Source of the DNA: a virus
Direction: 5' to 3' (one strand)
DNA length: 36,600 nt
Virus record (IMG/VR): IMGVR_UViG_3300035698_000784
Location: 1 to 36,600 of that record
A program made the translations under genes and the position numbers. This document shows, one piece after another, positions 1 to 36,600 of the stretch (positions are counted from its first letter, which is position 1; every line of letters starts with the position of its first letter). The notes under the pieces are model-generated. The model worked only from the letters and a program-made list of their open reading frames with translations, was not told where the DNA came from and ran no database searches.

Positions 1-1
1 T

Positions 2-52
2 AACTACACACCAATTTCCCTTGAGGAGATTATTGAGAGATTACCATCATGA
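2..52 (+). CDS. C-terminal end of an unidentified gene (partial)
   Basis: An open frame enters from the left edge and ends at the TGA at 50-52. Only about 16 residues are visible, ending ISLEEIIERLPS. The TGA overlaps the ATG of the next gene as ATGA, an arrangement repeated throughout this strand, which supports it being a real gene end. There is too little sequence to assign a function. Confidence 0.5.
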   Translation, partial: NYTPISLEEIIERLPS

Positions 53-180
53 CAAAGAGTAACATTAAAATGTATTGGTGGTGGACTTACTGGGCTTTCG
101 GCAGGTGCGTACGGTTTAACAATGGGTGTCCGTATGTGTCGTACCGCTTTGGCCCCCTAGAAGTTAGAAAAACCACTTGA
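49..180 (+). CDS. 43-aa aromatic-rich hypothetical protein
   Basis: The ATG at 49 overlaps the preceding stop (ATGA), and GAGGAG lies about 20 bases upstream. The 43-residue product is unusually rich in aromatics (MYWWWTYWAF near the N-terminus), with two cysteines (residues 20 and 27) and a basic C-terminus ending RKTT. It shows no clear transmembrane segment and no family I recognise. Its stop TGA (178-180) lies inside the predicted -35 element of the next promoter. It could be a spurious frame; the coupled start is the main argument for it. Confidence 0.45.
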   Translation: MTKSNIKMYWWWTYWAFGRCVRFNNGCPYVSYRFGPLEVRKTT

Positions 181-205
181 CAACATAACAAAAGTGTGAT
201 ACTAT
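177..205 (+). promoter_or_regulatory. sigma70-type promoter, extended -10
   Basis: The -35 is TTGACA (177-182), followed by a 17-base spacer ending TGA and a -10 of TACTAT (200-205). It has the same TTGACAA-N13-TGN layout as the other three promoters in this window. The -10 overlaps the ATG at 204, so transcription would begin near 212, inside the next reading frame. It may therefore mainly serve the genes from 406 onward. Confidence 0.5.
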
Positions 206-455
206 GACTGAAGAATTAGTAGAGGCTATCAACAAGTACTCGGAGAAGACCTTAAAGCAATTAGAGCAAATACCTGAGGCACATCTTAACAGGATGGTGT
301 CAGGTCAGCTTAAGAGTGCCATAGATGCTCATGGGCCTATTGATAAGGGCCTTGTAGGTAGCGCGTCTAAACGTATATCAAATTATTTAATAGGAGTAAC
401 TAAAGATGGCTTTATGGACAGCAAAGGTCGGGGACCAAGCGTACCCCCAAGATGA
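204..455 (+). CDS. 83-aa hypothetical protein
   Basis: Unrecognised 83-residue protein with a helical, charged N-terminal half (MTEELVEAINKYSEKTLKQL) and a basic, Pro/Gly-rich tail that lies in the overlap with the gene at 406. There is no good ribosome-binding site before the ATG at 204, and a predicted promoter's -10 covers this ATG. A transcript from that promoter could only use the in-frame ATG at 294 (Met31), giving a 53-residue product. Longer read-through transcripts from upstream could still use 204. The composition is protein-like, but the start is undecided. Confidence 0.55.
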   Translation: MTEELVEAINKYSEKTLKQLEQIPEAHLNRMVSGQLKSAIDAHGPIDKGLVGSASKRISNYLIGVTKDGFMDSKGRGPSVPPR

Positions 456-576
456 TTATTGGATTAATATTGAAGCCGATACATATATGGAGGCATGGGA
501 TGAAGCAGTGTCTCGTAGGGATGAATATGAGACTGTATGGAGTTTAAATGAAGTTAAGGAGTCTAAAGATGACTGA
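406..576 (+). CDS. 56-aa acidic hypothetical protein
   Basis: The ATG at 406 follows a TAGGAG ribosome-binding site, and the frame runs 56 codons, overlapping the end of the previous gene by 50 bases in another frame. The product is strongly acidic with many Trp/Tyr/Asp/Glu residues (for example DDYWINIEAD) and ends ESKDD. The stop TGA lies just inside the next gene's start. Small acidic phage proteins of this kind are sometimes host-takeover or DNA-mimic proteins, but nothing in the sequence specifically shows this. Confidence 0.6.
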   Translation: MALWTAKVGDQAYPQDDYWINIEADTYMEAWDEAVSRRDEYETVWSLNEVKESKDD

Positions 577-928
577 AGATAAATTAAGTAGAGCTTATGC
601 CCGTAAGTATGAGGTACAAGATTACCACAATTTCTCCCATAGGGGGACTTCTGCAGAGAGACGTAAGCACCTAAACATTGGAGACATATATGTTAATGCA
701 GCTATTTGTCATGATTGTGATTATTTCATTCGCAGTCGCAATCGCCATGACTTTGTTACTTGCAAGTGTGGTAATGTATCTGTGGACGGTGGCTCGTGGT
801 ATTGTAAAAGACTTGGTGACCTTGGTACGTTCACAAATATAATTGAAATGTATGAGGAGGATACACATGAAGAACCTATTCAACCTACTGTGGATGACGT
901 TAGTATTTCTCATCACGCTGTACATTAA
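569..928 (+). CDS. 119-aa zinc-ribbon-like hypothetical protein
   Basis: I chose the ATG at 569 because AAGGAG sits at the right distance; the in-frame ATG at 548 has no comparable site. The middle of the protein carries a Cys/His cluster: CHDC, then CKCG about 20 residues later, then a further Cys after a Gly-rich turn (GGSWYC). This looks like a zinc ribbon or treble-clef-like fold. The C-terminal 20 residues are encoded in the overlap with the membrane-protein gene at 867. I do not recognise a named family; nucleic-acid or protein binding is a guess from the ribbon. Confidence 0.7.
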   Translation: MTEDKLSRAYARKYEVQDYHNFSHRGTSAERRKHLNIGDIYVNAAICHDCDYFIRSRNRHDFVTCKCGNVSVDGGSWYCKRLGDLGTFTNIIEMYEEDTHEEPIQPTVDDVSISHHAVH

Positions 929-1022
929 ATGTTTAGTAATCATAACAATCGGTCTAGGTGCTTTAGCAACATTACTGTTAGTTTTAGACAGCCTAATAGG
1001 ACTTAGTGGGTATATATCATGA
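867..1022 (+). CDS. 51-aa two-segment membrane protein
   Basis: The ATG at 867 follows GAGGAGG with good spacing, and the frame runs 51 codons to a TGA overlapping the next ATG (ATGA at 1019-1022). The product is almost entirely hydrophobic, with predicted membrane segments at about residues 4-19 and 22-46 and hardly any charge except Lys2, Lys21 and Asp41. The gene begins inside the zinc-ribbon gene in a different frame (62-base overlap). Its role is unknown; small early phage membrane proteins are often host-modifying or superinfection-exclusion factors. Confidence 0.65.
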   Translation: MKNLFNLLWMTLVFLITLYIKCLVIITIGLGALATLLLVLDSLIGLSGYIS

Positions 1023-1351
1023 AGCACTACTATCAGACAATTAGTTCAATAGGCCGTTATGGTCCTGAATATTTAATCTATGAAGCAAGGAAAGATACCA
1101 TGGGTAACATACAAATTGCCAGTAAGCCTTTGACTTTAATAGGCAATTCCCCAGAGGAAATCACTGATACACTTAACCAGATCACAGGTGACATGAAAGA
1201 ACATGGAGTAGTTGAGCGGTACACATGTGGGATATTTTCAGACACAGACGCCTTAGGCGAAGACGCCCTAGAGGTTGAAGATATATATGATTCAGCTACT
1301 GAAGAGGAACTTATAAGGGAATTTGGCCATGTTGAACGATTCGGAGTATAA
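1019..1351 (+). CDS. 110-aa hypothetical protein
   Basis: The start is coupled to the preceding gene by ATGA. The 110-residue product has mixed alpha/beta character and an acidic C-terminal half (SDTDALGEDALEVEDIYD). The middle reads ITDTLNQITGDMKEHGVVER. No membrane segment, signal peptide or recognisable catalytic motif is visible. It overlaps the next gene by 23 bases. Confidence 0.7.
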   Translation: MKHYYQTISSIGRYGPEYLIYEARKDTMGNIQIASKPLTLIGNSPEEITDTLNQITGDMKEHGVVERYTCGIFSDTDALGEDALEVEDIYDSATEEELIREFGHVERFGV

Positions 1352-1571
1352 GTACCTTAAAGCTCACTATAGTGCGTTTGGTAGGGGTATATTAGAACTA
1401 TTCAAGGGCAACTACACAGACACCTTAATGGGCACCCCACCTGCCAAGACTCTGAGTAACCTACAGGGTAAGCTTAATAAACTTGCAGTAACTACAGATG
1501 CAGTCGAACGTAAAAGACTTATAATAGCATCCGGGCTACTTCTGTTTATGTTATATGGGCACCAGGAGTAA
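1329..1571 (+). CDS. 80-aa hypothetical helical protein
   Basis: The ATG at 1329 is preferred over an in-frame TTG at 1323 because AAGGGA lies 8 bases upstream of it. The product is basic and mostly helical, with a hydrophobic stretch near the C-terminus (IIASGLLLFMLYG) that could be a helix packing into a complex or a marginal membrane segment. It sits immediately before the DNA polymerase gene, so it may belong to the replication operon. No family recognised. Confidence 0.65.
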   Translation: MLNDSEYKYLKAHYSAFGRGILELFKGNYTDTLMGTPPAKTLSNLQGKLNKLAVTTDAVERKRLIIASGLLLFMLYGHQE

Positions 1572-1573
1572 TA

Positions 1574-3667
1574 ATGCAGACCGTACTAGATATTGAATGC
1601 ACCTTCCAAGGTAAGTGGGGGGCTGGGGACTCAGATGCTAGCCCATACAACCCAGCCAATAAACTAGTAAGTGTAGGGTATAAAACAACTACAGGTGAAG
1701 AAGGTTACCTAATCTTCCACCATAAAGAATCTTTGGCCAACTCACAGGAAAGCTGTAAAATATTACAGGATGTACTTGATAGGTCTAAGGTAGTCATAGG
1801 TCATAACTTGAAGTTCGACATGTCGTGGTTGTTCGAGTCAGGGTTTACGTTCGAGGGACGTATGTATGATACTATGATATTTGAGTACGTTCAAGCTAAA
1901 GGTATGAAGAACATTCCTTTGAATCTTAAGGAAACCTTGAAGCGATATAAGCTGTCTGATAAACTTGACATACTCGAAAAGTATTGTGGCGGTGAAGGCC
2001 TCAATGTTGATGAAGTCCCCCTGGATGAGCTTGTGGAGTACGGTAAGGTAGATGTAGCAGCTACCTATGAACTGTATGTTTCACAGATTAGAACATTCAA
2101 GGGGGACAGCCTAGTGAAATCCACAGGGCCAGCCCTTAAGGTTATGAACGATTTCCTACCAGTCTTACTAGAGCTTGAGCGTAATGGTGTTCAGATTGAC
2201 CTAGAGGCACTTGATAAGGTAGGTGAAGAGTTTAAGATACGCCATGGGGAGCTTGAAGCACAATTAAAGAAGATTATTCAACGGGTTATGGGTCATACAC
2301 CTATTAACCTCAACAGCCCTGAACAAATATCCTGGGTCTTACATTCAGTTAAGGTTAAGGATAAGGTAGAATGGGCTACAATATTTAACCTAGGAAGTGA
2401 GATACGTAATGGAGTCAGCAAACAAAAATACCCCACCAGGTACAAATACAATGAGTTTAGAGCTTTGCTTAAGGGAAGAGTACAAACACTTAGAAGAACT
2501 GTTGCATCTCAATGCAGATCTTGTCGCGGGACAGGGTACATCCAGCTACTCAAGAAGGATGGCGAACCTAAAAAGAATAAAAACGTGTGTCACAAATGTG
2601 GAAAGACTGGAATCAAATATACTGACACGAATGAGATCGCAGGTTTCAGAGTTAACCCATTGGGGTCTACACACACTTCAGTAGGGGGATTCAGTAGCTC
2701 TAAGGATACTCTTGACGAACTACTACTCACTAATGTAAGTAAGGAAGCTAGGGAGTTCATGGAGGCTCTTAAGGAATACAACGCAATCTCAACGTATCTC
2801 TCATCATTTGTAGAGGGTATAAGGAAAAACACTCGTGATAATTCTATACTGCATACTAATTTTAATCAGTGTATTACTTCTACTGGGAGGCTATCAAGTA
2901 CTCGGCCTAACCTACAGAATCAACCTAGAGAGGGAACCTTTCCGATACGTAGGGTATTTACTTCTAGGTTCCCTAATGGTAAGCTGCTCAATGCTGATTT
3001 TTCTCAGTTGGAGTTTAGGGTAGCAGCTTACCTAGCAGGTTGCCCACAGGCTAAAGAAGACATACTAGGAGGTATGGATGTACACAAACAAACAGCAGAC
3101 GCAATTACTAGAGCTGGCGAACCAACTACCAGACAAGATGCAAAGAAGTCTACTTTCCGCCCTTTATATGGTGGAACATCTGGAACGGAGGCCCAACAGG
3201 AGTACTTCAAGTTCTTTTTCAGTAGATACGATGGTATTTTTAATTGGCATAATAGACTTTGTGAAGAAGCAGTATCCAAAAAGTATATTCAATCACCATC
3301 CGGTCGTATATACAACTTTCCCAATTGTGAGCGCAGACACTACGGGGGTGTTTCTTTTGCAACTCAAATCAAAAATTACCCCGTTCAGGGCTTCGCTACT
3401 GGAGACATCCTTCCGGTAACTATGATTATTATGCACAACCTCATGAAGGAACGTAAGGTTAAGTCCAAATTAGTTCTTACGGTGCATGATTCTATTGTAG
3501 CTGATGTCATACCTGAGGAGACTGATCTTATGATTGAGATCTTTAAGGAGGCATTCGCTAAGACTATTCCCGATGTAAATCAAAGGTTTAACATAAAGTT
3601 TGATATTCCGCTTGACTTTGACTTAGATATAGGGTATAATCTGTTAAATAAAGAGTCGATAGCCTAA
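1574..3667 (+). CDS. family A DNA polymerase with 3'-5' exonuclease
   Basis: Replicative polymerase, 697 residues, with CAGGAG just before the ATG. The proofreading domain (about 1-185) shows DIE (Asp6, Glu8), GHNLKFD (Asp82) and YGKVD (Tyr156/Asp160). The polymerase domain has motif A NADFSQLEFR (Asp475), motif B RQDAKKSTFRPLYG (Arg520, Lys524, Phe528) and motif C VHD (His638, Asp639). Phe528 occupies the E. coli Pol I Phe762 position that governs dideoxynucleotide discrimination. There is no N-terminal 5'-3' exonuclease domain, as is usual for phage enzymes. An inserted zinc ribbon (Cys314, 317, 339, 342) sits between the two domains, where a thumb or processivity-factor-binding element would be. 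Helicase-primase genes are not in the window and probably lie to the left. Confidence 0.97.
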   Translation: MQTVLDIECTFQGKWGAGDSDASPYNPANKLVSVGYKTTTGEEGYLIFHHKESLANSQESCKILQDVLDRSKVVIGHNLKFDMSWLFESGFTFEGRMYDTMIFEYVQAKGMKNIPLNLKETLKRYKLSDKLDILEKYCGGEGLNVDEVPLDELVEYGKVDVAATYELYVSQIRTFKGDSLVKSTGPALKVMNDFLPVLLELERNGVQIDLEALDKVGEEFKIRHGELEAQLKKIIQRVMGHTPINLNSPEQISWVLHSVKVKDKVEWATIFNLGSEIRNGVSKQKYPTRYKYNEFRALLKGRVQTLRRTVASQCRSCRGTGYIQLLKKDGEPKKNKNVCHKCGKTGIKYTDTNEIAGFRVNPLGSTHTSVGGFSSSKDTLDELLLTNVSKEAREFMEALKEYNAISTYLSSFVEGIRKNTRDNSILHTNFNQCITSTGRLSSTRPNLQNQPREGTFPIRRVFTSRFPNGKLLNADFSQLEFRVAAYLAGCPQAKEDILGGMDVHKQTADAITRAGEPTTRQDAKKSTFRPLYGGTSGTEAQQEYFKFFFSRYDGIFNWHNRLCEEAVSKKYIQSPSGRIYNFPNCERRHYGGVSFATQIKNYPVQGFATGDILPVTMIIMHNLMKERKVKSKLVLTVHDSIVADVIPEETDLMIEIFKEAFAKTIPDVNQRFNIKFDIPLDFDLDIGYNLLNKESIA

Positions 3668-3688
3668 CAATAAAGTTTAAAATACTTG

Positions 3689-3717
3689 TTGACAAACACA
3701 CTAAACTATGATACACT
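3689..3717 (+). promoter_or_regulatory. sigma70-type promoter for SSB operon
   Basis: TTGACA (3689-3694), a 17-base spacer ending TGA and TACACT (3712-3717) form a good extended -10 promoter in the 75-base gap between the polymerase and SSB genes. Transcription would start near 3724, leaving an approximately 19-base leader containing AAGGAGG before the ATG at 3743. A dedicated promoter fits the high amounts of SSB that replication needs. Confidence 0.75.
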
Positions 3718-3742
3718 ACTATTATTCTTTAAGGAGGAATAT

Positions 3743-4582
3743 ATGACTACAGCAAAGAAAACTAAAACATCTAAATCCACAGAGGTGGCAGTTTTATCCC
3801 CTGAGGAAGAAGCATACATTGCTAGCCTAACGCACACAGAAGCTGCGGATACGTATAACGGCCCACATAAATTGGTCATCAATACTAAAGGTAAGGATTC
3901 TGAAGGTGTTAAGCGACCTATTGGTGGCTGGCATGTCCAAGGTACTGATACGTACTTTGATGGTATTGCCTACTTCCGACCAGTGCGTAAGATGAATAAA
4001 CTAATTCGTTATGAACAGGACTCAGCAGGTAGCTGGGGTGTTGCAGGACAATCAATTTACTTTGATAACTTCCTAGCAGACAATCCAGATAGCACTGGTG
4101 GCTCTAACCTTGGCCGTAAGTTTGGCCGTAAGTTCACTGATGAAGAGAAGGAAGCTACTAAGGACCTTGGGGATGTCTACATGGACATCTTTGGTTTCGT
4201 TAGGTTCAGTCAGGATGAGGACGCTGAAGAGTACCCAGTGTTGTACCGTGTACGTGGCATGAAGATCCGCGTGTTAGGTGATGCCTTTAAAGCTATCCCT
4301 AAGTCTAAGCTATTCAGCCAGTACGAATATGCTATTGAAACGTATCAACCTGATGGTAAGGAGTATTGGTCTGTTGAAGTTACACCAGATGTATCTAAGA
4401 CTATGCCAATTGCCCCTATCCTAGAGTTTGATGCAGAGGTACTAAGCTTCATTGAAAGTGAAAACCTTGAAGTAATATCAGACTTTAAACGTAACTCCAA
4501 TAAGGCCACCGTTAAGGGTGTTGTTGATGACGCTATGGAAGTAGTATCAGATGAACTTGACGACGACCTCCCTTTTAATTAG
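3743..4582 (+). CDS. ssb: single-stranded DNA-binding protein (phage type)
   Basis: Start at 3743 is set by AAGGAGGAATAT directly upstream; an upstream in-frame TTG (3686) would fall inside the promoter. The 279-residue product begins with a basic, Lys/Thr-rich tail. Its central domain is rich in Tyr/Trp/Phe and Gly (GGWHVQGTDTYFDGIAYF). The very acidic C-terminus ends in DDDLPFN, the hallmark of bacterial and phage SSBs that recruit partner proteins. Assignment rests on this tail, the size and the position after the polymerase, with no clear OB-fold signature, so the family is probable rather than certain. The stop codon is TAG. Confidence 0.78.
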   Translation: MTTAKKTKTSKSTEVAVLSPEEEAYIASLTHTEAADTYNGPHKLVINTKGKDSEGVKRPIGGWHVQGTDTYFDGIAYFRPVRKMNKLIRYEQDSAGSWGVAGQSIYFDNFLADNPDSTGGSNLGRKFGRKFTDEEKEATKDLGDVYMDIFGFVRFSQDEDAEEYPVLYRVRGMKIRVLGDAFKAIPKSKLFSQYEYAIETYQPDGKEYWSVEVTPDVSKTMPIAPILEFDAEVLSFIESENLEVISDFKRNSNKATVKGVVDDAMEVVSDELDDDLPFN

Positions 4583-4590
4583 GTCTTACA

Positions 4591-4689
4591 ATGAAAATCT
4601 GTCGAACTTGTAAGACCGAAAAGCCCGAAAGACGGATACCACACGCCCCTGACACTTGTTCAGAATACTTAACTAAGGATATATTATGA
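4591..4689 (+). CDS. 32-aa mini zinc-ribbon-like protein
   Basis: The ATG at 4591 is 8 bases after the SSB stop. The frame encodes MKICRTCKTEKPERR and ends at a TGA overlapping the next ATG (ATGA). The CxxCKxxKP beginning matches the first half of small phage zinc ribbons, and one further Cys (Cys23) follows. The short length means it would need a partner or dimer to bind zinc. A similar CxxC-DKDKP beginning occurs in the mini-gene at 36,366-36,470. Confidence 0.5.
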   Translation: MKICRTCKTEKPERRIPHAPDTCSEYLTKDIL

Positions 4690-4940
4690 CTAAAGAAACT
4701 GAAAACCGTATGTGTGCTTTGAAGTGTCCTGTTGAGGTATTTAATAAACCTCAGTTCACCCTACAGGTTAGCGCCGCTAGCATCATAGGATTAGCTGGCC
4801 AATTCTCTGAGTTCATTGAGAATGGCATCAAAGCCCCTGACCTACAGGGCCAAATGGATGAGCTGAATAAGATTGAAGCCGAGCGCATGGCAGCCAAAGG
4901 TTTGGATGAAGACACACAAATGGAACTTAAATACAAGTAG
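4686..4940 (+). CDS. 84-aa hypothetical protein
   Basis: Coupled by ATGA to the preceding mini-gene and followed closely by the nuclease gene. Residues 1-55 contain two Cys (CALKCP) and an amphipathic helix; the C-terminal part is highly charged and probably helical (ELNKIEAERMAAKGLDEDTQ). It ends with TAG. Its place between SSB and a recombination-type nuclease suggests a replication or recombination accessory, but no family is recognised. Confidence 0.7.
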   Translation: MTKETENRMCALKCPVEVFNKPQFTLQVSAASIIGLAGQFSEFIENGIKAPDLQGQMDELNKIEAERMAAKGLDEDTQMELKYK

Positions 4941-4946
4941 GACGTT

Positions 4947-5831
4947 ATGCATAAGATTGAGCAATACATTCAAGTACCATTAGAAGACTTAGACAATAGA
5001 ACCGCAGAGGAATTTGACGGTCTAATTGAAGAGTTTGGCGAAAGCTGTAAGAGTGCCTTGAGGGATTGCTTACTAAGCAGTCGTAAGGATGAACCCTTTA
5101 GAGTTCGTATGAGCAATATAGGTAAACCCTTACGGCAGCTTATGCTAGAGAAGAAACATGGACGTTCTCCTATGGATGCGGATATGAAACTCCGTATGAC
5201 CTATGGCTATATCTGGGAGTCCTTACTAGTATTTCTAATAAAGGCAGCAGGATTACCAGTAGAAGATGGCAAAGAAGTTTCCCTAGATATAGTCCATGGG
5301 GAGAATAAGACTAAGGTTAATGGCACTTATGATATTGAGATTGACGGTATGATCTATGATATCAAGTCGGCTAGCCCATGGTCCTTTGATAATAAGTTTA
5401 CTACCTTTGAGGGCTTAGAAGATGATGATCCCTTTGGGTATGTAGGTCAGGGCTTTGGTTACAGCATAGCATCCAAGAAACGTTTTGGTGGCTGGGTTGT
5501 AGTTGATAAATCTGATGGGCGTATCAAAGTAGTAGAGGTTCCACAACTAAATTATAAACAGCTAGCCCAGAAGTACTTAAATATTTTCAGGCATAAGCTA
5601 AATGAGATAGGCTCTGACCATGAGCCACCACCATGTGACGGTGTTATTGATGAGAAGTTCAATAGGAAAGTTACTGGTAATAAAATACTTGCAGGAGGTT
5701 GTAAGTTCTGTGACCATAAGTACAAGTGTCACCCAAAACTACAATTCAAAGAGTGTCTTAATAGTAAAGCCCAGACTAAACCGTACAAACTATACACCCA
5801 CATTGAGGAACCTGAAGTAAATGAAGATTAA
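4947..5831 (+). CDS. Cas4/RecB-like PD-(D/E)XK exonuclease with Fe-S cysteines
   Basis: The 294-residue product has Glu91 (GYIWESL), Asp129 in GTYDIEIDG, and Asp138/Lys140 in YDIKSA. These are the catalytic elements of the PD-(D/E)XK nuclease fold. The C-terminus carries CKFCDHKYKC (Cys252, 255, 261), the CxxCx5C pattern that with an N-terminal Cys (34 or 41) ligates an Fe-S cluster in Cas4/AddB-like nucleases. Such phage enzymes process DNA ends for recombination-dependent replication, or degrade host DNA. The gene overlaps nrdA by 11 bases. The catalytic fold is confident; the Fe-S cluster is inferred from the cysteine pattern. Confidence 0.9.
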   Translation: MHKIEQYIQVPLEDLDNRTAEEFDGLIEEFGESCKSALRDCLLSSRKDEPFRVRMSNIGKPLRQLMLEKKHGRSPMDADMKLRMTYGYIWESLLVFLIKAAGLPVEDGKEVSLDIVHGENKTKVNGTYDIEIDGMIYDIKSASPWSFDNKFTTFEGLEDDDPFGYVGQGFGYSIASKKRFGGWVVVDKSDGRIKVVEVPQLNYKQLAQKYLNIFRHKLNEIGSDHEPPPCDGVIDEKFNRKVTGNKILAGGCKFCDHKYKCHPKLQFKECLNSKAQTKPYKLYTHIEEPEVNED

Positions 5832-7668
5832 AAAAGTATATAAACGTGATGATCTGTTGGACCCATATGCTATAAGCATACTGAAGGATCGTTACATGGT
5901 AGACGGTGAGGAGTCCCCTCAAGATGCTTTCGCAAGGGCCGCAGTAGCCTTTGCGGATGATGAGGCACACGCTCAACGTCTTTATGATTACGTGAGTAAA
6001 CTATGGTTTATGTTTGCAACTCCCGTACTTGCCAATGGCGGTACTAAGAGGGGGTTACCCATTAGTTGCTTCTTGAACTATGTAGGAGACTCACGAAATT
6101 CCATTCTTAAACACTACGAAGAGAATGGATGGCTTGCCTCATCAGGTGGAGGGTTAGGTGGTTACTGGGGTTCTCTTAGAACTTCAGGGACTAAAACTTC
6201 AACTGGTGGAGAGTCAACAGGGATGATACCATTTCTTAAAGTGGTTGATGATATAACCCTAGCGTTCCGTCAAGGTGGAACTCGTAGAGCAGCGTATGCT
6301 GCGTATCTTGACATTGACCATCCTGAGATCATAGAGTTCCTCAACATGAGGAAACCTACAGGTGGTGATGTTAACCGCAAGTGTCTAAACTTACATCATG
6401 GTATCAACATCACTGACAAGTTTATGTCCCTCATTGAGGAATGTACGCTTAACCCAGAGGTGGACGATACATGGGAATTAATTGACCCCCACACAAAGGA
6501 TGTAAGCGAGACTGTATCAGCTAAAGACTTATGGCAAAACATATTGGAACTTCGGGTCCAAACTGGAGAACCATATATCCACTTTATTGATACAACAAAT
6601 AGGTTCCTACCCGACTGTCAAAAGGCTCTAGGACTTAAGGTGCACGGAAGTAACCTTTGTAGTGAAATAGTACTCCCTACAAATGACGAGAGAACAGCCG
6701 TGTGCTGCTTATCATCACTCAACCTTGAAAAGTATGATGAATGGAAGGACACCACTATTGTTCAAGACTTAATAAGAATGCTTGACAATGTGCTAGAGGA
6801 GTTTATTAAGATGCCTCATATGCACCCAAGTGGTAAAGATGCGATTCGTAAAGCTGTCAATTCGGCTGTACGTGAAAGGAGTCTGGGCCTAGGTGCTATG
6901 GGCTTTCATGCTTATCTACAGGCTAATCAGATTCCATTTGAGTCTGAGGAAGCTGTTAAGATAAACAAGGAAATGTTCCAAGGTATACGCACCATGGCTG
7001 AAAGGGAATCAAAACGATTAGGTGTCGAGAAGGGGGTAGCTCCAGACTTCGGTGACACTGACCCTGTGAATGCTAAAAGAAATGTTCACCTTATGGCTAT
7101 TGCTCCCAATGCATCATCCAGTATTATCTGCGGTAATACAAGTCCTTCAATAGAACCATTTAATGGTAATGGCTTTGCTCAGAAGACTGAGAATGGTACT
7201 AACATATATAAGAATAAGTTTCTTGATAAGTTACTATCATCTAAAGGAATCTCTAAAGCTAACCAGACAAACATTTGGAAACAGATTACGTCAAACAATG
7301 GTTCCGTGGAAGATGTTGAGTGTCTCACTGAGGCAGAAAAAGAAGTGTTTAAAACTGCATTTGAGATCAGTCCTTTCTGGATAATTCGTCATGCTGCTGA
7401 TAGGCAGGTGTACATTGATCAAGCACAATCAGTTAATCTATTCTTTAGAAACCCAGTAGACCTCAACACTCTCCACAAAGTACACCTACATGCATGGAAA
7501 AGTAATCTTAAGACACTTTACTATTGTCGTAGTATGAAGTCTAGTCGTACTGAGAATATCGGCACACGCTTCAACAGACATGAGATTACTCCTAAGGAGT
7601 TTAAGCAAACCCAATTTAAAACTGTGTTACCAAATGGAATGGAGATTGGTTGTGTCGGATGTGAGTAA
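5821..7668 (+). CDS. nrdA: class I ribonucleoside-diphosphate reductase, alpha subunit
   Basis: Reduces ribonucleotides to deoxyribonucleotides together with NrdB. The 615-residue protein has Cys83 (PISCFLN) and Cys295/296 as candidate redox cysteines, and NLCSE (Asn278, thiyl-radical Cys280, Glu282) as the active-site triad. YY (567-568) serves radical transfer, and the C-terminal CVGCE (Cys611/614) is re-reduced by thioredoxin or glutaredoxin. No N-terminal ATP-cone is present, so the enzyme should lack dATP feedback shut-off, common in phage RNRs. The start overlaps the nuclease gene. Downstream lie an HNH relic and an nrdB interrupted by an amber codon. Confidence 0.97.
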   Translation: MKIKKVYKRDDLLDPYAISILKDRYMVDGEESPQDAFARAAVAFADDEAHAQRLYDYVSKLWFMFATPVLANGGTKRGLPISCFLNYVGDSRNSILKHYEENGWLASSGGGLGGYWGSLRTSGTKTSTGGESTGMIPFLKVVDDITLAFRQGGTRRAAYAAYLDIDHPEIIEFLNMRKPTGGDVNRKCLNLHHGINITDKFMSLIEECTLNPEVDDTWELIDPHTKDVSETVSAKDLWQNILELRVQTGEPYIHFIDTTNRFLPDCQKALGLKVHGSNLCSEIVLPTNDERTAVCCLSSLNLEKYDEWKDTTIVQDLIRMLDNVLEEFIKMPHMHPSGKDAIRKAVNSAVRERSLGLGAMGFHAYLQANQIPFESEEAVKINKEMFQGIRTMAERESKRLGVEKGVAPDFGDTDPVNAKRNVHLMAIAPNASSSIICGNTSPSIEPFNGNGFAQKTENGTNIYKNKFLDKLLSSKGISKANQTNIWKQITSNNGSVEDVECLTEAEKEVFKTAFEISPFWIIRHAADRQVYIDQAQSVNLFFRNPVDLNTLHKVHLHAWKSNLKTLYYCRSMKSSRTENIGTRFNRHEITPKEFKQTQFKTVLPNGMEIGCVGCE

Positions 7669-7765
7669 TCTGAAACGTTTCTGGGACAAAGTAGATATGG
7701 GTATTATTGATGTATGCTGGGAGTGGCTTGCGGGTAAACATACAAGAATGGCGTATACAAAATAA
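7661..7765 (+). pseudogene. remnant of an HNH homing endonuclease (N-terminal fragment)
   Basis: From a GTG at 7661, overlapping the end of nrdA in another frame, 34 codons encode KRFWDKVD, then CWEWLAG, then a stop. FW-x-KVD followed by CWEW is the characteristic N-terminus of small phage HNH endonucleases, which normally continue for 100-150 more residues to the HNH catalytic motif; none of that follows before nrdB at 7790. The fragment therefore looks like the stump of a deleted free-standing homing endonuclease, a frequent guest of phage RNR genes. The similarity is short, so a chance match cannot be excluded. Confidence 0.6.
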
Positions 7766-7789
7766 TAAAGTTAAATTAGAGAGTTATAA

Positions 7790-8761
7790 ATGAGCTTAAT
7801 TACAAAAAGAAGTAACTACAAGCCTTTTGAATACCCTTGGGCGTACGAAGGGTACAAGAAACAAGCTAAGATGCATTGGATTCCTGAAGAAGTCCCACTA
7901 CATAATGATGTACGGGATTGGCACTAGAAGCTTGATGACTCTGAGCGTAACCTACTGACACAAATCTTTAGGTTCTTCACTCAGGCAGACGTTGATGTAG
8001 CTAAAGGTTACCTTGAGCATTATATCCCAGCCTTCGGGGGCAACCCTGAGGTAGCTATGATGCTGTCAACCTTTGCTTCAATGGAAGCCGTACACATTGA
8101 TGCCTATAGTCTGCTATTAGATACTATTGGTATGCCTGAGACAGAGTACAGTGCCTTCTCCCAGTACAAAGAAATGGCTGATAAACATGAATTTCTTGAA
8201 AGTGTGTCTTCAAACACCCCCAGGGAAATGGCGAAAGCCTTAGCTATCTTCTCAGCATTTGGTGAAGGACTTCAGTTGTTTAGCTCATTTGCTATTCTAT
8301 TGAACTTCCCAAGGATGGGCAAGATGAAAGGTATGGGACAAATTGTGACCTGGAGTATTCTAGACGAGACTGTACACTGCCAATACATGCTACAGCTATT
8401 CAGGGAGTTCCTGTCAGAGAACTATGAAGTATGGGACGATGATCTTAGAGGTGAGATTTATGAAGCCTGTAGGACCATGGTTGACCTTGAAGATCAGTTC
8501 ATTGACTTGGCGTTTGCCCAAGGAGACGTTGAGGGGCTGTCTAAGGATGATGTCAAGTTATACATCCGGTACATTGCTGACCGTAGGCTACTTCAATTAG
8601 GTCTCAAGACTAACTTCAATGTCAAGAAGAACCCTTTACCATGGCTTGAAGAAATGCTCAATAGTACTGAACATGCTAACTTCTTTGAGACTAGAGTAAC
8701 GGAATACGAAAAGAACCCAACAGTAGGAGCAATACAATGGGGAGAGAAACTACATGGCTAA
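7790..8761 (+). CDS. nrdB: class I ribonucleotide reductase beta subunit, interrupted by in-frame TAG
   Basis: From ATG 7790 the frame reads as an NrdB/R2 protein of 323 residues, but codon 46 (7925-7927) is TAG. Before it: MSLITKRSNYKPF to VRDWH; after it: KLDDSERNLLTQIFRFFTQ. The di-iron ligands are Asp67, Glu99, His102, Glu159, Glu193 and His196, and the radical tyrosine is Tyr106 (HIDAY). The next ATG, at 8057 (Met90), would give a 234-residue protein without Asp67, which should be inactive. The function of the locus is certain; whether it is a dead gene, read-through, suppression or a sequence error is open. TAG is a normal stop elsewhere in the window. Confidence 0.92.
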
Positions 8762-8975
8762 AATATCAATACTAATTGAAGACACAGAATCAGGTGAGTT
8801 AGACTTACGGTTCACTTGTGATACCCCATTACCTGAAGATGGTAGCTCACCCACAGACGCTCAAGTGTTTGCTGGTAGGTTACATGAGTCTATCCTACAG
8901 GTTATGGAGAATGGTGGGGAGTTTGAAGAGGTAACATCTGAGCTACCTGATGCAACTCCTAAGTTCATCATTTAG
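8754..8975 (+). CDS. 73-aa acidic hypothetical protein
   Basis: Overlaps the end of nrdB by 8 bases. The product begins AKISILIEDTESGELDLRF, suggesting a beta-hairpin, then an acidic segment and a helix (AGRLHESILQVMENGGEF). It lacks the CxxC of glutaredoxins, so it is not the RNR reductant. Proteins of this look recur as unassigned small phage genes. The 154 bases that follow (8976-9129) hold no convincing gene. Confidence 0.72.
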   Translation: MAKISILIEDTESGELDLRFTCDTPLPEDGSSPTDAQVFAGRLHESILQVMENGGEFEEVTSELPDATPKFII

Positions 8976-9129
8976 CATACGAATTGCTCTTATGCCTACC
9001 GTAACTTTGGCTTAGAGAGACTACAGAGTAGCTGCGGTATTCGTGGTAGTCGGGGGTGTGTTGAGAGAATAGCACCATGCAAGTAAGGTACAGGGTGGGA
9101 AGGCTTGCAACCTAACAATAGGATAATAT

Positions 9130-9471
9130 ATGAAACCACAGAGCGCTAAAGCTAAGGGTAGGCTCCTACAGCAGTATGTATGTAAGGCTATCCTAGATAC
9201 CTTCCCTGCACTAGAACCTGATGATTGCTCCAGTAGAAGTATGGGAGCTGGAGGTGAGGACGTAATGTTGTCCCCAGCAGCACGTAAGTGTGTCCCGCTG
9301 TCCATTGAATGTAAGTCTAGGAAGGCTATGGCTATCTTCAAGGACTGGGAGCAAGCTAAGGCTAACTCAGGTAAGCACCAACCCTGTGTGATCATCAAGC
9401 AGAACCAACATAAACCATTAGCAGTAGTGGATTTAGAGTTCCTGCTAGACTTATTATACAACCAACAATAG
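9130..9471 (+). CDS. small PD-(D/E)XK nuclease, Holliday-junction-resolvase-like
   Basis: The 113-residue protein starts after AGGATAATAT. It has an N-terminal helix with KGRLLQQYV, then GGEDVML (Glu43/Asp44) and SIECKSRK (Glu60, Lys62), and then a helix running into WEQAKANSG. This order and spacing match small phage PD-(D/E)XK enzymes of the archaeal Hjc-like resolvase group, which cut branched DNA during recombination or before packaging. VRR-NUC-like or other small nucleases share the signature, so the exact substrate is uncertain. It lies between the RNR genes and a metallophosphoesterase. Confidence 0.75.
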   Translation: MKPQSAKAKGRLLQQYVCKAILDTFPALEPDDCSSRSMGAGGEDVMLSPAARKCVPLSIECKSRKAMAIFKDWEQAKANSGKHQPCVIIKQNQHKPLAVVDLEFLLDLLYNQQ

Positions 9472-9480
9472 GAGCCTAAC

Positions 9481-10266
9481 ATGGCAGGAAAGACACATTT
9501 AGTAATTGGGGACCCCCATGCTACCCCAAGTCACCATAATGAACGCTTCACGATCTTGGGGAAGTTTATTGTTGACAGGCAACCTGATGTTATTATCAAC
9601 ATTGGTGACATGGCTGATATGGCATCCTTATGCTCGTATGATAAGGGTAAGAAGTCCTTTGAGGGCCGACGGTACAAGAAAGATATTGCTTGTGTAATTG
9701 ATGCACAAGAGAAGATGTTTGCGCCTATCAAGGCCTATAATGCACGTAAGAAGAAGAATAAGGAAAAGCAATACAAACCTAAATACCACTTAACCCTGGG
9801 GAATCATGAGAATCGTATTAATAGGGCTGTTAATGACCAAGCAGAACTTGAAGGAGTCATATCAACAGATGACCTTAAGTTTAAAGAGTTTGGCTGGAAG
9901 GTTCATCCATTCCTTGAGACTGCAAAGATTGATGGCATCTGTTATTCTCATTACTTTACTAGTGGTGTCATGGGTCGCCCTATTGGTGGGGAACATCCCG
10001 CTGCTAGCCTTCTGGCTAAATTACATACCTCTGCTGTACAGGGACATAGCCACCTACGAGATTACTCTGAGAAGGTTCGAGGGGATGGCGTAAAGATTCA
10101 ATCAATAGTAGCTGGATGTTATCTAGACTCTGACCAGTATGAAGACTACGCTGGACCAGCCAACCAAATGTGGTCCAAGGGTCTTGTTATGCTACACGAT
10201 GTAGCTAATGGGGAGTTTGAACCAGAGTTTATTTCAATTAAACAACTAAGGGAGAAATATGCCTAA
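9481..10266 (+). CDS. calcineurin-like metallophosphoesterase
   Basis: The 261-residue protein carries the full metallophosphoesterase signature: GDPH (Asp11, His13), GDMAD (Asp43), GNHEN (Asn108, His109), a conserved His in CYSHYF, and GHSH. These ligate two metal ions that hydrolyse phosphomonoesters or phosphodiesters. Podoviruses of the SIO1/VpV262 type often carry such a gene in the replication region. The substrate (nucleic acid end, cyclic nucleotide or protein phosphate) cannot be read from sequence. It overlaps the next gene by 8 bases. Confidence 0.9.
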   Translation: MAGKTHLVIGDPHATPSHHNERFTILGKFIVDRQPDVIINIGDMADMASLCSYDKGKKSFEGRRYKKDIACVIDAQEKMFAPIKAYNARKKKNKEKQYKPKYHLTLGNHENRINRAVNDQAELEGVISTDDLKFKEFGWKVHPFLETAKIDGICYSHYFTSGVMGRPIGGEHPAASLLAKLHTSAVQGHSHLRDYSEKVRGDGVKIQSIVAGCYLDSDQYEDYAGPANQMWSKGLVMLHDVANGEFEPEFISIKQLREKYA

Positions 10267-10474
10267 TATATACTCAGAGGATATTGAGAGTTTAACAGAA
10301 GCAAGTAGCTACGCCTTGAAAGAATATTGTGAACAACAGGACCTTGACTACACTAAAGGGATCTTATCTGATAGGATAGCTCAAGATGCTTCACACACTT
10401 TGCGTCTTACCGTAGAGTTCTTTGATGGAGACCGCGAAGTATACTGGAACTATTATAACCAACCAAAGGATTAA
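10259..10474 (+). CDS. 71-aa acidic hypothetical protein
   Basis: Starts within the end of the phosphoesterase gene. The product is acidic, with a helical N-terminal half and an aromatic C-terminal half (VEFFDGDREVYWNYYNQ). It has no membrane segment or recognised domain. It is the first of three small genes leading into the Tad2-like gene, so anti-host or anti-defence roles are conceivable only by position. Confidence 0.68.
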   Translation: MPNIYSEDIESLTEASSYALKEYCEQQDLDYTKGILSDRIAQDASHTLRLTVEFFDGDREVYWNYYNQPKD

Positions 10475-10476
10475 TT

Positions 10477-10743
10477 ATGACGAATGCTAAAAAGACTACA
10501 AGTAATAAGATCAACCCCTCAGTGTTACCAACGGTGATCCCCACAGAAGGTAACTTCATTGTGCTTAATACTACAAATGTTAAAGGGTTACGTATCAATA
10601 CATCACTTATCATTAATTACGCACCAAGTTCTGAGACTACCATTCAGGTTGGCTGGGGTGATGGTGTCAACTCAACCTTTAGTTTCCCTAATGCTGATGC
10701 AGCTAGAGAAGCCCTTGATGCCATTGATAACCGCTGCCTGTAA
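10477..10743 (+). CDS. 88-aa hypothetical protein
   Basis: AAGGA precedes the ATG. The N-terminal 25 residues are Lys/Thr/Asn-rich and probably disordered. The rest alternates beta-type segments (FIVLNTTNVKGLRI, TIQVGWGDGVNSTF) and ends with a helix rich in Ala (ADAAREALDAID). It may be a small beta-sandwich. No known family recognised. It is followed 9 bases later by the Tad2-like gene. Confidence 0.68.
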   Translation: MTNAKKTTSNKINPSVLPTVIPTEGNFIVLNTTNVKGLRINTSLIINYAPSSETTIQVGWGDGVNSTFSFPNADAAREALDAIDNRCL

Positions 10744-10752
10744 GGAGGATTT

Positions 10753-11019
10753 ATGCTTAGTAAAACACAGAATATGACTTTTGGTAGGGCCATTGAACAG
10801 CTTAGACTAAATAAGAAAGTTGCCCGTCGGGGGTGGAATGGTAAAGGTATCTTTATTGAACTACAAGTACCAGACGCCAACAGTAAAATGTCTCAACCAT
10901 ATATCTACATTGATACTACGGGTCTTCAGACGGATAACCCGGATGCCCCTAAGTCTCTTGTCCCCTGGTTAGCCTCCCAGACGGACATGTTAGCTGAAGA
11001 CTGGGGGGTTGTAGATTGA
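10753..11019 (+). CDS. DUF2829 protein, Tad2-like anti-Thoeris candidate
   Basis: The 88-residue protein has the whole DUF2829 signature in order: MTFGRAIEQL (8-17), KKVARRGWNGKG (21-32), a QPYIYI strand (48-53), and PWLASQTDMLAEDW (71-84). SPO1 Tad2 belongs to this family; it forms oligomers that sequester the cyclic ADP-ribose-type signal made by Thoeris TIR enzymes, and some relatives also bind cyclic dinucleotides. The gene follows AAGGAGG, is full length for the family, and its TGA overlaps the TTG start of the next gene (TTGA). Family membership is confident; the anti-defence role is inferred from homologues. Confidence 0.88.
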   Translation: MLSKTQNMTFGRAIEQLRLNKKVARRGWNGKGIFIELQVPDANSKMSQPYIYIDTTGLQTDNPDAPKSLVPWLASQTDMLAEDWGVVD

Positions 11020-11330
11020 GCATTGACACAGGCTTCACAAGATACGATACAGGTAAATTAAGATGGTCTCTAATACCTAGGCGTACCCTAAGGGATATTG
11101 TCAAGGTGTTAGAGTTTGGTGCTAAGAAGTACCAACGTGACAATTGGAAAAAGATGGATACTAGTAGTGACTTAGAACGCTGCTGGGATTCATTTGACAG
11201 ACATAGGGATGCCTTCCAGTTAGATGGTGAGACATTTGACAAGGAGACTGGGCTACCCCATACATCCCACATGTTATGCAACATCTTATTTATACACCAC
11301 TTAACCCAATACAAAGATGAGGGAAAATGA
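11016..11330 (+). CDS. dATP/dGTP diphosphohydrolase-like protein (DUF5664-type)
   Basis: The start is a TTG overlapping the previous stop; no usable ATG follows until residue 46, and a run of G lies just upstream. The 104-residue protein shows RYDTGKLRWSLIP, then EFGAKKYQRDNW, a central RH (DSFDRHRDAF), then ETGLPHTSHMLCNILF. This pattern is typical of the phage family named after dATP/dGTP diphosphohydrolase N-terminal domains. The likely role is trimming nucleotide triphosphates to monophosphates to tune the dNTP pool. It overlaps the MazG-like gene by ATGA, so the two are probably co-translated. Catalysis has not been shown for this small form. Confidence 0.75.
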   Translation: MSIDTGFTRYDTGKLRWSLIPRRTLRDIVKVLEFGAKKYQRDNWKKMDTSSDLERCWDSFDRHRDAFQLDGETFDKETGLPHTSHMLCNILFIHHLTQYKDEGK

Positions 11331-11905
11331 CCGAAGCACCACATTTGACTATAGTAAAGCCAGCGCCTATGATTGAGGTGTCGGACCTTACTGAGGTTAT
11401 GAGTGCACAAGAAGATTTCTTTAAGTCTTTTAAAATCGACATAACTAAGGCTACCCAAGAGCTATACATTACGCTCATTGAAGAAGAGCACGAAGAATGG
11501 GTAGAAGAATTTTATGGAGACCCGTCACATGATTTCAACCAACTTAAAGAACTAGTAGACTTACTATATGTAGCTGCCGGGCTATGTGTACAACGTGGGT
11601 ATAAAGTAAAGACCACTAAGGCCTTTATGATCAACGAGTATTATGATCATTCCATTACGGACCTAGTATCCGAAGTAGCCACAGGGGACACCTCTGAGAC
11701 TACCTTAAGGATGCTGATGTATGCTATTTATGGCTATGCAGATTCTAAGGGGTGGGACATTGAGGAAGCTTATAGACGAGTACACCACTCTAATATGAGT
11801 AAGCTTACTGATGATGGAAGTGTCATATACCGAGATGATGGCAAGATACTTAAGAGTGATAACTACAAAGAACCCTATTTGGAGGATTTAACTAATGGAA
11901 AATAA
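11327..11905 (+). CDS. MazG-like / PRA-PH-like NTP pyrophosphohydrolase
   Basis: The 192-residue all-alpha protein has EEEHEEWVEE (51-60) and KELVDLLYVAAG (74-85). These form the EExxE...ExxD magnesium-binding signature of MazG and phosphoribosyl-ATP pyrophosphohydrolase-like enzymes. After this domain a second helical part (about 105-150) repeats a similar bundle without the acidic motif, and the C-terminus is polar. It likely hydrolyses (d)NTPs to monophosphates and pyrophosphate. It sits between the DUF5664-type gene and thyX in the nucleotide cassette. Confidence 0.85.
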   Translation: MTEAPHLTIVKPAPMIEVSDLTEVMSAQEDFFKSFKIDITKATQELYITLIEEEHEEWVEEFYGDPSHDFNQLKELVDLLYVAAGLCVQRGYKVKTTKAFMINEYYDHSITDLVSEVATGDTSETTLRMLMYAIYGYADSKGWDIEEAYRRVHHSNMSKLTDDGSVIYRDDGKILKSDNYKEPYLEDLTNGK

Positions 11906-12227
11906 CATCAAAGTAATTTACAAAACCAAAGATTCTGAGGCACGACCTAAAACACCCCTGTATGACAAAATTGATGTATTGATTGATGATGCCTTCTGTG
12001 ATTCTTCACAGGATGTAGACTATATCGAGTTACCTACAGACGAGTTTAACCAGCTTAAAGATGAGATAGCGTCTAAGTACTCTTACCTGGACCCGTATTA
12101 CCTACCAGAAGCCCTCAAACCCTCACTAAGAGAATTTCAAGGTACAATAGAATCCGCCTTTAGTAACGCACTAGCAGACTTAACGGAGATTAAACTTAGG
12201 GGTACCTTAGTTAAGGAGATAACATGA
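11895..12227 (+). CDS. 110-aa hypothetical protein
   Basis: Overlaps the MazG-like gene at its start and thyX at its end (ATGA). The product is acidic and mostly helical, with VDYIELPTDEFNQLKDEIAS in the middle and a helical C-terminus (FSNALADLTEIKLRG). No cysteine cluster, membrane segment or catalytic motif is evident. Its position between two nucleotide-metabolism genes suggests, but does not show, a related role. Confidence 0.7.
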   Translation: MENNIKVIYKTKDSEARPKTPLYDKIDVLIDDAFCDSSQDVDYIELPTDEFNQLKDEIASKYSYLDPYYLPEALKPSLREFQGTIESAFSNALADLTEIKLRGTLVKEIT

Positions 12228-12853
12228 GTGCAACTAAATTAGTATGGGTTACTCCTGACGCCGAGAAACTTATAGCGTACACCGCTAGGGTATCTTCCAG
12301 CGATCAGGAGAACCCTGAGTATGCTAAGTTACTATCATATTGTATGAAGCATAAGCATTGGTCTATCTTTGAAATGGCATCAATGTGTGTGGAGATTGAA
12401 ACCTCTAGGGCTATTGCTCAGCAGATACTTAGACATAGATCATTCCACTTCCAGGAGTTCTCCCAAAGGTACGCCGCAGTACCCCAAGATGGTGTTGAAT
12501 ATTATGAGGCACGTTCTCAAGATACTAAGAACCGTCAGGACTCCCACGATGACATGGATGAAGGCCTTAAGGATGACTGGCTGCGTATTCAGAAGAGACT
12601 CTGGGGGGATACTAGGGAAGCCTATCAGTGGGCTTTAGATAATGGTATTGCCAAAGAGTGCGCCCGAATGATCCTACCAGTACAAACTAAGACTAAGATG
12701 TACATGACAGGCACCTTAAGGGACTGGATTCATTACCTAAACCTACGAACAGCTAATGGCACTCAACTTGAGCATAAAGACATAGCTGATGGTATCAAGG
12801 AGATATTCTCAACGGAGTTTCCAATTATAGCAGAGGCGGCTTGGAATGGCTGA
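12224..12853 (+). CDS. thyX: FAD-dependent thymidylate synthase
   Basis: Makes dTMP from dUMP using methylenetetrahydrofolate, FAD and NADPH. The 209-residue length is normal for the family. The defining motif RHRx7S is present as RHRSFHFQEFS (Arg70-Ser80), continuing QRY. Downstream, CARMILPVQTKTKMYMTG and the NLRTA segment match the substrate-binding half. It is the last enzyme of the nucleotide cassette that starts with nrdA, so the phage can supply all its thymidylate. The start overlaps the preceding gene by ATGA. Confidence 0.97.
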   Translation: MSATKLVWVTPDAEKLIAYTARVSSSDQENPEYAKLLSYCMKHKHWSIFEMASMCVEIETSRAIAQQILRHRSFHFQEFSQRYAAVPQDGVEYYEARSQDTKNRQDSHDDMDEGLKDDWLRIQKRLWGDTREAYQWALDNGIAKECARMILPVQTKTKMYMTGTLRDWIHYLNLRTANGTQLEHKDIADGIKEIFSTEFPIIAEAAWNG

Positions 12854-13055
12854 TGTGCATAACTGGGAAGGTATAACCAGACTTGATATACCTGTAGAGA
12901 GAGTTATTGAGGGTGCTGAGCACATAGGGCTAGACTCTATAGTGATCTTAGGTCATACTAGGGATGGACAAGAGTACTTTGCAAGCTCTCAAGCGGACGG
13001 TGGTGATGTGTTATGGCTACTTGAACGTGCTAAGGCTCAACTAATAGCACAATAA
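12846..13055 (+). CDS. 69-aa conserved phage hypothetical protein
   Basis: Overlaps the end of thyX (ATGGCTGA). The N-terminal part carries IPVERVIEGAEHIGLDSIVILG, followed by DGQEYFASSQADGGDVLWLLERAK. The 'YFASS...DGG-VLWLLE' ending is one I associate with small conserved proteins found in many phages and some prophages. Its function is unknown; the fold appears to be a two- or three-stranded sheet with a C-terminal helix. Confidence 0.75.
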   Translation: MADVHNWEGITRLDIPVERVIEGAEHIGLDSIVILGHTRDGQEYFASSQADGGDVLWLLERAKAQLIAQ

Positions 13056-13066
13056 TGGAGAGTCCC

Positions 13067-13216
13067 ATGAGATACTTATGTATACTATTAATGACTACAG
13101 GTTGTAGCACAAGTTATGATTGGGATACCTTAAACTATGTAGGTGTAGGGGGTAAGGTGTGTAGTGAAAGCCCAGCCCCCCATGGGGCACCTACAAATGT
13201 AGTATGTGAAGAATAA
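13067..13216 (+). CDS. 49-aa small lipoprotein
   Basis: The ATG at 13067 has GGAGAG upstream. The product begins MRYLCILLMTTGC, a short signal sequence with a lipobox (LMTTGC) and lipidated Cys13. A small, neutral mature part of 37 residues follows, with two more cysteines (Cys32, Cys47) that could form a disulfide. It is the last plus-strand gene before the convergent terminator. Early-expressed small phage lipoproteins often block receptors against superinfection (as Llp of T5 does), which is a possible role. It is unlikely to be the o-spanin, because one is encoded with the lysis genes on the other strand. Confidence 0.65.
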   Translation: MRYLCILLMTTGCSTSYDWDTLNYVGVGGKVCSESPAPHGAPTNVVCEE

Positions 13217-13247
13217 TAGTCTGAGCGTAATTTCATAAGCACAACAA

Positions 13248-13273
13248 AAAGGGGACCCCAAAAGGTCCCCTTT
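13248..13273. terminator. bidirectional rho-independent terminator between convergent operons
   Basis: A perfect 10-bp stem (AAAGGGGACC / GGTCCCCTTT) around the loop CCAAAA. It has T-rich sequence after the right arm (TTTAATTTT) and A-rich sequence before the left arm (CAACAAAAA), so it can terminate transcription from both sides. It lies 31 bases after the last plus-strand gene and 20 bases beyond the last minus-strand stop. Confidence 0.92.
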
Positions 13274-13293
13274 AATTTTGCCTATAAGTTAAT

Positions 13294-13449
13294 CTAGCGT
13301 TTAGCTGGACCACCTTTAGACAGGCCACTTGTCGCAGGGGCTGAGCCACCGTTAACGATAGTGTCACCGATCTTACCATCAAACTGGTTATCGGCTACTG
13401 TACCTGTGGCAACACCTATTGCGAATACCGCGAGAACTGCTAATACCAT
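13294..13449 (-). CDS. 51-aa small exported or membrane-anchored protein, stand-alone gene
   Basis: The ATG at 13449 follows AAGGAG at ideal spacing. The product begins MVLAVLAVFAIGVATGTVA, a hydrophobic stretch that could be a signal peptide or membrane anchor without any basic residue before it. A Gly/Ser/Ala-rich tail follows, ending KGGPAKR. It is the only gene between the consensus promoter at 13492-13520 and the terminator, so it should make its own abundant short mRNA. I do not recognise it; a small holin regulator, a virion peptide or a late membrane peptide are all possible. The frame runs from a strong ribosome-binding site to a TAG. Confidence 0.75.
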   Translation of the reverse strand: MVLAVLAVFAIGVATGTVADNQFDGKIGDTIVNGGSAPATSGLSKGGPAKR

Positions 13450-13466
13450 AATAATCTCCTTGTTAG

Positions 13467-13484
13467 TCTTGAATCATTTCAAGA
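13467..13484 (-). promoter_or_regulatory. perfect 7-bp inverted repeat at predicted transcript start
   Basis: TCTTGAA / TTCAAGA around a 4-base loop, read on the minus strand. It begins 7 bases after the -10 box of the promoter at 13492-13520, so it would form a hairpin at the very 5' end of the message. It could stabilise the RNA, as T7-type 5' hairpins do, or act as an operator for a dimeric repressor. Confidence 0.6.
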
Positions 13485-13491
13485 TATACCC

Positions 13492-13520
13492 ATTATAACA
13501 TAAACCTAAGGGTTTGTCAA
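13492..13520 (-). promoter_or_regulatory. perfect-consensus sigma70 promoter (late strand)
   Basis: On the minus strand: TTGACA (13520-13515), a 17-base spacer ending TGT, and TATAAT (13497-13492). Both hexamers are perfect, with an extended -10 TG. It begins one base after the o-spanin stop and points at the 51-codon gene. Confidence 0.92.
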
Positions 13521-13521
13521 G

Positions 13522-13761
13522 CTACATTTTAACTAAATTAGCCCTACATGCTCTAATGGTTTTACGAGTTAGTTCGTAATCTTTAACTGCTTGTATTACT
13601 TTTGTGTGCTCCTCAGAATCCCTAAGGTCTTGTAATTCCTTAGCTAATTCCAATTGGTATTCATCAGAATAATCAAAAAGTAAGCCACAATCGACATTAG
13701 AAGTCACCGTCCCGCAAGCTGTCAATAGTATCATCAATGGTAGTAGGATTAAGTAATTCAT
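13522..13761 (-). CDS. o-spanin (Rz1-like outer-membrane lipoprotein)
   Basis: The 79-residue protein starts with a signal sequence and lipobox, LLTACG (lipidated Cys16). A helical, charged periplasmic part follows, with Cys25 and Cys71. The gene starts inside the i-spanin gene in the +1 frame, a 65-base overlap, the arrangement of Rz/Rz1 pairs. GAGGT precedes the ATG. O-spanins join i-spanins across the periplasm to fuse inner and outer membranes in the last step of lysis, so the host has an outer membrane. At 79 codons it is normal in size, though without the usual proline-rich segment. Confidence 0.82.
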   Translation of the reverse strand: MNYLILLPLMILLTACGTVTSNVDCGLLFDYSDEYQLELAKELQDLRDSEEHTKVIQAVKDYELTRKTIRACRANLVKM

Positions 13762-13909
13762 CTATTACCTCTTGTTTGTACTCATTTTGGGCTTCGAGTA
13801 CCTCTTTTTGTTGCTTTAGGGACTTGTTCTGACTTGATAAATACTTCAGGTAGAGGAGCAGACCTGTTAAGCCTATTCCACTACCTAGAAGTAAATATAT
13901 CGTACTCAC
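13697..13909 (-). CDS. i-spanin (Rz-like)
   Basis: The GTG start at 13909 overlaps the holin stop (TAGTG). The 70-residue protein has one N-terminal membrane segment (about 4-23) followed by a strongly predicted coiled coil (LSSQNKSLKQQKEVLEAQNE, 24-43, continuing to about 52) and an acidic tail. This is the i-spanin layout: inner-membrane anchor plus periplasmic coiled coil. Rz proteins are often longer, so this is a compact version. Holin, endolysin and o-spanin genes adjoin it. Confidence 0.82.
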   Translation of the reverse strand: MSTIYLLLGSGIGLTGLLLYLKYLSSQNKSLKQQKEVLEAQNEYKQEVIDELLNPTTIDDTIDSLRDGDF

Positions 13910-14088
13910 TACTTAACTCCCTTGTTGAGGGCAACTGTCTTAAGAGCCTTCTGGACAAGCCCAAGGACTTTATCATCAGCAGTAGTAGGTGTTAACTTAA
14001 CGATAACTGAAGCCGCCGTTACAATTGCAGTAAAACCTACAACGATATCAGCCCAGTTACCAAAGATACTTTGGATAAATTCAATCAT
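13909..14088 (-). CDS. small holin candidate, 59 aa
   Basis: The ATG at 14088 directly follows the endolysin stop (TAA-ATG), with GGAGG inside the end of the endolysin gene. The product has one hydrophobic segment (about residues 13-31, ADIVVGFTAIVTAASVIVKL), then TPTTADDKVLG, and a basic amphipathic C-terminus ending NKGVK. Phage proteins with this TPT-x-DD pattern beside endolysins are commonly annotated as holins or holin-like. With one membrane segment it would resemble a class III or pinholin-type protein, but direct evidence is only its position and hydrophobicity. Confidence 0.72.
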   Translation of the reverse strand: MIEFIQSIFGNWADIVVGFTAIVTAASVIVKLTPTTADDKVLGLVQKALKTVALNKGVK

Positions 14089-14775
14089 TTAAACCTCCGT
14101 TACTATACTAGGGGCCTCTTTTACTTGAGACAACCGAGATTTCCAGCCTTTGCCGAATTTCCCCCAGTCACTAAGACCCTTGTATAAAGATAAACGCCTT
14201 TTCAATATAGCTTCCCGTGTATCCCCAGCGTCGTAGGAATTGAGAGCATTCAAGGTGTTATTGCCTAACTTGCCATCTACTTTAATAGTGGAGCCTAGGT
14301 CATTTAACGCCCGTTGAATTACTTTAGTCATACCATGTATACCATGATTGACATTACCATCAAACACTAAATCCTGGATTAGCAAAGGGGCCTTGTGGAC
14401 ACCCGCATCATTCCAGTACTTCTGTTTGTATATTCTAATAGCTTCAGCTTCTTTAAGTTCCTTGAGGATACCTTTAGTAGCTTGTGGGTAGAACCCCTGT
14501 AGCGTGAACAGTGTGATACCATACTTAGTAGGTGTCCTACGGCCATTCTCAACGTGTTCAGTGTACTTAGAGCCGCCCTCCAGCCTTAAAGTTCGTGCTA
14601 TGACTATCTCTTGGAGCTTAGAGACTGCTATATTCCTGATGTTAGGGAGGTACTCCTCAAGCAAGCTAGGGGCATACATTTCCTCCTGTACCTGTTCAGT
14701 AACTACAGGTATCTCTGGGGGTATATCCATGAAAAACATTTTAAGCCTATTTAGTAGTTTTCTTAGGTATTCCAT
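14089..14775 (-). CDS. endolysin, GH108-type muramidase with C-terminal peptidoglycan-binding domain
   Basis: The catalytic domain carries LRLEGGSKY (EGG with the likely catalytic Glu), then TKYGIT, AIRIYKQKYWNDAG and DLVFDGNVNHG, typical of the glycosyl hydrolase 108 family. The C-terminal half, with VIQRALNDLG and DGKLGNNTLNAL, matches the small peptidoglycan-binding domain that accompanies it. There is no signal sequence, so it would need the holin to reach the wall. The start is uncertain: ATG 14775 has AGGAG 12 bases upstream, a GTG at 14802 would add nine residues, and all options overlap the upstream gene. Confidence 0.92.
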   Translation of the reverse strand: MEYLRKLLNRLKMFFMDIPPEIPVVTEQVQEEMYAPSLLEEYLPNIRNIAVSKLQEIVIARTLRLEGGSKYTEHVENGRRTPTKYGITLFTLQGFYPQATKGILKELKEAEAIRIYKQKYWNDAGVHKAPLLIQDLVFDGNVNHGIHGMTKVIQRALNDLGSTIKVDGKLGNNTLNALNSYDAGDTREAILKRRLSLYKGLSDWGKFGKGWKSRLSQVKEAPSIVTEV

Positions 14776-17700
14776 CTTTTTCTCTAGCTCCTGTAAATTC
14801 ACCTATTTGTCTTGCAATACCTCTAAGTAACTTGGTCTGTGGCGCGACATCGTATTGGTCTGTCCATATGTCCCCTAAGACATCCTGTTCAAGCTCAAGC
14901 TCATTGAGGGCTTCTTCTTGTATCAATTGGATCTCAAGACGTACTTCATCAATACGTTTACGTAACTCTGGGTCACCTAGTAATTCTTTTTCAGGTGTTG
15001 TCTCAGTTGAAGTGCGTCTATTAGGGGAATTAAGTCTACTCAATTCATCATAATAGTTCTTGATACGCTTTGTAGCAGGTTCAATGATTGTGTCACTTAT
15101 ACGTATAAGGTCACCATGTTTATCTGCATACTCATTAGCTTCCTTGTAGGACGAATCTGAGCCAGTCTTTTCGGCATTAGTTTGTTTCTGTTGAAGTGTC
15201 TGAGTAAATTCTTTTAGGGATGTAGCTATGTTATCAAAGTTGTTTCTAGCCCCACTCTTAGGTACATCTGATTTAAACCCAGGTAAGTCACCAACAAAGG
15301 GTGTCTTTGCTTTATCTATTTGAGGACGTTCCTCACCAGTTATCCGAGCTACTATCATATCTGACATAGCTAAAGCGGCTTCACCCACGTAAGGTAATAA
15401 ATCCTTGAACACGTACTCCGCAATAACAGGGTCTATACCTGTAGCCCTAGCAAATTCTATGGCAGCCTTAGAGGTAACTCCAGGTCTTCCTCTATCTTCC
15501 GCAGCTATCTCACTGTTTAGAAGATATTCAGACTGGATATTACTACCAAACTTACTAGTGTTAGAAGCCGCAGCAACACCAGTATCTATACCTGTAGGCA
15601 GTAGACTTGCGGGTCTTGTTTGACCTACCACGGAATTAGTGGCCATAGATAACAACTGAGGGCCTGTCATACCGCTTTCACGTAAGGCCTTCTGTAATGC
15701 AGGGTTAGCCTTAACAGCTTCTTGGGTGTGCTCATCGGCAAGCGTTAATAATTTTGTGGCGCTAGCTGTGAGGGCCTCATCAATAACTTGTCCACCTACT
15801 TTATTCAGGGGGGCAAACATCTGGAAGGGGCTAGGGACAGGCACATAATCTGACTGCTTAGCCGTAGCAGGGTCTCCATAATATACAATAGTCATACTAT
15901 AGCGTTGCCATGCAGGGAGCTTATCCACAAAGGGTATACCATTCTCATCCACATACTGCTTATTGTGCTGATATATACCTGCTTGAGCTAATGACCCTAA
16001 CGCTACTACTTTAGCAATCTGTTTAGGTCTATACCGTACAGCAGCAAAATCTTTACCCATACCATTCATCATGGACTTCATAAAAGCAGTAGAGGCTTGA
16101 TATTGCCTAAAGCCAGCACTATTACCTGCCTCAGTATATTTAACGGCCAGGGACTTAGCAGCACTTAGAGCACCTTGCTCAGCCTCATCGACAGTCTTAC
16201 CCATCTTGAGGAACTGTTCTTTAACATCCTCATAGTATCTTGCACGAGTTGATAAATCACTTATTTCAGCAAAGTCTTCAAGGGTCTTTACAATTGGCTT
16301 AGCAGATTTACCATTAACCCAACTTGCAGCCTTTTTAATATCCCCAACTTCATCATAGAGGTATTTACTTTTAGCTATCTTAGCACTTAAGTCTTCCCCA
16401 CGCTTCATCATGGTGCCTTTTTCAAGTAGGCCTGGGGATATATTTTGTATCTTAGCTCTATACTCAGGGTCACTGAATAGCTTCTTAGTCACCTTTAATT
16501 GCTTGTCAAGTCTGAATAAGTTTTTATTACCTACAAGTTTAGCATCAGCAGTATAAGCGTAGCCTAAGCCCTCTTTGACCCACGACTTAGCCGAGAAGAC
16601 AAAGTTGAGGGTTGTAGCTAATTCACGGCGTACTTGAGCAGCTTTCATAAAGCCATCACCTAGTTTGCCGCCTTTAGTTGCAGCGTTTAGGTATGGTCTT
16701 GTGATTGTCTTCATCATCTCAGGGTCCGTCACCGTAAGCTTAAGTCGTGTTCCATCTATAAAGACTGATACATTACCAATTTCTCCGCCTTCCCTTAGTT
16801 CACCTGCAAGAGGTGTGATGTCTTTGGACTCAATCATTTTAGGGGACTTGTCAGACTTAGCTCTTTTAATGGCAGCTAGTACATCTGATTTACTTTCCCT
16901 AAAGATGGCATTAAAGCCTGCTTCATCGGTGTGTTCTAATAAATAATCTAATACTGCTACACGATCTCTATTTACCTGAGCAACCCTAACAACACCTTCC
17001 ATGTCCTTTAGGGTGTTCTCTACTGGGTCACCAGTGAAATCTCTGTCACTCCCTGTACGAGCTTTAAGGGCTGTATTAGGTTGCGATGTACCACCACTAA
17101 AGTCTTTATCTAGGTCATAAGTTTCTAACTCACGTTTAGATGATAAGTAATACGGACGACCAGTCTTAAGGTTTTTAGCTTCTGCCTTAGATATTAAGTT
17201 GGCACTCACCCGCACATCAATAAGATGTTGAGATAACTTACTCATGTTCTCTAGGTACTTAGCTTTATCTGGGTCAGCCTTAGCAGCATCAAAGATAGCT
17301 TGAGCCTCTTCTTTAGACATAGCTACGCGCTCACCCCCACGGTTTACGTAGGCTTGGTAAGTTGGTTTGCCTGCTTGTAAGTCGTCAAGCTTACCTTGAG
17401 CCGTATTAAATTCACCAGCAGTCTCGGCAGCGTCAGCCTTAGTGGTTAACTTAGCTTGATTAGTGGCATTTAAGGCATAATCATCAAGGGCGTTGGCAGC
17501 TAATGATATTTCATTGGTATCTTCAATAGATATACCAGCTTCCCTAGCTTCTCTTTGGATGCGTACGTAAGGTTTAACCTGTGTATCAGCCACTAGGCGA
17601 CCTTTAGCTGGGTCCCATTTCTTAATATACGTAGCGGCACCATCTTCGGCACCAATAATACCTACACTCTCATTCTTTAGGTTTACCCCACGCTCATTCT

Positions 17701-18943
17701 TGATACGAGCAAGTGCTATATCCCCTATGGTGTTATCCCCAGAGAAATATACGTCTCCATTCTTCTTCGAGTACGCCCTTGAGATAGCCTGTAGAGGGGC
17801 TAATTCATTAGTGTAATTATTACGTACCCTAGTAAGCTTAGAGCCTAGTATTTTGGTAACTTCATCCCCAGTTAGGGCAGTTCCAGTATCACTTGTGGCT
17901 CTTTTACTAGCACCTAGTACATCCTTAGTGTCCTCTGCTACTAGAGCACCAGTTTGGGCACCTACAAGGGCTGTATCAGATTCATTTAGGGTAGGGTCAT
18001 ACTTCTTAAATATCCTCTCAATAGCATCATCAACTTGTGACTCTGATAGAGTTTTAGATAAGTTAGTACGTATAGCCGCCTCTACTTGATGCGCTGGTAC
18101 ACCTTTCTCTAGTGCTTCTACAGCCACTCCATCTACGAGGTCTTTTGATTTAGCTTCAACAACCTTAGACAAGTCTGTAAAGTGCGCATCAGTTCCGGGA
18201 ATGTTATTTTGGAGTTTCTTTATATCTTCAGCAACCCCCATAAGAGGCTCTTGAACTTCATCTACCTTCGTAGCTATATCACGGATAGCTTTAGATTTAC
18301 CTATAACACGAGCCGTCTTAGCAGCCCCCATAGGAGCTATCATAGCCCCAGCTACATCTAGCTGACCAGCAGGGGTCCCTGTCTGTCTCTCTAGGAAGTT
18401 GTTACCCGCCATAATAGGTCCCATAACCATAGACCCACCAGCTTGAGCTACACCAATAGCTCTACTAGCACCCCCTTTAAGGGTACTCATAACAGTTTCT
18501 CGGAAGGTCATGTTAGGCTTTTCAGGTTCTTGGTCCATACCAAGCATACCTTCAACACCTTCTTTAGCCTCTGATTTGGCGTACTCCCAAGCTTCTCCAG
18601 GAAATCTTAGTATTGAATCTACTAAAGGTTCATCTCCATCTGTACGTCTTTGAGCATCACTATTGGCTTTGCGTTGAACACGTTCTTCCTCCGTAAGTTG
18701 TCTAGGTATACGAGAGTCTTGAGGTACTTTAGGGCTTGTGTCTTTACTAGCTTCTGGTGCAGGAGTCGGGGCAGTTACAACTTCTTGTGGCACATCAGGA
18801 TTTTGGGTATGGGGACCCTCAAAGATGTCTTTTACTTGACTATCAGGTTGACTATTTAGGTGATTATATATTTCATCAATCTGTTCAGGGGTTGTGCCTT
18901 CATCCACCTCTACAGTGACACCATTATCAAATTCAATTTCCAT
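14747..18943 (-). CDS. large internal virion / DNA-ejection protein (1,398 aa)
   Basis: The largest gene in the window; its start overlaps the previous stop (TAATG). The first 150 residues are Pro/Glu/Gln-rich and low complexity. Next come a Gly/Ala-rich segment with glycine-zipper features (about 155-215) and long helical regions. A C-terminal third shows ATTLNFVFSAKSWVKEG and SDLSTRARYYEDVKEQF, with AEQGALSAAKSLAVKYTEAG downstream. This last part resembles the LPD38-type segment common in very large podovirus internal virion proteins. Such proteins are ejected with the DNA and build the periplasmic conduit. I see no lysozyme-type catalytic motif. The function is inferred from size, position and helical content. 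Confidence 0.75.
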   Translation of the reverse strand: MEIEFDNGVTVEVDEGTTPEQIDEIYNHLNSQPDSQVKDIFEGPHTQNPDVPQEVVTAPTPAPEASKDTSPKVPQDSRIPRQLTEEERVQRKANSDAQRRTDGDEPLVDSILRFPGEAWEYAKSEAKEGVEGMLGMDQEPEKPNMTFRETVMSTLKGGASRAIGVAQAGGSMVMGPIMAGNNFLERQTGTPAGQLDVAGAMIAPMGAAKTARVIGKSKAIRDIATKVDEVQEPLMGVAEDIKKLQNNIPGTDAHFTDLSKVVEAKSKDLVDGVAVEALEKGVPAHQVEAAIRTNLSKTLSESQVDDAIERIFKKYDPTLNESDTALVGAQTGALVAEDTKDVLGASKRATSDTGTALTGDEVTKILGSKLTRVRNNYTNELAPLQAISRAYSKKNGDVYFSGDNTIGDIALARIKNERGVNLKNESVGIIGAEDGAATYIKKWDPAKGRLVADTQVKPYVRIQREAREAGISIEDTNEISLAANALDDYALNATNQAKLTTKADAAETAGEFNTAQGKLDDLQAGKPTYQAYVNRGGERVAMSKEEAQAIFDAAKADPDKAKYLENMSKLSQHLIDVRVSANLISKAEAKNLKTGRPYYLSSKRELETYDLDKDFSGGTSQPNTALKARTGSDRDFTGDPVENTLKDMEGVVRVAQVNRDRVAVLDYLLEHTDEAGFNAIFRESKSDVLAAIKRAKSDKSPKMIESKDITPLAGELREGGEIGNVSVFIDGTRLKLTVTDPEMMKTITRPYLNAATKGGKLGDGFMKAAQVRRELATTLNFVFSAKSWVKEGLGYAYTADAKLVGNKNLFRLDKQLKVTKKLFSDPEYRAKIQNISPGLLEKGTMMKRGEDLSAKIAKSKYLYDEVGDIKKAASWVNGKSAKPIVKTLEDFAEISDLSTRARYYEDVKEQFLKMGKTVDEAEQGALSAAKSLAVKYTEAGNSAGFRQYQASTAFMKSMMNGMGKDFAAVRYRPKQIAKVVALGSLAQAGIYQHNKQYVDENGIPFVDKLPAWQRYSMTIVYYGDPATAKQSDYVPVPSPFQMFAPLNKVGGQVIDEALTASATKLLTLADEHTQEAVKANPALQKALRESGMTGPQLLSMATNSVVGQTRPASLLPTGIDTGVAAASNTSKFGSNIQSEYLLNSEIAAEDRGRPGVTSKAAIEFARATGIDPVIAEYVFKDLLPYVGEAALAMSDMIVARITGEERPQIDKAKTPFVGDLPGFKSDVPKSGARNNFDNIATSLKEFTQTLQQKQTNAEKTGSDSSYKEANEYADKHGDLIRISDTIIEPATKRIKNYYDELSRLNSPNRRTSTETTPEKELLGDPELRKRIDEVRLEIQLIQEEALNELELEQDVLGDIWTDQYDVAPQTKLLRGIARQIGEFTGAREKDGIPKKTTK

Positions 18944-19908
18944 TATCTAACTCTGTATTTAATGCCTGATGGGGTTACTTGTTGGGGCGTTTCATCGGTG
19001 TCCTCTGGTGCAGGAACAGTATCCTCGAATAGGGGACTTACATCCCTGAAGTTACGCAGAGCCTCTATGACTGTAGTCTCACCATATTTCTCTATAAGAG
19101 GCGACGCAACCCCTACCATAAGAGCCTCTTCAGCCTGTAACACGTTTTCACCAGATTCTTTGGCTTTAGAATACGCATAGGAAGCCCTAGAGAGTTGTTC
19201 TGCATCCTCTTTAAGTTCAGCATATAACCGATTAGTTCTGCCATATTCATCCACTGAAGCATTAGTAAATAAGTATACAGCACTTTCTGCATCTTGGTAA
19301 TACAACTTCACATCTCGTATGGTATCTTTAGTGCTGTTAGTTGGTGCAGACATATTTAAATGTGCGTCTATACCTAATAAGGTTGTAGGTAATACGGAGG
19401 AGGCTTCTTTACTTAATATCTTGAACTCATCTTGGTATTGTACTAGTGGTGTCTTACCAGAAGCATCTGTAGGTAAGCTGGTGGCTATACCTTTATCACG
19501 ATCAAATGTTTGGTCTATAGAGGATAGTCTGTCAATGTTATTCTTTGCAAAGTCCGCAACAGTTTTATTGTTACCTAGAATTGCAGTATCACGGAGTGTG
19601 TACCATTCTGCTTTGGTCTTAGGCTTTCTGCCTGGGACATCAACTTTACCTGCGGCGCCTGTATTAGATGCATCACCTGTTTGTAAACCTAAAAGCTCCA
19701 TATTAGCGTCTCGTTGGTGCTTAAACTCTAACTTTTTATTCTTAGCGTCAATCTCAGACTTACGTTCATATATCTTACTAGTAGTGTCAATCTTACGAAT
19801 ATCGTCAGCCTTCTTAACATCCGCTAGTTGACGTAGTTGGCGGCGCTCACTTAGAATCTCTGTACCTGTATCAGCGGCACCCTGTAGGAAGTCTTCAAAA
19901 AAGCTCAT
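18943..19908 (-). CDS. internal virion protein candidate (321 aa)
   Basis: Coupled to both neighbours by TAATG. The N-terminal 80 residues are a charged helix or coiled coil (ERRQLRQLADVKKADDIRK and onward), and the rest is mostly helical with scattered Gly/Thr loops. No domain is recognised. Its location between the 1,398-aa and 161-aa genes, in the unit transcribed from 21990-22018, suggests an ejection-complex subunit. Confidence 0.7.
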   Translation of the reverse strand: MSFFEDFLQGAADTGTEILSERRQLRQLADVKKADDIRKIDTTSKIYERKSEIDAKNKKLEFKHQRDANMELLGLQTGDASNTGAAGKVDVPGRKPKTKAEWYTLRDTAILGNNKTVADFAKNNIDRLSSIDQTFDRDKGIATSLPTDASGKTPLVQYQDEFKILSKEASSVLPTTLLGIDAHLNMSAPTNSTKDTIRDVKLYYQDAESAVYLFTNASVDEYGRTNRLYAELKEDAEQLSRASYAYSKAKESGENVLQAEEALMVGVASPLIEKYGETTVIEALRNFRDVSPLFEDTVPAPEDTDETPQQVTPSGIKYRVR

Positions 19909-20393
19909 TAGAATTGTGCTCCAAATAGTCCAGTAAACTCCTCAGGGGATTTACCTTCAGGTTCCTCAGCAGTCTGACCAGACTCTTGATCTAGTTTAGC
20001 CATAAACTCTTCATCATCAATGAACTGATCTAGGAACTCTTCTTCGTCCTTATCAGGGTTCATAATGACCATATTCTTAACGCCAGCCTGCTGACCAATA
20101 GCAATAATCATTGACATGACTACACGACCCATTAATAAGGAGGCATCAGGTGTCCATTTACCCTTAGTAAAACCTGTGTAGAGTATTGTTCTAGCTAGAT
20201 ATTCTACAGGTGTACCCTTCTTGAGTACAAGGATTAACCTTTCAGCCTGACGCTTACTTGAAAGCTTGTCAAACAGATACTCTAGGGCATCATTAGTGTC
20301 TGCAAACTGGGGCGGCATTTCAATAGGGCTACCTTTAGACTCCTTAGTAAGGGACTCTCCAGGAATAGGGCCATCAAATAGTGCATTTACCAT
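19908..20393 (-). CDS. 161-aa hypothetical virion-region protein
   Basis: The start is coupled by TAATG. The centre (about 33-110) is helical with a hydrophobic stretch RVVMSMIIAIGQQAGVKNMV, probably a buried helix rather than a true membrane span. The C-terminal 45 residues are very acidic (DKDEEEFLDQFIDDEEF), followed by a Gly/Glu/Pro-rich tail. The acidic tail could mediate binding to basic partners. It lies in the ejection-protein operon; otherwise unrecognised. Confidence 0.7.
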   Translation of the reverse strand: MVNALFDGPIPGESLTKESKGSPIEMPPQFADTNDALEYLFDKLSSKRQAERLILVLKKGTPVEYLARTILYTGFTKGKWTPDASLLMGRVVMSMIIAIGQQAGVKNMVIMNPDKDEEEFLDQFIDDEEFMAKLDQESGQTAEEPEGKSPEEFTGLFGAQF

Positions 20394-20713
20394 TATAGTT
20401 TCACCTCTGTTTCTTGTACCATATTAGAAAACCTACGCATCCTAGTTAGCCATTCAGTCTCATCCCTAGAGAAATCTTCAGACTTCTCATACCCAATTTG
20501 GCTAGTGGGGTTAAATATAGGGGAGAAATTACGGGAACTTTGTTCTCTCTGTTTACCTGCTTCTAGCTCACGCTCTTTATTGGCACTGGCACTCCTTGAG
20601 TACCCTTTAATGCCTTGTCCTACAGCTTTACCTATAGAGCTATCAAAGAAGCTATCTGCATCTGTAGCAGTACCTCTAAGTGTATCGAATATACCTGAAA
20701 AGAAATCAGCCAT
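20393..20713 (-). CDS. 106-aa hypothetical virion-region protein
   Basis: GGAGGA lies in the end of the upstream gene, 6 bases before the ATG. The N-terminus (MADFFSGIFDTLRGTATDAD) is an amphipathic helix, followed by a Gly/Ser/Ala segment and a charged middle (NKERELEAGKQREQSSRNF). It resembles small podovirus internal proteins in composition only. Its stop overlaps the next ATG. Confidence 0.68.
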   Translation of the reverse strand: MADFFSGIFDTLRGTATDADSFFDSSIGKAVGQGIKGYSRSASANKERELEAGKQREQSSRNFSPIFNPTSQIGYEKSEDFSRDETEWLTRMRRFSNMVQETEVKL

Positions 20714-20714
20714 C

Positions 20715-21965
20715 TTAGTTTCCTCCTAGAAGTAGACTTGTAACAAACGAACCTGCACTTGAAGCAAAATTATTAGTACTGCTATCGGCTGCAATCTGGC
20801 CATTATTAGCGGCTACTGCAAGGTTGAATTGTCGATTACGCTCATTCTCAGATGCTTGGAATACCCAAGAAGCCTCATCCCGCCACTGTTGCCATAGTTG
20901 ATCTTGGGCAGTAGCTGATAGGTTGTATCTATTCTGAGCGTTTGTTTGGTTGGCAGAGTTAATAGCCGCAGTGTTCTCTGTGTTGATATTCCTACGCCAT
21001 AGGACGTTAGATTGTTCAATAGCAAAGGCTGCTTGGGCGTTAAACTGTTCCCTAGCGAATGTTTGTTGGGCATTAAACTGATCTACAGCAGCCTGTTGTT
21101 GTGCATTGAACTGCCCCACGTTGATACTATTAGCAGCATTCGTAAGGTCAATCTGGTTCTCTTGACCAGTGTTGAAGATACTCATAGCCTGTAGTCTATC
21201 TGCATTCTGGGTTTGAATGTTAGAGACTAAGGTAGCCATAAATTGTTGTGTTTGTGCCTCAGAAGAAGCATTAAATTGCCTAGAGGCATTCGTAGCTGCT
21301 CGATCGGTAAGTAAACCCTGCTGACGATTCCTAAGGTTCTCAAAGGACATCTGTTGACGGTTTGAGAGATTCGTTAGGTCCATCTGGAAGTACGTAGAGG
21401 CATCTTGTGCTGCAATAGGAAATGCAGACTGTTGGACAGCCTCTGTGATAGCCATAGCACCAATTGATGATGCTCCCATCCCTCTGGCAGCTAGTACGTC
21501 CTCAGCAGCCCTTACAGCGCCTTGTGCCCATTCAGGTACTTGACCATTCTGTGTTTGATCATATAGGCTTGATAATTGTCCCTGAACTGTACTTAAAGGG
21601 TTTACGGTACCTTGTTCTGCTACGCCCTGAGCAGCGTTATTGCCCACTAAAGAGGGGTCATACTGTCCTGTAGTAGGGTTAATATACTGTAGGGGCACGT
21701 TTTGGTCCACTGCAGTAGCTGTGCCAGTGTTAGCAGTGACTCCAGGGGTGTTTACGGCTGTTGTAGCTACTTGTTGCCCATTAGGGGCTAAACTAGTATT
21801 AGCCAACGAAGGGTCCATTAGTTGACCCGTAGCCTCTAAGGTAGCCTGATCCGTAGCTAACAACGTGGGGTCAAACTCTGACCCTGCAGGTAGCGTTGGT
21901 TGGGCCACTTGCGTAGCTAGATACTGATTTAATGGTAACCCTTGTGGGTCTGTAGTAGTTGGCAT
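20715..21965 (-). CDS. internal virion protein with 11-residue helical repeats (416 aa)
   Basis: First gene of the promoter at 21990-22018. I chose ATG 21965; a TTG at 21974 would add three residues but sits only about 9 bases from the predicted transcript start. The first 130 residues are Pro/Gln/Thr/Asn-rich and probably extended. The next part (about 140-215) has QGAVRAAEDVLAARGMGASS. From about residue 275, units of 11 residues (QFNAQQQAAVD, QFNAQQTFARE, QFNAQAAFAIE, then looser copies) run for at least six turns, a hendecad coiled-coil pattern. Related marine podovirus proteins are ejection or internal-core proteins; the role here is inferred. Confidence 0.75.
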   Translation of the reverse strand: MPTTTDPQGLPLNQYLATQVAQPTLPAGSEFDPTLLATDQATLEATGQLMDPSLANTSLAPNGQQVATTAVNTPGVTANTGTATAVDQNVPLQYINPTTGQYDPSLVGNNAAQGVAEQGTVNPLSTVQGQLSSLYDQTQNGQVPEWAQGAVRAAEDVLAARGMGASSIGAMAITEAVQQSAFPIAAQDASTYFQMDLTNLSNRQQMSFENLRNRQQGLLTDRAATNASRQFNASSEAQTQQFMATLVSNIQTQNADRLQAMSIFNTGQENQIDLTNAANSINVGQFNAQQQAAVDQFNAQQTFAREQFNAQAAFAIEQSNVLWRRNINTENTAAINSANQTNAQNRYNLSATAQDQLWQQWRDEASWVFQASENERNRQFNLAVAANNGQIAADSSTNNFASSAGSFVTSLLLGGN

Positions 21966-21989
21966 ATTATTCAACCTATATTAACTAAC

Positions 21990-22018
21990 ATTATACCATA
22001 AATATTAACATTTGTCAA
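21990..22018 (-). promoter_or_regulatory. perfect-consensus sigma70 promoter for ejection/lysis operon
   Basis: On the minus strand: TTGACA (22018-22013), a 17-base spacer ending TGG, and TATAAT (21995-21990). It sits in the 61-base gap between the HNH-like gene and the 416-aa gene. It would start transcription near 21983 and drive the internal-virion genes and the lysis cassette. Confidence 0.92.
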
Positions 22019-22026
22019 GTGTTTAT

Positions 22027-22284
22027 TTATGATTTAGGGTTCTTTTTCCCTGCTGATTTAGTCCTAGCATAACTTCTGTTCTTAGTTTTGGATTGCATCT
22101 TAAGGTTTGACTTCTTATTATCTTTAGGATTCCCATTCTTGTGGGCCACATCCTTACCATCACCTTTACGTGCTAAACCTTCGTTAACCATTGTGGTACG
22201 TGCAGCATTTCTAGAGGCTCTACGCTTCTTTTGTTTCTCAGTACCTTGATATCGATTGTACTCTTTTTTGTAGTCTCTTGGCAT
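22027..22284 (-). CDS. 85-aa highly basic HNH-like protein
   Basis: About a third of the residues are Lys or Arg. The beginning DYKKEYNRYQGTEKQKKRRA and the later GDGKDVAHKNGNPKDN followed by NLKMQSKTKNRSYA match a phage family with a compact HNH (treble-clef) core. In that family DVxH, then two Asn, form the catalytic/metal motif (His, Asn, Asn). The family often lies among late genes. It may nick DNA at packaging or simply bind DNA. The usual DVDH is DVAH here, so activity is uncertain. Confidence 0.75.
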   Translation of the reverse strand: MPRDYKKEYNRYQGTEKQKKRRASRNAARTTMVNEGLARKGDGKDVAHKNGNPKDNKKSNLKMQSKTKNRSYARTKSAGKKNPKS

Positions 22285-22292
22285 ACATTCTC

Positions 22293-22430
22293 CTAATACG
22301 TTGGGTAGCTTGTAGCACCCCTACCTTTTTTAATCTTCTTACCCTTTTTACTATTGGGTGGGGTAGCTCTTACATTCTTTTTGTTGACTGTAGGCTTACT
22401 TTTAGCTGGTTTGCGTGTCATTGTTTTCAT
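22293..22430 (-). CDS. 45-aa very basic protein
   Basis: The ATG at 22430 is followed by MTRKPAKSKPTVNKKNVRA and a Lys/Gly-rich stretch ending ATSYPTY. Sixteen of 45 residues are Lys or Arg and there is no acidic residue. It lies between a holin-like gene and the basic HNH-like gene, whose ribosome-binding site (AGGAGA) overlaps its stop. A DNA-binding or condensing role in the virion is conceivable; nothing more specific can be shown. Confidence 0.62.
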   Translation of the reverse strand: MKTMTRKPAKSKPTVNKKNVRATPPNSKKGKKIKKGRGATSYPTY

Positions 22431-22431
22431 G

Positions 22432-22677
22432 TTAACCCCTGAATAAGTCTATTAGTGTAACTGCAGCAGCACCAAGACCACCTGCAAATAGCATAGCGAA
22501 CCCGAAAGCCCCCTTACCCTTGTTCATAACAGCTACAAGAGCTTTAACATCTAACGTAAGTCCCGCTATTGCTTCTCTAGTCTCTGTTGCGTGAGCTTTT
22601 TGTTGTTCACGTATAGCTGAAAGCTCTGTCTTTAGGACTGCCAATTGTACATCGTGTCCTTTTATTGATTCTTGCAT
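22432..22677 (-). CDS. 81-aa coiled-coil plus C-terminal membrane segment, holin-like
   Basis: Residues 1-50 form a charged heptad-like helix (LAVLKTELSAIREQQKAHA and onward). A single membrane segment follows at about 57-77 (GAFGFAMLFAGGLGAAAVTL), ending DLFRG. This architecture is that of XhlA-type or other haemolysin/holin-associated proteins. The gene lies outside the endolysin cluster, directly behind a multi-span membrane protein, so it may be an accessory holin, an anti-holin or a virion membrane-interaction protein. Confidence 0.7.
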   Translation of the reverse strand: MQESIKGHDVQLAVLKTELSAIREQQKAHATETREAIAGLTLDVKALVAVMNKGKGAFGFAMLFAGGLGAAAVTLIDLFRG

Positions 22678-22678
22678 A

Positions 22679-23284
22679 TTAAATTCCTATACCAATTGAT
22701 GTTAGCAATAAAGCGGCTAACGTATACCCAGTAAACATTTCTCCACGAATTCCAACTAGCCCAGGTTGGCTAAGGCTGGCAAATATATACCCCAGGGCTG
22801 GGATAAAGAAACCTAAGGCTGCTAATCCCCCCCAGGCATTTCCTTGAATAAGAGCCGCACCAGCTATAAGTGGAATTAACGTCACATTTGAGACTGCCTC
22901 GTATAAGGCTGCCCTCCATTTAACTTGCCGTGTATTAGTTAGGTCAAGCTTTTCTAGGGGCCATATAAAGCGTACTATATTGGGTATAAGCTGTGTACCG
23001 TCTGCCATTTCCTTTACGTGGTTTTCACCATCCCCATCAGCAGCAGATAAGGTGACATCATTAGCTGGGATTTGAAATAGCCAAAACAAAGGGAACAGAA
23101 GGTAAAACCATGCGTTCAAGGTCACTGTAGCCAATAGTGAACATGATATAAAAGAAAATAAGGCTCTTCGCTTTGTATCATCCCCTTTTTTAGTCGAATC
23201 AATAAGGCCAAAATAGTCCCTACCAGCAGCCACATGGTTAAAACCCATTAAAGTAGTTATAAAGAGTATTATAAATAATTCCAC
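22679..23284 (-). CDS. 201-aa multi-span membrane protein
   Basis: The start is GTG at 23284, with AAAGG at good spacing. Hydrophobic segments at about 2-18, 43-71, 130-147, 151-171 and 180-200 suggest four or five membrane spans, with a polar loop (about 72-128) containing DGDGENHVKEMADG. No transporter or enzyme signature is visible. It is followed immediately by the coiled-coil membrane protein, suggesting the two act together at the inner membrane, perhaps in lysis timing or exclusion. Confidence 0.72.
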   Translation of the reverse strand: MELFIILFITTLMGFNHVAAGRDYFGLIDSTKKGDDTKRRALFSFISCSLLATVTLNAWFYLLFPLFWLFQIPANDVTLSAADGDGENHVKEMADGTQLIPNIVRFIWPLEKLDLTNTRQVKWRAALYEAVSNVTLIPLIAGAALIQGNAWGGLAALGFFIPALGYIFASLSQPGLVGIRGEMFTGYTLAALLLTSIGIGI

Positions 23285-23293
23285 AATAAGCCT

Positions 23294-24778
23294 TTATGTT
23301 TTAATTATGTAGTTTAAGATTAATGCAGGGGGCATAATACCAAATTGATTACCGCTACCTGTTGAGCCAACTGTTACTGTGTGGGTATGTGCACCACTTG
23401 AAACAGTGGTTCCGTTGTTATCACCGGACTTCAAGGCTTGTCTATTACCACCACCACCAGATGCTCCGGCTGTACCAATATTTGGATCATTATATCCATG
23501 TGTATGCGCTCCGGCACTTGTAGCACTACCTGTGTGTATGTGTGCTGGCATTTCTGCTTCAGATAACGTCTTACTTTCAGCGCCACCAGATGCACCTAAT
23601 GTGTCTCCATCTACCCCAGAACCTGCTGTAGTTAATACCCCAGCATCACTAGAGTTCATATCATCTTTACCAAAGGCTGCTCTACCACGTAGATCTGGGA
23701 GATTAAAAGTAGTACTACCATCACCAACACCATACGTGGTGCTAACGATAGCAAATAAAGTACTATATGTAGCTCTGGATACTGCCTGACCCGCACACAA
23801 GAGATAGCCACTAGGGGCTGTTGCACCAGCATAAGGGAACAAAGAGGCTGTTGGGATAGCATCAGGAATAGTTACAGTACCCCAAGAGGTATCTGAACCA
23901 TCTGTGGTTAGGAATTCCCCTGAGTTACTTGTTTGGTCTGGTAATATAGCATTTGCAGCCGCATTAGCAGTTGTCTGACCTGTACCACCTTGATCTATAG
24001 CAACTGTAGTACCTTCCCATGTACCTGTAGCGATTGTGCCTAGGGTTGTAATAGATGTCTGACCTACATACCCACTTGCAATAGTTGCTGTGGGGTTACC
24101 TGCTACGCCATCACCATTAGTTATTGTAATTTTATCAGTGGTACCAGTAAGAGTCCTACCTACGAATGTATCATTAGCAGACTGTACAAGTATACCATCA
24201 GTGTTGAACCCTGCTAATGCAGTTAATCCAGTGTCTAAAGGTTGATACCCAGAGGTTAGGTCTGAGGTTAACGCAATTGTACCAGTAGCATCAGGCACCG
24301 TAAGGGTTCTTAATGTACTTGTAGTGACATTTGTAAGGTCTAGTTGAACTGTCTTTGTTGGGTCCCCATTAGAATGCAAAGTGAACTGGTCATCATCAAC
24401 ATTAATAGTTGGGGCAGCCAAAGTACCACCAGTTAGCGTCTTACCTGTTAAGGTCACGGCTGTGGGGATACTAATCGTTGGGCTACCTGCTACACCATCA
24501 CCATCAGCTACGGTGATCTCGGCGGCAGTACCTGTGAGGGTTCTTACAAGGAAGTCATCTGCACCATCAGCTATGATAATACCTGAAGAGCTATTAGTAA
24601 GGGCTCCTAGAGAGGCTGTACCTAAACCTGCACCACCACCTGTAGTCCCATCATGGGTATGTCCGGTGGATGCATCGAAGGCAGTCCGTATCTCGTTGTA
24701 CTCAGCGTTGAAATGTGAGGCCTGAATAGTACCTCCAGTGATTATGTCACCTGCAGATTGTCTGGTATATCCTGCCAA
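23294..24778 (-). CDS. tail fibre / tail collar-domain protein (494 aa)
   Basis: The start is TTG at 24778 with a strong GGGAGG site. The N-terminal 60 residues (GDIITGGTIQASHFNAEYNE, then THDGTTGGG) match phage fibre attachment regions. The shaft has two copies of a beta-rich repeat ending GDGVAGSP and GDGVAGNP, and Gly/Thr-rich linkers. The C-terminal part has a tail-collar domain (ATAPSGYLLCAGQAVSR, then FNLPDLRGRAAFGKDD). A His-rich tip follows with AHIHTG, AHTHGY, AHTHTV and ends FGIMPPALILNYII, like T4 short-fibre collars. Trimeric receptor-binding is likely; the host receptor is unknown. Confidence 0.92.
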   Translation of the reverse strand: MAGYTRQSAGDIITGGTIQASHFNAEYNEIRTAFDASTGHTHDGTTGGGAGLGTASLGALTNSSSGIIIADGADDFLVRTLTGTAAEITVADGDGVAGSPTISIPTAVTLTGKTLTGGTLAAPTINVDDDQFTLHSNGDPTKTVQLDLTNVTTSTLRTLTVPDATGTIALTSDLTSGYQPLDTGLTALAGFNTDGILVQSANDTFVGRTLTGTTDKITITNGDGVAGNPTATIASGYVGQTSITTLGTIATGTWEGTTVAIDQGGTGQTTANAAANAILPDQTSNSGEFLTTDGSDTSWGTVTIPDAIPTASLFPYAGATAPSGYLLCAGQAVSRATYSTLFAIVSTTYGVGDGSTTFNLPDLRGRAAFGKDDMNSSDAGVLTTAGSGVDGDTLGASGGAESKTLSEAEMPAHIHTGSATSAGAHTHGYNDPNIGTAGASGGGGNRQALKSGDNNGTTVSSGAHTHTVTVGSTGSGNQFGIMPPALILNYIIKT

Positions 24779-24779
24779 T

Positions 24780-24899
24780 TTACACCTCCCTAGTTATGTG
24801 TTGTATATTTAATTTCTTAGAGAACTTGTTACCTGCTAAATGGCTATACGAAACATTATTCGTGGTATTAGTAATCCTATACACAGAACATACTGCCAT
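24780..24899 (-). CDS. 39-aa small virion-region protein
   Basis: The ATG at 24899 begins just after the hub gene's TAA, with AAAGGA inside that gene's last codons. The 39-residue frame (MAVCSVYRITNTTNNVSYSH onward, ending HITREV) stops at the fibre gene, and its last codons contain the fibre's GGGAGG site. It is tyrosine/asparagine-rich and basic. A fully coupled start at both ends supports a real gene. The function is unknown. Confidence 0.55.
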   Translation of the reverse strand: MAVCSVYRITNTTNNVSYSHLAGNKFSKKLNIQHITREV

Positions 24900-24900
24900 G

Positions 24901-26448
24901 TTATCTACGTCCTTTTATTGAAAACTCGATTTGGAATGAATCCAGCCTAAAGGGAGCATTTGCTGTTATTGAAGTAAATTGAAATGCCCCAAAAAATCCT
25001 GAACCAATTAGATTACGTTCAAATACCGGTGTGGAGAACTCTCCGTATACTGAGGTATCGTATATACCACCTCCGTATAGGGGAGAAGATCCGTCTTGTT
25101 TAATTTGTATTACTGCGGGTTGGATAGTCTGTTGTCGCTCTCTGTCAAGCAGCAGTTGCATGTCAAAGCACACATCGCCCTCAATCTGGGTAAACAACTC
25201 CGCCTTAAAGAATACCTTACGTATAGTAGAATCATCGAAGGTTAAATCAGGACTTCTATAGATAGCCGCAATAGTAGTGCCATCAAAGGTATTACCTGTG
25301 TCCAATGTATACACATACCCATTTGTAGGGTGCCCTATGATTGCTAGCTCAACACCTGATGTGGTGTATTCTGAGTCTGCACAGTAAGGTCTAACACCTT
25401 TCATAGTGGCCCACTCGAATTGCCCTTGTGGGGTCGTGGGAGTATCTGTAAAATGCCCTAGGAAGCTCTCAGTGTCAGCCTCTGTACCATTTGTATCATT
25501 GATATATAATCTGTATTGCCCTTTATTACGCACAACTAAGGCAGAATAGTTATCCTCCTCAAACCCTTGACGCAATAAACCCCTCACTAGAGGTTGTATG
25601 GACTGAGATAAGATACCTAGTTCCACATCTTCATTACGTTCCGTGGCTGCGTAGGACCTATAGCCATCCGTAGCTAAGAATACAAGATCACCACCCAGCT
25701 CCTTAATACTATCGTGAGACACACAACCAATGGAGGTTACTGTTTCGGCGATAGCAAAGTCAGCAGAAGTGGACCCTGTAAGCTTCTTAATAGAGTTTCG
25801 ACAGAATACTACAAGGTCATCACGGAATGTGGCAATACCAGTTACAATATCACCCACATTAATTTCAGCAGCACCACCAGCACCTGTATATATTTCATCG
25901 TCATTCGGGGCACTTAAAGTGATCTTTGAACCATCGCCATATCCAGCTAGAACTAATCTATTACGGAATAGGGAGGCGTATTTAGGATTAGTAGGAGCTC
26001 CTGTGCTATTTAAGGTAACTTCAGTAGTACCATCATATTTCCATGCAGGGTTAACCCCATCACATTGTATTACTACAGGTTCTACAATTGAATAGTCAAT
26101 GAATCTAGCTTTAGTGACAGAACCATTACGAGCGGTGGTACTTACTTTAGTCCACCCTGACCCACCAGAGAAGTATAAAGGGTTGTCTGTACCTGTATTA
26201 CGACAAGATAAAACACCCCCATTAAACACTTTAACACCAAGTATAGGCTCATCAGTGTCTCCAGTAACAGCATTGGAGTCAAACTTAGTGTACCCATTAA
26301 TACGCCTGTAGCCACCCTCTTGGGATGGCTCATAGTTCTGTAGGATGATTGCTGAACCAGGAAACTGAGTACCTTGCGTTAAGGTATCCAAGTGTAGCAT
26401 CAGACCCCCTTTGCAGGGTATAGGTTTACTTGTCCATCTATCTGGCAT
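24901..26448 (-). CDS. tail hub/nozzle protein (P22 gp10 / tubular-B-like), 515 aa
   Basis: Starts by TAATG overlap after the adaptor gene. The N-terminus (GLMLHLDTLTQGTQFPGSA, then NYEPSQEGGYRRI) and repeated beta blades are typical of podovirus tail-nozzle or DNA-stabilisation proteins. Examples of the blades are DLVVFCRNSIKKLTG and DLVFLATDGYRSY, which fit a propeller-like core. C-terminal strands end in FSIKGRR. It should attach below the adaptor ring and plug or line the tail channel. The fold is inferred from motif spacing; I cannot tell the P22 gp10 and T7 gp12 types apart by eye. Confidence 0.78.
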   Translation of the reverse strand: MPDRWTSKPIPCKGGLMLHLDTLTQGTQFPGSAIILQNYEPSQEGGYRRINGYTKFDSNAVTGDTDEPILGVKVFNGGVLSCRNTGTDNPLYFSGGSGWTKVSTTARNGSVTKARFIDYSIVEPVVIQCDGVNPAWKYDGTTEVTLNSTGAPTNPKYASLFRNRLVLAGYGDGSKITLSAPNDDEIYTGAGGAAEINVGDIVTGIATFRDDLVVFCRNSIKKLTGSTSADFAIAETVTSIGCVSHDSIKELGGDLVFLATDGYRSYAATERNEDVELGILSQSIQPLVRGLLRQGFEEDNYSALVVRNKGQYRLYINDTNGTEADTESFLGHFTDTPTTPQGQFEWATMKGVRPYCADSEYTTSGVELAIIGHPTNGYVYTLDTGNTFDGTTIAAIYRSPDLTFDDSTIRKVFFKAELFTQIEGDVCFDMQLLLDRERQQTIQPAVIQIKQDGSSPLYGGGIYDTSVYGEFSTPVFERNLIGSGFFGAFQFTSITANAPFRLDSFQIEFSIKGRR

Positions 26449-27350
26449 TAATCAACCACCCGTGCGTAACCAGGTTGAGGAATAAGGATACGTCTCATTC
26501 TATTAACACCATCCTTGTACCGGTTGTCTACCATACTAGTTTGCTCAATGTTGTCCCTAAAGAAATACCCATGGACAGTTGCCCCATCTACTAGGATATC
26601 TTCAAACTCAGCAGGTATAATTGGAACATCACTAAATAATGTCATACGGGTTGGCATAGTGAAGTACTCGTACCCCACTGTATATATCCTGTCGCATGTT
26701 GGGGTGATGATAAAGTTGTTATCAGGCTTCCTGACAGCAAAACATGGGATGCCGTAGTCTGTTGTACGTAAGCGCTCTAGATCACGTTCATAGTGACCTT
26801 CTTTACGATAAGTATCCCAATTGATCATGGGGAGCGTAGTGGAGCTATAAGGAGGTGCAACCGTAGGGCTACCTGTAGCAGGACTCACAGTAGCTGAATC
26901 AACGCTGTATGTGGCCTCTGTTGAGGATGTTACGGTTACGTACACGGTGCCATTATAGCCAGCCTGATCAGCCCCCTGTAATAGCACACTATCGTTACTC
27001 TGCAGTTGGTGCCCTGCAGCCACAGTTAGGGTAGCTACGCCACCTACTTGTGTTATTGAGTCAATACTAATGTTTTTCCTTTTGGTAGCAAAAGAGTCCC
27101 AATCGAGATTGACAGCTAGGGTATTCTTAGAATACTCTCTAGTACCAATAACGGTCTGGAACTCAGTGTCCACCCAATTGAAGGGCCATTCGTTATCTTC
27201 TTCCTGACAGATATCAAGATAGGCATCATTGACAGCATCCTTAAAGTCAGCATGTACACCTGAGGCAGCCGCAAAGGTAGCAGAAGTCAGTTCAACTTCG
27301 TTAAGTCTACGGCAAAGTCTATTAACTAATCCAAGGTAGCTGTAAGTCAT
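26448..27350 (-). CDS. head-tail adaptor (tubular-A / gp4-like), 300 aa
   Basis: The N-terminal helical part (SYLGLVNRLCRRLNEVEL, then FKDAVNDAYLDICQEEDNEW) followed by NWVDTEFQ is characteristic of podovirus adaptors that dock under the portal. A beta-rich insert (about 95-175) has the AGYNGTVYVTVTSSTEATYS type of Ig-like sequence. The C-terminus is again helical (DNRYKDGVNRMRRI). Position between decoration protein and hub supports the role. Confidence 0.78.
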   Translation of the reverse strand: MTYSYLGLVNRLCRRLNEVELTSATFAAASGVHADFKDAVNDAYLDICQEEDNEWPFNWVDTEFQTVIGTREYSKNTLAVNLDWDSFATKRKNISIDSITQVGGVATLTVAAGHQLQSNDSVLLQGADQAGYNGTVYVTVTSSTEATYSVDSATVSPATGSPTVAPPYSSTTLPMINWDTYRKEGHYERDLERLRTTDYGIPCFAVRKPDNNFIITPTCDRIYTVGYEYFTMPTRMTLFSDVPIIPAEFEDILVDGATVHGYFFRDNIEQTSMVDNRYKDGVNRMRRILIPQPGYARVVD

Positions 27351-27371
27351 ATAATATCCATTAGGAAGAAG

Positions 27372-27393
27372 GGAGGGAGCCTAAACCCCCTCC
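27372..27393 (-). terminator. GC-rich hairpin between capsid and tail genes (weak terminator or attenuator)
   Basis: GGAGGG / CCCTCC with a ten-base loop lies in the 52-base gap after the decoration-protein gene. There is no proper T-run after it on the minus strand (CTTCTTCC follows). It may lower expression of tail genes relative to capsid genes rather than stop transcription fully. Confidence 0.4.
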
Positions 27394-27402
27394 ACAACTT
27401 AG

Positions 27403-27879
27403 TTAGGCTTGTACAGTCATCTGTGCGTTACGAGCAGTGCTCATAATCGTACCTACGAATCGTACTACACCAGTAGCATCAGCAGAACCACCTGCAAGCT
27501 TATCACCAGTAACCTTTAGGTTAATAGCGTCAGCAGCAGAATACACATTACCTGGAGTACCATTGGTTTTAACCAAGGTCAGGTTTGTGCCAGCAGTTAC
27601 TGTAGAAGCGTTAGAGACGAACTCGTCGTCATCTGTATTGTCACCAATATCCAATCGCTCAGTAGTAGCATCAGCATCAACCGTAGTTACGATCTCCACC
27701 TGTTCTAGAGTGATATAGGTATCGGCTGGGACATTAATCACAGTAACTAATTCACCAGTCGCTAGACCAGCAGCAGTAGCTACAGCAATATCAATCTCAT
27801 GTGTCCAGCGTACGGGGGCAATAGTTTCACCACCGTACCCTGCAGTCCCGCCTTTAGCGAGAGTTGTTACATTAGCCAT
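27403..27879 (-). CDS. capsid decoration / minor head protein candidate (158 aa)
   Basis: AAAGGAGA precedes the ATG. The protein is almost all beta-strand and small residues (Ala, Thr, Val, Gly, Asp), with IDIAVATAAGLATGELVTVI near residue 30 and ATGVVRFVGTIMSTARNAQ at the C-terminus. It follows directly after the major capsid gene, where head-decoration or stabilisation proteins usually lie. The fold is probably a beta-sandwich. The name is inferred from position and composition. Confidence 0.65.
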   Translation of the reverse strand: MANVTTLAKGGTAGYGGETIAPVRWTHEIDIAVATAAGLATGELVTVINVPADTYITLEQVEIVTTVDADATTERLDIGDNTDDDEFVSNASTVTAGTNLTLVKTNGTPGNVYSAADAINLKVTGDKLAGGSADATGVVRFVGTIMSTARNAQMTVQA

Positions 27880-27905
27880 TTATAATCTCCTTTATGTGTG
27901 TTTGT

Positions 27906-28826
27906 TTATACGTTGCCGAGGGACATGAACATCTTAGCCAAAGCGTTCGTACGAAGCGCCTTACGACCAAAGATATGTAGACCATCATACAAGTGACCAA
28001 ACTGATTAGGGTTTGGAAGCACACGAGATTTCAACACCTGGGATGCAGTTGCAACAGCGTCTACATGACCCGCCAATAGGACAGGAACAGTAGTACTGAA
28101 GCTAGCTGCGTTGTTACTCTTAAAGCAAGAGAAACCAGCAAGCATCTTAGAGGTTGCAAGCTTACGGGAGCGCATGATAGACTCAGGGTCACCAGTTACG
28201 TTAGCCTCAACAAGCTTACCATCTTCATCACCAATTAGTTCCCAGAAAGCAGGATTAGCGATTACCCAACGACCAGCCTCAGGAACATTCTCGTCATCAA
28301 GCAAACGAGCTAGACGATTAAGAGCATTATAAGGAGTGAAGTTGTTACCAGAGCCATAACCAACGGTCTTAGGTGCAGCACCAGTACCCTCAGTTGTAGA
28401 AGTACCCACTTGGGTCTCTGTGTAGTTGATGACATTCGTGTCATAATCGTTTTTCAACGCATAACCCGAAGCATCCGCGCAAGCATCTTCCCAGTCAATA
28501 TGAGATTGAACAACCTCAATATCTTCTAGAGCATAACCATAGGTGTTACCTTGGTCAATGATAAGGCTCAAGTCCTCATCAACGATCTCTTGACGTGTTA
28601 GTTTTTGTCCACGAAGATAAGGTTGAGTTGTTACAACAGGCTGTTTAACAATCTTAACTGTATCACCATAGGAACTAATAGTTCCACTGTAGTTATCATT
28701 CGTAATTTCGTCCGCTACAGATGCGATCTTAAGGCTCCGAAGAATCTTATTGTCGTAAATTGTAGGAACTGCAGCTCCACCTTGGAGTTGGCCATAACCA
28801 GCGGCAGCAGGAAAACCAGTACTCAT
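27906..28826 (-). CDS. major capsid protein (306 aa)
   Basis: AAAGGA precedes the ATG. The beginning GQLQGGAAVPTIYDNKIL is followed by GDTVKIVKQPVVTTQPYLRG, a helix-rich middle, and WVIANPAFWELIGDEDG. This is the pattern of HK97-fold coat proteins of P22-like and related podoviruses, with N-arm, extended loop and P-domain. It lies after scaffold and before the decoration protein, and its length is normal for the group. It forms the icosahedral shell. Confidence 0.92.
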   Translation of the reverse strand: MSTGFPAAAGYGQLQGGAAVPTIYDNKILRSLKIASVADEITNDNYSGTISSYGDTVKIVKQPVVTTQPYLRGQKLTRQEIVDEDLSLIIDQGNTYGYALEDIEVVQSHIDWEDACADASGYALKNDYDTNVINYTETQVGTSTTEGTGAAPKTVGYGSGNNFTPYNALNRLARLLDDENVPEAGRWVIANPAFWELIGDEDGKLVEANVTGDPESIMRSRKLATSKMLAGFSCFKSNNAASFSTTVPVLLAGHVDAVATASQVLKSRVLPNPNQFGHLYDGLHIFGRKALRTNALAKMFMSLGNV

Positions 28827-28868
28827 TTTATAGTCCTTTGTTAAAGTTTTAAGTTAGTAGTTTATAGT

Positions 28869-29834
28869 TTACTTAGATTCGTCAACTCGACCTTCACGAC
28901 GAGCAATCTCGATTTCTTCACGATGCTTTAACCATACATTATAGTTAGAGCCGATCTTATCGATTTCACTTTTCGCCCAAATCTTTTTCTGTGGAGTAAT
29001 TTCAGTTTGTTTCTTTACATCAACGCCCATAGATTCCTCTACTGTCTTTTTGGTTTCAGCCTTCTTCTTTCCCTTGGGGTCTATCCCAAGTACCTCATAT
29101 TTATACAGAGTTAATTGTTTTGATATAGCCTTCGGGTCTTTCGACCTACTAAAGATGTTTTTAATATCTACAGGTTGTACATCATACCATGTTCCAAATT
29201 CAGGGGATACCCGAATCTTTTCGGCGTCTGGATGGTCCTCTAAGAGAGAAGTGAAAGCTTCTTTTTCACGGAGGTCAGCTTGAGCCTTATCAAGCGCGTT
29301 CATCTTAGTTCGTATATCAGCAGTACTATCGTCACTTTTAATCTTATCTACGACCAAAGTCTCAATGAAATCAAATAGTTCACCATAGTTCTCCTTAAAA
29401 TCCTTCATTTCTTCAGGGGTCTTCGGAGGTTTTACTGATTGTTCCTTAAGTTTTACGTTTTCCTCTTCGAGTTGTCGAGTTCGTTCACGCTCCTCAAAGA
29501 TAGTCTTATCATGATACTGTTTAAGTTCAGTCCAAGACTTCTGGTAGTCGCGTGTATCAACAGGTTCTTGGCTCTTCTCAGGGGTAGCTTCTGGTGTCTC
29601 TGGAATAACTTCTTCTGTAATTTCTTCAATTACTTCTTCGGTTACTTCAGGTTCTACTTTAGGTTCCTGTTCGGAGGTATCATTAACCTCTGTATGTTGA
29701 TTGTCAACAATGGCTGGAGTTGGTTGTGGCCGTGTCCTGTCGTTATTGACGTTTTGACCTTTAGCCCTCATTAAGCTGGCTAGAGCGTCTGGTACTTGAG
29801 AAGTCATCACTGACTTTTCGTTAGCTGTTGGCAT
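28869..29834 (-). CDS. scaffolding protein (321 aa)
   Basis: The ATG at 29834 has AAAGGA upstream and is preferred to a start at 29861. The protein is acidic and mostly helical: a Pro/Glu-rich low-complexity segment (EVTEEVIEEITEEVIPETPE), a coiled coil (ERERTRQLEEENVKLKEQS), and a charged helical C-terminus with KHREEIEIARREG. Acidic helical proteins directly before the capsid gene are scaffolds that guide procapsid assembly and then leave. No protease gene is seen nearby, so removal would be by exit, as in P22. Confidence 0.88.
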   Translation of the reverse strand: MPTANEKSVMTSQVPDALASLMRAKGQNVNNDRTRPQPTPAIVDNQHTEVNDTSEQEPKVEPEVTEEVIEEITEEVIPETPEATPEKSQEPVDTRDYQKSWTELKQYHDKTIFEERERTRQLEEENVKLKEQSVKPPKTPEEMKDFKENYGELFDFIETLVVDKIKSDDSTADIRTKMNALDKAQADLREKEAFTSLLEDHPDAEKIRVSPEFGTWYDVQPVDIKNIFSRSKDPKAISKQLTLYKYEVLGIDPKGKKKAETKKTVEESMGVDVKKQTEITPQKKIWAKSEIDKIGSNYNVWLKHREEIEIARREGRVDESK

Positions 29835-29904
29835 GTCGTATCCTTTGGGTTGCAAGTGCAAGTAGCCTTAGATATACAATTAATACTAATTATATAGGGC
29901 CTCC

Positions 29905-30450
29905 TTATTGGGAGGGTAGCCTTTGCGGGTTAGAAGGAGGAGTAAACCCACCACCCGGAGGACCAGCAGGTGCTGGCTGAGGGGCAGGAGGAGGTCCACC
30001 TTGGGGTTGCGCTTGAGGCCCACCTTGGGCAGCACGTTGCTGCTGTAAGTGTTCTTCAGCGACTGCTCGTGGAACCGGAACTAATACTTTGTCTGGGTCC
30101 GCGAATTGGAGTAAGTACTCTGCTACTTCAGGGCCATTAATAATGCCGATAGCTCGTACAAATTCTGGGGTTAGGTGCTCTGCTAGGAATGCTTTATCCT
30201 GTTGTGGCACTCTGTCTAAATGTGCTTCAAGTTCCTTTGCAATAGTTTCTGCAGTAGGGTCTTGGTCACCACCTAGTATAACTGATTGGTCTGGTACCTG
30301 GCTTGCTGGGGCCGTAGGTACACCATCAATAGGTGTCTGTGCAGGTAGCGGTTGAGGACTAGGCTGCGGGTTGGGTTGTGCTTGGGGGGGTGCTAGCATC
30401 GTTTCCACTTTGGTTATATGTTGATATAAAGTTTGCAAATGTTTCATCAT
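29905..30450 (-). CDS. Pro/Gln-rich structural-region protein (181 aa)
   Basis: The N-terminus is a short helix (KHLQTLYQHITKVETML), then a Pro/Gln stretch and a central globular segment (about 65-130) with EFVRAIGIINGPEVAEYLLQ. The last 45 residues are again Pro/Gly/Gln-rich. The first 92 bases overlap the preceding gene in another frame. Its place between the Gly-rich protein and scaffold suggests a minor head or assembly role; no family recognised. Confidence 0.68.
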   Translation of the reverse strand: MMKHLQTLYQHITKVETMLAPPQAQPNPQPSPQPLPAQTPIDGVPTAPASQVPDQSVILGGDQDPTAETIAKELEAHLDRVPQQDKAFLAEHLTPEFVRAIGIINGPEVAEYLLQFADPDKVLVPVPRAVAEEHLQQQRAAQGGPQAQPQGGPPPAPQPAPAGPPGGGFTPPSNPQRLPSQ

Positions 30451-31615
30451 TCTGAATTGGGATGAACGGCATTGCGTTACTAATTACTCCCTGAGGAGAT
30501 TGATTAAAATTGATTCGGGCAGCAGCAGCATTGAAGTCATCATCTGATACCCCGTTACGTGTAGCCAATTCTCTAGCTACCTCTTCCATACCTGCTCGTC
30601 GTGAGGCATCGTCACCAGGATCGTGGGCACCTAGATGTACATCATTGCCTGTGTTAAAGTCTAGCGTGAAATATCCTGCCTGGTCTAGAGGGCTATGTAA
30701 AGTATTGGCCCCACCCACAAGTCGTGTAGGCTGCCAATCAGTTACACCTAGTTCACCTTGTAATTTACTAAAGTAATCACCAAACTCACTGTTAAGTCTC
30801 GCATTGTAATTACCAAAACCACCAGGGTTTTTATCTGTATATACAGGAGCACTAAAGCTACCATCGGCTGCTAAGCTGCTATCAAATACTGTAGCACTTG
30901 TAGGTTTAGAGCCACCTCCGAAGAAGCCACCACCAATACCACCAATTAGGCCACCTACAACACCACCAATACCCGGCAGAATAAGATTACCAATAGTTGC
31001 ACCTACAGCACCACCAATAGAACCCCCAGTAGAATTGCCACCAATTTTACCTAGAAAGTTACCTGCAAAGGCCCCTAAAGCAGCAGGACCAGCTACGGAA
31101 GATAATGTACTAGTACCCAAAGCTCCAGCGGAAGGTGCCACACCTGCAGTGCCAGCAAGGGCCGAATTAGCCACACTACCTGCAGTTTGCCATGGAAGTG
31201 CACCGGCAGTAGTATAACTTAAGCCACCCGTACCTGTAAGGCCTAGACTAGATCCAATTTGGTTTAAGCCCTGACTTTGAGGGAAACTGAATCCATTGTT
31301 AATAAATTCACCAGTACTCTTAAGTCCACTAAAGTCACCAAAACTTCCACCAGAAGAGGTAGACCCAGAGGCACCTGCGGAACTTCCTTGTCCAAAGCCA
31401 CTGTAACCACCATACCCATAATCCTGGTAGGGGTTAGAGTTACCTGCGTTCCCTGTAGAGGGGCTGTACCATGGGTTACTAAAAGCTGACCCTTGGTTAG
31501 ACCCTGCAGATGACCCATAAGCCGAATAATTATTCTTTAGGTTACTATACTGGCTACCAAGCAAGCCCTGTTGGAACTGCTGGTTGACAGGGATAAGTGA
31601 ATTTGGTGTGTACAT
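30359..31615 (-). CDS. Gly/Ser-rich structural protein with glycine-zipper segment (418 aa)
   Basis: The N-terminal half is an extended Gly/Ser/Tyr/Asn-rich sequence. A long Gly/Ala/Ile segment follows (about 190-240, including IGGAVGATIGNLILPGIGG), typical of membrane-inserting glycine zippers. The C-terminal third looks globular, with GNYNARLNSEFGDYFSKLQG and DDASRRAGMEEVARELATRN. Such proteins are carried in podovirus heads and may insert into the host envelope on infection. That role is inferred. Confidence 0.7.
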   Translation of the reverse strand: MYTPNSLIPVNQQFQQGLLGSQYSNLKNNYSAYGSSAGSNQGSAFSNPWYSPSTGNAGNSNPYQDYGYGGYSGFGQGSSAGASGSTSSGGSFGDFSGLKSTGEFINNGFSFPQSQGLNQIGSSLGLTGTGGLSYTTAGALPWQTAGSVANSALAGTAGVAPSAGALGTSTLSSVAGPAALGAFAGNFLGKIGGNSTGGSIGGAVGATIGNLILPGIGGVVGGLIGGIGGGFFGGGSKPTSATVFDSSLAADGSFSAPVYTDKNPGGFGNYNARLNSEFGDYFSKLQGELGVTDWQPTRLVGGANTLHSPLDQAGYFTLDFNTGNDVHLGAHDPGDDASRRAGMEEVARELATRNGVSDDDFNAAAARINFNQSPQGVISNAMPFIPIQNDETFANFISTYNQSGNDASTPPSTTQPAA

Positions 31616-31831
31616 TTAAATCCCTTTGCGTAAACTCTCAGGAAGTCCCTTTAGCCACTTAGCTAGCTGTGCTGCACCTTGATTACGATATAGAGGTGTA
31701 CCTTCAGATGAAGTGCATTCCTCTTGGTAGTAATCTTCAATAGCATTCGCTAGAGTAATGAGGGCATGGGAGCCTTCTTCTGTGGATAGGTGTCGGATTT
31801 GCCCAGCTAATTCTTTATTAATAGGAATCAT
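31616..31831 (-). CDS. 71-aa hypothetical protein downstream of portal
   Basis: Coupled to the portal gene by TAATG and to the next gene by TAA-ATG. The product is helical (NKELAGQIRHLSTEEGSHAL, then AAQLAKWLKGLPESL), with a short Cys-containing acidic middle. It may be a small head or assembly factor. No family recognised. Confidence 0.68.
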   Translation of the reverse strand: MIPINKELAGQIRHLSTEEGSHALITLANAIEDYYQEECTSSEGTPLYRNQGAAQLAKWLKGLPESLRKGI

Positions 31832-33969
31832 TACTGAGGGCCTCCACCAGTAAATCCAGGGTTACCTGGGGCCACAGGAGCAGGGGTCCCACCAGTAGAG
31901 GGATCACCACCTGCTTGAGGGGGGGTTGGTTGAGCACCTGCCTGAGGTGGGGCGTCACTTTGCCCTGAAATATTATTAGTTACACTTGTGTTAGGCATAG
32001 TACCTGACATAGCGTCAGCAAATAGCTTAGCCTCTGTTGGGCTGTTCACGTACTTCTCACCATCAAGGTCCATGTTACGAACAATCTCTTTAATTATCTC
32101 ATTCATCTTAAGGAACGGAGCAACAGCAGGGTTAGCACCAATTTGTAGTAAGGACAATAGACGCTGAGTAATAACTTCACGCTGCATAAGGGATGATGTA
32201 CCCTTAGCTACAATAAAGATATCCCCACGGATGTCCTTGTCTACAGTGTTAAACTGCATATTCCAATTGAATAGAGATTCACCTACAGATGTTAATAGTT
32301 CGTCAAAGTTCTTAGCGACTGTCTTAATGTTAAGTGCAGCAGCAGACATAAGCATAGAGGTCTGGGAAGCACTTCTAATACCACTTTGTGCACCTGTTTG
32401 TCCATGGGCGTAAGAAGGGATACCCGTCTCTTCATCTGCTAGCATCCTAGACTTATCAAAGAACTGTAGATGGCTTTGGGATGTATCAGGGAACTTAAGT
32501 CCAAAGATAGATTGCCCAGGAGCACCACCTTGTTTTCTAAATACTTTACCGGGGAAGATATTGAAATCCTGTCCGGGTACTAATTGGGCTTCATTGACCT
32601 CAAAGACCATGGACCCAGCAAACCTTAAGTTATCAATAGCCATACGTATGTGGCCGTTCATAAGCATTTGCGTATCAGACATGTTCTCAGGGACACCAAT
32701 ACCCCAGATTCTATGGGGATGCTCCTCGTAGGTCACTGTATGGTATGGCAATGTGTTTGGTTGGAATGGGTTAAGGGATACACGTAGTACGTAACCATTA
32801 CATTCCCAGATGTTAACTTGCACAATGTTTAGCGCATCTTCAGGAACATCAACACCTAAGGACTCTACAAGTTCCTTATCCATGTTGCCCCAGTACTCTA
32901 GGACCTCAAAGCGGTTGTTGCTAACTGCAGCACCATAATTCTTACCAATGGCTGTTTCCCAGTACTCACTATTGTAGTTGGGAACTTCGGTCATTAATGA
33001 ATCAATAGCATCATGGTTAAATAATGGACGATTCTTAAGTAGCTTAACCTGACTACGAGACAGTAGATGTCTTTCGATAACGTACTCAGCCTCAGTCATA
33101 TTATCAGCATCTGGATCAGGATAGAAATCCCACACAGACACATGGCTAAACCTAGGGGAGAGCTTGGTGCTAGGATTATAACTGATGGTCTCATCTTCTT
33201 CTAGCGTCCAATTAGGGATAACTTCATTATACGTAAACGGACCCTTAATGACGCCTGTACCATATAGTACACACTCATAAGCAGTCTTACGTAGAATCTT
33301 CTCACCACCACCTTCAGCTAACTGGTCATGCATAACCTTCTCTAGGTTCTTAGCAGCAATCTCAGCAGGTCGTAGTTCAGGCATCTGAGTTGGGTCAGGG
33401 CTTGAACCACTTACAATAGTCTTGCCTTTAAGTAAAGTACTAAAGGAAGACTTGAGGTTTTCTACCATTGACGTTGAGGTAGCACCTGCGGGTACTTCTC
33501 TGCCATCACCAGCAAAGCCATACTTATCGGCTACTTGACCTTCGTACTCCACCCCCTCAGGAACAACATTAACAACCTCTTCAATACCCTCAGGGTCTGG
33601 AGAAGCGTCAACACCTAACGGGAACTTGTTGTTTGCAAAAAGAATCTCACAAAGCTGTCCGTAGGCTGCTGTAGCTTTAGTTTTGGTAATCTTGATAAAG
33701 ACACTAGAGGCAGCACCCATACGATTCTTAGCGGACTGAATGGCAGCAGCTTCATCAGGGCTATGTTCACCCCTCCAAGCACGATAAGCAGCCAGCATGA
33801 TTTGCTCTTGCTCTTGCTGCTTAGCTTGTCTAGCCAGATTGTAACGGGTACGAACTAGCCCTAAGGCTGAACTAAAGTCTTCAACAACTGAATCAGGTAG
33901 CTCTTCGGCTACTTCACTCAATGCAGATGTAATGGCTTTAGTAGCCGTTAGGGTGTCTTTAATCAACAT
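31831..33969 (-). CDS. portal protein (712 aa)
   Basis: The 712-residue length fits the large portals of podoviruses. The first 130 residues are helical (RYNLARQAKQQEQEQIMLAA, then KITKTKATAAYGQLCEILF), and the clip/stem region has VWDFYPDPDADNMTEAEYVI. A long stretch has PYHTVTYEEHPHRIWGIGVP and NGHIRMAIDNLRFAGSMVFE. The last 40 residues are Pro/Gly/Gln-rich and probably disordered. Portals form the dodecameric DNA gate at one capsid vertex, bind the terminase, and hold the adaptor ring. Confidence 0.92.
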   Translation of the reverse strand: MLIKDTLTATKAITSALSEVAEELPDSVVEDFSSALGLVRTRYNLARQAKQQEQEQIMLAAYRAWRGEHSPDEAAAIQSAKNRMGAASSVFIKITKTKATAAYGQLCEILFANNKFPLGVDASPDPEGIEEVVNVVPEGVEYEGQVADKYGFAGDGREVPAGATSTSMVENLKSSFSTLLKGKTIVSGSSPDPTQMPELRPAEIAAKNLEKVMHDQLAEGGGEKILRKTAYECVLYGTGVIKGPFTYNEVIPNWTLEEDETISYNPSTKLSPRFSHVSVWDFYPDPDADNMTEAEYVIERHLLSRSQVKLLKNRPLFNHDAIDSLMTEVPNYNSEYWETAIGKNYGAAVSNNRFEVLEYWGNMDKELVESLGVDVPEDALNIVQVNIWECNGYVLRVSLNPFQPNTLPYHTVTYEEHPHRIWGIGVPENMSDTQMLMNGHIRMAIDNLRFAGSMVFEVNEAQLVPGQDFNIFPGKVFRKQGGAPGQSIFGLKFPDTSQSHLQFFDKSRMLADEETGIPSYAHGQTGAQSGIRSASQTSMLMSAAALNIKTVAKNFDELLTSVGESLFNWNMQFNTVDKDIRGDIFIVAKGTSSLMQREVITQRLLSLLQIGANPAVAPFLKMNEIIKEIVRNMDLDGEKYVNSPTEAKLFADAMSGTMPNTSVTNNISGQSDAPPQAGAQPTPPQAGGDPSTGGTPAPVAPGNPGFTGGGPQ

Positions 33970-33972
33970 AAA

Positions 33973-34209
33973 TTAATACTTTGAAGTTGGTGAAATTTCG
34001 TTAGGCATGCAAGAGAGTACACTCTTATCTACTTTAGCACCTTTGCCATTTTTACTATACTTCTTAGTGGTAGCAATTTCACTACCTAGAGCGTCACCAG
34101 AGATAAGCTTCTTATCAATAGTTCCACCTTTATTTGAACCCATACTTACAGGTGCAATATCATTTGCTTCCTTGCAGTAAGGCTTACTTTCAGTGTATGG
34201 ATAATCCAT
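33973..34209 (-). CDS. 78-aa hypothetical protein between TerL and portal
   Basis: TAGGAGA precedes the ATG. The protein is polar, with many Lys/Ser/Gly residues and a short Cys at each end (Cys12, Cys67), and looks largely disordered. It lies 3 bases before the portal start and 9 bases after TerL. Small genes here are common in this type of phage; the function is unknown. Confidence 0.68.
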   Translation of the reverse strand: MDYPYTESKPYCKEANDIAPVSMGSNKGGTIDKKLISGDALGSEIATTKKYSKNGKGAKVDKSVLSCMPNEISPTSKY

Positions 34210-34218
34210 AATATTCTC

Positions 34219-35946
34219 CTAAAACCCAAACTGGGCGTTAATGATTGGTTGTTGAATGCTCTGTTGAGATTCCCATCCGTATGTGTTATATGCACGGGGT
34301 CTCGACATAATACCATACCGTAGAGCGTCATAAGCATGGTCATCTGCGTTAGTATCTACATCTTCAGGGTTTTTCTTATCCATTGGAATAGATGAGATAC
34401 TACTAATTGTATCTAGACAGGTGTTGAAGATTTTAAGTCCAGGCTCTCCAAACTCGTCAAGCTGTAGTGCGTTGTGTACCTGGAGTTTACCTGTGATTCG
34501 GGAGTTCTTTGTCCTATCTGAGGGTCTCCAGTTGAGATAGCCCATATCCTCAGCAGGGGATGGTGCATCTTCACCGCGTTGTGCCCAAGCCGAAGCATCA
34601 AGTACCCCATATCTTACACGTTCTCCGGCGTCATCTTCAATTCGTTTAACCTCTGCCCCGTAGTCTTTAGCAAGCATCTTGCCATTCGGGGTATCCCCCC
34701 CAGCAATAAACTCTCTATAGACATACAAATTACCATCGTAATCTACAGCAAACCACAGACATGCAGCTTTAGTTTTATAACCCCAATCACAGCCTCTAAA
34801 CTTATGCCATGCATCTGGGATAGGGAATGGTTCTATAACGTGTTTCTTACGGTCAAACTCGTCAAAAGCCAACCCATCAGAACTATCCCAATCACCATCA
34901 AGCCACTGCTTTCTTAAAACTGCATTGTCAATACCACTAAGCATTGCAATGTATTCTGGGTTCTCAGCTACAATCTTGGGGTTATCAAAGACTGTACCAT
35001 GAATCCACTTACGAGTAGTCTGTATAGTTCTATCTAGCTGCTTGATGTGTGTCTTAAGAGCTATCGTACTATTATCAGCACCTCTATCAACAAACCTCCG
35101 TTTAACCCAGGCTTTACCAGCACCATTGGGGTTTGTAGTAGCTCTTACGTAGGTCTTAAAGTCTTTACCCTTCTTACGTACTGACATAATCAAACGCTCG
35201 TAGGTTTCCTCGTTAGCAATCTCTGTTAGCTCATCAATGCCTAACCAAGAATACTCCTGACCTTTATACTGTTCCACATCTTCTTCATGATCACAATACC
35301 CAAACTCAACTGTGGCACCTGAAGGGAATACAAAGAGTTTCTCTTGCTCTTTCCATTTGGTCCCAGGGTAGCACATAGGGTAGAGTTCTTTAGCACGTTT
35401 GATTAGATCACGTAATTCCTTCATGGCCTTACGAATAACTAACCCACGGAAATCTTTATACCCACAGTACCGTAACGCGTCCATCATTAGGGCATCTGAT
35501 TTACCTGGAGCACGACCACCTGAAAAGAGAACTTCAAATTCATCCGCCTCTAGAAAGTACGTCTGGGGTCCAGGGAAGGGTTGCCAGCCAATAGGCCTAG
35601 AATCTAGGATATCCGGGTATTCTTTTTTAGCTACCTCAAGAGCTTTCTCGTCAATTATGACTGGCTTCTTTGAGTTGAGAACCTTGTCAACCTGTTTAAG
35701 GATTGCCTTTTGTTCTTTAACATTCTCCGAGGTTATCTTTTCAGCCTTATCAGCCCTGTGTTTTGCAACACGTTTCCTCATAGCTTCTTTCTGTTCGTCA
35801 GATAAGACCTTACTGGCTTTCTTTAATCTGGCCTTTAACCGCAGAGCTTGTCTACGTTTGTGCTCTTCTTTAGACACTGGAAGAAAGTCGTCCCCTTCAA
35901 GGATAGCCTTTATTCGTTTATCTTGTTCGTCTTGTTCATCTGACAT
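34219..35946 (-). CDS. terL: terminase large subunit
   Basis: Packaging motor and DNA-cutting enzyme. The ATPase domain has a Walker A loop GGRAPGKS (143-150) and Walker B WLGIDEL (Asp238, Glu239), with TNPNG as the coupling motif (271-275). The nuclease domain has an RNase-H-like Asp387 (GCDWGY), Asp450 (VLDASAW) and a C-terminal DDHAYDALRYG. The first 110 residues are an extra Lys/Glu-rich helix not found in most TerL proteins (HKRRQALRLKARLKKASKVL onward), which could bind the partner protein or DNA. The start lies inside the preceding gene. Confidence 0.96.
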   Translation of the reverse strand: MSDEQDEQDKRIKAILEGDDFLPVSKEEHKRRQALRLKARLKKASKVLSDEQKEAMRKRVAKHRADKAEKITSENVKEQKAILKQVDKVLNSKKPVIIDEKALEVAKKEYPDILDSRPIGWQPFPGPQTYFLEADEFEVLFSGGRAPGKSDALMMDALRYCGYKDFRGLVIRKAMKELRDLIKRAKELYPMCYPGTKWKEQEKLFVFPSGATVEFGYCDHEEDVEQYKGQEYSWLGIDELTEIANEETYERLIMSVRKKGKDFKTYVRATTNPNGAGKAWVKRRFVDRGADNSTIALKTHIKQLDRTIQTTRKWIHGTVFDNPKIVAENPEYIAMLSGIDNAVLRKQWLDGDWDSSDGLAFDEFDRKKHVIEPFPIPDAWHKFRGCDWGYKTKAACLWFAVDYDGNLYVYREFIAGGDTPNGKMLAKDYGAEVKRIEDDAGERVRYGVLDASAWAQRGEDAPSPAEDMGYLNWRPSDRTKNSRITGKLQVHNALQLDEFGEPGLKIFNTCLDTISSISSIPMDKKNPEDVDTNADDHAYDALRYGIMSRPRAYNTYGWESQQSIQQPIINAQFGF

Positions 35947-36365
35947 ATAGCTTCTATTAGTTGTTCACGCTCTTCTATGGGTAGTAAACACTCATCATAC
36001 GGGGGTCTGAGGATCATTATGTTCCTTAAACCCATGTGAGATACCCTAGTAGTGTACCCTAGCTTATCTGTACTGGCATTTAGCCACGTAGAGACCTCCC
36101 TGAGGGACGAAGTGTACAAATACCGTCTAGCCTTCCATAAAAGGGCAAATACCTCTGGCATAGGCTCATAACAGTCTCTTTCGGTGTTATAAGTGTACCC
36201 GTAGGCTATTTGACCCCCCATTTTACCAAAGAATGGTAATCCGAAGGCTATTCTAAGCTGTCGTTCTAGCATATTCAGGTTAAGGGGGAAATGATACTTA
36301 GGATTGATTCGGCTAACGACGTCACGACCTTTACCATGGTTCTTCTGAGCGAGTATATTAACCAT
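35910..36365 (-). CDS. recombinase-domain-like protein in the small-terminase position
   Basis: The 151-residue protein overlaps the start of terL. Residues about 50-125 read GGQIAYGYTYN, then PMPEVFALLWKARRYL, SLREVSTWLNAST, and LRNIMILRPPYDE. This is the order seen in the DNA-binding 'recombinase' domain of large serine recombinases (GY, acidic/helix, 'SLR-IA-WLN', then 'IL-NP-Y'). No resolvase catalytic domain is present. With terL next to it, this is the best candidate for the DNA-recognition (small terminase) subunit. The domain likeness is by eye. Confidence 0.65.
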   Translation of the reverse strand: MVNILAQKNHGKGRDVVSRINPKYHFPLNLNMLERQLRIAFGLPFFGKMGGQIAYGYTYNTERDCYEPMPEVFALLWKARRYLYTSSLREVSTWLNASTDKLGYTTRVSHMGLRNIMILRPPYDECLLPIEEREQLIEAICQMNKTNKINE

Positions 36366-36470
36366 CTAAGTAATCCCTCGATCCTTCATTAGATAAAAAT
36401 CTTCAACAGGCTTGTCTTTATCGCACACTGAACAAACTTTAAAGCCACTGATGACTCTATTAAAATCCAT
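36366..36470 (-). CDS. 34-aa mini zinc-ribbon-like protein
   Basis: The stop is immediately followed by the ATG of the recombinase-domain gene (TAG-ATG). The product MDFNRVISGFKVCSVCDKDK continues PVEDFYLMKDRGIT. CxxC-x2-DKP-x2-FY is the first half of a common phage zinc ribbon whose second CxxC would follow about 20 residues later but is absent here. A compact or truncated version is likely. Confidence 0.55.
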   Translation of the reverse strand: MDFNRVISGFKVCSVCDKDKPVEDFYLMKDRGIT

Positions 36471-36473
36471 TTA

Positions 36474-36600
36474 CTAAACGCTAGCGCTAAACGGTGTTGC
36501 TTCTGTGCCTGTAGCTGCACCAGTGATATTGATAGACCATACACCAGGGGCAATGTCTTCAAGTTCAATGATATTACCCTTTAGGCCACCTTTAGTGGTA
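36474..36600 (-). CDS. C-terminal end of an unidentified beta-rich protein (partial)
   Basis: A minus-strand frame enters from the right edge and stops at the TAG 36476-36474. The visible 41 residues (GLKGNIIELEDIAPGVWSIN, then ATGTEATPFSASV at the end) look like the last strands of an Ig-like beta domain, as found in virion proteins. The main part lies outside the window. Confidence 0.55.
   Translation of the reverse strand, partial: TTKGGLKGNIIELEDIAPGVWSINITGAATGTEATPFSASV

Follow-up and report, generated by a model that had tools for sequence, protein, structure and literature searches.

The small subunit (R2, NrdB) of a class I RNR needs a set of carboxylate and histidine residues and, usually, a radical tyrosine. 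Almost all phages with a class Ia RNR carry the genes for both subunits, and a precedent for a degenerating nrdA has been described in Campylobacter phages (PMC3653736). Among the HMO-2011-type podoviruses, RNR genes are frequent in some subgroups and have not been found in others (PMC9038755). In phage T4, the gap between nrdA and nrdB contains mobE, encoding an HNH enzyme that targets nrdB (PMC2988022). The literature found on amber codons joined with nrdB was restricted to a T4 genome review.

The stretch of DNA analysed here (the window, 36,600 nucleotides in length) comes from a virus of aquatic bacteria. As judged from the sequences of its terminase and DNA polymerase, this phage belongs with the HMO-2011-type podoviruses, the order of its genes being closest to that group as well. 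Indeed, the best isolate matches for terminase and DNA polymerase were HTVC033P, the CRP roseophages, and HMO-2011, and gene order across most of the window matches that of G001, the nearest genome found (51 kb). The DNA polymerase of HMO-2011-type phages bears a partial DnaJ domain with two CXXCXGXG motifs. In the window, this polymerase, a family A enzyme, contains CRSCRGTG, and the second motif, as read from the translation, is CHKCGKTG.

The window encodes both subunits of a class I RNR (Table 1). The nrdB frame comprises 323 codons and ends with TAA (8759-8761). An uninterrupted reading frame, as expected of a class I R2, is absent, the sole earlier stop being a TAG as codon 46, with AAG as the next codon. 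The preliminary description had reported NrdB-like sequence on both sides of this stop and this was borne out, as the frame is open on either side and PF00268 (Ribonuc_red_sm) matches 7808-8635 in one frame over its full length (profile positions 1-281 of 281; E 1.5e-78), with one TAG inside. Its statement that the iron ligands and the radical tyrosine are intact held too, since none of D67, E99, H102, Y106, E159, E193, and H196 is missing or varies when the frame is aligned with 11 and with 13 relatives. Read through the stop, the frame displays the ferritin-like fold, the ligand set, and the radical tyrosine of an R2 protein. A structure model in which the stop was read as a residue had a mean pLDDT of 86.6, and the closest solved structure, by sequence as well as by fold, was the R2 of Francisella hispaniensis (9dws; E 2.7e-94, Foldseek TM 0.84). 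In this model, residue 46 closes helix 38-46 and shortly precedes the long helix 50-82 that bears D67. An intron or intein at codon 46 was rejected, as the alignment showed no insertion there and no inserted sequence was found. Between nrdA and nrdB, the stretch 7658-7765 encodes VSNLKRFWDKVDMGIIDVCWEWLAG and then stops, resembling the start of an HNH endonuclease. The TAG in nrdB, being one base change, needs no cause in this relic.

Table 1. Coordinates of the RNR locus and of the genes of the window that end in TAG.
Feature	Position	Strand	Basis
nrdA, intact, 615-aa large subunit	5821..7668	+	Pfam Ribonuc_red_lgN and lgC; no internal stop
Relic of HNH endonuclease N-terminus, between nrdA and nrdB	7658..7765	+	PHROG 3593 (E 0.008); phage HNH endonucleases (E 0.002-0.004)
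AGAGAG, plausible ribosome-binding site of nrdB	7778..7783	+	Sequence; inference
nrdB frame (class I RNR small subunit), interrupted at codon 46	7790..8761	+	Pfam match, alignments
In-frame TAG, codon 46 of nrdB	7925..7927	+	Sequence, Pfam match across stop
Restart frame from ATG, 234 aa, the sole one, without ligand D67	8057..8761	+	Sequence, model
TAG-ended SSB-like gene	4582		
TAG-ended 84-aa gene	4940		
TAG-ended 73-aa gene	8975		
TAG-ended RusA-like gene	9471		
TAG-ended 79-aa lipoprotein-like gene	13522		
TAG-ended 1398-aa gene	14747		
TAG-ended 418-aa gene	30359		
TAG-ended large terminase gene	34219		

In the full-length relatives, alignment column 46 was occupied by Lys in 56 cases (34 AAG and 22 AAA), Asn in eight, Gln in four (three CAG and one CAA), Glu in two, and Leu, Arg, Thr, and Ser in one case each. 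A stop was absent from all IMG/VR relatives covering this column (more than 70), and two further class I NrdB proteins encoded by bacterial MAG contigs were also open at codon 46. Residues at position 46 vary, and this record alone has the stop. The proposal that one base change from CAG, AAG, or GAG would explain the TAG agrees with the Lys, Gln (CAG), and Glu residues of this column. Because CAG (Gln) occupies position 46 in L002 and L003, the two nearest homologues (67%), a C-to-T transition would be the simplest single-step origin of the TAG, Lys being the predominant residue overall. Besides the TAG, nrdB contained no frameshift or other decay. Out of 123 columns conserved in the other sequences, it departs at four, all conservatively (K to R, Y to F, E to Q, and K to R), compared with two to 17 departures in ten intact relatives, which is less than in most of them. 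This indicates that nrdB was under selection until very recently, or still is.

The locus is very probably an unexceptional phage gene for a class I RNR small subunit, with one isolated nonsense codon due to either a recent mutation or a sequence error. Taken separately, a genuine mutation that arose recently in the sampled virus has slightly better than an even chance, and a one-base sequencing or assembly error is a serious but lesser possibility; these probabilities, and those given below, are judgements and not computed values. A single substitution at the tolerant, variable position 46 would make the TAG. If it is real, translation would give a fragment of 45 residues without ligands, and perhaps also a fragment starting at Met90 (ATG at 8057), the first in-frame ATG past the TAG, with GAGGT upstream (8048-8052). 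According to the model, the latter product would lose D67 and the whole of helix 50-82, in line with the earlier expectation that a restart at Met90 would not give a working enzyme. As neither fragment should make a working R2, NrdA would be left without a partner, and the phage would then presumably rely on the dNTP supply of its host. Both the recency of the mutation and the loss of NrdB activity are what we infer from these observations.

Such an isolated nonsense codon is not remarkable. Since approximately 4.2% of random coding substitutions make a stop (4.2% of the single substitutions in the 11,519 codons of the window), one nonsense error or mutation fits ordinary error or mutation loads. 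Similarly, among the distinct NrdA and NrdB frames fetched for this analysis, an internal stop was found in one of 113 NrdA frames and none of 104 NrdB frames; at such a rate of approximately 0.5% per gene, one nonsense codon among 45 genes is unremarkable. A comparable nonsense codon occurs in the nrdA gene of the IMG/VR contig L109, namely an in-frame TAA (2183-2185) where the siblings L097 and L148 (97% identity) read GAA. Searches with NrdA, terminase, and phosphoesterase yielded no close sibling of the window phage, and a 32-base string, matched exactly except for an unspecified first codon base, had no hits in IMG/VR that would point to a contig of the same species. Compared with the nearest relative, the reading frames disagree at only one other place, 14747-14802, where the 1398-aa virion gene and a lysozyme gene (14089-14802) share sequence in different frames; G001 has one frame of 1271 aa. 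Either a natural overlap of the two genes or an indel would explain this region and, given the former, the contig does not clearly look rich in errors.

Recoding of TAG as a sense codon throughout the genome, known from some crAss-like phages, would account for one in-frame TAG in a gene as conserved as nrdB. However, the 45 genes of the window end in TAA (32), TAG (eight), or TGA (five), and an in-frame stop was found in no other gene. Moreover, TAG as a sense codon would fuse the 84-aa gene with the exonuclease gene, the RusA-like gene with the phosphoesterase gene, and the terminase gene with the next gene. Recoding, which the preliminary description had deemed unlikely, is thus virtually excluded, stop usage ruling it out for this record. 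The in-frame spacing of genes was also tried as a hint of read-through or recoding; all three short positive gaps after TAG were in frame, but so were four out of eight after TAA. Because short in-frame gaps follow TAA-ended genes too, the spacing after TAG-ended genes is ascribed to chance. The gene previously called a holin, if it is the one at 13522-13761, looks more like a putative outer spanin lipoprotein. Two overlapping small genes in this region (13522-13909, minus strand), one with a lipoprotein-like signal, resemble a spanin pair.

Alternatively, the TAG may be read at a useful rate, giving a low amount of working NrdB, through a host amber suppressor, a suppressor tRNA encoded by phage sequence missing from the record, or leaky termination. 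As relatives accept K, Q, N, E, R, L, T, and S at position 46, almost any residue inserted there would be tolerated. In addition, the rest of nrdB is clearly constrained, and the base 3' of the UAG is A, which is held to be favourable for amber suppression in E. coli. However, eight other genes terminate with TAG, and neither the window nor any of three related records, searched over their full length, contained a tRNA, which makes this explanation an unlikely one. The preliminary description had proposed a search for a tRNA with a CUA anticodon, and none was present in the 36.6-kb record, which is probably partial; the tRNAs of 21 other loci were limited to one Arg and one Gln (CTG) tRNA, none with a CUA anticodon. 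Because the record is linear and probably partial (36.6 kb versus 53-55 kb for isolates of the group), a suppressor tRNA could be located in the missing part. As to programmed read-through, none of the relatives has a stop at column 46, and RNA folding 3' of the TAG (7928-8047) revealed nothing unusual (z 0.04), nor did the window contain any Rfam match. Hence, among the four options proposed earlier (a fresh nonsense mutation, a host amber suppressor, programmed read-through, and an assembly error), a fresh mutation or a sequence error is favoured, whereas programmed read-through is unsupported, as no relative shares the stop and a 3' structure is absent. Functional read-through of the TAG in nrdB is unsupported. 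It is quite improbable that a real and fixed amber codon is suppressed in the natural host, in which case R2 synthesis, and hence dNTP supply, would be set by the level of amber read-through in that host.

The isolated nonsense codon, whether a mutation or an error, was also weighed against the possibility that the phage has given up its own NrdB for good, its intact NrdA pairing with the R2 of the host. The intact nrdA of the window and the gain, swap, and loss of RNR genes in this phage group would be consistent with such a pairing. Indeed, at the position of nrdAB, G001 (contig IMGVR_UViG_3300033067_000202) carries a class II nrdJ of 984 residues with an apparent intein (L176; 10224-13178, minus strand), RNR class and intein having been recognised by reading the sequence and not by a domain search. 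Hence, the two phages display a swap of RNR class at one locus, nrdAB in the window versus an apparent intein-bearing class II gene in its closest relative. In contigs found via the neighbouring phosphoesterase gene, the upstream RNR-like genes match the nrdJ of G001 or, weakly, an NrdA. HMO-2011 possesses a class II RNR, and HTVC033P has no RNR annotated in its first 19.5 kb, comprising the replication region. As the RNR slot thus varies in the group (nrdAB, class II nrdJ, or none annotated), loss of nrdB, as by a recent mutation, may be survivable, and such a phage might plausibly do without any RNR of its own. Against a permanent pairing with the host R2, nrdB is located beside nrdA in 130 of 141 sampled NrdA loci, and the nrdB of the window displays no decay beyond the stop. 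Since the remaining 11 loci have merely 2-2207 bases downstream of nrdA, no clear phage with nrdA only was seen among the 141 loci. The dependence on a host R2 that had been suggested before is therefore unsupported and very improbable. Further downstream in the window, a gene with a dATP/dGTP diphosphohydrolase N-terminal domain (PF18909) is directly followed by a MazG-like (PRA-PH) gene (11016-11905).

Should the stop prove both genuine and recent, this genome would have caught RNR loss in progress, in a group of phages that gain, exchange, and lose the genes of this slot. A stop that was fixed and suppressed would instead suggest that amber suppression occurs naturally in a bacterial host from an aquatic habitat, an unexpected finding. 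The main lesson is that lone nonsense codons in metagenome contigs want read support before interpretation. Isolated nonsense codons are found elsewhere in RNR genes of IMG/VR too, as in the nrdA of L109, and the present case is most likely an ordinary one. In both, a phage RNR gene on a metagenome contig is whole apart from a single nonsense codon, although L109 has intact siblings at 97% identity, whereas none so close was found for the window. In Campylobacter phage Cpt10, one RNR subunit gene is disrupted and its partner is intact as well, but there inserted genes and an intein break up nrdA (PMC3653736), whereas a single codon interrupts the nrdB of the window. Similarly, the window and T4 with its mobE gene share HNH endonuclease sequence in the nrdA-nrdB gap, although the window retains merely approximately 30 residues of the N-terminus. 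With the HMO-2011-type podoviruses (PMC9038755), the phage shares a family A DNA polymerase with a CXXCXGXG motif, collinear genes, and the closest terminase and DNA polymerase, but it carries class I nrdAB, in contrast with the class II RNR of HMO-2011 and the replication region of HTVC033P, where none is annotated. Finally, the NrdB proteins of pelagiphages such as HTVC309P and of the IMG/VR contigs L001 and L002 are similar to that of the window in length, in nrdA-nrdB order, and in the seven residues (61-67% identity), the in-frame stop being the feature that sets the gene of the window apart from them.

What the first reader, a model, noticed from the sequence alone, without database searches (positions are those of the whole stretch)
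10753..11019. Tad2-like (DUF2829) anti-Thoeris gene embedded in the nucleotide cassette
Seen: the full DUF2829 signature (VARRGWNGKG; PWLASQTDMLAEDW) in 88 codons. Established: SPO1 Tad2 belongs to DUF2829 and sequesters the cyclic ADPR-type signal made by Thoeris ThsB; some relatives bind cyclic dinucleotides as well. Inference: this podovirus carries a signal sponge against TIR- or CBASS-type defence. It is translationally coupled (TTGA) to a nucleotide pyrophosphohydrolase-like gene, which suggests a unit handling nucleotides generally.
Basis: partly seen in the sequence, partly recalled or inferred. Interest (0 to 1): 0.75.

Follow-up and report, generated by a model that had tools for sequence, protein, structure and literature searches.

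The report
Tad2-family signal-sponge gene in phage
A virus of bacteria carries a small gene of a known family that soaks up bacterial alarm molecules; this copy belongs to a widespread branch of the family whose exact target has not been tested.

Summary
In detail: window 10753-11019 (+) encodes an 88-residue protein with a full-length match to Pfam PF11195 Tad2-like (E 8.9e-23). A confident model (pLDDT 88) matches all four solved Tad2 proteins (SPO1, Myroides, SptTad2, HgmTad2/AcrIIA7) at Z 9.9-11.3; the next fold scores 5.8. The best reading is an anti-defence signal sponge. (1) The CBASS half is disfavoured: the stretch that carries the cyclic-dinucleotide site in HgmTad2 and SptTad2 is minimal here (24 residues against 48-54), and even SPO1 Tad2 (37) did not bind 3'3'-cGAMP. 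(2) The ligand cannot be carried over: this protein has a 15-residue turn before PWLASQTD, where the four solved proteins have 6-7. The long turn occurs in nearly all of its 80 closest IMG/VR relatives. (3) The link to nucleotide genes is local: 1 of 80 relatives has the pyrophosphohydrolase within 5 kb, and the nearest phage relative carries a DUF3310 gene in this slot. Two relatives lie beside an Acb2/Tad1-family gene and one beside a type II Thoeris operon, which favours anti-defence. New member of a known kind; open: what the long-turn branch binds.

The parts
10744..10748 (+). Shine-Dalgarno GGAGG of the Tad2-like gene
   Evidence: read from the sequence
10753..11019 (+). Tad2-like (PF11195, formerly DUF2829) gene, 88 aa, long-turn class
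   Evidence: Pfam E 8.9e-23; PDB sequence matches; AlphaFold2 model and fold search
10825..10848 (+). RRGWNGKG, residues 25-32, loop beta1-beta2; R25, G27, W28, N29, G30 invariant in 59 sequences
   Evidence: strand positions; described as a pocket loop in the review PMC12043709
10918..10962 (+). 15-residue turn (residues 56-70) between model strands 50-54 and 69-71; 6-7 residues in the four solved Tad2 proteins
10963..11004 (+). PWLASQTDMLAEDW, residues 71-84; P71, W72, S75, Q76, T77, D78, L80, D83, W84 invariant in 59 sequences
11016..11330 (+). neighbour: dATP/dGTP diphosphohydrolase N-terminal family protein (PF18909), TTG start, TTGA overlap
   Evidence: context, not claimed as a functional partner
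11327..11905 (+). neighbour: MazG/PRA-PH-like pyrophosphohydrolase, kept in the nearest phage relative
10477..10743 (+). neighbour: 88-aa unknown protein, the other border of the variable slot (35% identical in relative G001)

Best explanation
The gene encodes a Tad2-family sponge. The phage makes it after entry. It assembles with copies of itself and holds a nucleotide alarm molecule made by a host TIR-domain (Thoeris-type) defence, so that the effector is not switched on. Shown here: sequence family, fold, conservation of the two motif regions that the literature places at the pocket, and absence of the insertion that holds cyclic dinucleotides in other members. Inferred from the family: tetramer, pocket, binding without cleavage, anti-Thoeris effect. 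The ligand is open; an ADP-ribose-type signal (1''-2'/1''-3' gcADPR or His-ADPR) is more likely than a cyclic dinucleotide. The slot next to the nucleotide genes is an accessory place, not a sign that the protein works on nucleotide pools.
For: PF11195 match over the full profile. PDB sequence relatives are Tad2/AcrIIA7 only, at E 1e-10 to 6e-13; the rest of the list is at chance level, E 0.6-0.7. AlphaFold2 pLDDT 88.4, pTM 0.75. All 24 Foldseek matches with E <= 0.001 are Tad2/AcrIIA7 chains. VIA Z is 9.9-11.3 for ten Tad2 entries, next 5.8. 17 invariant columns cluster in GWNG and PWxxSQTDxLxxDW. Relatives of the same class lie beside an Acb2/Tad1-hairpin gene (L027, ATGA overlap, E 2.6e-25; L056, about 0.5 kb downstream) and 2.2 kb from a ThsA_Macro + ThsB_TIR operon (L160).
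Against: No member of the long-turn class has a solved structure in the PDB set searched. The turn that differs lies next to the conserved motif, so the pocket may differ. Thoeris genes are not more common in genomes with long-turn copies than in genomes with other Tad2 copies (8 of 25 against 10 of 25, my tally). The host is unknown, so no target system can be named. The three associations with anti-defence or Thoeris genes are single cases (2 of 80 records; 1 of 50 genomes).
Confidence: 0.62

Rival explanations
1. It is a sponge of the same fold that catches another signal than those known for Tad2, because the long turn and the short beta2 segment reshape the pocket. Works like Tad2, against a different TIR or nucleotide-signal system.
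For: Turn of 15 residues in 78 of 80 viral relatives, against 6 in SPO1-type and 6-7 in the four solved proteins. The turn and strand block (SKMTxPYIYIDTTGLQTDNPDAPKS) is strongly conserved in phages with otherwise unrelated neighbourhoods.
Against: GWNGK and SQTDxLAEDW are as in HgmTad2 and SptTad2. Sequence alone cannot place the turn in or out of the pocket. Conservation could also reflect tetramer contacts.
Confidence: 0.2
2. It binds cyclic dinucleotides and blocks CBASS.
For: HgmTad2 and SptTad2, which bind cGG (PDB titles), are the closest solved relatives by sequence. Two class members lie beside an Acb2/Tad1-family gene.
Against: The stretch that holds the dinucleotide site is 24 residues here, 54 in HgmTad2 and 48 in SptTad2. 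SPO1 Tad2, with 37, did not bind 3'3'-cGAMP (PMC11722364). SMODS enzymes occur in 1 of 25 genomes with long-turn copies, against 17 of 199 Bacillota (my tally).
Confidence: 0.06
3. It is a housekeeping partner of the neighbouring pyrophosphohydrolases or of dNTP metabolism, not an anti-defence gene.
For: TTGA overlap with the dGTP diphosphohydrolase-like gene. In Acinetobacter phage XC38 a short-turn relative overlaps nrdB in a ThyX-nrdA-nrdB block.
Against: Only 1 of 80 relatives has the dGTP gene within 5 kb. None of the top 25 families of 147 flanking proteins is a nucleotide enzyme, apart from one DUF3310 (families below the top 25 were not shown). G001 keeps the MazG-like gene without this gene.
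Confidence: 0.07
4. It is an anti-CRISPR like AcrIIA7, the name under which HgmTad2 is also deposited.
For: PDB entry names 'Inhibitor of Type II CRISPR-Cas system' and AcrIIA7 among the hits.
Against: The same HgmTad2/AcrIIA7 proteins are solved with cADPR and cGG bound, so the sponge role explains the family better. No Cas9 target is known here.
Confidence: 0.05

Closest known systems
SPO1 Tad2 (Gp34.65; PDB 8sme, 8smf, 8smg, 8wje)
   Same: Fold (Z 10.7-11.2), both motif regions, no dinucleotide-binding insertion of the HgmTad2/SptTad2 size
   Different: 39-42% identity in the structural alignment; beta2-to-T segment 37 against 24 residues; turn 6 against 15 residues
Myroides odoratus prophage Tad2 (PDB 8v3e; 9eib with His-ADPR)
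   Same: Fold (Z 11.1-11.2), GWNGKG and LAEDW
   Different: TPSVSDILAEDW in place of LASQTDMLAEDW; segment 37, turn 6 (counted by hand)
HgmTad2 / AcrIIA7 (PDB 8kbi, 8kbj, 8kbk, 9kzr) and SptTad2 (PDB 8wjd)
   Same: Nearly the same motifs (RKGWNGKG or RQGWNGKG; WLASQTDM), fold Z 9.9-11.3
   Different: Long insertion that binds cyclic dinucleotides (54 and 48 residues against 24); turn 7 against 15 (counted by hand)
Tad2-like proteins of the long-turn class in IMG/VR phages and prophages (L002-L081; 26 of 78 genome loci)
   Same: 60-82% identity, same 15-residue turn and SKM-PYIYI block (IMG/VR set)
   Different: Other phage backbones and neighbourhoods; no tested member known to me or found in the searches

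Membership tests
Tad2 (PF11195, Thoeris anti-defence 2) | Sequence family above the curated cut-off | tested here: met
   81.1 bits against 25, profile 1-73 of 73
Tad2 (PF11195, Thoeris anti-defence 2) | Tad2 fold | tested here: met
   Z 9.9-11.3 to ten Tad2 entries, next 5.8; 24 of 24 Foldseek matches with E <= 0.001
Tad2 (PF11195, Thoeris anti-defence 2) | Conserved loops that line the pocket (beta1-beta2 GWNGK; segment before and in the last helix, SQTDxLAEDW) | tested here: met
   Invariant columns in 59 sequences. Loop assignment is from the review PMC12043709 set against model strands
Tad2 (PF11195, Thoeris anti-defence 2) | Individual ligand-contact residues of SPO1 Tad2 | tested here: inconclusive
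   The structure papers are not held and coordinates could not be read. The neighbouring turn differs in length (15 against 6)
Tad2 (PF11195, Thoeris anti-defence 2) | Homotetramer | not testable with these tools
   Only single-chain prediction is offered
Tad2 (PF11195, Thoeris anti-defence 2) | Binds gcADPR or His-ADPR and blocks Thoeris | not testable with these tools
   Needs protein and phage assays
Dinucleotide-binding Tad2 (HgmTad2/SptTad2 type, anti-CBASS) | Long insertion after beta2 that holds cyclic dinucleotides | tested here: not met
   24 residues against 54 and 48
AcrIIA7 anti-CRISPR | Inhibits Cas9 | not testable with these tools
   Only sequence and fold similarity

The most novel reading that the evidence does not exclude
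The long-turn branch of Tad2-like proteins, to which this gene belongs and which is common in phages of very different hosts, has a remodelled pocket and catches a TIR-made or other nucleotide signal that is not yet known as a Tad2 ligand.
Probability: 0.2. Interest if true: 0.65.

Novelty: new member of a known kind. Interest (0 to 1): 0.3.

Why it matters
Tad2-like genes are one way in which phages silence nucleotide-signalled immunity. This one shows that the name does not tell the ligand: the family splits into length classes at two segments around the pocket, and the class common in metagenomes has no solved member. It gives a clear set of proteins to test for ligand range. It also warns against reading a Tad2-like gene beside nucleotide genes as a metabolic unit.

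Tried and rejected
Nucleotide-unit idea: BLASTP of 24 window proteins against ORFs of the 80 closest Tad2 loci gave the dGTP gene in 1 of 80 and no MazG-like, RNR or ThyX gene. PHROGs and Pfam scans of 147 flanking proteins (of 153 called; the six from L068, L077 and L081, taken as near-copies of L067, L076 and L080, were left out) show terminase, scaffold, methyltransferase and GroEL at the top; only the 25 commonest families were shown.

Defence co-occurrence: ThsB_TIR in 18 of 50 genomes with Tad2-like genes (50 of the 80 loci were used) against 17 of 199 Bacillota looked like enrichment. The 50 come from many phyla. Four of the hits are Levilactobacillus, where 34 of 35 genomes have ThsB_TIR while 11 of 35 have a Tad2-like gene. 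Long-turn carriers (8 of 25) do not differ from the rest (10 of 25; this rest includes L156, L161 and L175, which the script did not class). SMODS: 5 of 50 against 17 of 199. ThsA_Macro: 2 of 50 against 2 of 199. I draw no conclusion from these; I ran no background for other phyla.

Tad2 in the phage's own group: 0 of 24 related records have PF11195, but many are fragments.

Clade test: with full sequences the long-turn proteins fall into one clade (95 long plus L036, which also has the long turn; support 0.805). With the turn columns removed the best clade holds 82 long and 5 short, and with the whole middle reduced 87 long and 7 short, out of 96 and 51. So the separation rests partly on the turn itself.

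Total GWNG-to-PW spacing as a class mark was dropped: it mixes two segments that vary independently. PADLOC gave no match for this protein or for the two genes after it. Megablast of the 5-kb region gave no phage record.

Full report
What is there. Window 10753-11019 (+) is an 88-codon gene with GGAGG at 10744-10748. It matches Pfam PF11195 'Tad2-like' over the whole profile, 81.1 bits against a cut-off of 25. In PHROGs its best matches are two families without a named function (phrog_872, E 1.7e-22; phrog_1048, E 4e-20). The gene start after it, TTG 11016, shares TTGA with the stop codon. That gene is of the dGTP_diPhyd_N family; next come a MazG/PRA-PH-like gene, an unknown gene and ThyX. 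RNR subunits lie at 5821-8761. GC content is ordinary for the cluster (0.446 against 0.39-0.46).

The phage. The window is a linear IMG/VR record of 36,600 bases. Its portal is 43-47% identical to Roseobacter CRP phages, HMO-2011 and pelagiphages, and 40% to Rhizobium phages. HMO-2011-type packaging modules are known to be combined with different replication modules (PMC8528129, passages). The host is not known. In G001, the nearest relative found (51 kb; TerL 67%, portal 68%, MCP 80%, DNA polymerase 62%), the order metallophosphatase, 10477-like gene, MazG-like gene is kept, but the place of tad2 plus the dGTP gene is taken by a 106-aa DUF3310 protein (E 4.4e-13). tad2, the dGTP gene, RNR, ThyX and the RusA-like gene gave no match there. 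None of 24 related records has PF11195; many are fragments. So tad2 sits in a slot whose content changes between relatives.

Fold. An AlphaFold2 model from 59 sequences (window plus 58 of the 80 viral relatives) has pLDDT 88.4 and pTM 0.75. Foldseek gives 24 matches at E <= 0.001, all of them SPO1 Tad2, Myroides Tad2, SptTad2 or HgmTad2/AcrIIA7. VIA-align gives Z 9.9-11.3 for ten such entries, then 5.8 for a phage neck protein. By sequence the same proteins are found at E 1e-10 to 6e-13, and at 1e-12 to 2e-18 with a profile.

What differs. I measured two segments: A, from GWNG to the T that ends the strand before the last hairpin, and B, from that T to the residue before the xW of the PWLASQTD motif. 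The window has A = 24 and B = 15. SPO1L3 Tad2 (L109) has 37 and 6. Counted by hand from the printed PDB alignments, Myroides Tad2 has 37 and 6, SptTad2 48 and 7, HgmTad2 54 and 7 (in the last two another residue stands in the place of the T). Of the 80 viral relatives, 78 have B = 15; one has 20 and one was parsed as 10. Of 78 genome loci with a profile hit, 26 are of the long-turn kind; the others with a readable turn have B = 6, apart from L155 (12) and a few with other turns. The review PMC12043709 (passages) places the gcADPR pocket at loops beta1-beta2, beta3-beta4 and beta4-alpha3, strand beta4 and helix alpha3, and says that cyclic dinucleotides are held by an insertion between beta2 and beta5. 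SPO1 Tad2 did not bind 3'3'-cGAMP in a gel assay (PMC11722364, passages). The window protein therefore lacks the dinucleotide insertion and has an extended turn just before the conserved motif. I could not read coordinates, so whether the turn enters the pocket is not shown.

Related loci. The 80 closest relatives lie in unrelated phages. Besides Tad2 hits, BLASTP of window proteins found only a dGTP gene once, TerL six times, portal twice, MCP four times and DNA polymerase once (counts without the window's own locus). Some relatives lie beside anti-defence or defence genes. In L027 an Acb2/Tad1-hairpin gene (PF24729, E 2.6e-25) overlaps the tad2 stop as ATGA. In L056 a broken Acb2/Tad1-hairpin gene lies about 0.5 kb downstream. 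These are 2 of 80 records; 0 of 20 other phage records searched had one. In the Levilactobacillus brevis locus L160, a ThsA_Macro gene (E 4.9e-52) and a ThsB_TIR gene (E 1e-17) end 2.2 kb before a long-turn Tad2-like gene with an extra C-terminal part, which is followed by a terminase small subunit gene. ThsA_Macro is rare (2 of 199 Bacillota, 2 of 50 genomes). These single cases fit an anti-Thoeris role but do not prove it.

Literature seen. Passages of PMC12043709, PMC13299392 (a Sinorhizobium podovirus with a Tad2-like protein; Myroides Tad2 binds His-ADPR, SPO1 Tad2 gcADPR), PMC11722364, PMC12657218 (four Tad2 proteins tested with Panoptes, slight effect of SptTad2) and PMC8528129; outline with abstract and one section of PMC13232231 (phage RyR-domain proteins, another way to remove ADPR signals). 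The original Tad2 structure papers were not held, so I know their content only from recall and from PDB titles. A search for HMO-2011 with anti-defense found no paper. Searches for Tad2 with Thoeris and for DUF2829 listed 10 and 8 papers; apart from those named above I saw only listings and abstract starts.

Conclusion. The gene is a Tad2-family member and most likely a signal sponge against a TIR-type defence. The CBASS reading is unlikely, the metabolic-unit reading is weak, and the ligand of the long-turn class is open.

Noticed in passing
L160 2457-6594 (Levilactobacillus brevis ATCC 14869): A type II Thoeris pair (ThsA_Macro, ThsB_TIR) 2.2 kb upstream of a Tad2-like gene with an extra C-terminal part of about 100 residues, just before a terminase small subunit gene: a prophage region that may carry both a defence and its antidote.
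   Followed up: partly
L027 5002-5446: A long-turn Tad2-like gene overlaps (ATGA) an Acb2/Tad1-hairpin gene: two sponge families in one small operon.
   Followed up: partly
G001 (L128 5558-5878, - strand) against window 10753-11330: The slot between the 10477-like gene and the MazG-like gene holds DUF3310 in the relative and tad2 plus a dGTP diphosphohydrolase-like gene here.
   Followed up: yes
Levilactobacillus, 35 genomes: ThsB_TIR matches in 34 of 35 genomes, so near-universal in the genus; function there not examined.
   Followed up: no
window 11016-11330: The dGTP diphosphohydrolase-like protein also matches PHROGs labelled 'endolysin; inhibits RNA polymerase' (E 3.5e-18 and 4.2e-16), probably a mislabelled or mixed family.
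   Followed up: no
MN508356 (L108 1070-5234): In Acinetobacter phage XC38 a short-turn Tad2-like gene overlaps nrdB in a ThyX-nrdA-nrdB block: an independent case of such a gene next to nucleotide genes.
   Followed up: partly
window 14747-18943 (-): A 1398-aa protein with a large polyvalent-protein domain (LPD38, E 4.2e-9), in the structural gene block.
   Followed up: no

Follow-up and report, generated by a model that had tools for sequence, protein, structure and literature searches.

A 51-codon gene on the minus strand of an HMO-2011-like podovirus fragment lies within a compact unit that has its own consensus promoter, a perfect hairpin at the predicted transcript start and an intrinsic terminator. 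This cassette architecture is well supported. The function that we infer for the peptide is tentative: the unit, which closes the late operon, may be a moron-like single-gene cassette for a single-pass inner-membrane peptide. This peptide would act on the envelope, possibly by excluding superinfecting phages; we favour this reading at well short of even confidence.

The stretch of DNA analysed (36,600 nucleotides, hereafter the window) represents a fragment of the genome of an HMO-2011-like podovirus, with a portal protein approximately 41–47% identical to those of HMO-2011-type Roseobacter, Pelagibacter and Puniceispirillum phages. Its nearest relative is the sister phage G001, whose major capsid protein is 80% identical. 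A comparison of HMO-2011-type phages describes them as a dominant marine phage group and reports integrase genes in only some of their subgroups (PMC9038755).

Control signals and genomic setting of the cassette

The sigma-70-type promoter of the 51-codon gene (13492–13520, minus strand) matches the consensus at 12/12 positions, with TTGACA at 13520–13515, a 17-bp spacer, TATAAT ending at 13492, and a TG preceding the -10 element, which is therefore of the extended type. The window has two 12/12 promoters, this one included, against a mean of 0.043 such sites per window in 300 Markov-1 simulated windows. The second (22018–21990, minus strand) precedes a 419-aa gene on the late strand (20715–21974), and is kept in relatives, scoring 12/12 in G001 and 11/12 in another near relative, G007. 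This conservation supports 12/12 sites as real promoters in the phage group; since the site lies before a late-strand gene and is kept in both relatives, a 12/12 promoter alone does not imply early timing. A 12/12 promoter also lies inside a coding gene upstream of a MazG-like gene (L122 6337, minus; L109 10261, plus), and these intragenic promoters of G001 and G007 apparently occupy the same place.

From the promoter spacing, transcription is predicted to start at 13485. A perfect 7-bp inverted repeat with a 4-nt loop (TCTTGAA-ATGA-TTCAAGA, 13484–13467, minus strand) would thus begin at position +2 of the transcript. The stem alone is worth -5.6 kcal/mol and the 20-nt piece carrying it has a z-score of -4.35. 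The 46-nt leader containing the hairpin has a z-score of -0.39, a fold no better than that of shuffles; the hairpin is therefore energetically modest, and what makes it rare is the perfection of the repeat. In the 36.6 kb, inverted repeats of this type (perfect, 7 bp, loops of 3–8) have four starts at three places, namely position 6337, the terminator and the 5' hairpin, the latter two flanking the 51-codon gene; among 12-nt windows, 0.1% include a start of this type. The promoter, the hairpin and the terminator of the gene all exceed chance. A stem of at least 6 was found at 12 of the 389 promoter-like sites (10/12 or better) across 890 kb, the present hairpin counted in, and the promoter-hairpin architecture is therefore no general rule of the phage group.

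A hairpin at the very 5' end would shield the message from 5'-end-dependent decay, and stabilisation by 5'-terminal stem-loops is the subject of titles on the ompA and papA leaders cited in PMC3997798. As in those leaders, the stem would begin no more than about a base from the 5' end, as predicted, and is followed by a free ribosome-binding site, which is unpaired in the fold of the 46-nt leader; unlike them, the stem is modest at -5.6 kcal/mol, and the 5' end is predicted from spacing. Alternatively, the palindrome could be a repressor operator rather than an mRNA stabiliser, making the cassette switchable, an addition that could be attached to any reading of the peptide and that we regard as improbable. 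The perfect 18-bp palindrome covers the predicted start region, and its half-sites TTGAA/TTCAA differ by one base from the FNR-type half-sites TTGAT/ATCAA. However, the window contains no second copy of the palindrome with fewer than 3 mismatches, and the other 12/12 promoters examined have no such hairpin downstream.

The intrinsic terminator (13248–13273, minus strand) has an 11-pair stem spanning 13273–13248 with an energy of -18.4 kcal/mol. It reads as terminator-like on the plus strand too, and lies between convergent gene clusters, the plus-strand early genes converging on it. A small lipoprotein-like gene on the plus strand (13055–13216) converges on the same terminator.

On its other side, the cassette adjoins the lysis genes. 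The -35 element starts one base past the stop of an o-spanin-like lipoprotein gene (13522–13761, minus strand; lipobox in the sequence), which makes the cassette the final gene of the late operon as well, with one terminator common to both. The PHROG matches of the o-spanin-like gene are weak, Rz-like spanin being reached only at E 0.44; the gene is 36.5% identical to its positional counterpart in G001 and overlaps an i-spanin-like gene (13697–13909, minus strand; PHROG Rz-like spanin, E 0.003). Further upstream on the minus strand lie a 59-aa holin candidate (13909–14088), proposed from position and a single hydrophobic segment only and matching PHROG families of unknown function, and the endolysin gene (14089–14802; PHROG endolysin, E 1e-29; Pfam Glyco_hydro_108 and PG_binding_3). 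In the window the endolysin overlaps a 1398-aa gene as a separate gene (14089–18943); in G001 (L002 603–5615) and G007 (L109 12936–17996) it is fused to the end of the corresponding large protein, the fused proteins of the two near relatives having 1670 and 1686 aa.

These data bear out the consensus promoter, the perfect 7-bp inverted repeat at the expected start and the strong terminator that a sequence-only reading had described, although the terminator lies just beyond the segment (13294–13520) that it assigned to the unit. That reading had also called the gene stand-alone and isolated, which overstates the case, as it abuts the o-spanin-like gene and ends the late operon.

The 51-aa peptide and a probable homologue

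The gene (13294–13449, minus strand) runs from an ATG at 13449 to a stop at 13296–13294, and a Shine-Dalgarno sequence, AAGGAG (13456–13461), is situated 6 nt before the ATG. Its codon log-likelihood is +0.372 bit per codon, compared with 0.12 to 0.42 for ten other small genes of the window, and the values of the five alternative frames over the gene are negative. The 51-codon frame is a real gene, codon usage supporting that frame alone. A single-sequence AlphaFold2 model of low-to-moderate confidence (mean pLDDT 70.5, pTM 0.32) predicts a hydrophobic helix at residues 2–23, which contains GxxxG, a short helix at residues 26–32, and a loose C-terminal tail.

A tblastn search of the peptide against 50,697 phage records returned three weak matches, all at E 0.9 or above, which were attributed to chance and were not of HK97 gp15 type, and searches of PHROGs, Pfam, NCBIfam and PADLOC brought no significant match; in the first three of these libraries a holin-family match was among what was absent. 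PDB matches to actinohivin (E 7e-4, residues 12–36, with no stretch passing alone) were judged chance matches and set aside because residues of the peptide helix align to a soluble lectin. The peptide family is absent from the searched libraries; the kind of element itself is already known in other phages. The ribosome-binding site and the frame with a hydrophobic N-terminus noted in the sequence-only reading are confirmed, and so is its remark that the peptide resembles nothing recognised.

When the peptide was compared with 11 viral records, one matched, that of G001 (E 0.004 in the 51-kb record), with 45% over about 30 residues. The matching 46-aa frame (L018 1593–1453) is probably homologous, on the strength of one match in a short and compositionally simple stretch. 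Both peptides have the same N-terminal helix and the motif GxATGxxxDNQ[FY], sharing M1, V5, L6, A10, G12, A14, T15, G16, D20, N21 and Q22, together with G28, T30, I31, K45 and K50. Among 20,000 block-wise shuffles that kept the helix and tail composition, 1 attained the local score of 57, a probability that becomes about 0.01 once the 171 G001 frames compared are allowed for; an unrelated alanine-rich frame scored 52.

The G001 homologue is preceded by AAGGAG and begins with ATG. Its place is in the early operon, where it is flanked on one side by the ribonucleotide reductase region and on the other by the homologue of window gene 8754–8975, and non-late expression therefore fits both phages. 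No strong promoter before it and no such hairpin occur in the sequence read, and its 3-kb locus contains no terminator-like site; a promoter-like site matching 9/12 positions lies some 70 bases upstream, but sites of that class are no commoner there than in shuffles. That G001 keeps the frame without these control signals favours a protein over a functional RNA.

The type of reductase differs among the near relatives, being NrdA/NrdB-type in the window (5821–8761) and in G007, and class II-like with an apparent intein in the same operon region of G001 (L019 3225–6179). The NrdB-like gene of the window (7790–8761) has an in-frame TAG near 7925, and the G007 copy (L109) is uninterrupted. General recoding is unlikely because other window genes end in TAG; a sequencing error, a mutation or a split gene is possible.

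Searches for further family members yielded none beyond G001. Two peptide-pattern scans of viral contigs returned 105 and 120 stretches and no relatives; the G001 homologue carries the pattern of the second scan yet went unconfirmed, so the confirmation step was overly stringent for a query of this length. The motif GxATGxxxDNQ occurred in 30 stretches of viral contigs, among which only the G001 copy was a short hydrophobic frame of this kind, and with F/Y in 16 stretches of genome contigs, none of them such a frame. A looser motif pattern gave 119 stretches, with no further family member among the 80 matches listed. Among 40 candidates drawn from short hydrophobic frames in related-phage loci and the window, only the known homologue had the motif, and a two-row profile run over 24 records recovered only G001, itself part of the profile. 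A pattern combining the promoter with the 5' part of the hairpin had no matches, the gene was not in the gaps after ribonucleotide reductase in HMO-2011 and CRP-1, and a viral scan with the endolysin alignment refound only G001 and G007. A relaxed-motif filter of 240 loci gave three extras, two near-identical longer proteins and one of 66 aa, which were judged analogues.

The same junction in relatives

The cassette is absent from the same junction in both near relatives read (2/2). In G001 there is no such gene between the o-spanin-like gene and the convergent MazG-like gene, a 33-aa opposite-strand frame being left out of account; in G007 two small lysine-rich genes take its place (L109 12309–11790, minus strand). 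The place after the o-spanin-like gene is therefore variable among these three genomes, at least one of them incomplete, between which gain and loss are indistinguishable.

Candidate roles of the peptide

A phage moron is a single-gene cassette with its own promoter and terminator. The present unit resembles one, at the sequence level, in having one short gene with a promoter and terminator of its own and in being absent at the same site in near relatives; it differs in that its terminator is common to the cassette and the late operon. Host sigma-70 RNA polymerase would transcribe the cassette independently of the late operon, probably from soon after DNA entry, and constant expression, with the 5' end protected and a good ribosome-binding site, would ensure a steady supply of the membrane peptide. 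Anchored in the inner membrane by its single GxxxG-containing helix, the peptide would act on the envelope, and it may interfere with the DNA entry of a second phage in the manner of HK97 gp15, to which its sequence is unrelated. Inner-membrane exclusion proteins, including HK97 gp15, are discussed in PMC10883804, and a title cited there calls gp15 a moron element. The likeness to gp15 lies in an inner-membrane product, here predicted from the helix only; the difference is that tblastn against the 50,697 phage records found no sequence relationship. The words 'superinfection' and 'promoter' are both absent from the searched text of the HMO-2011-type comparison (PMC9038755). Overall, envelope roles fit the peptide best, lysis-timing, host-protein and virion roles being alternatives, and superinfection exclusion would be its most likely single role, with about a third of our confidence.

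The peptide could instead modulate a host inner-membrane protein, such as a transporter, a protease or a respiratory complex, which we consider possible but rather doubtful. Many small single-pass proteins modulate host inner-membrane proteins, and the small size, the single predicted helix and the early-operon location of the G001 homologue are consistent with such a role; no database search, however, suggested a specific partner.

An antiholin or pinholin-like peptide tuning the adjacent lysis cassette is an unlikely identity for the product. The gene directly follows those for the endolysin, the holin candidate and the spanin-like proteins, and its product, like holins, antiholins and pinholins, is predicted to be a single-helix membrane peptide, with GxxxG, adjoining that cassette. 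Unlike them, it has no match to any holin family in PHROGs, Pfam or NCBIfam, and its G001 homologue is located outside the lysis cassette, in the early operon; moreover, both G001 and G007 have lysis genes with no peptide gene beside them. The lysis-timing role suggested in the sequence-only reading is weakened by these observations and keeps a small share of our belief.

That the product is a minor virion or ejected protein is very unlikely: the gene is the last on the late strand, but it has its own promoter and its G001 homologue is on the early strand. Least probable of all is a functional small RNA with an incidental frame, as had also been proposed, since the better-than-shuffled fold of the whole transcript (z -2.4, the terminator contributing much) and its two perfect hairpins are set against codon usage that supports the frame, the lack of an Rfam match, and a similar frame kept in G001 without promoter, hairpin or terminator, the reverse of the broken frame and kept promoter that the sequence-only reading had named as its refutation.

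A broader form of the membrane-peptide reading, speculative and unlikely in its entirety, is that the gene founds a small new family of inner-membrane peptides in phages (GxATGxxxDNQ[FY]). Such genes would move from one operon to another, early or late, within HMO-2011-like phages, and this one would have gained its promoter-hairpin-terminator shell on arriving at the convergent junction, so that infected cells would show a constant envelope effect, for instance the exclusion of rival phages. Being self-contained and apparently strongly driven, the membrane-peptide gene is a cheap and testable candidate for how HMO-2011-type phages alter the host envelope; otherwise, it would be an ordinary accessory gene.
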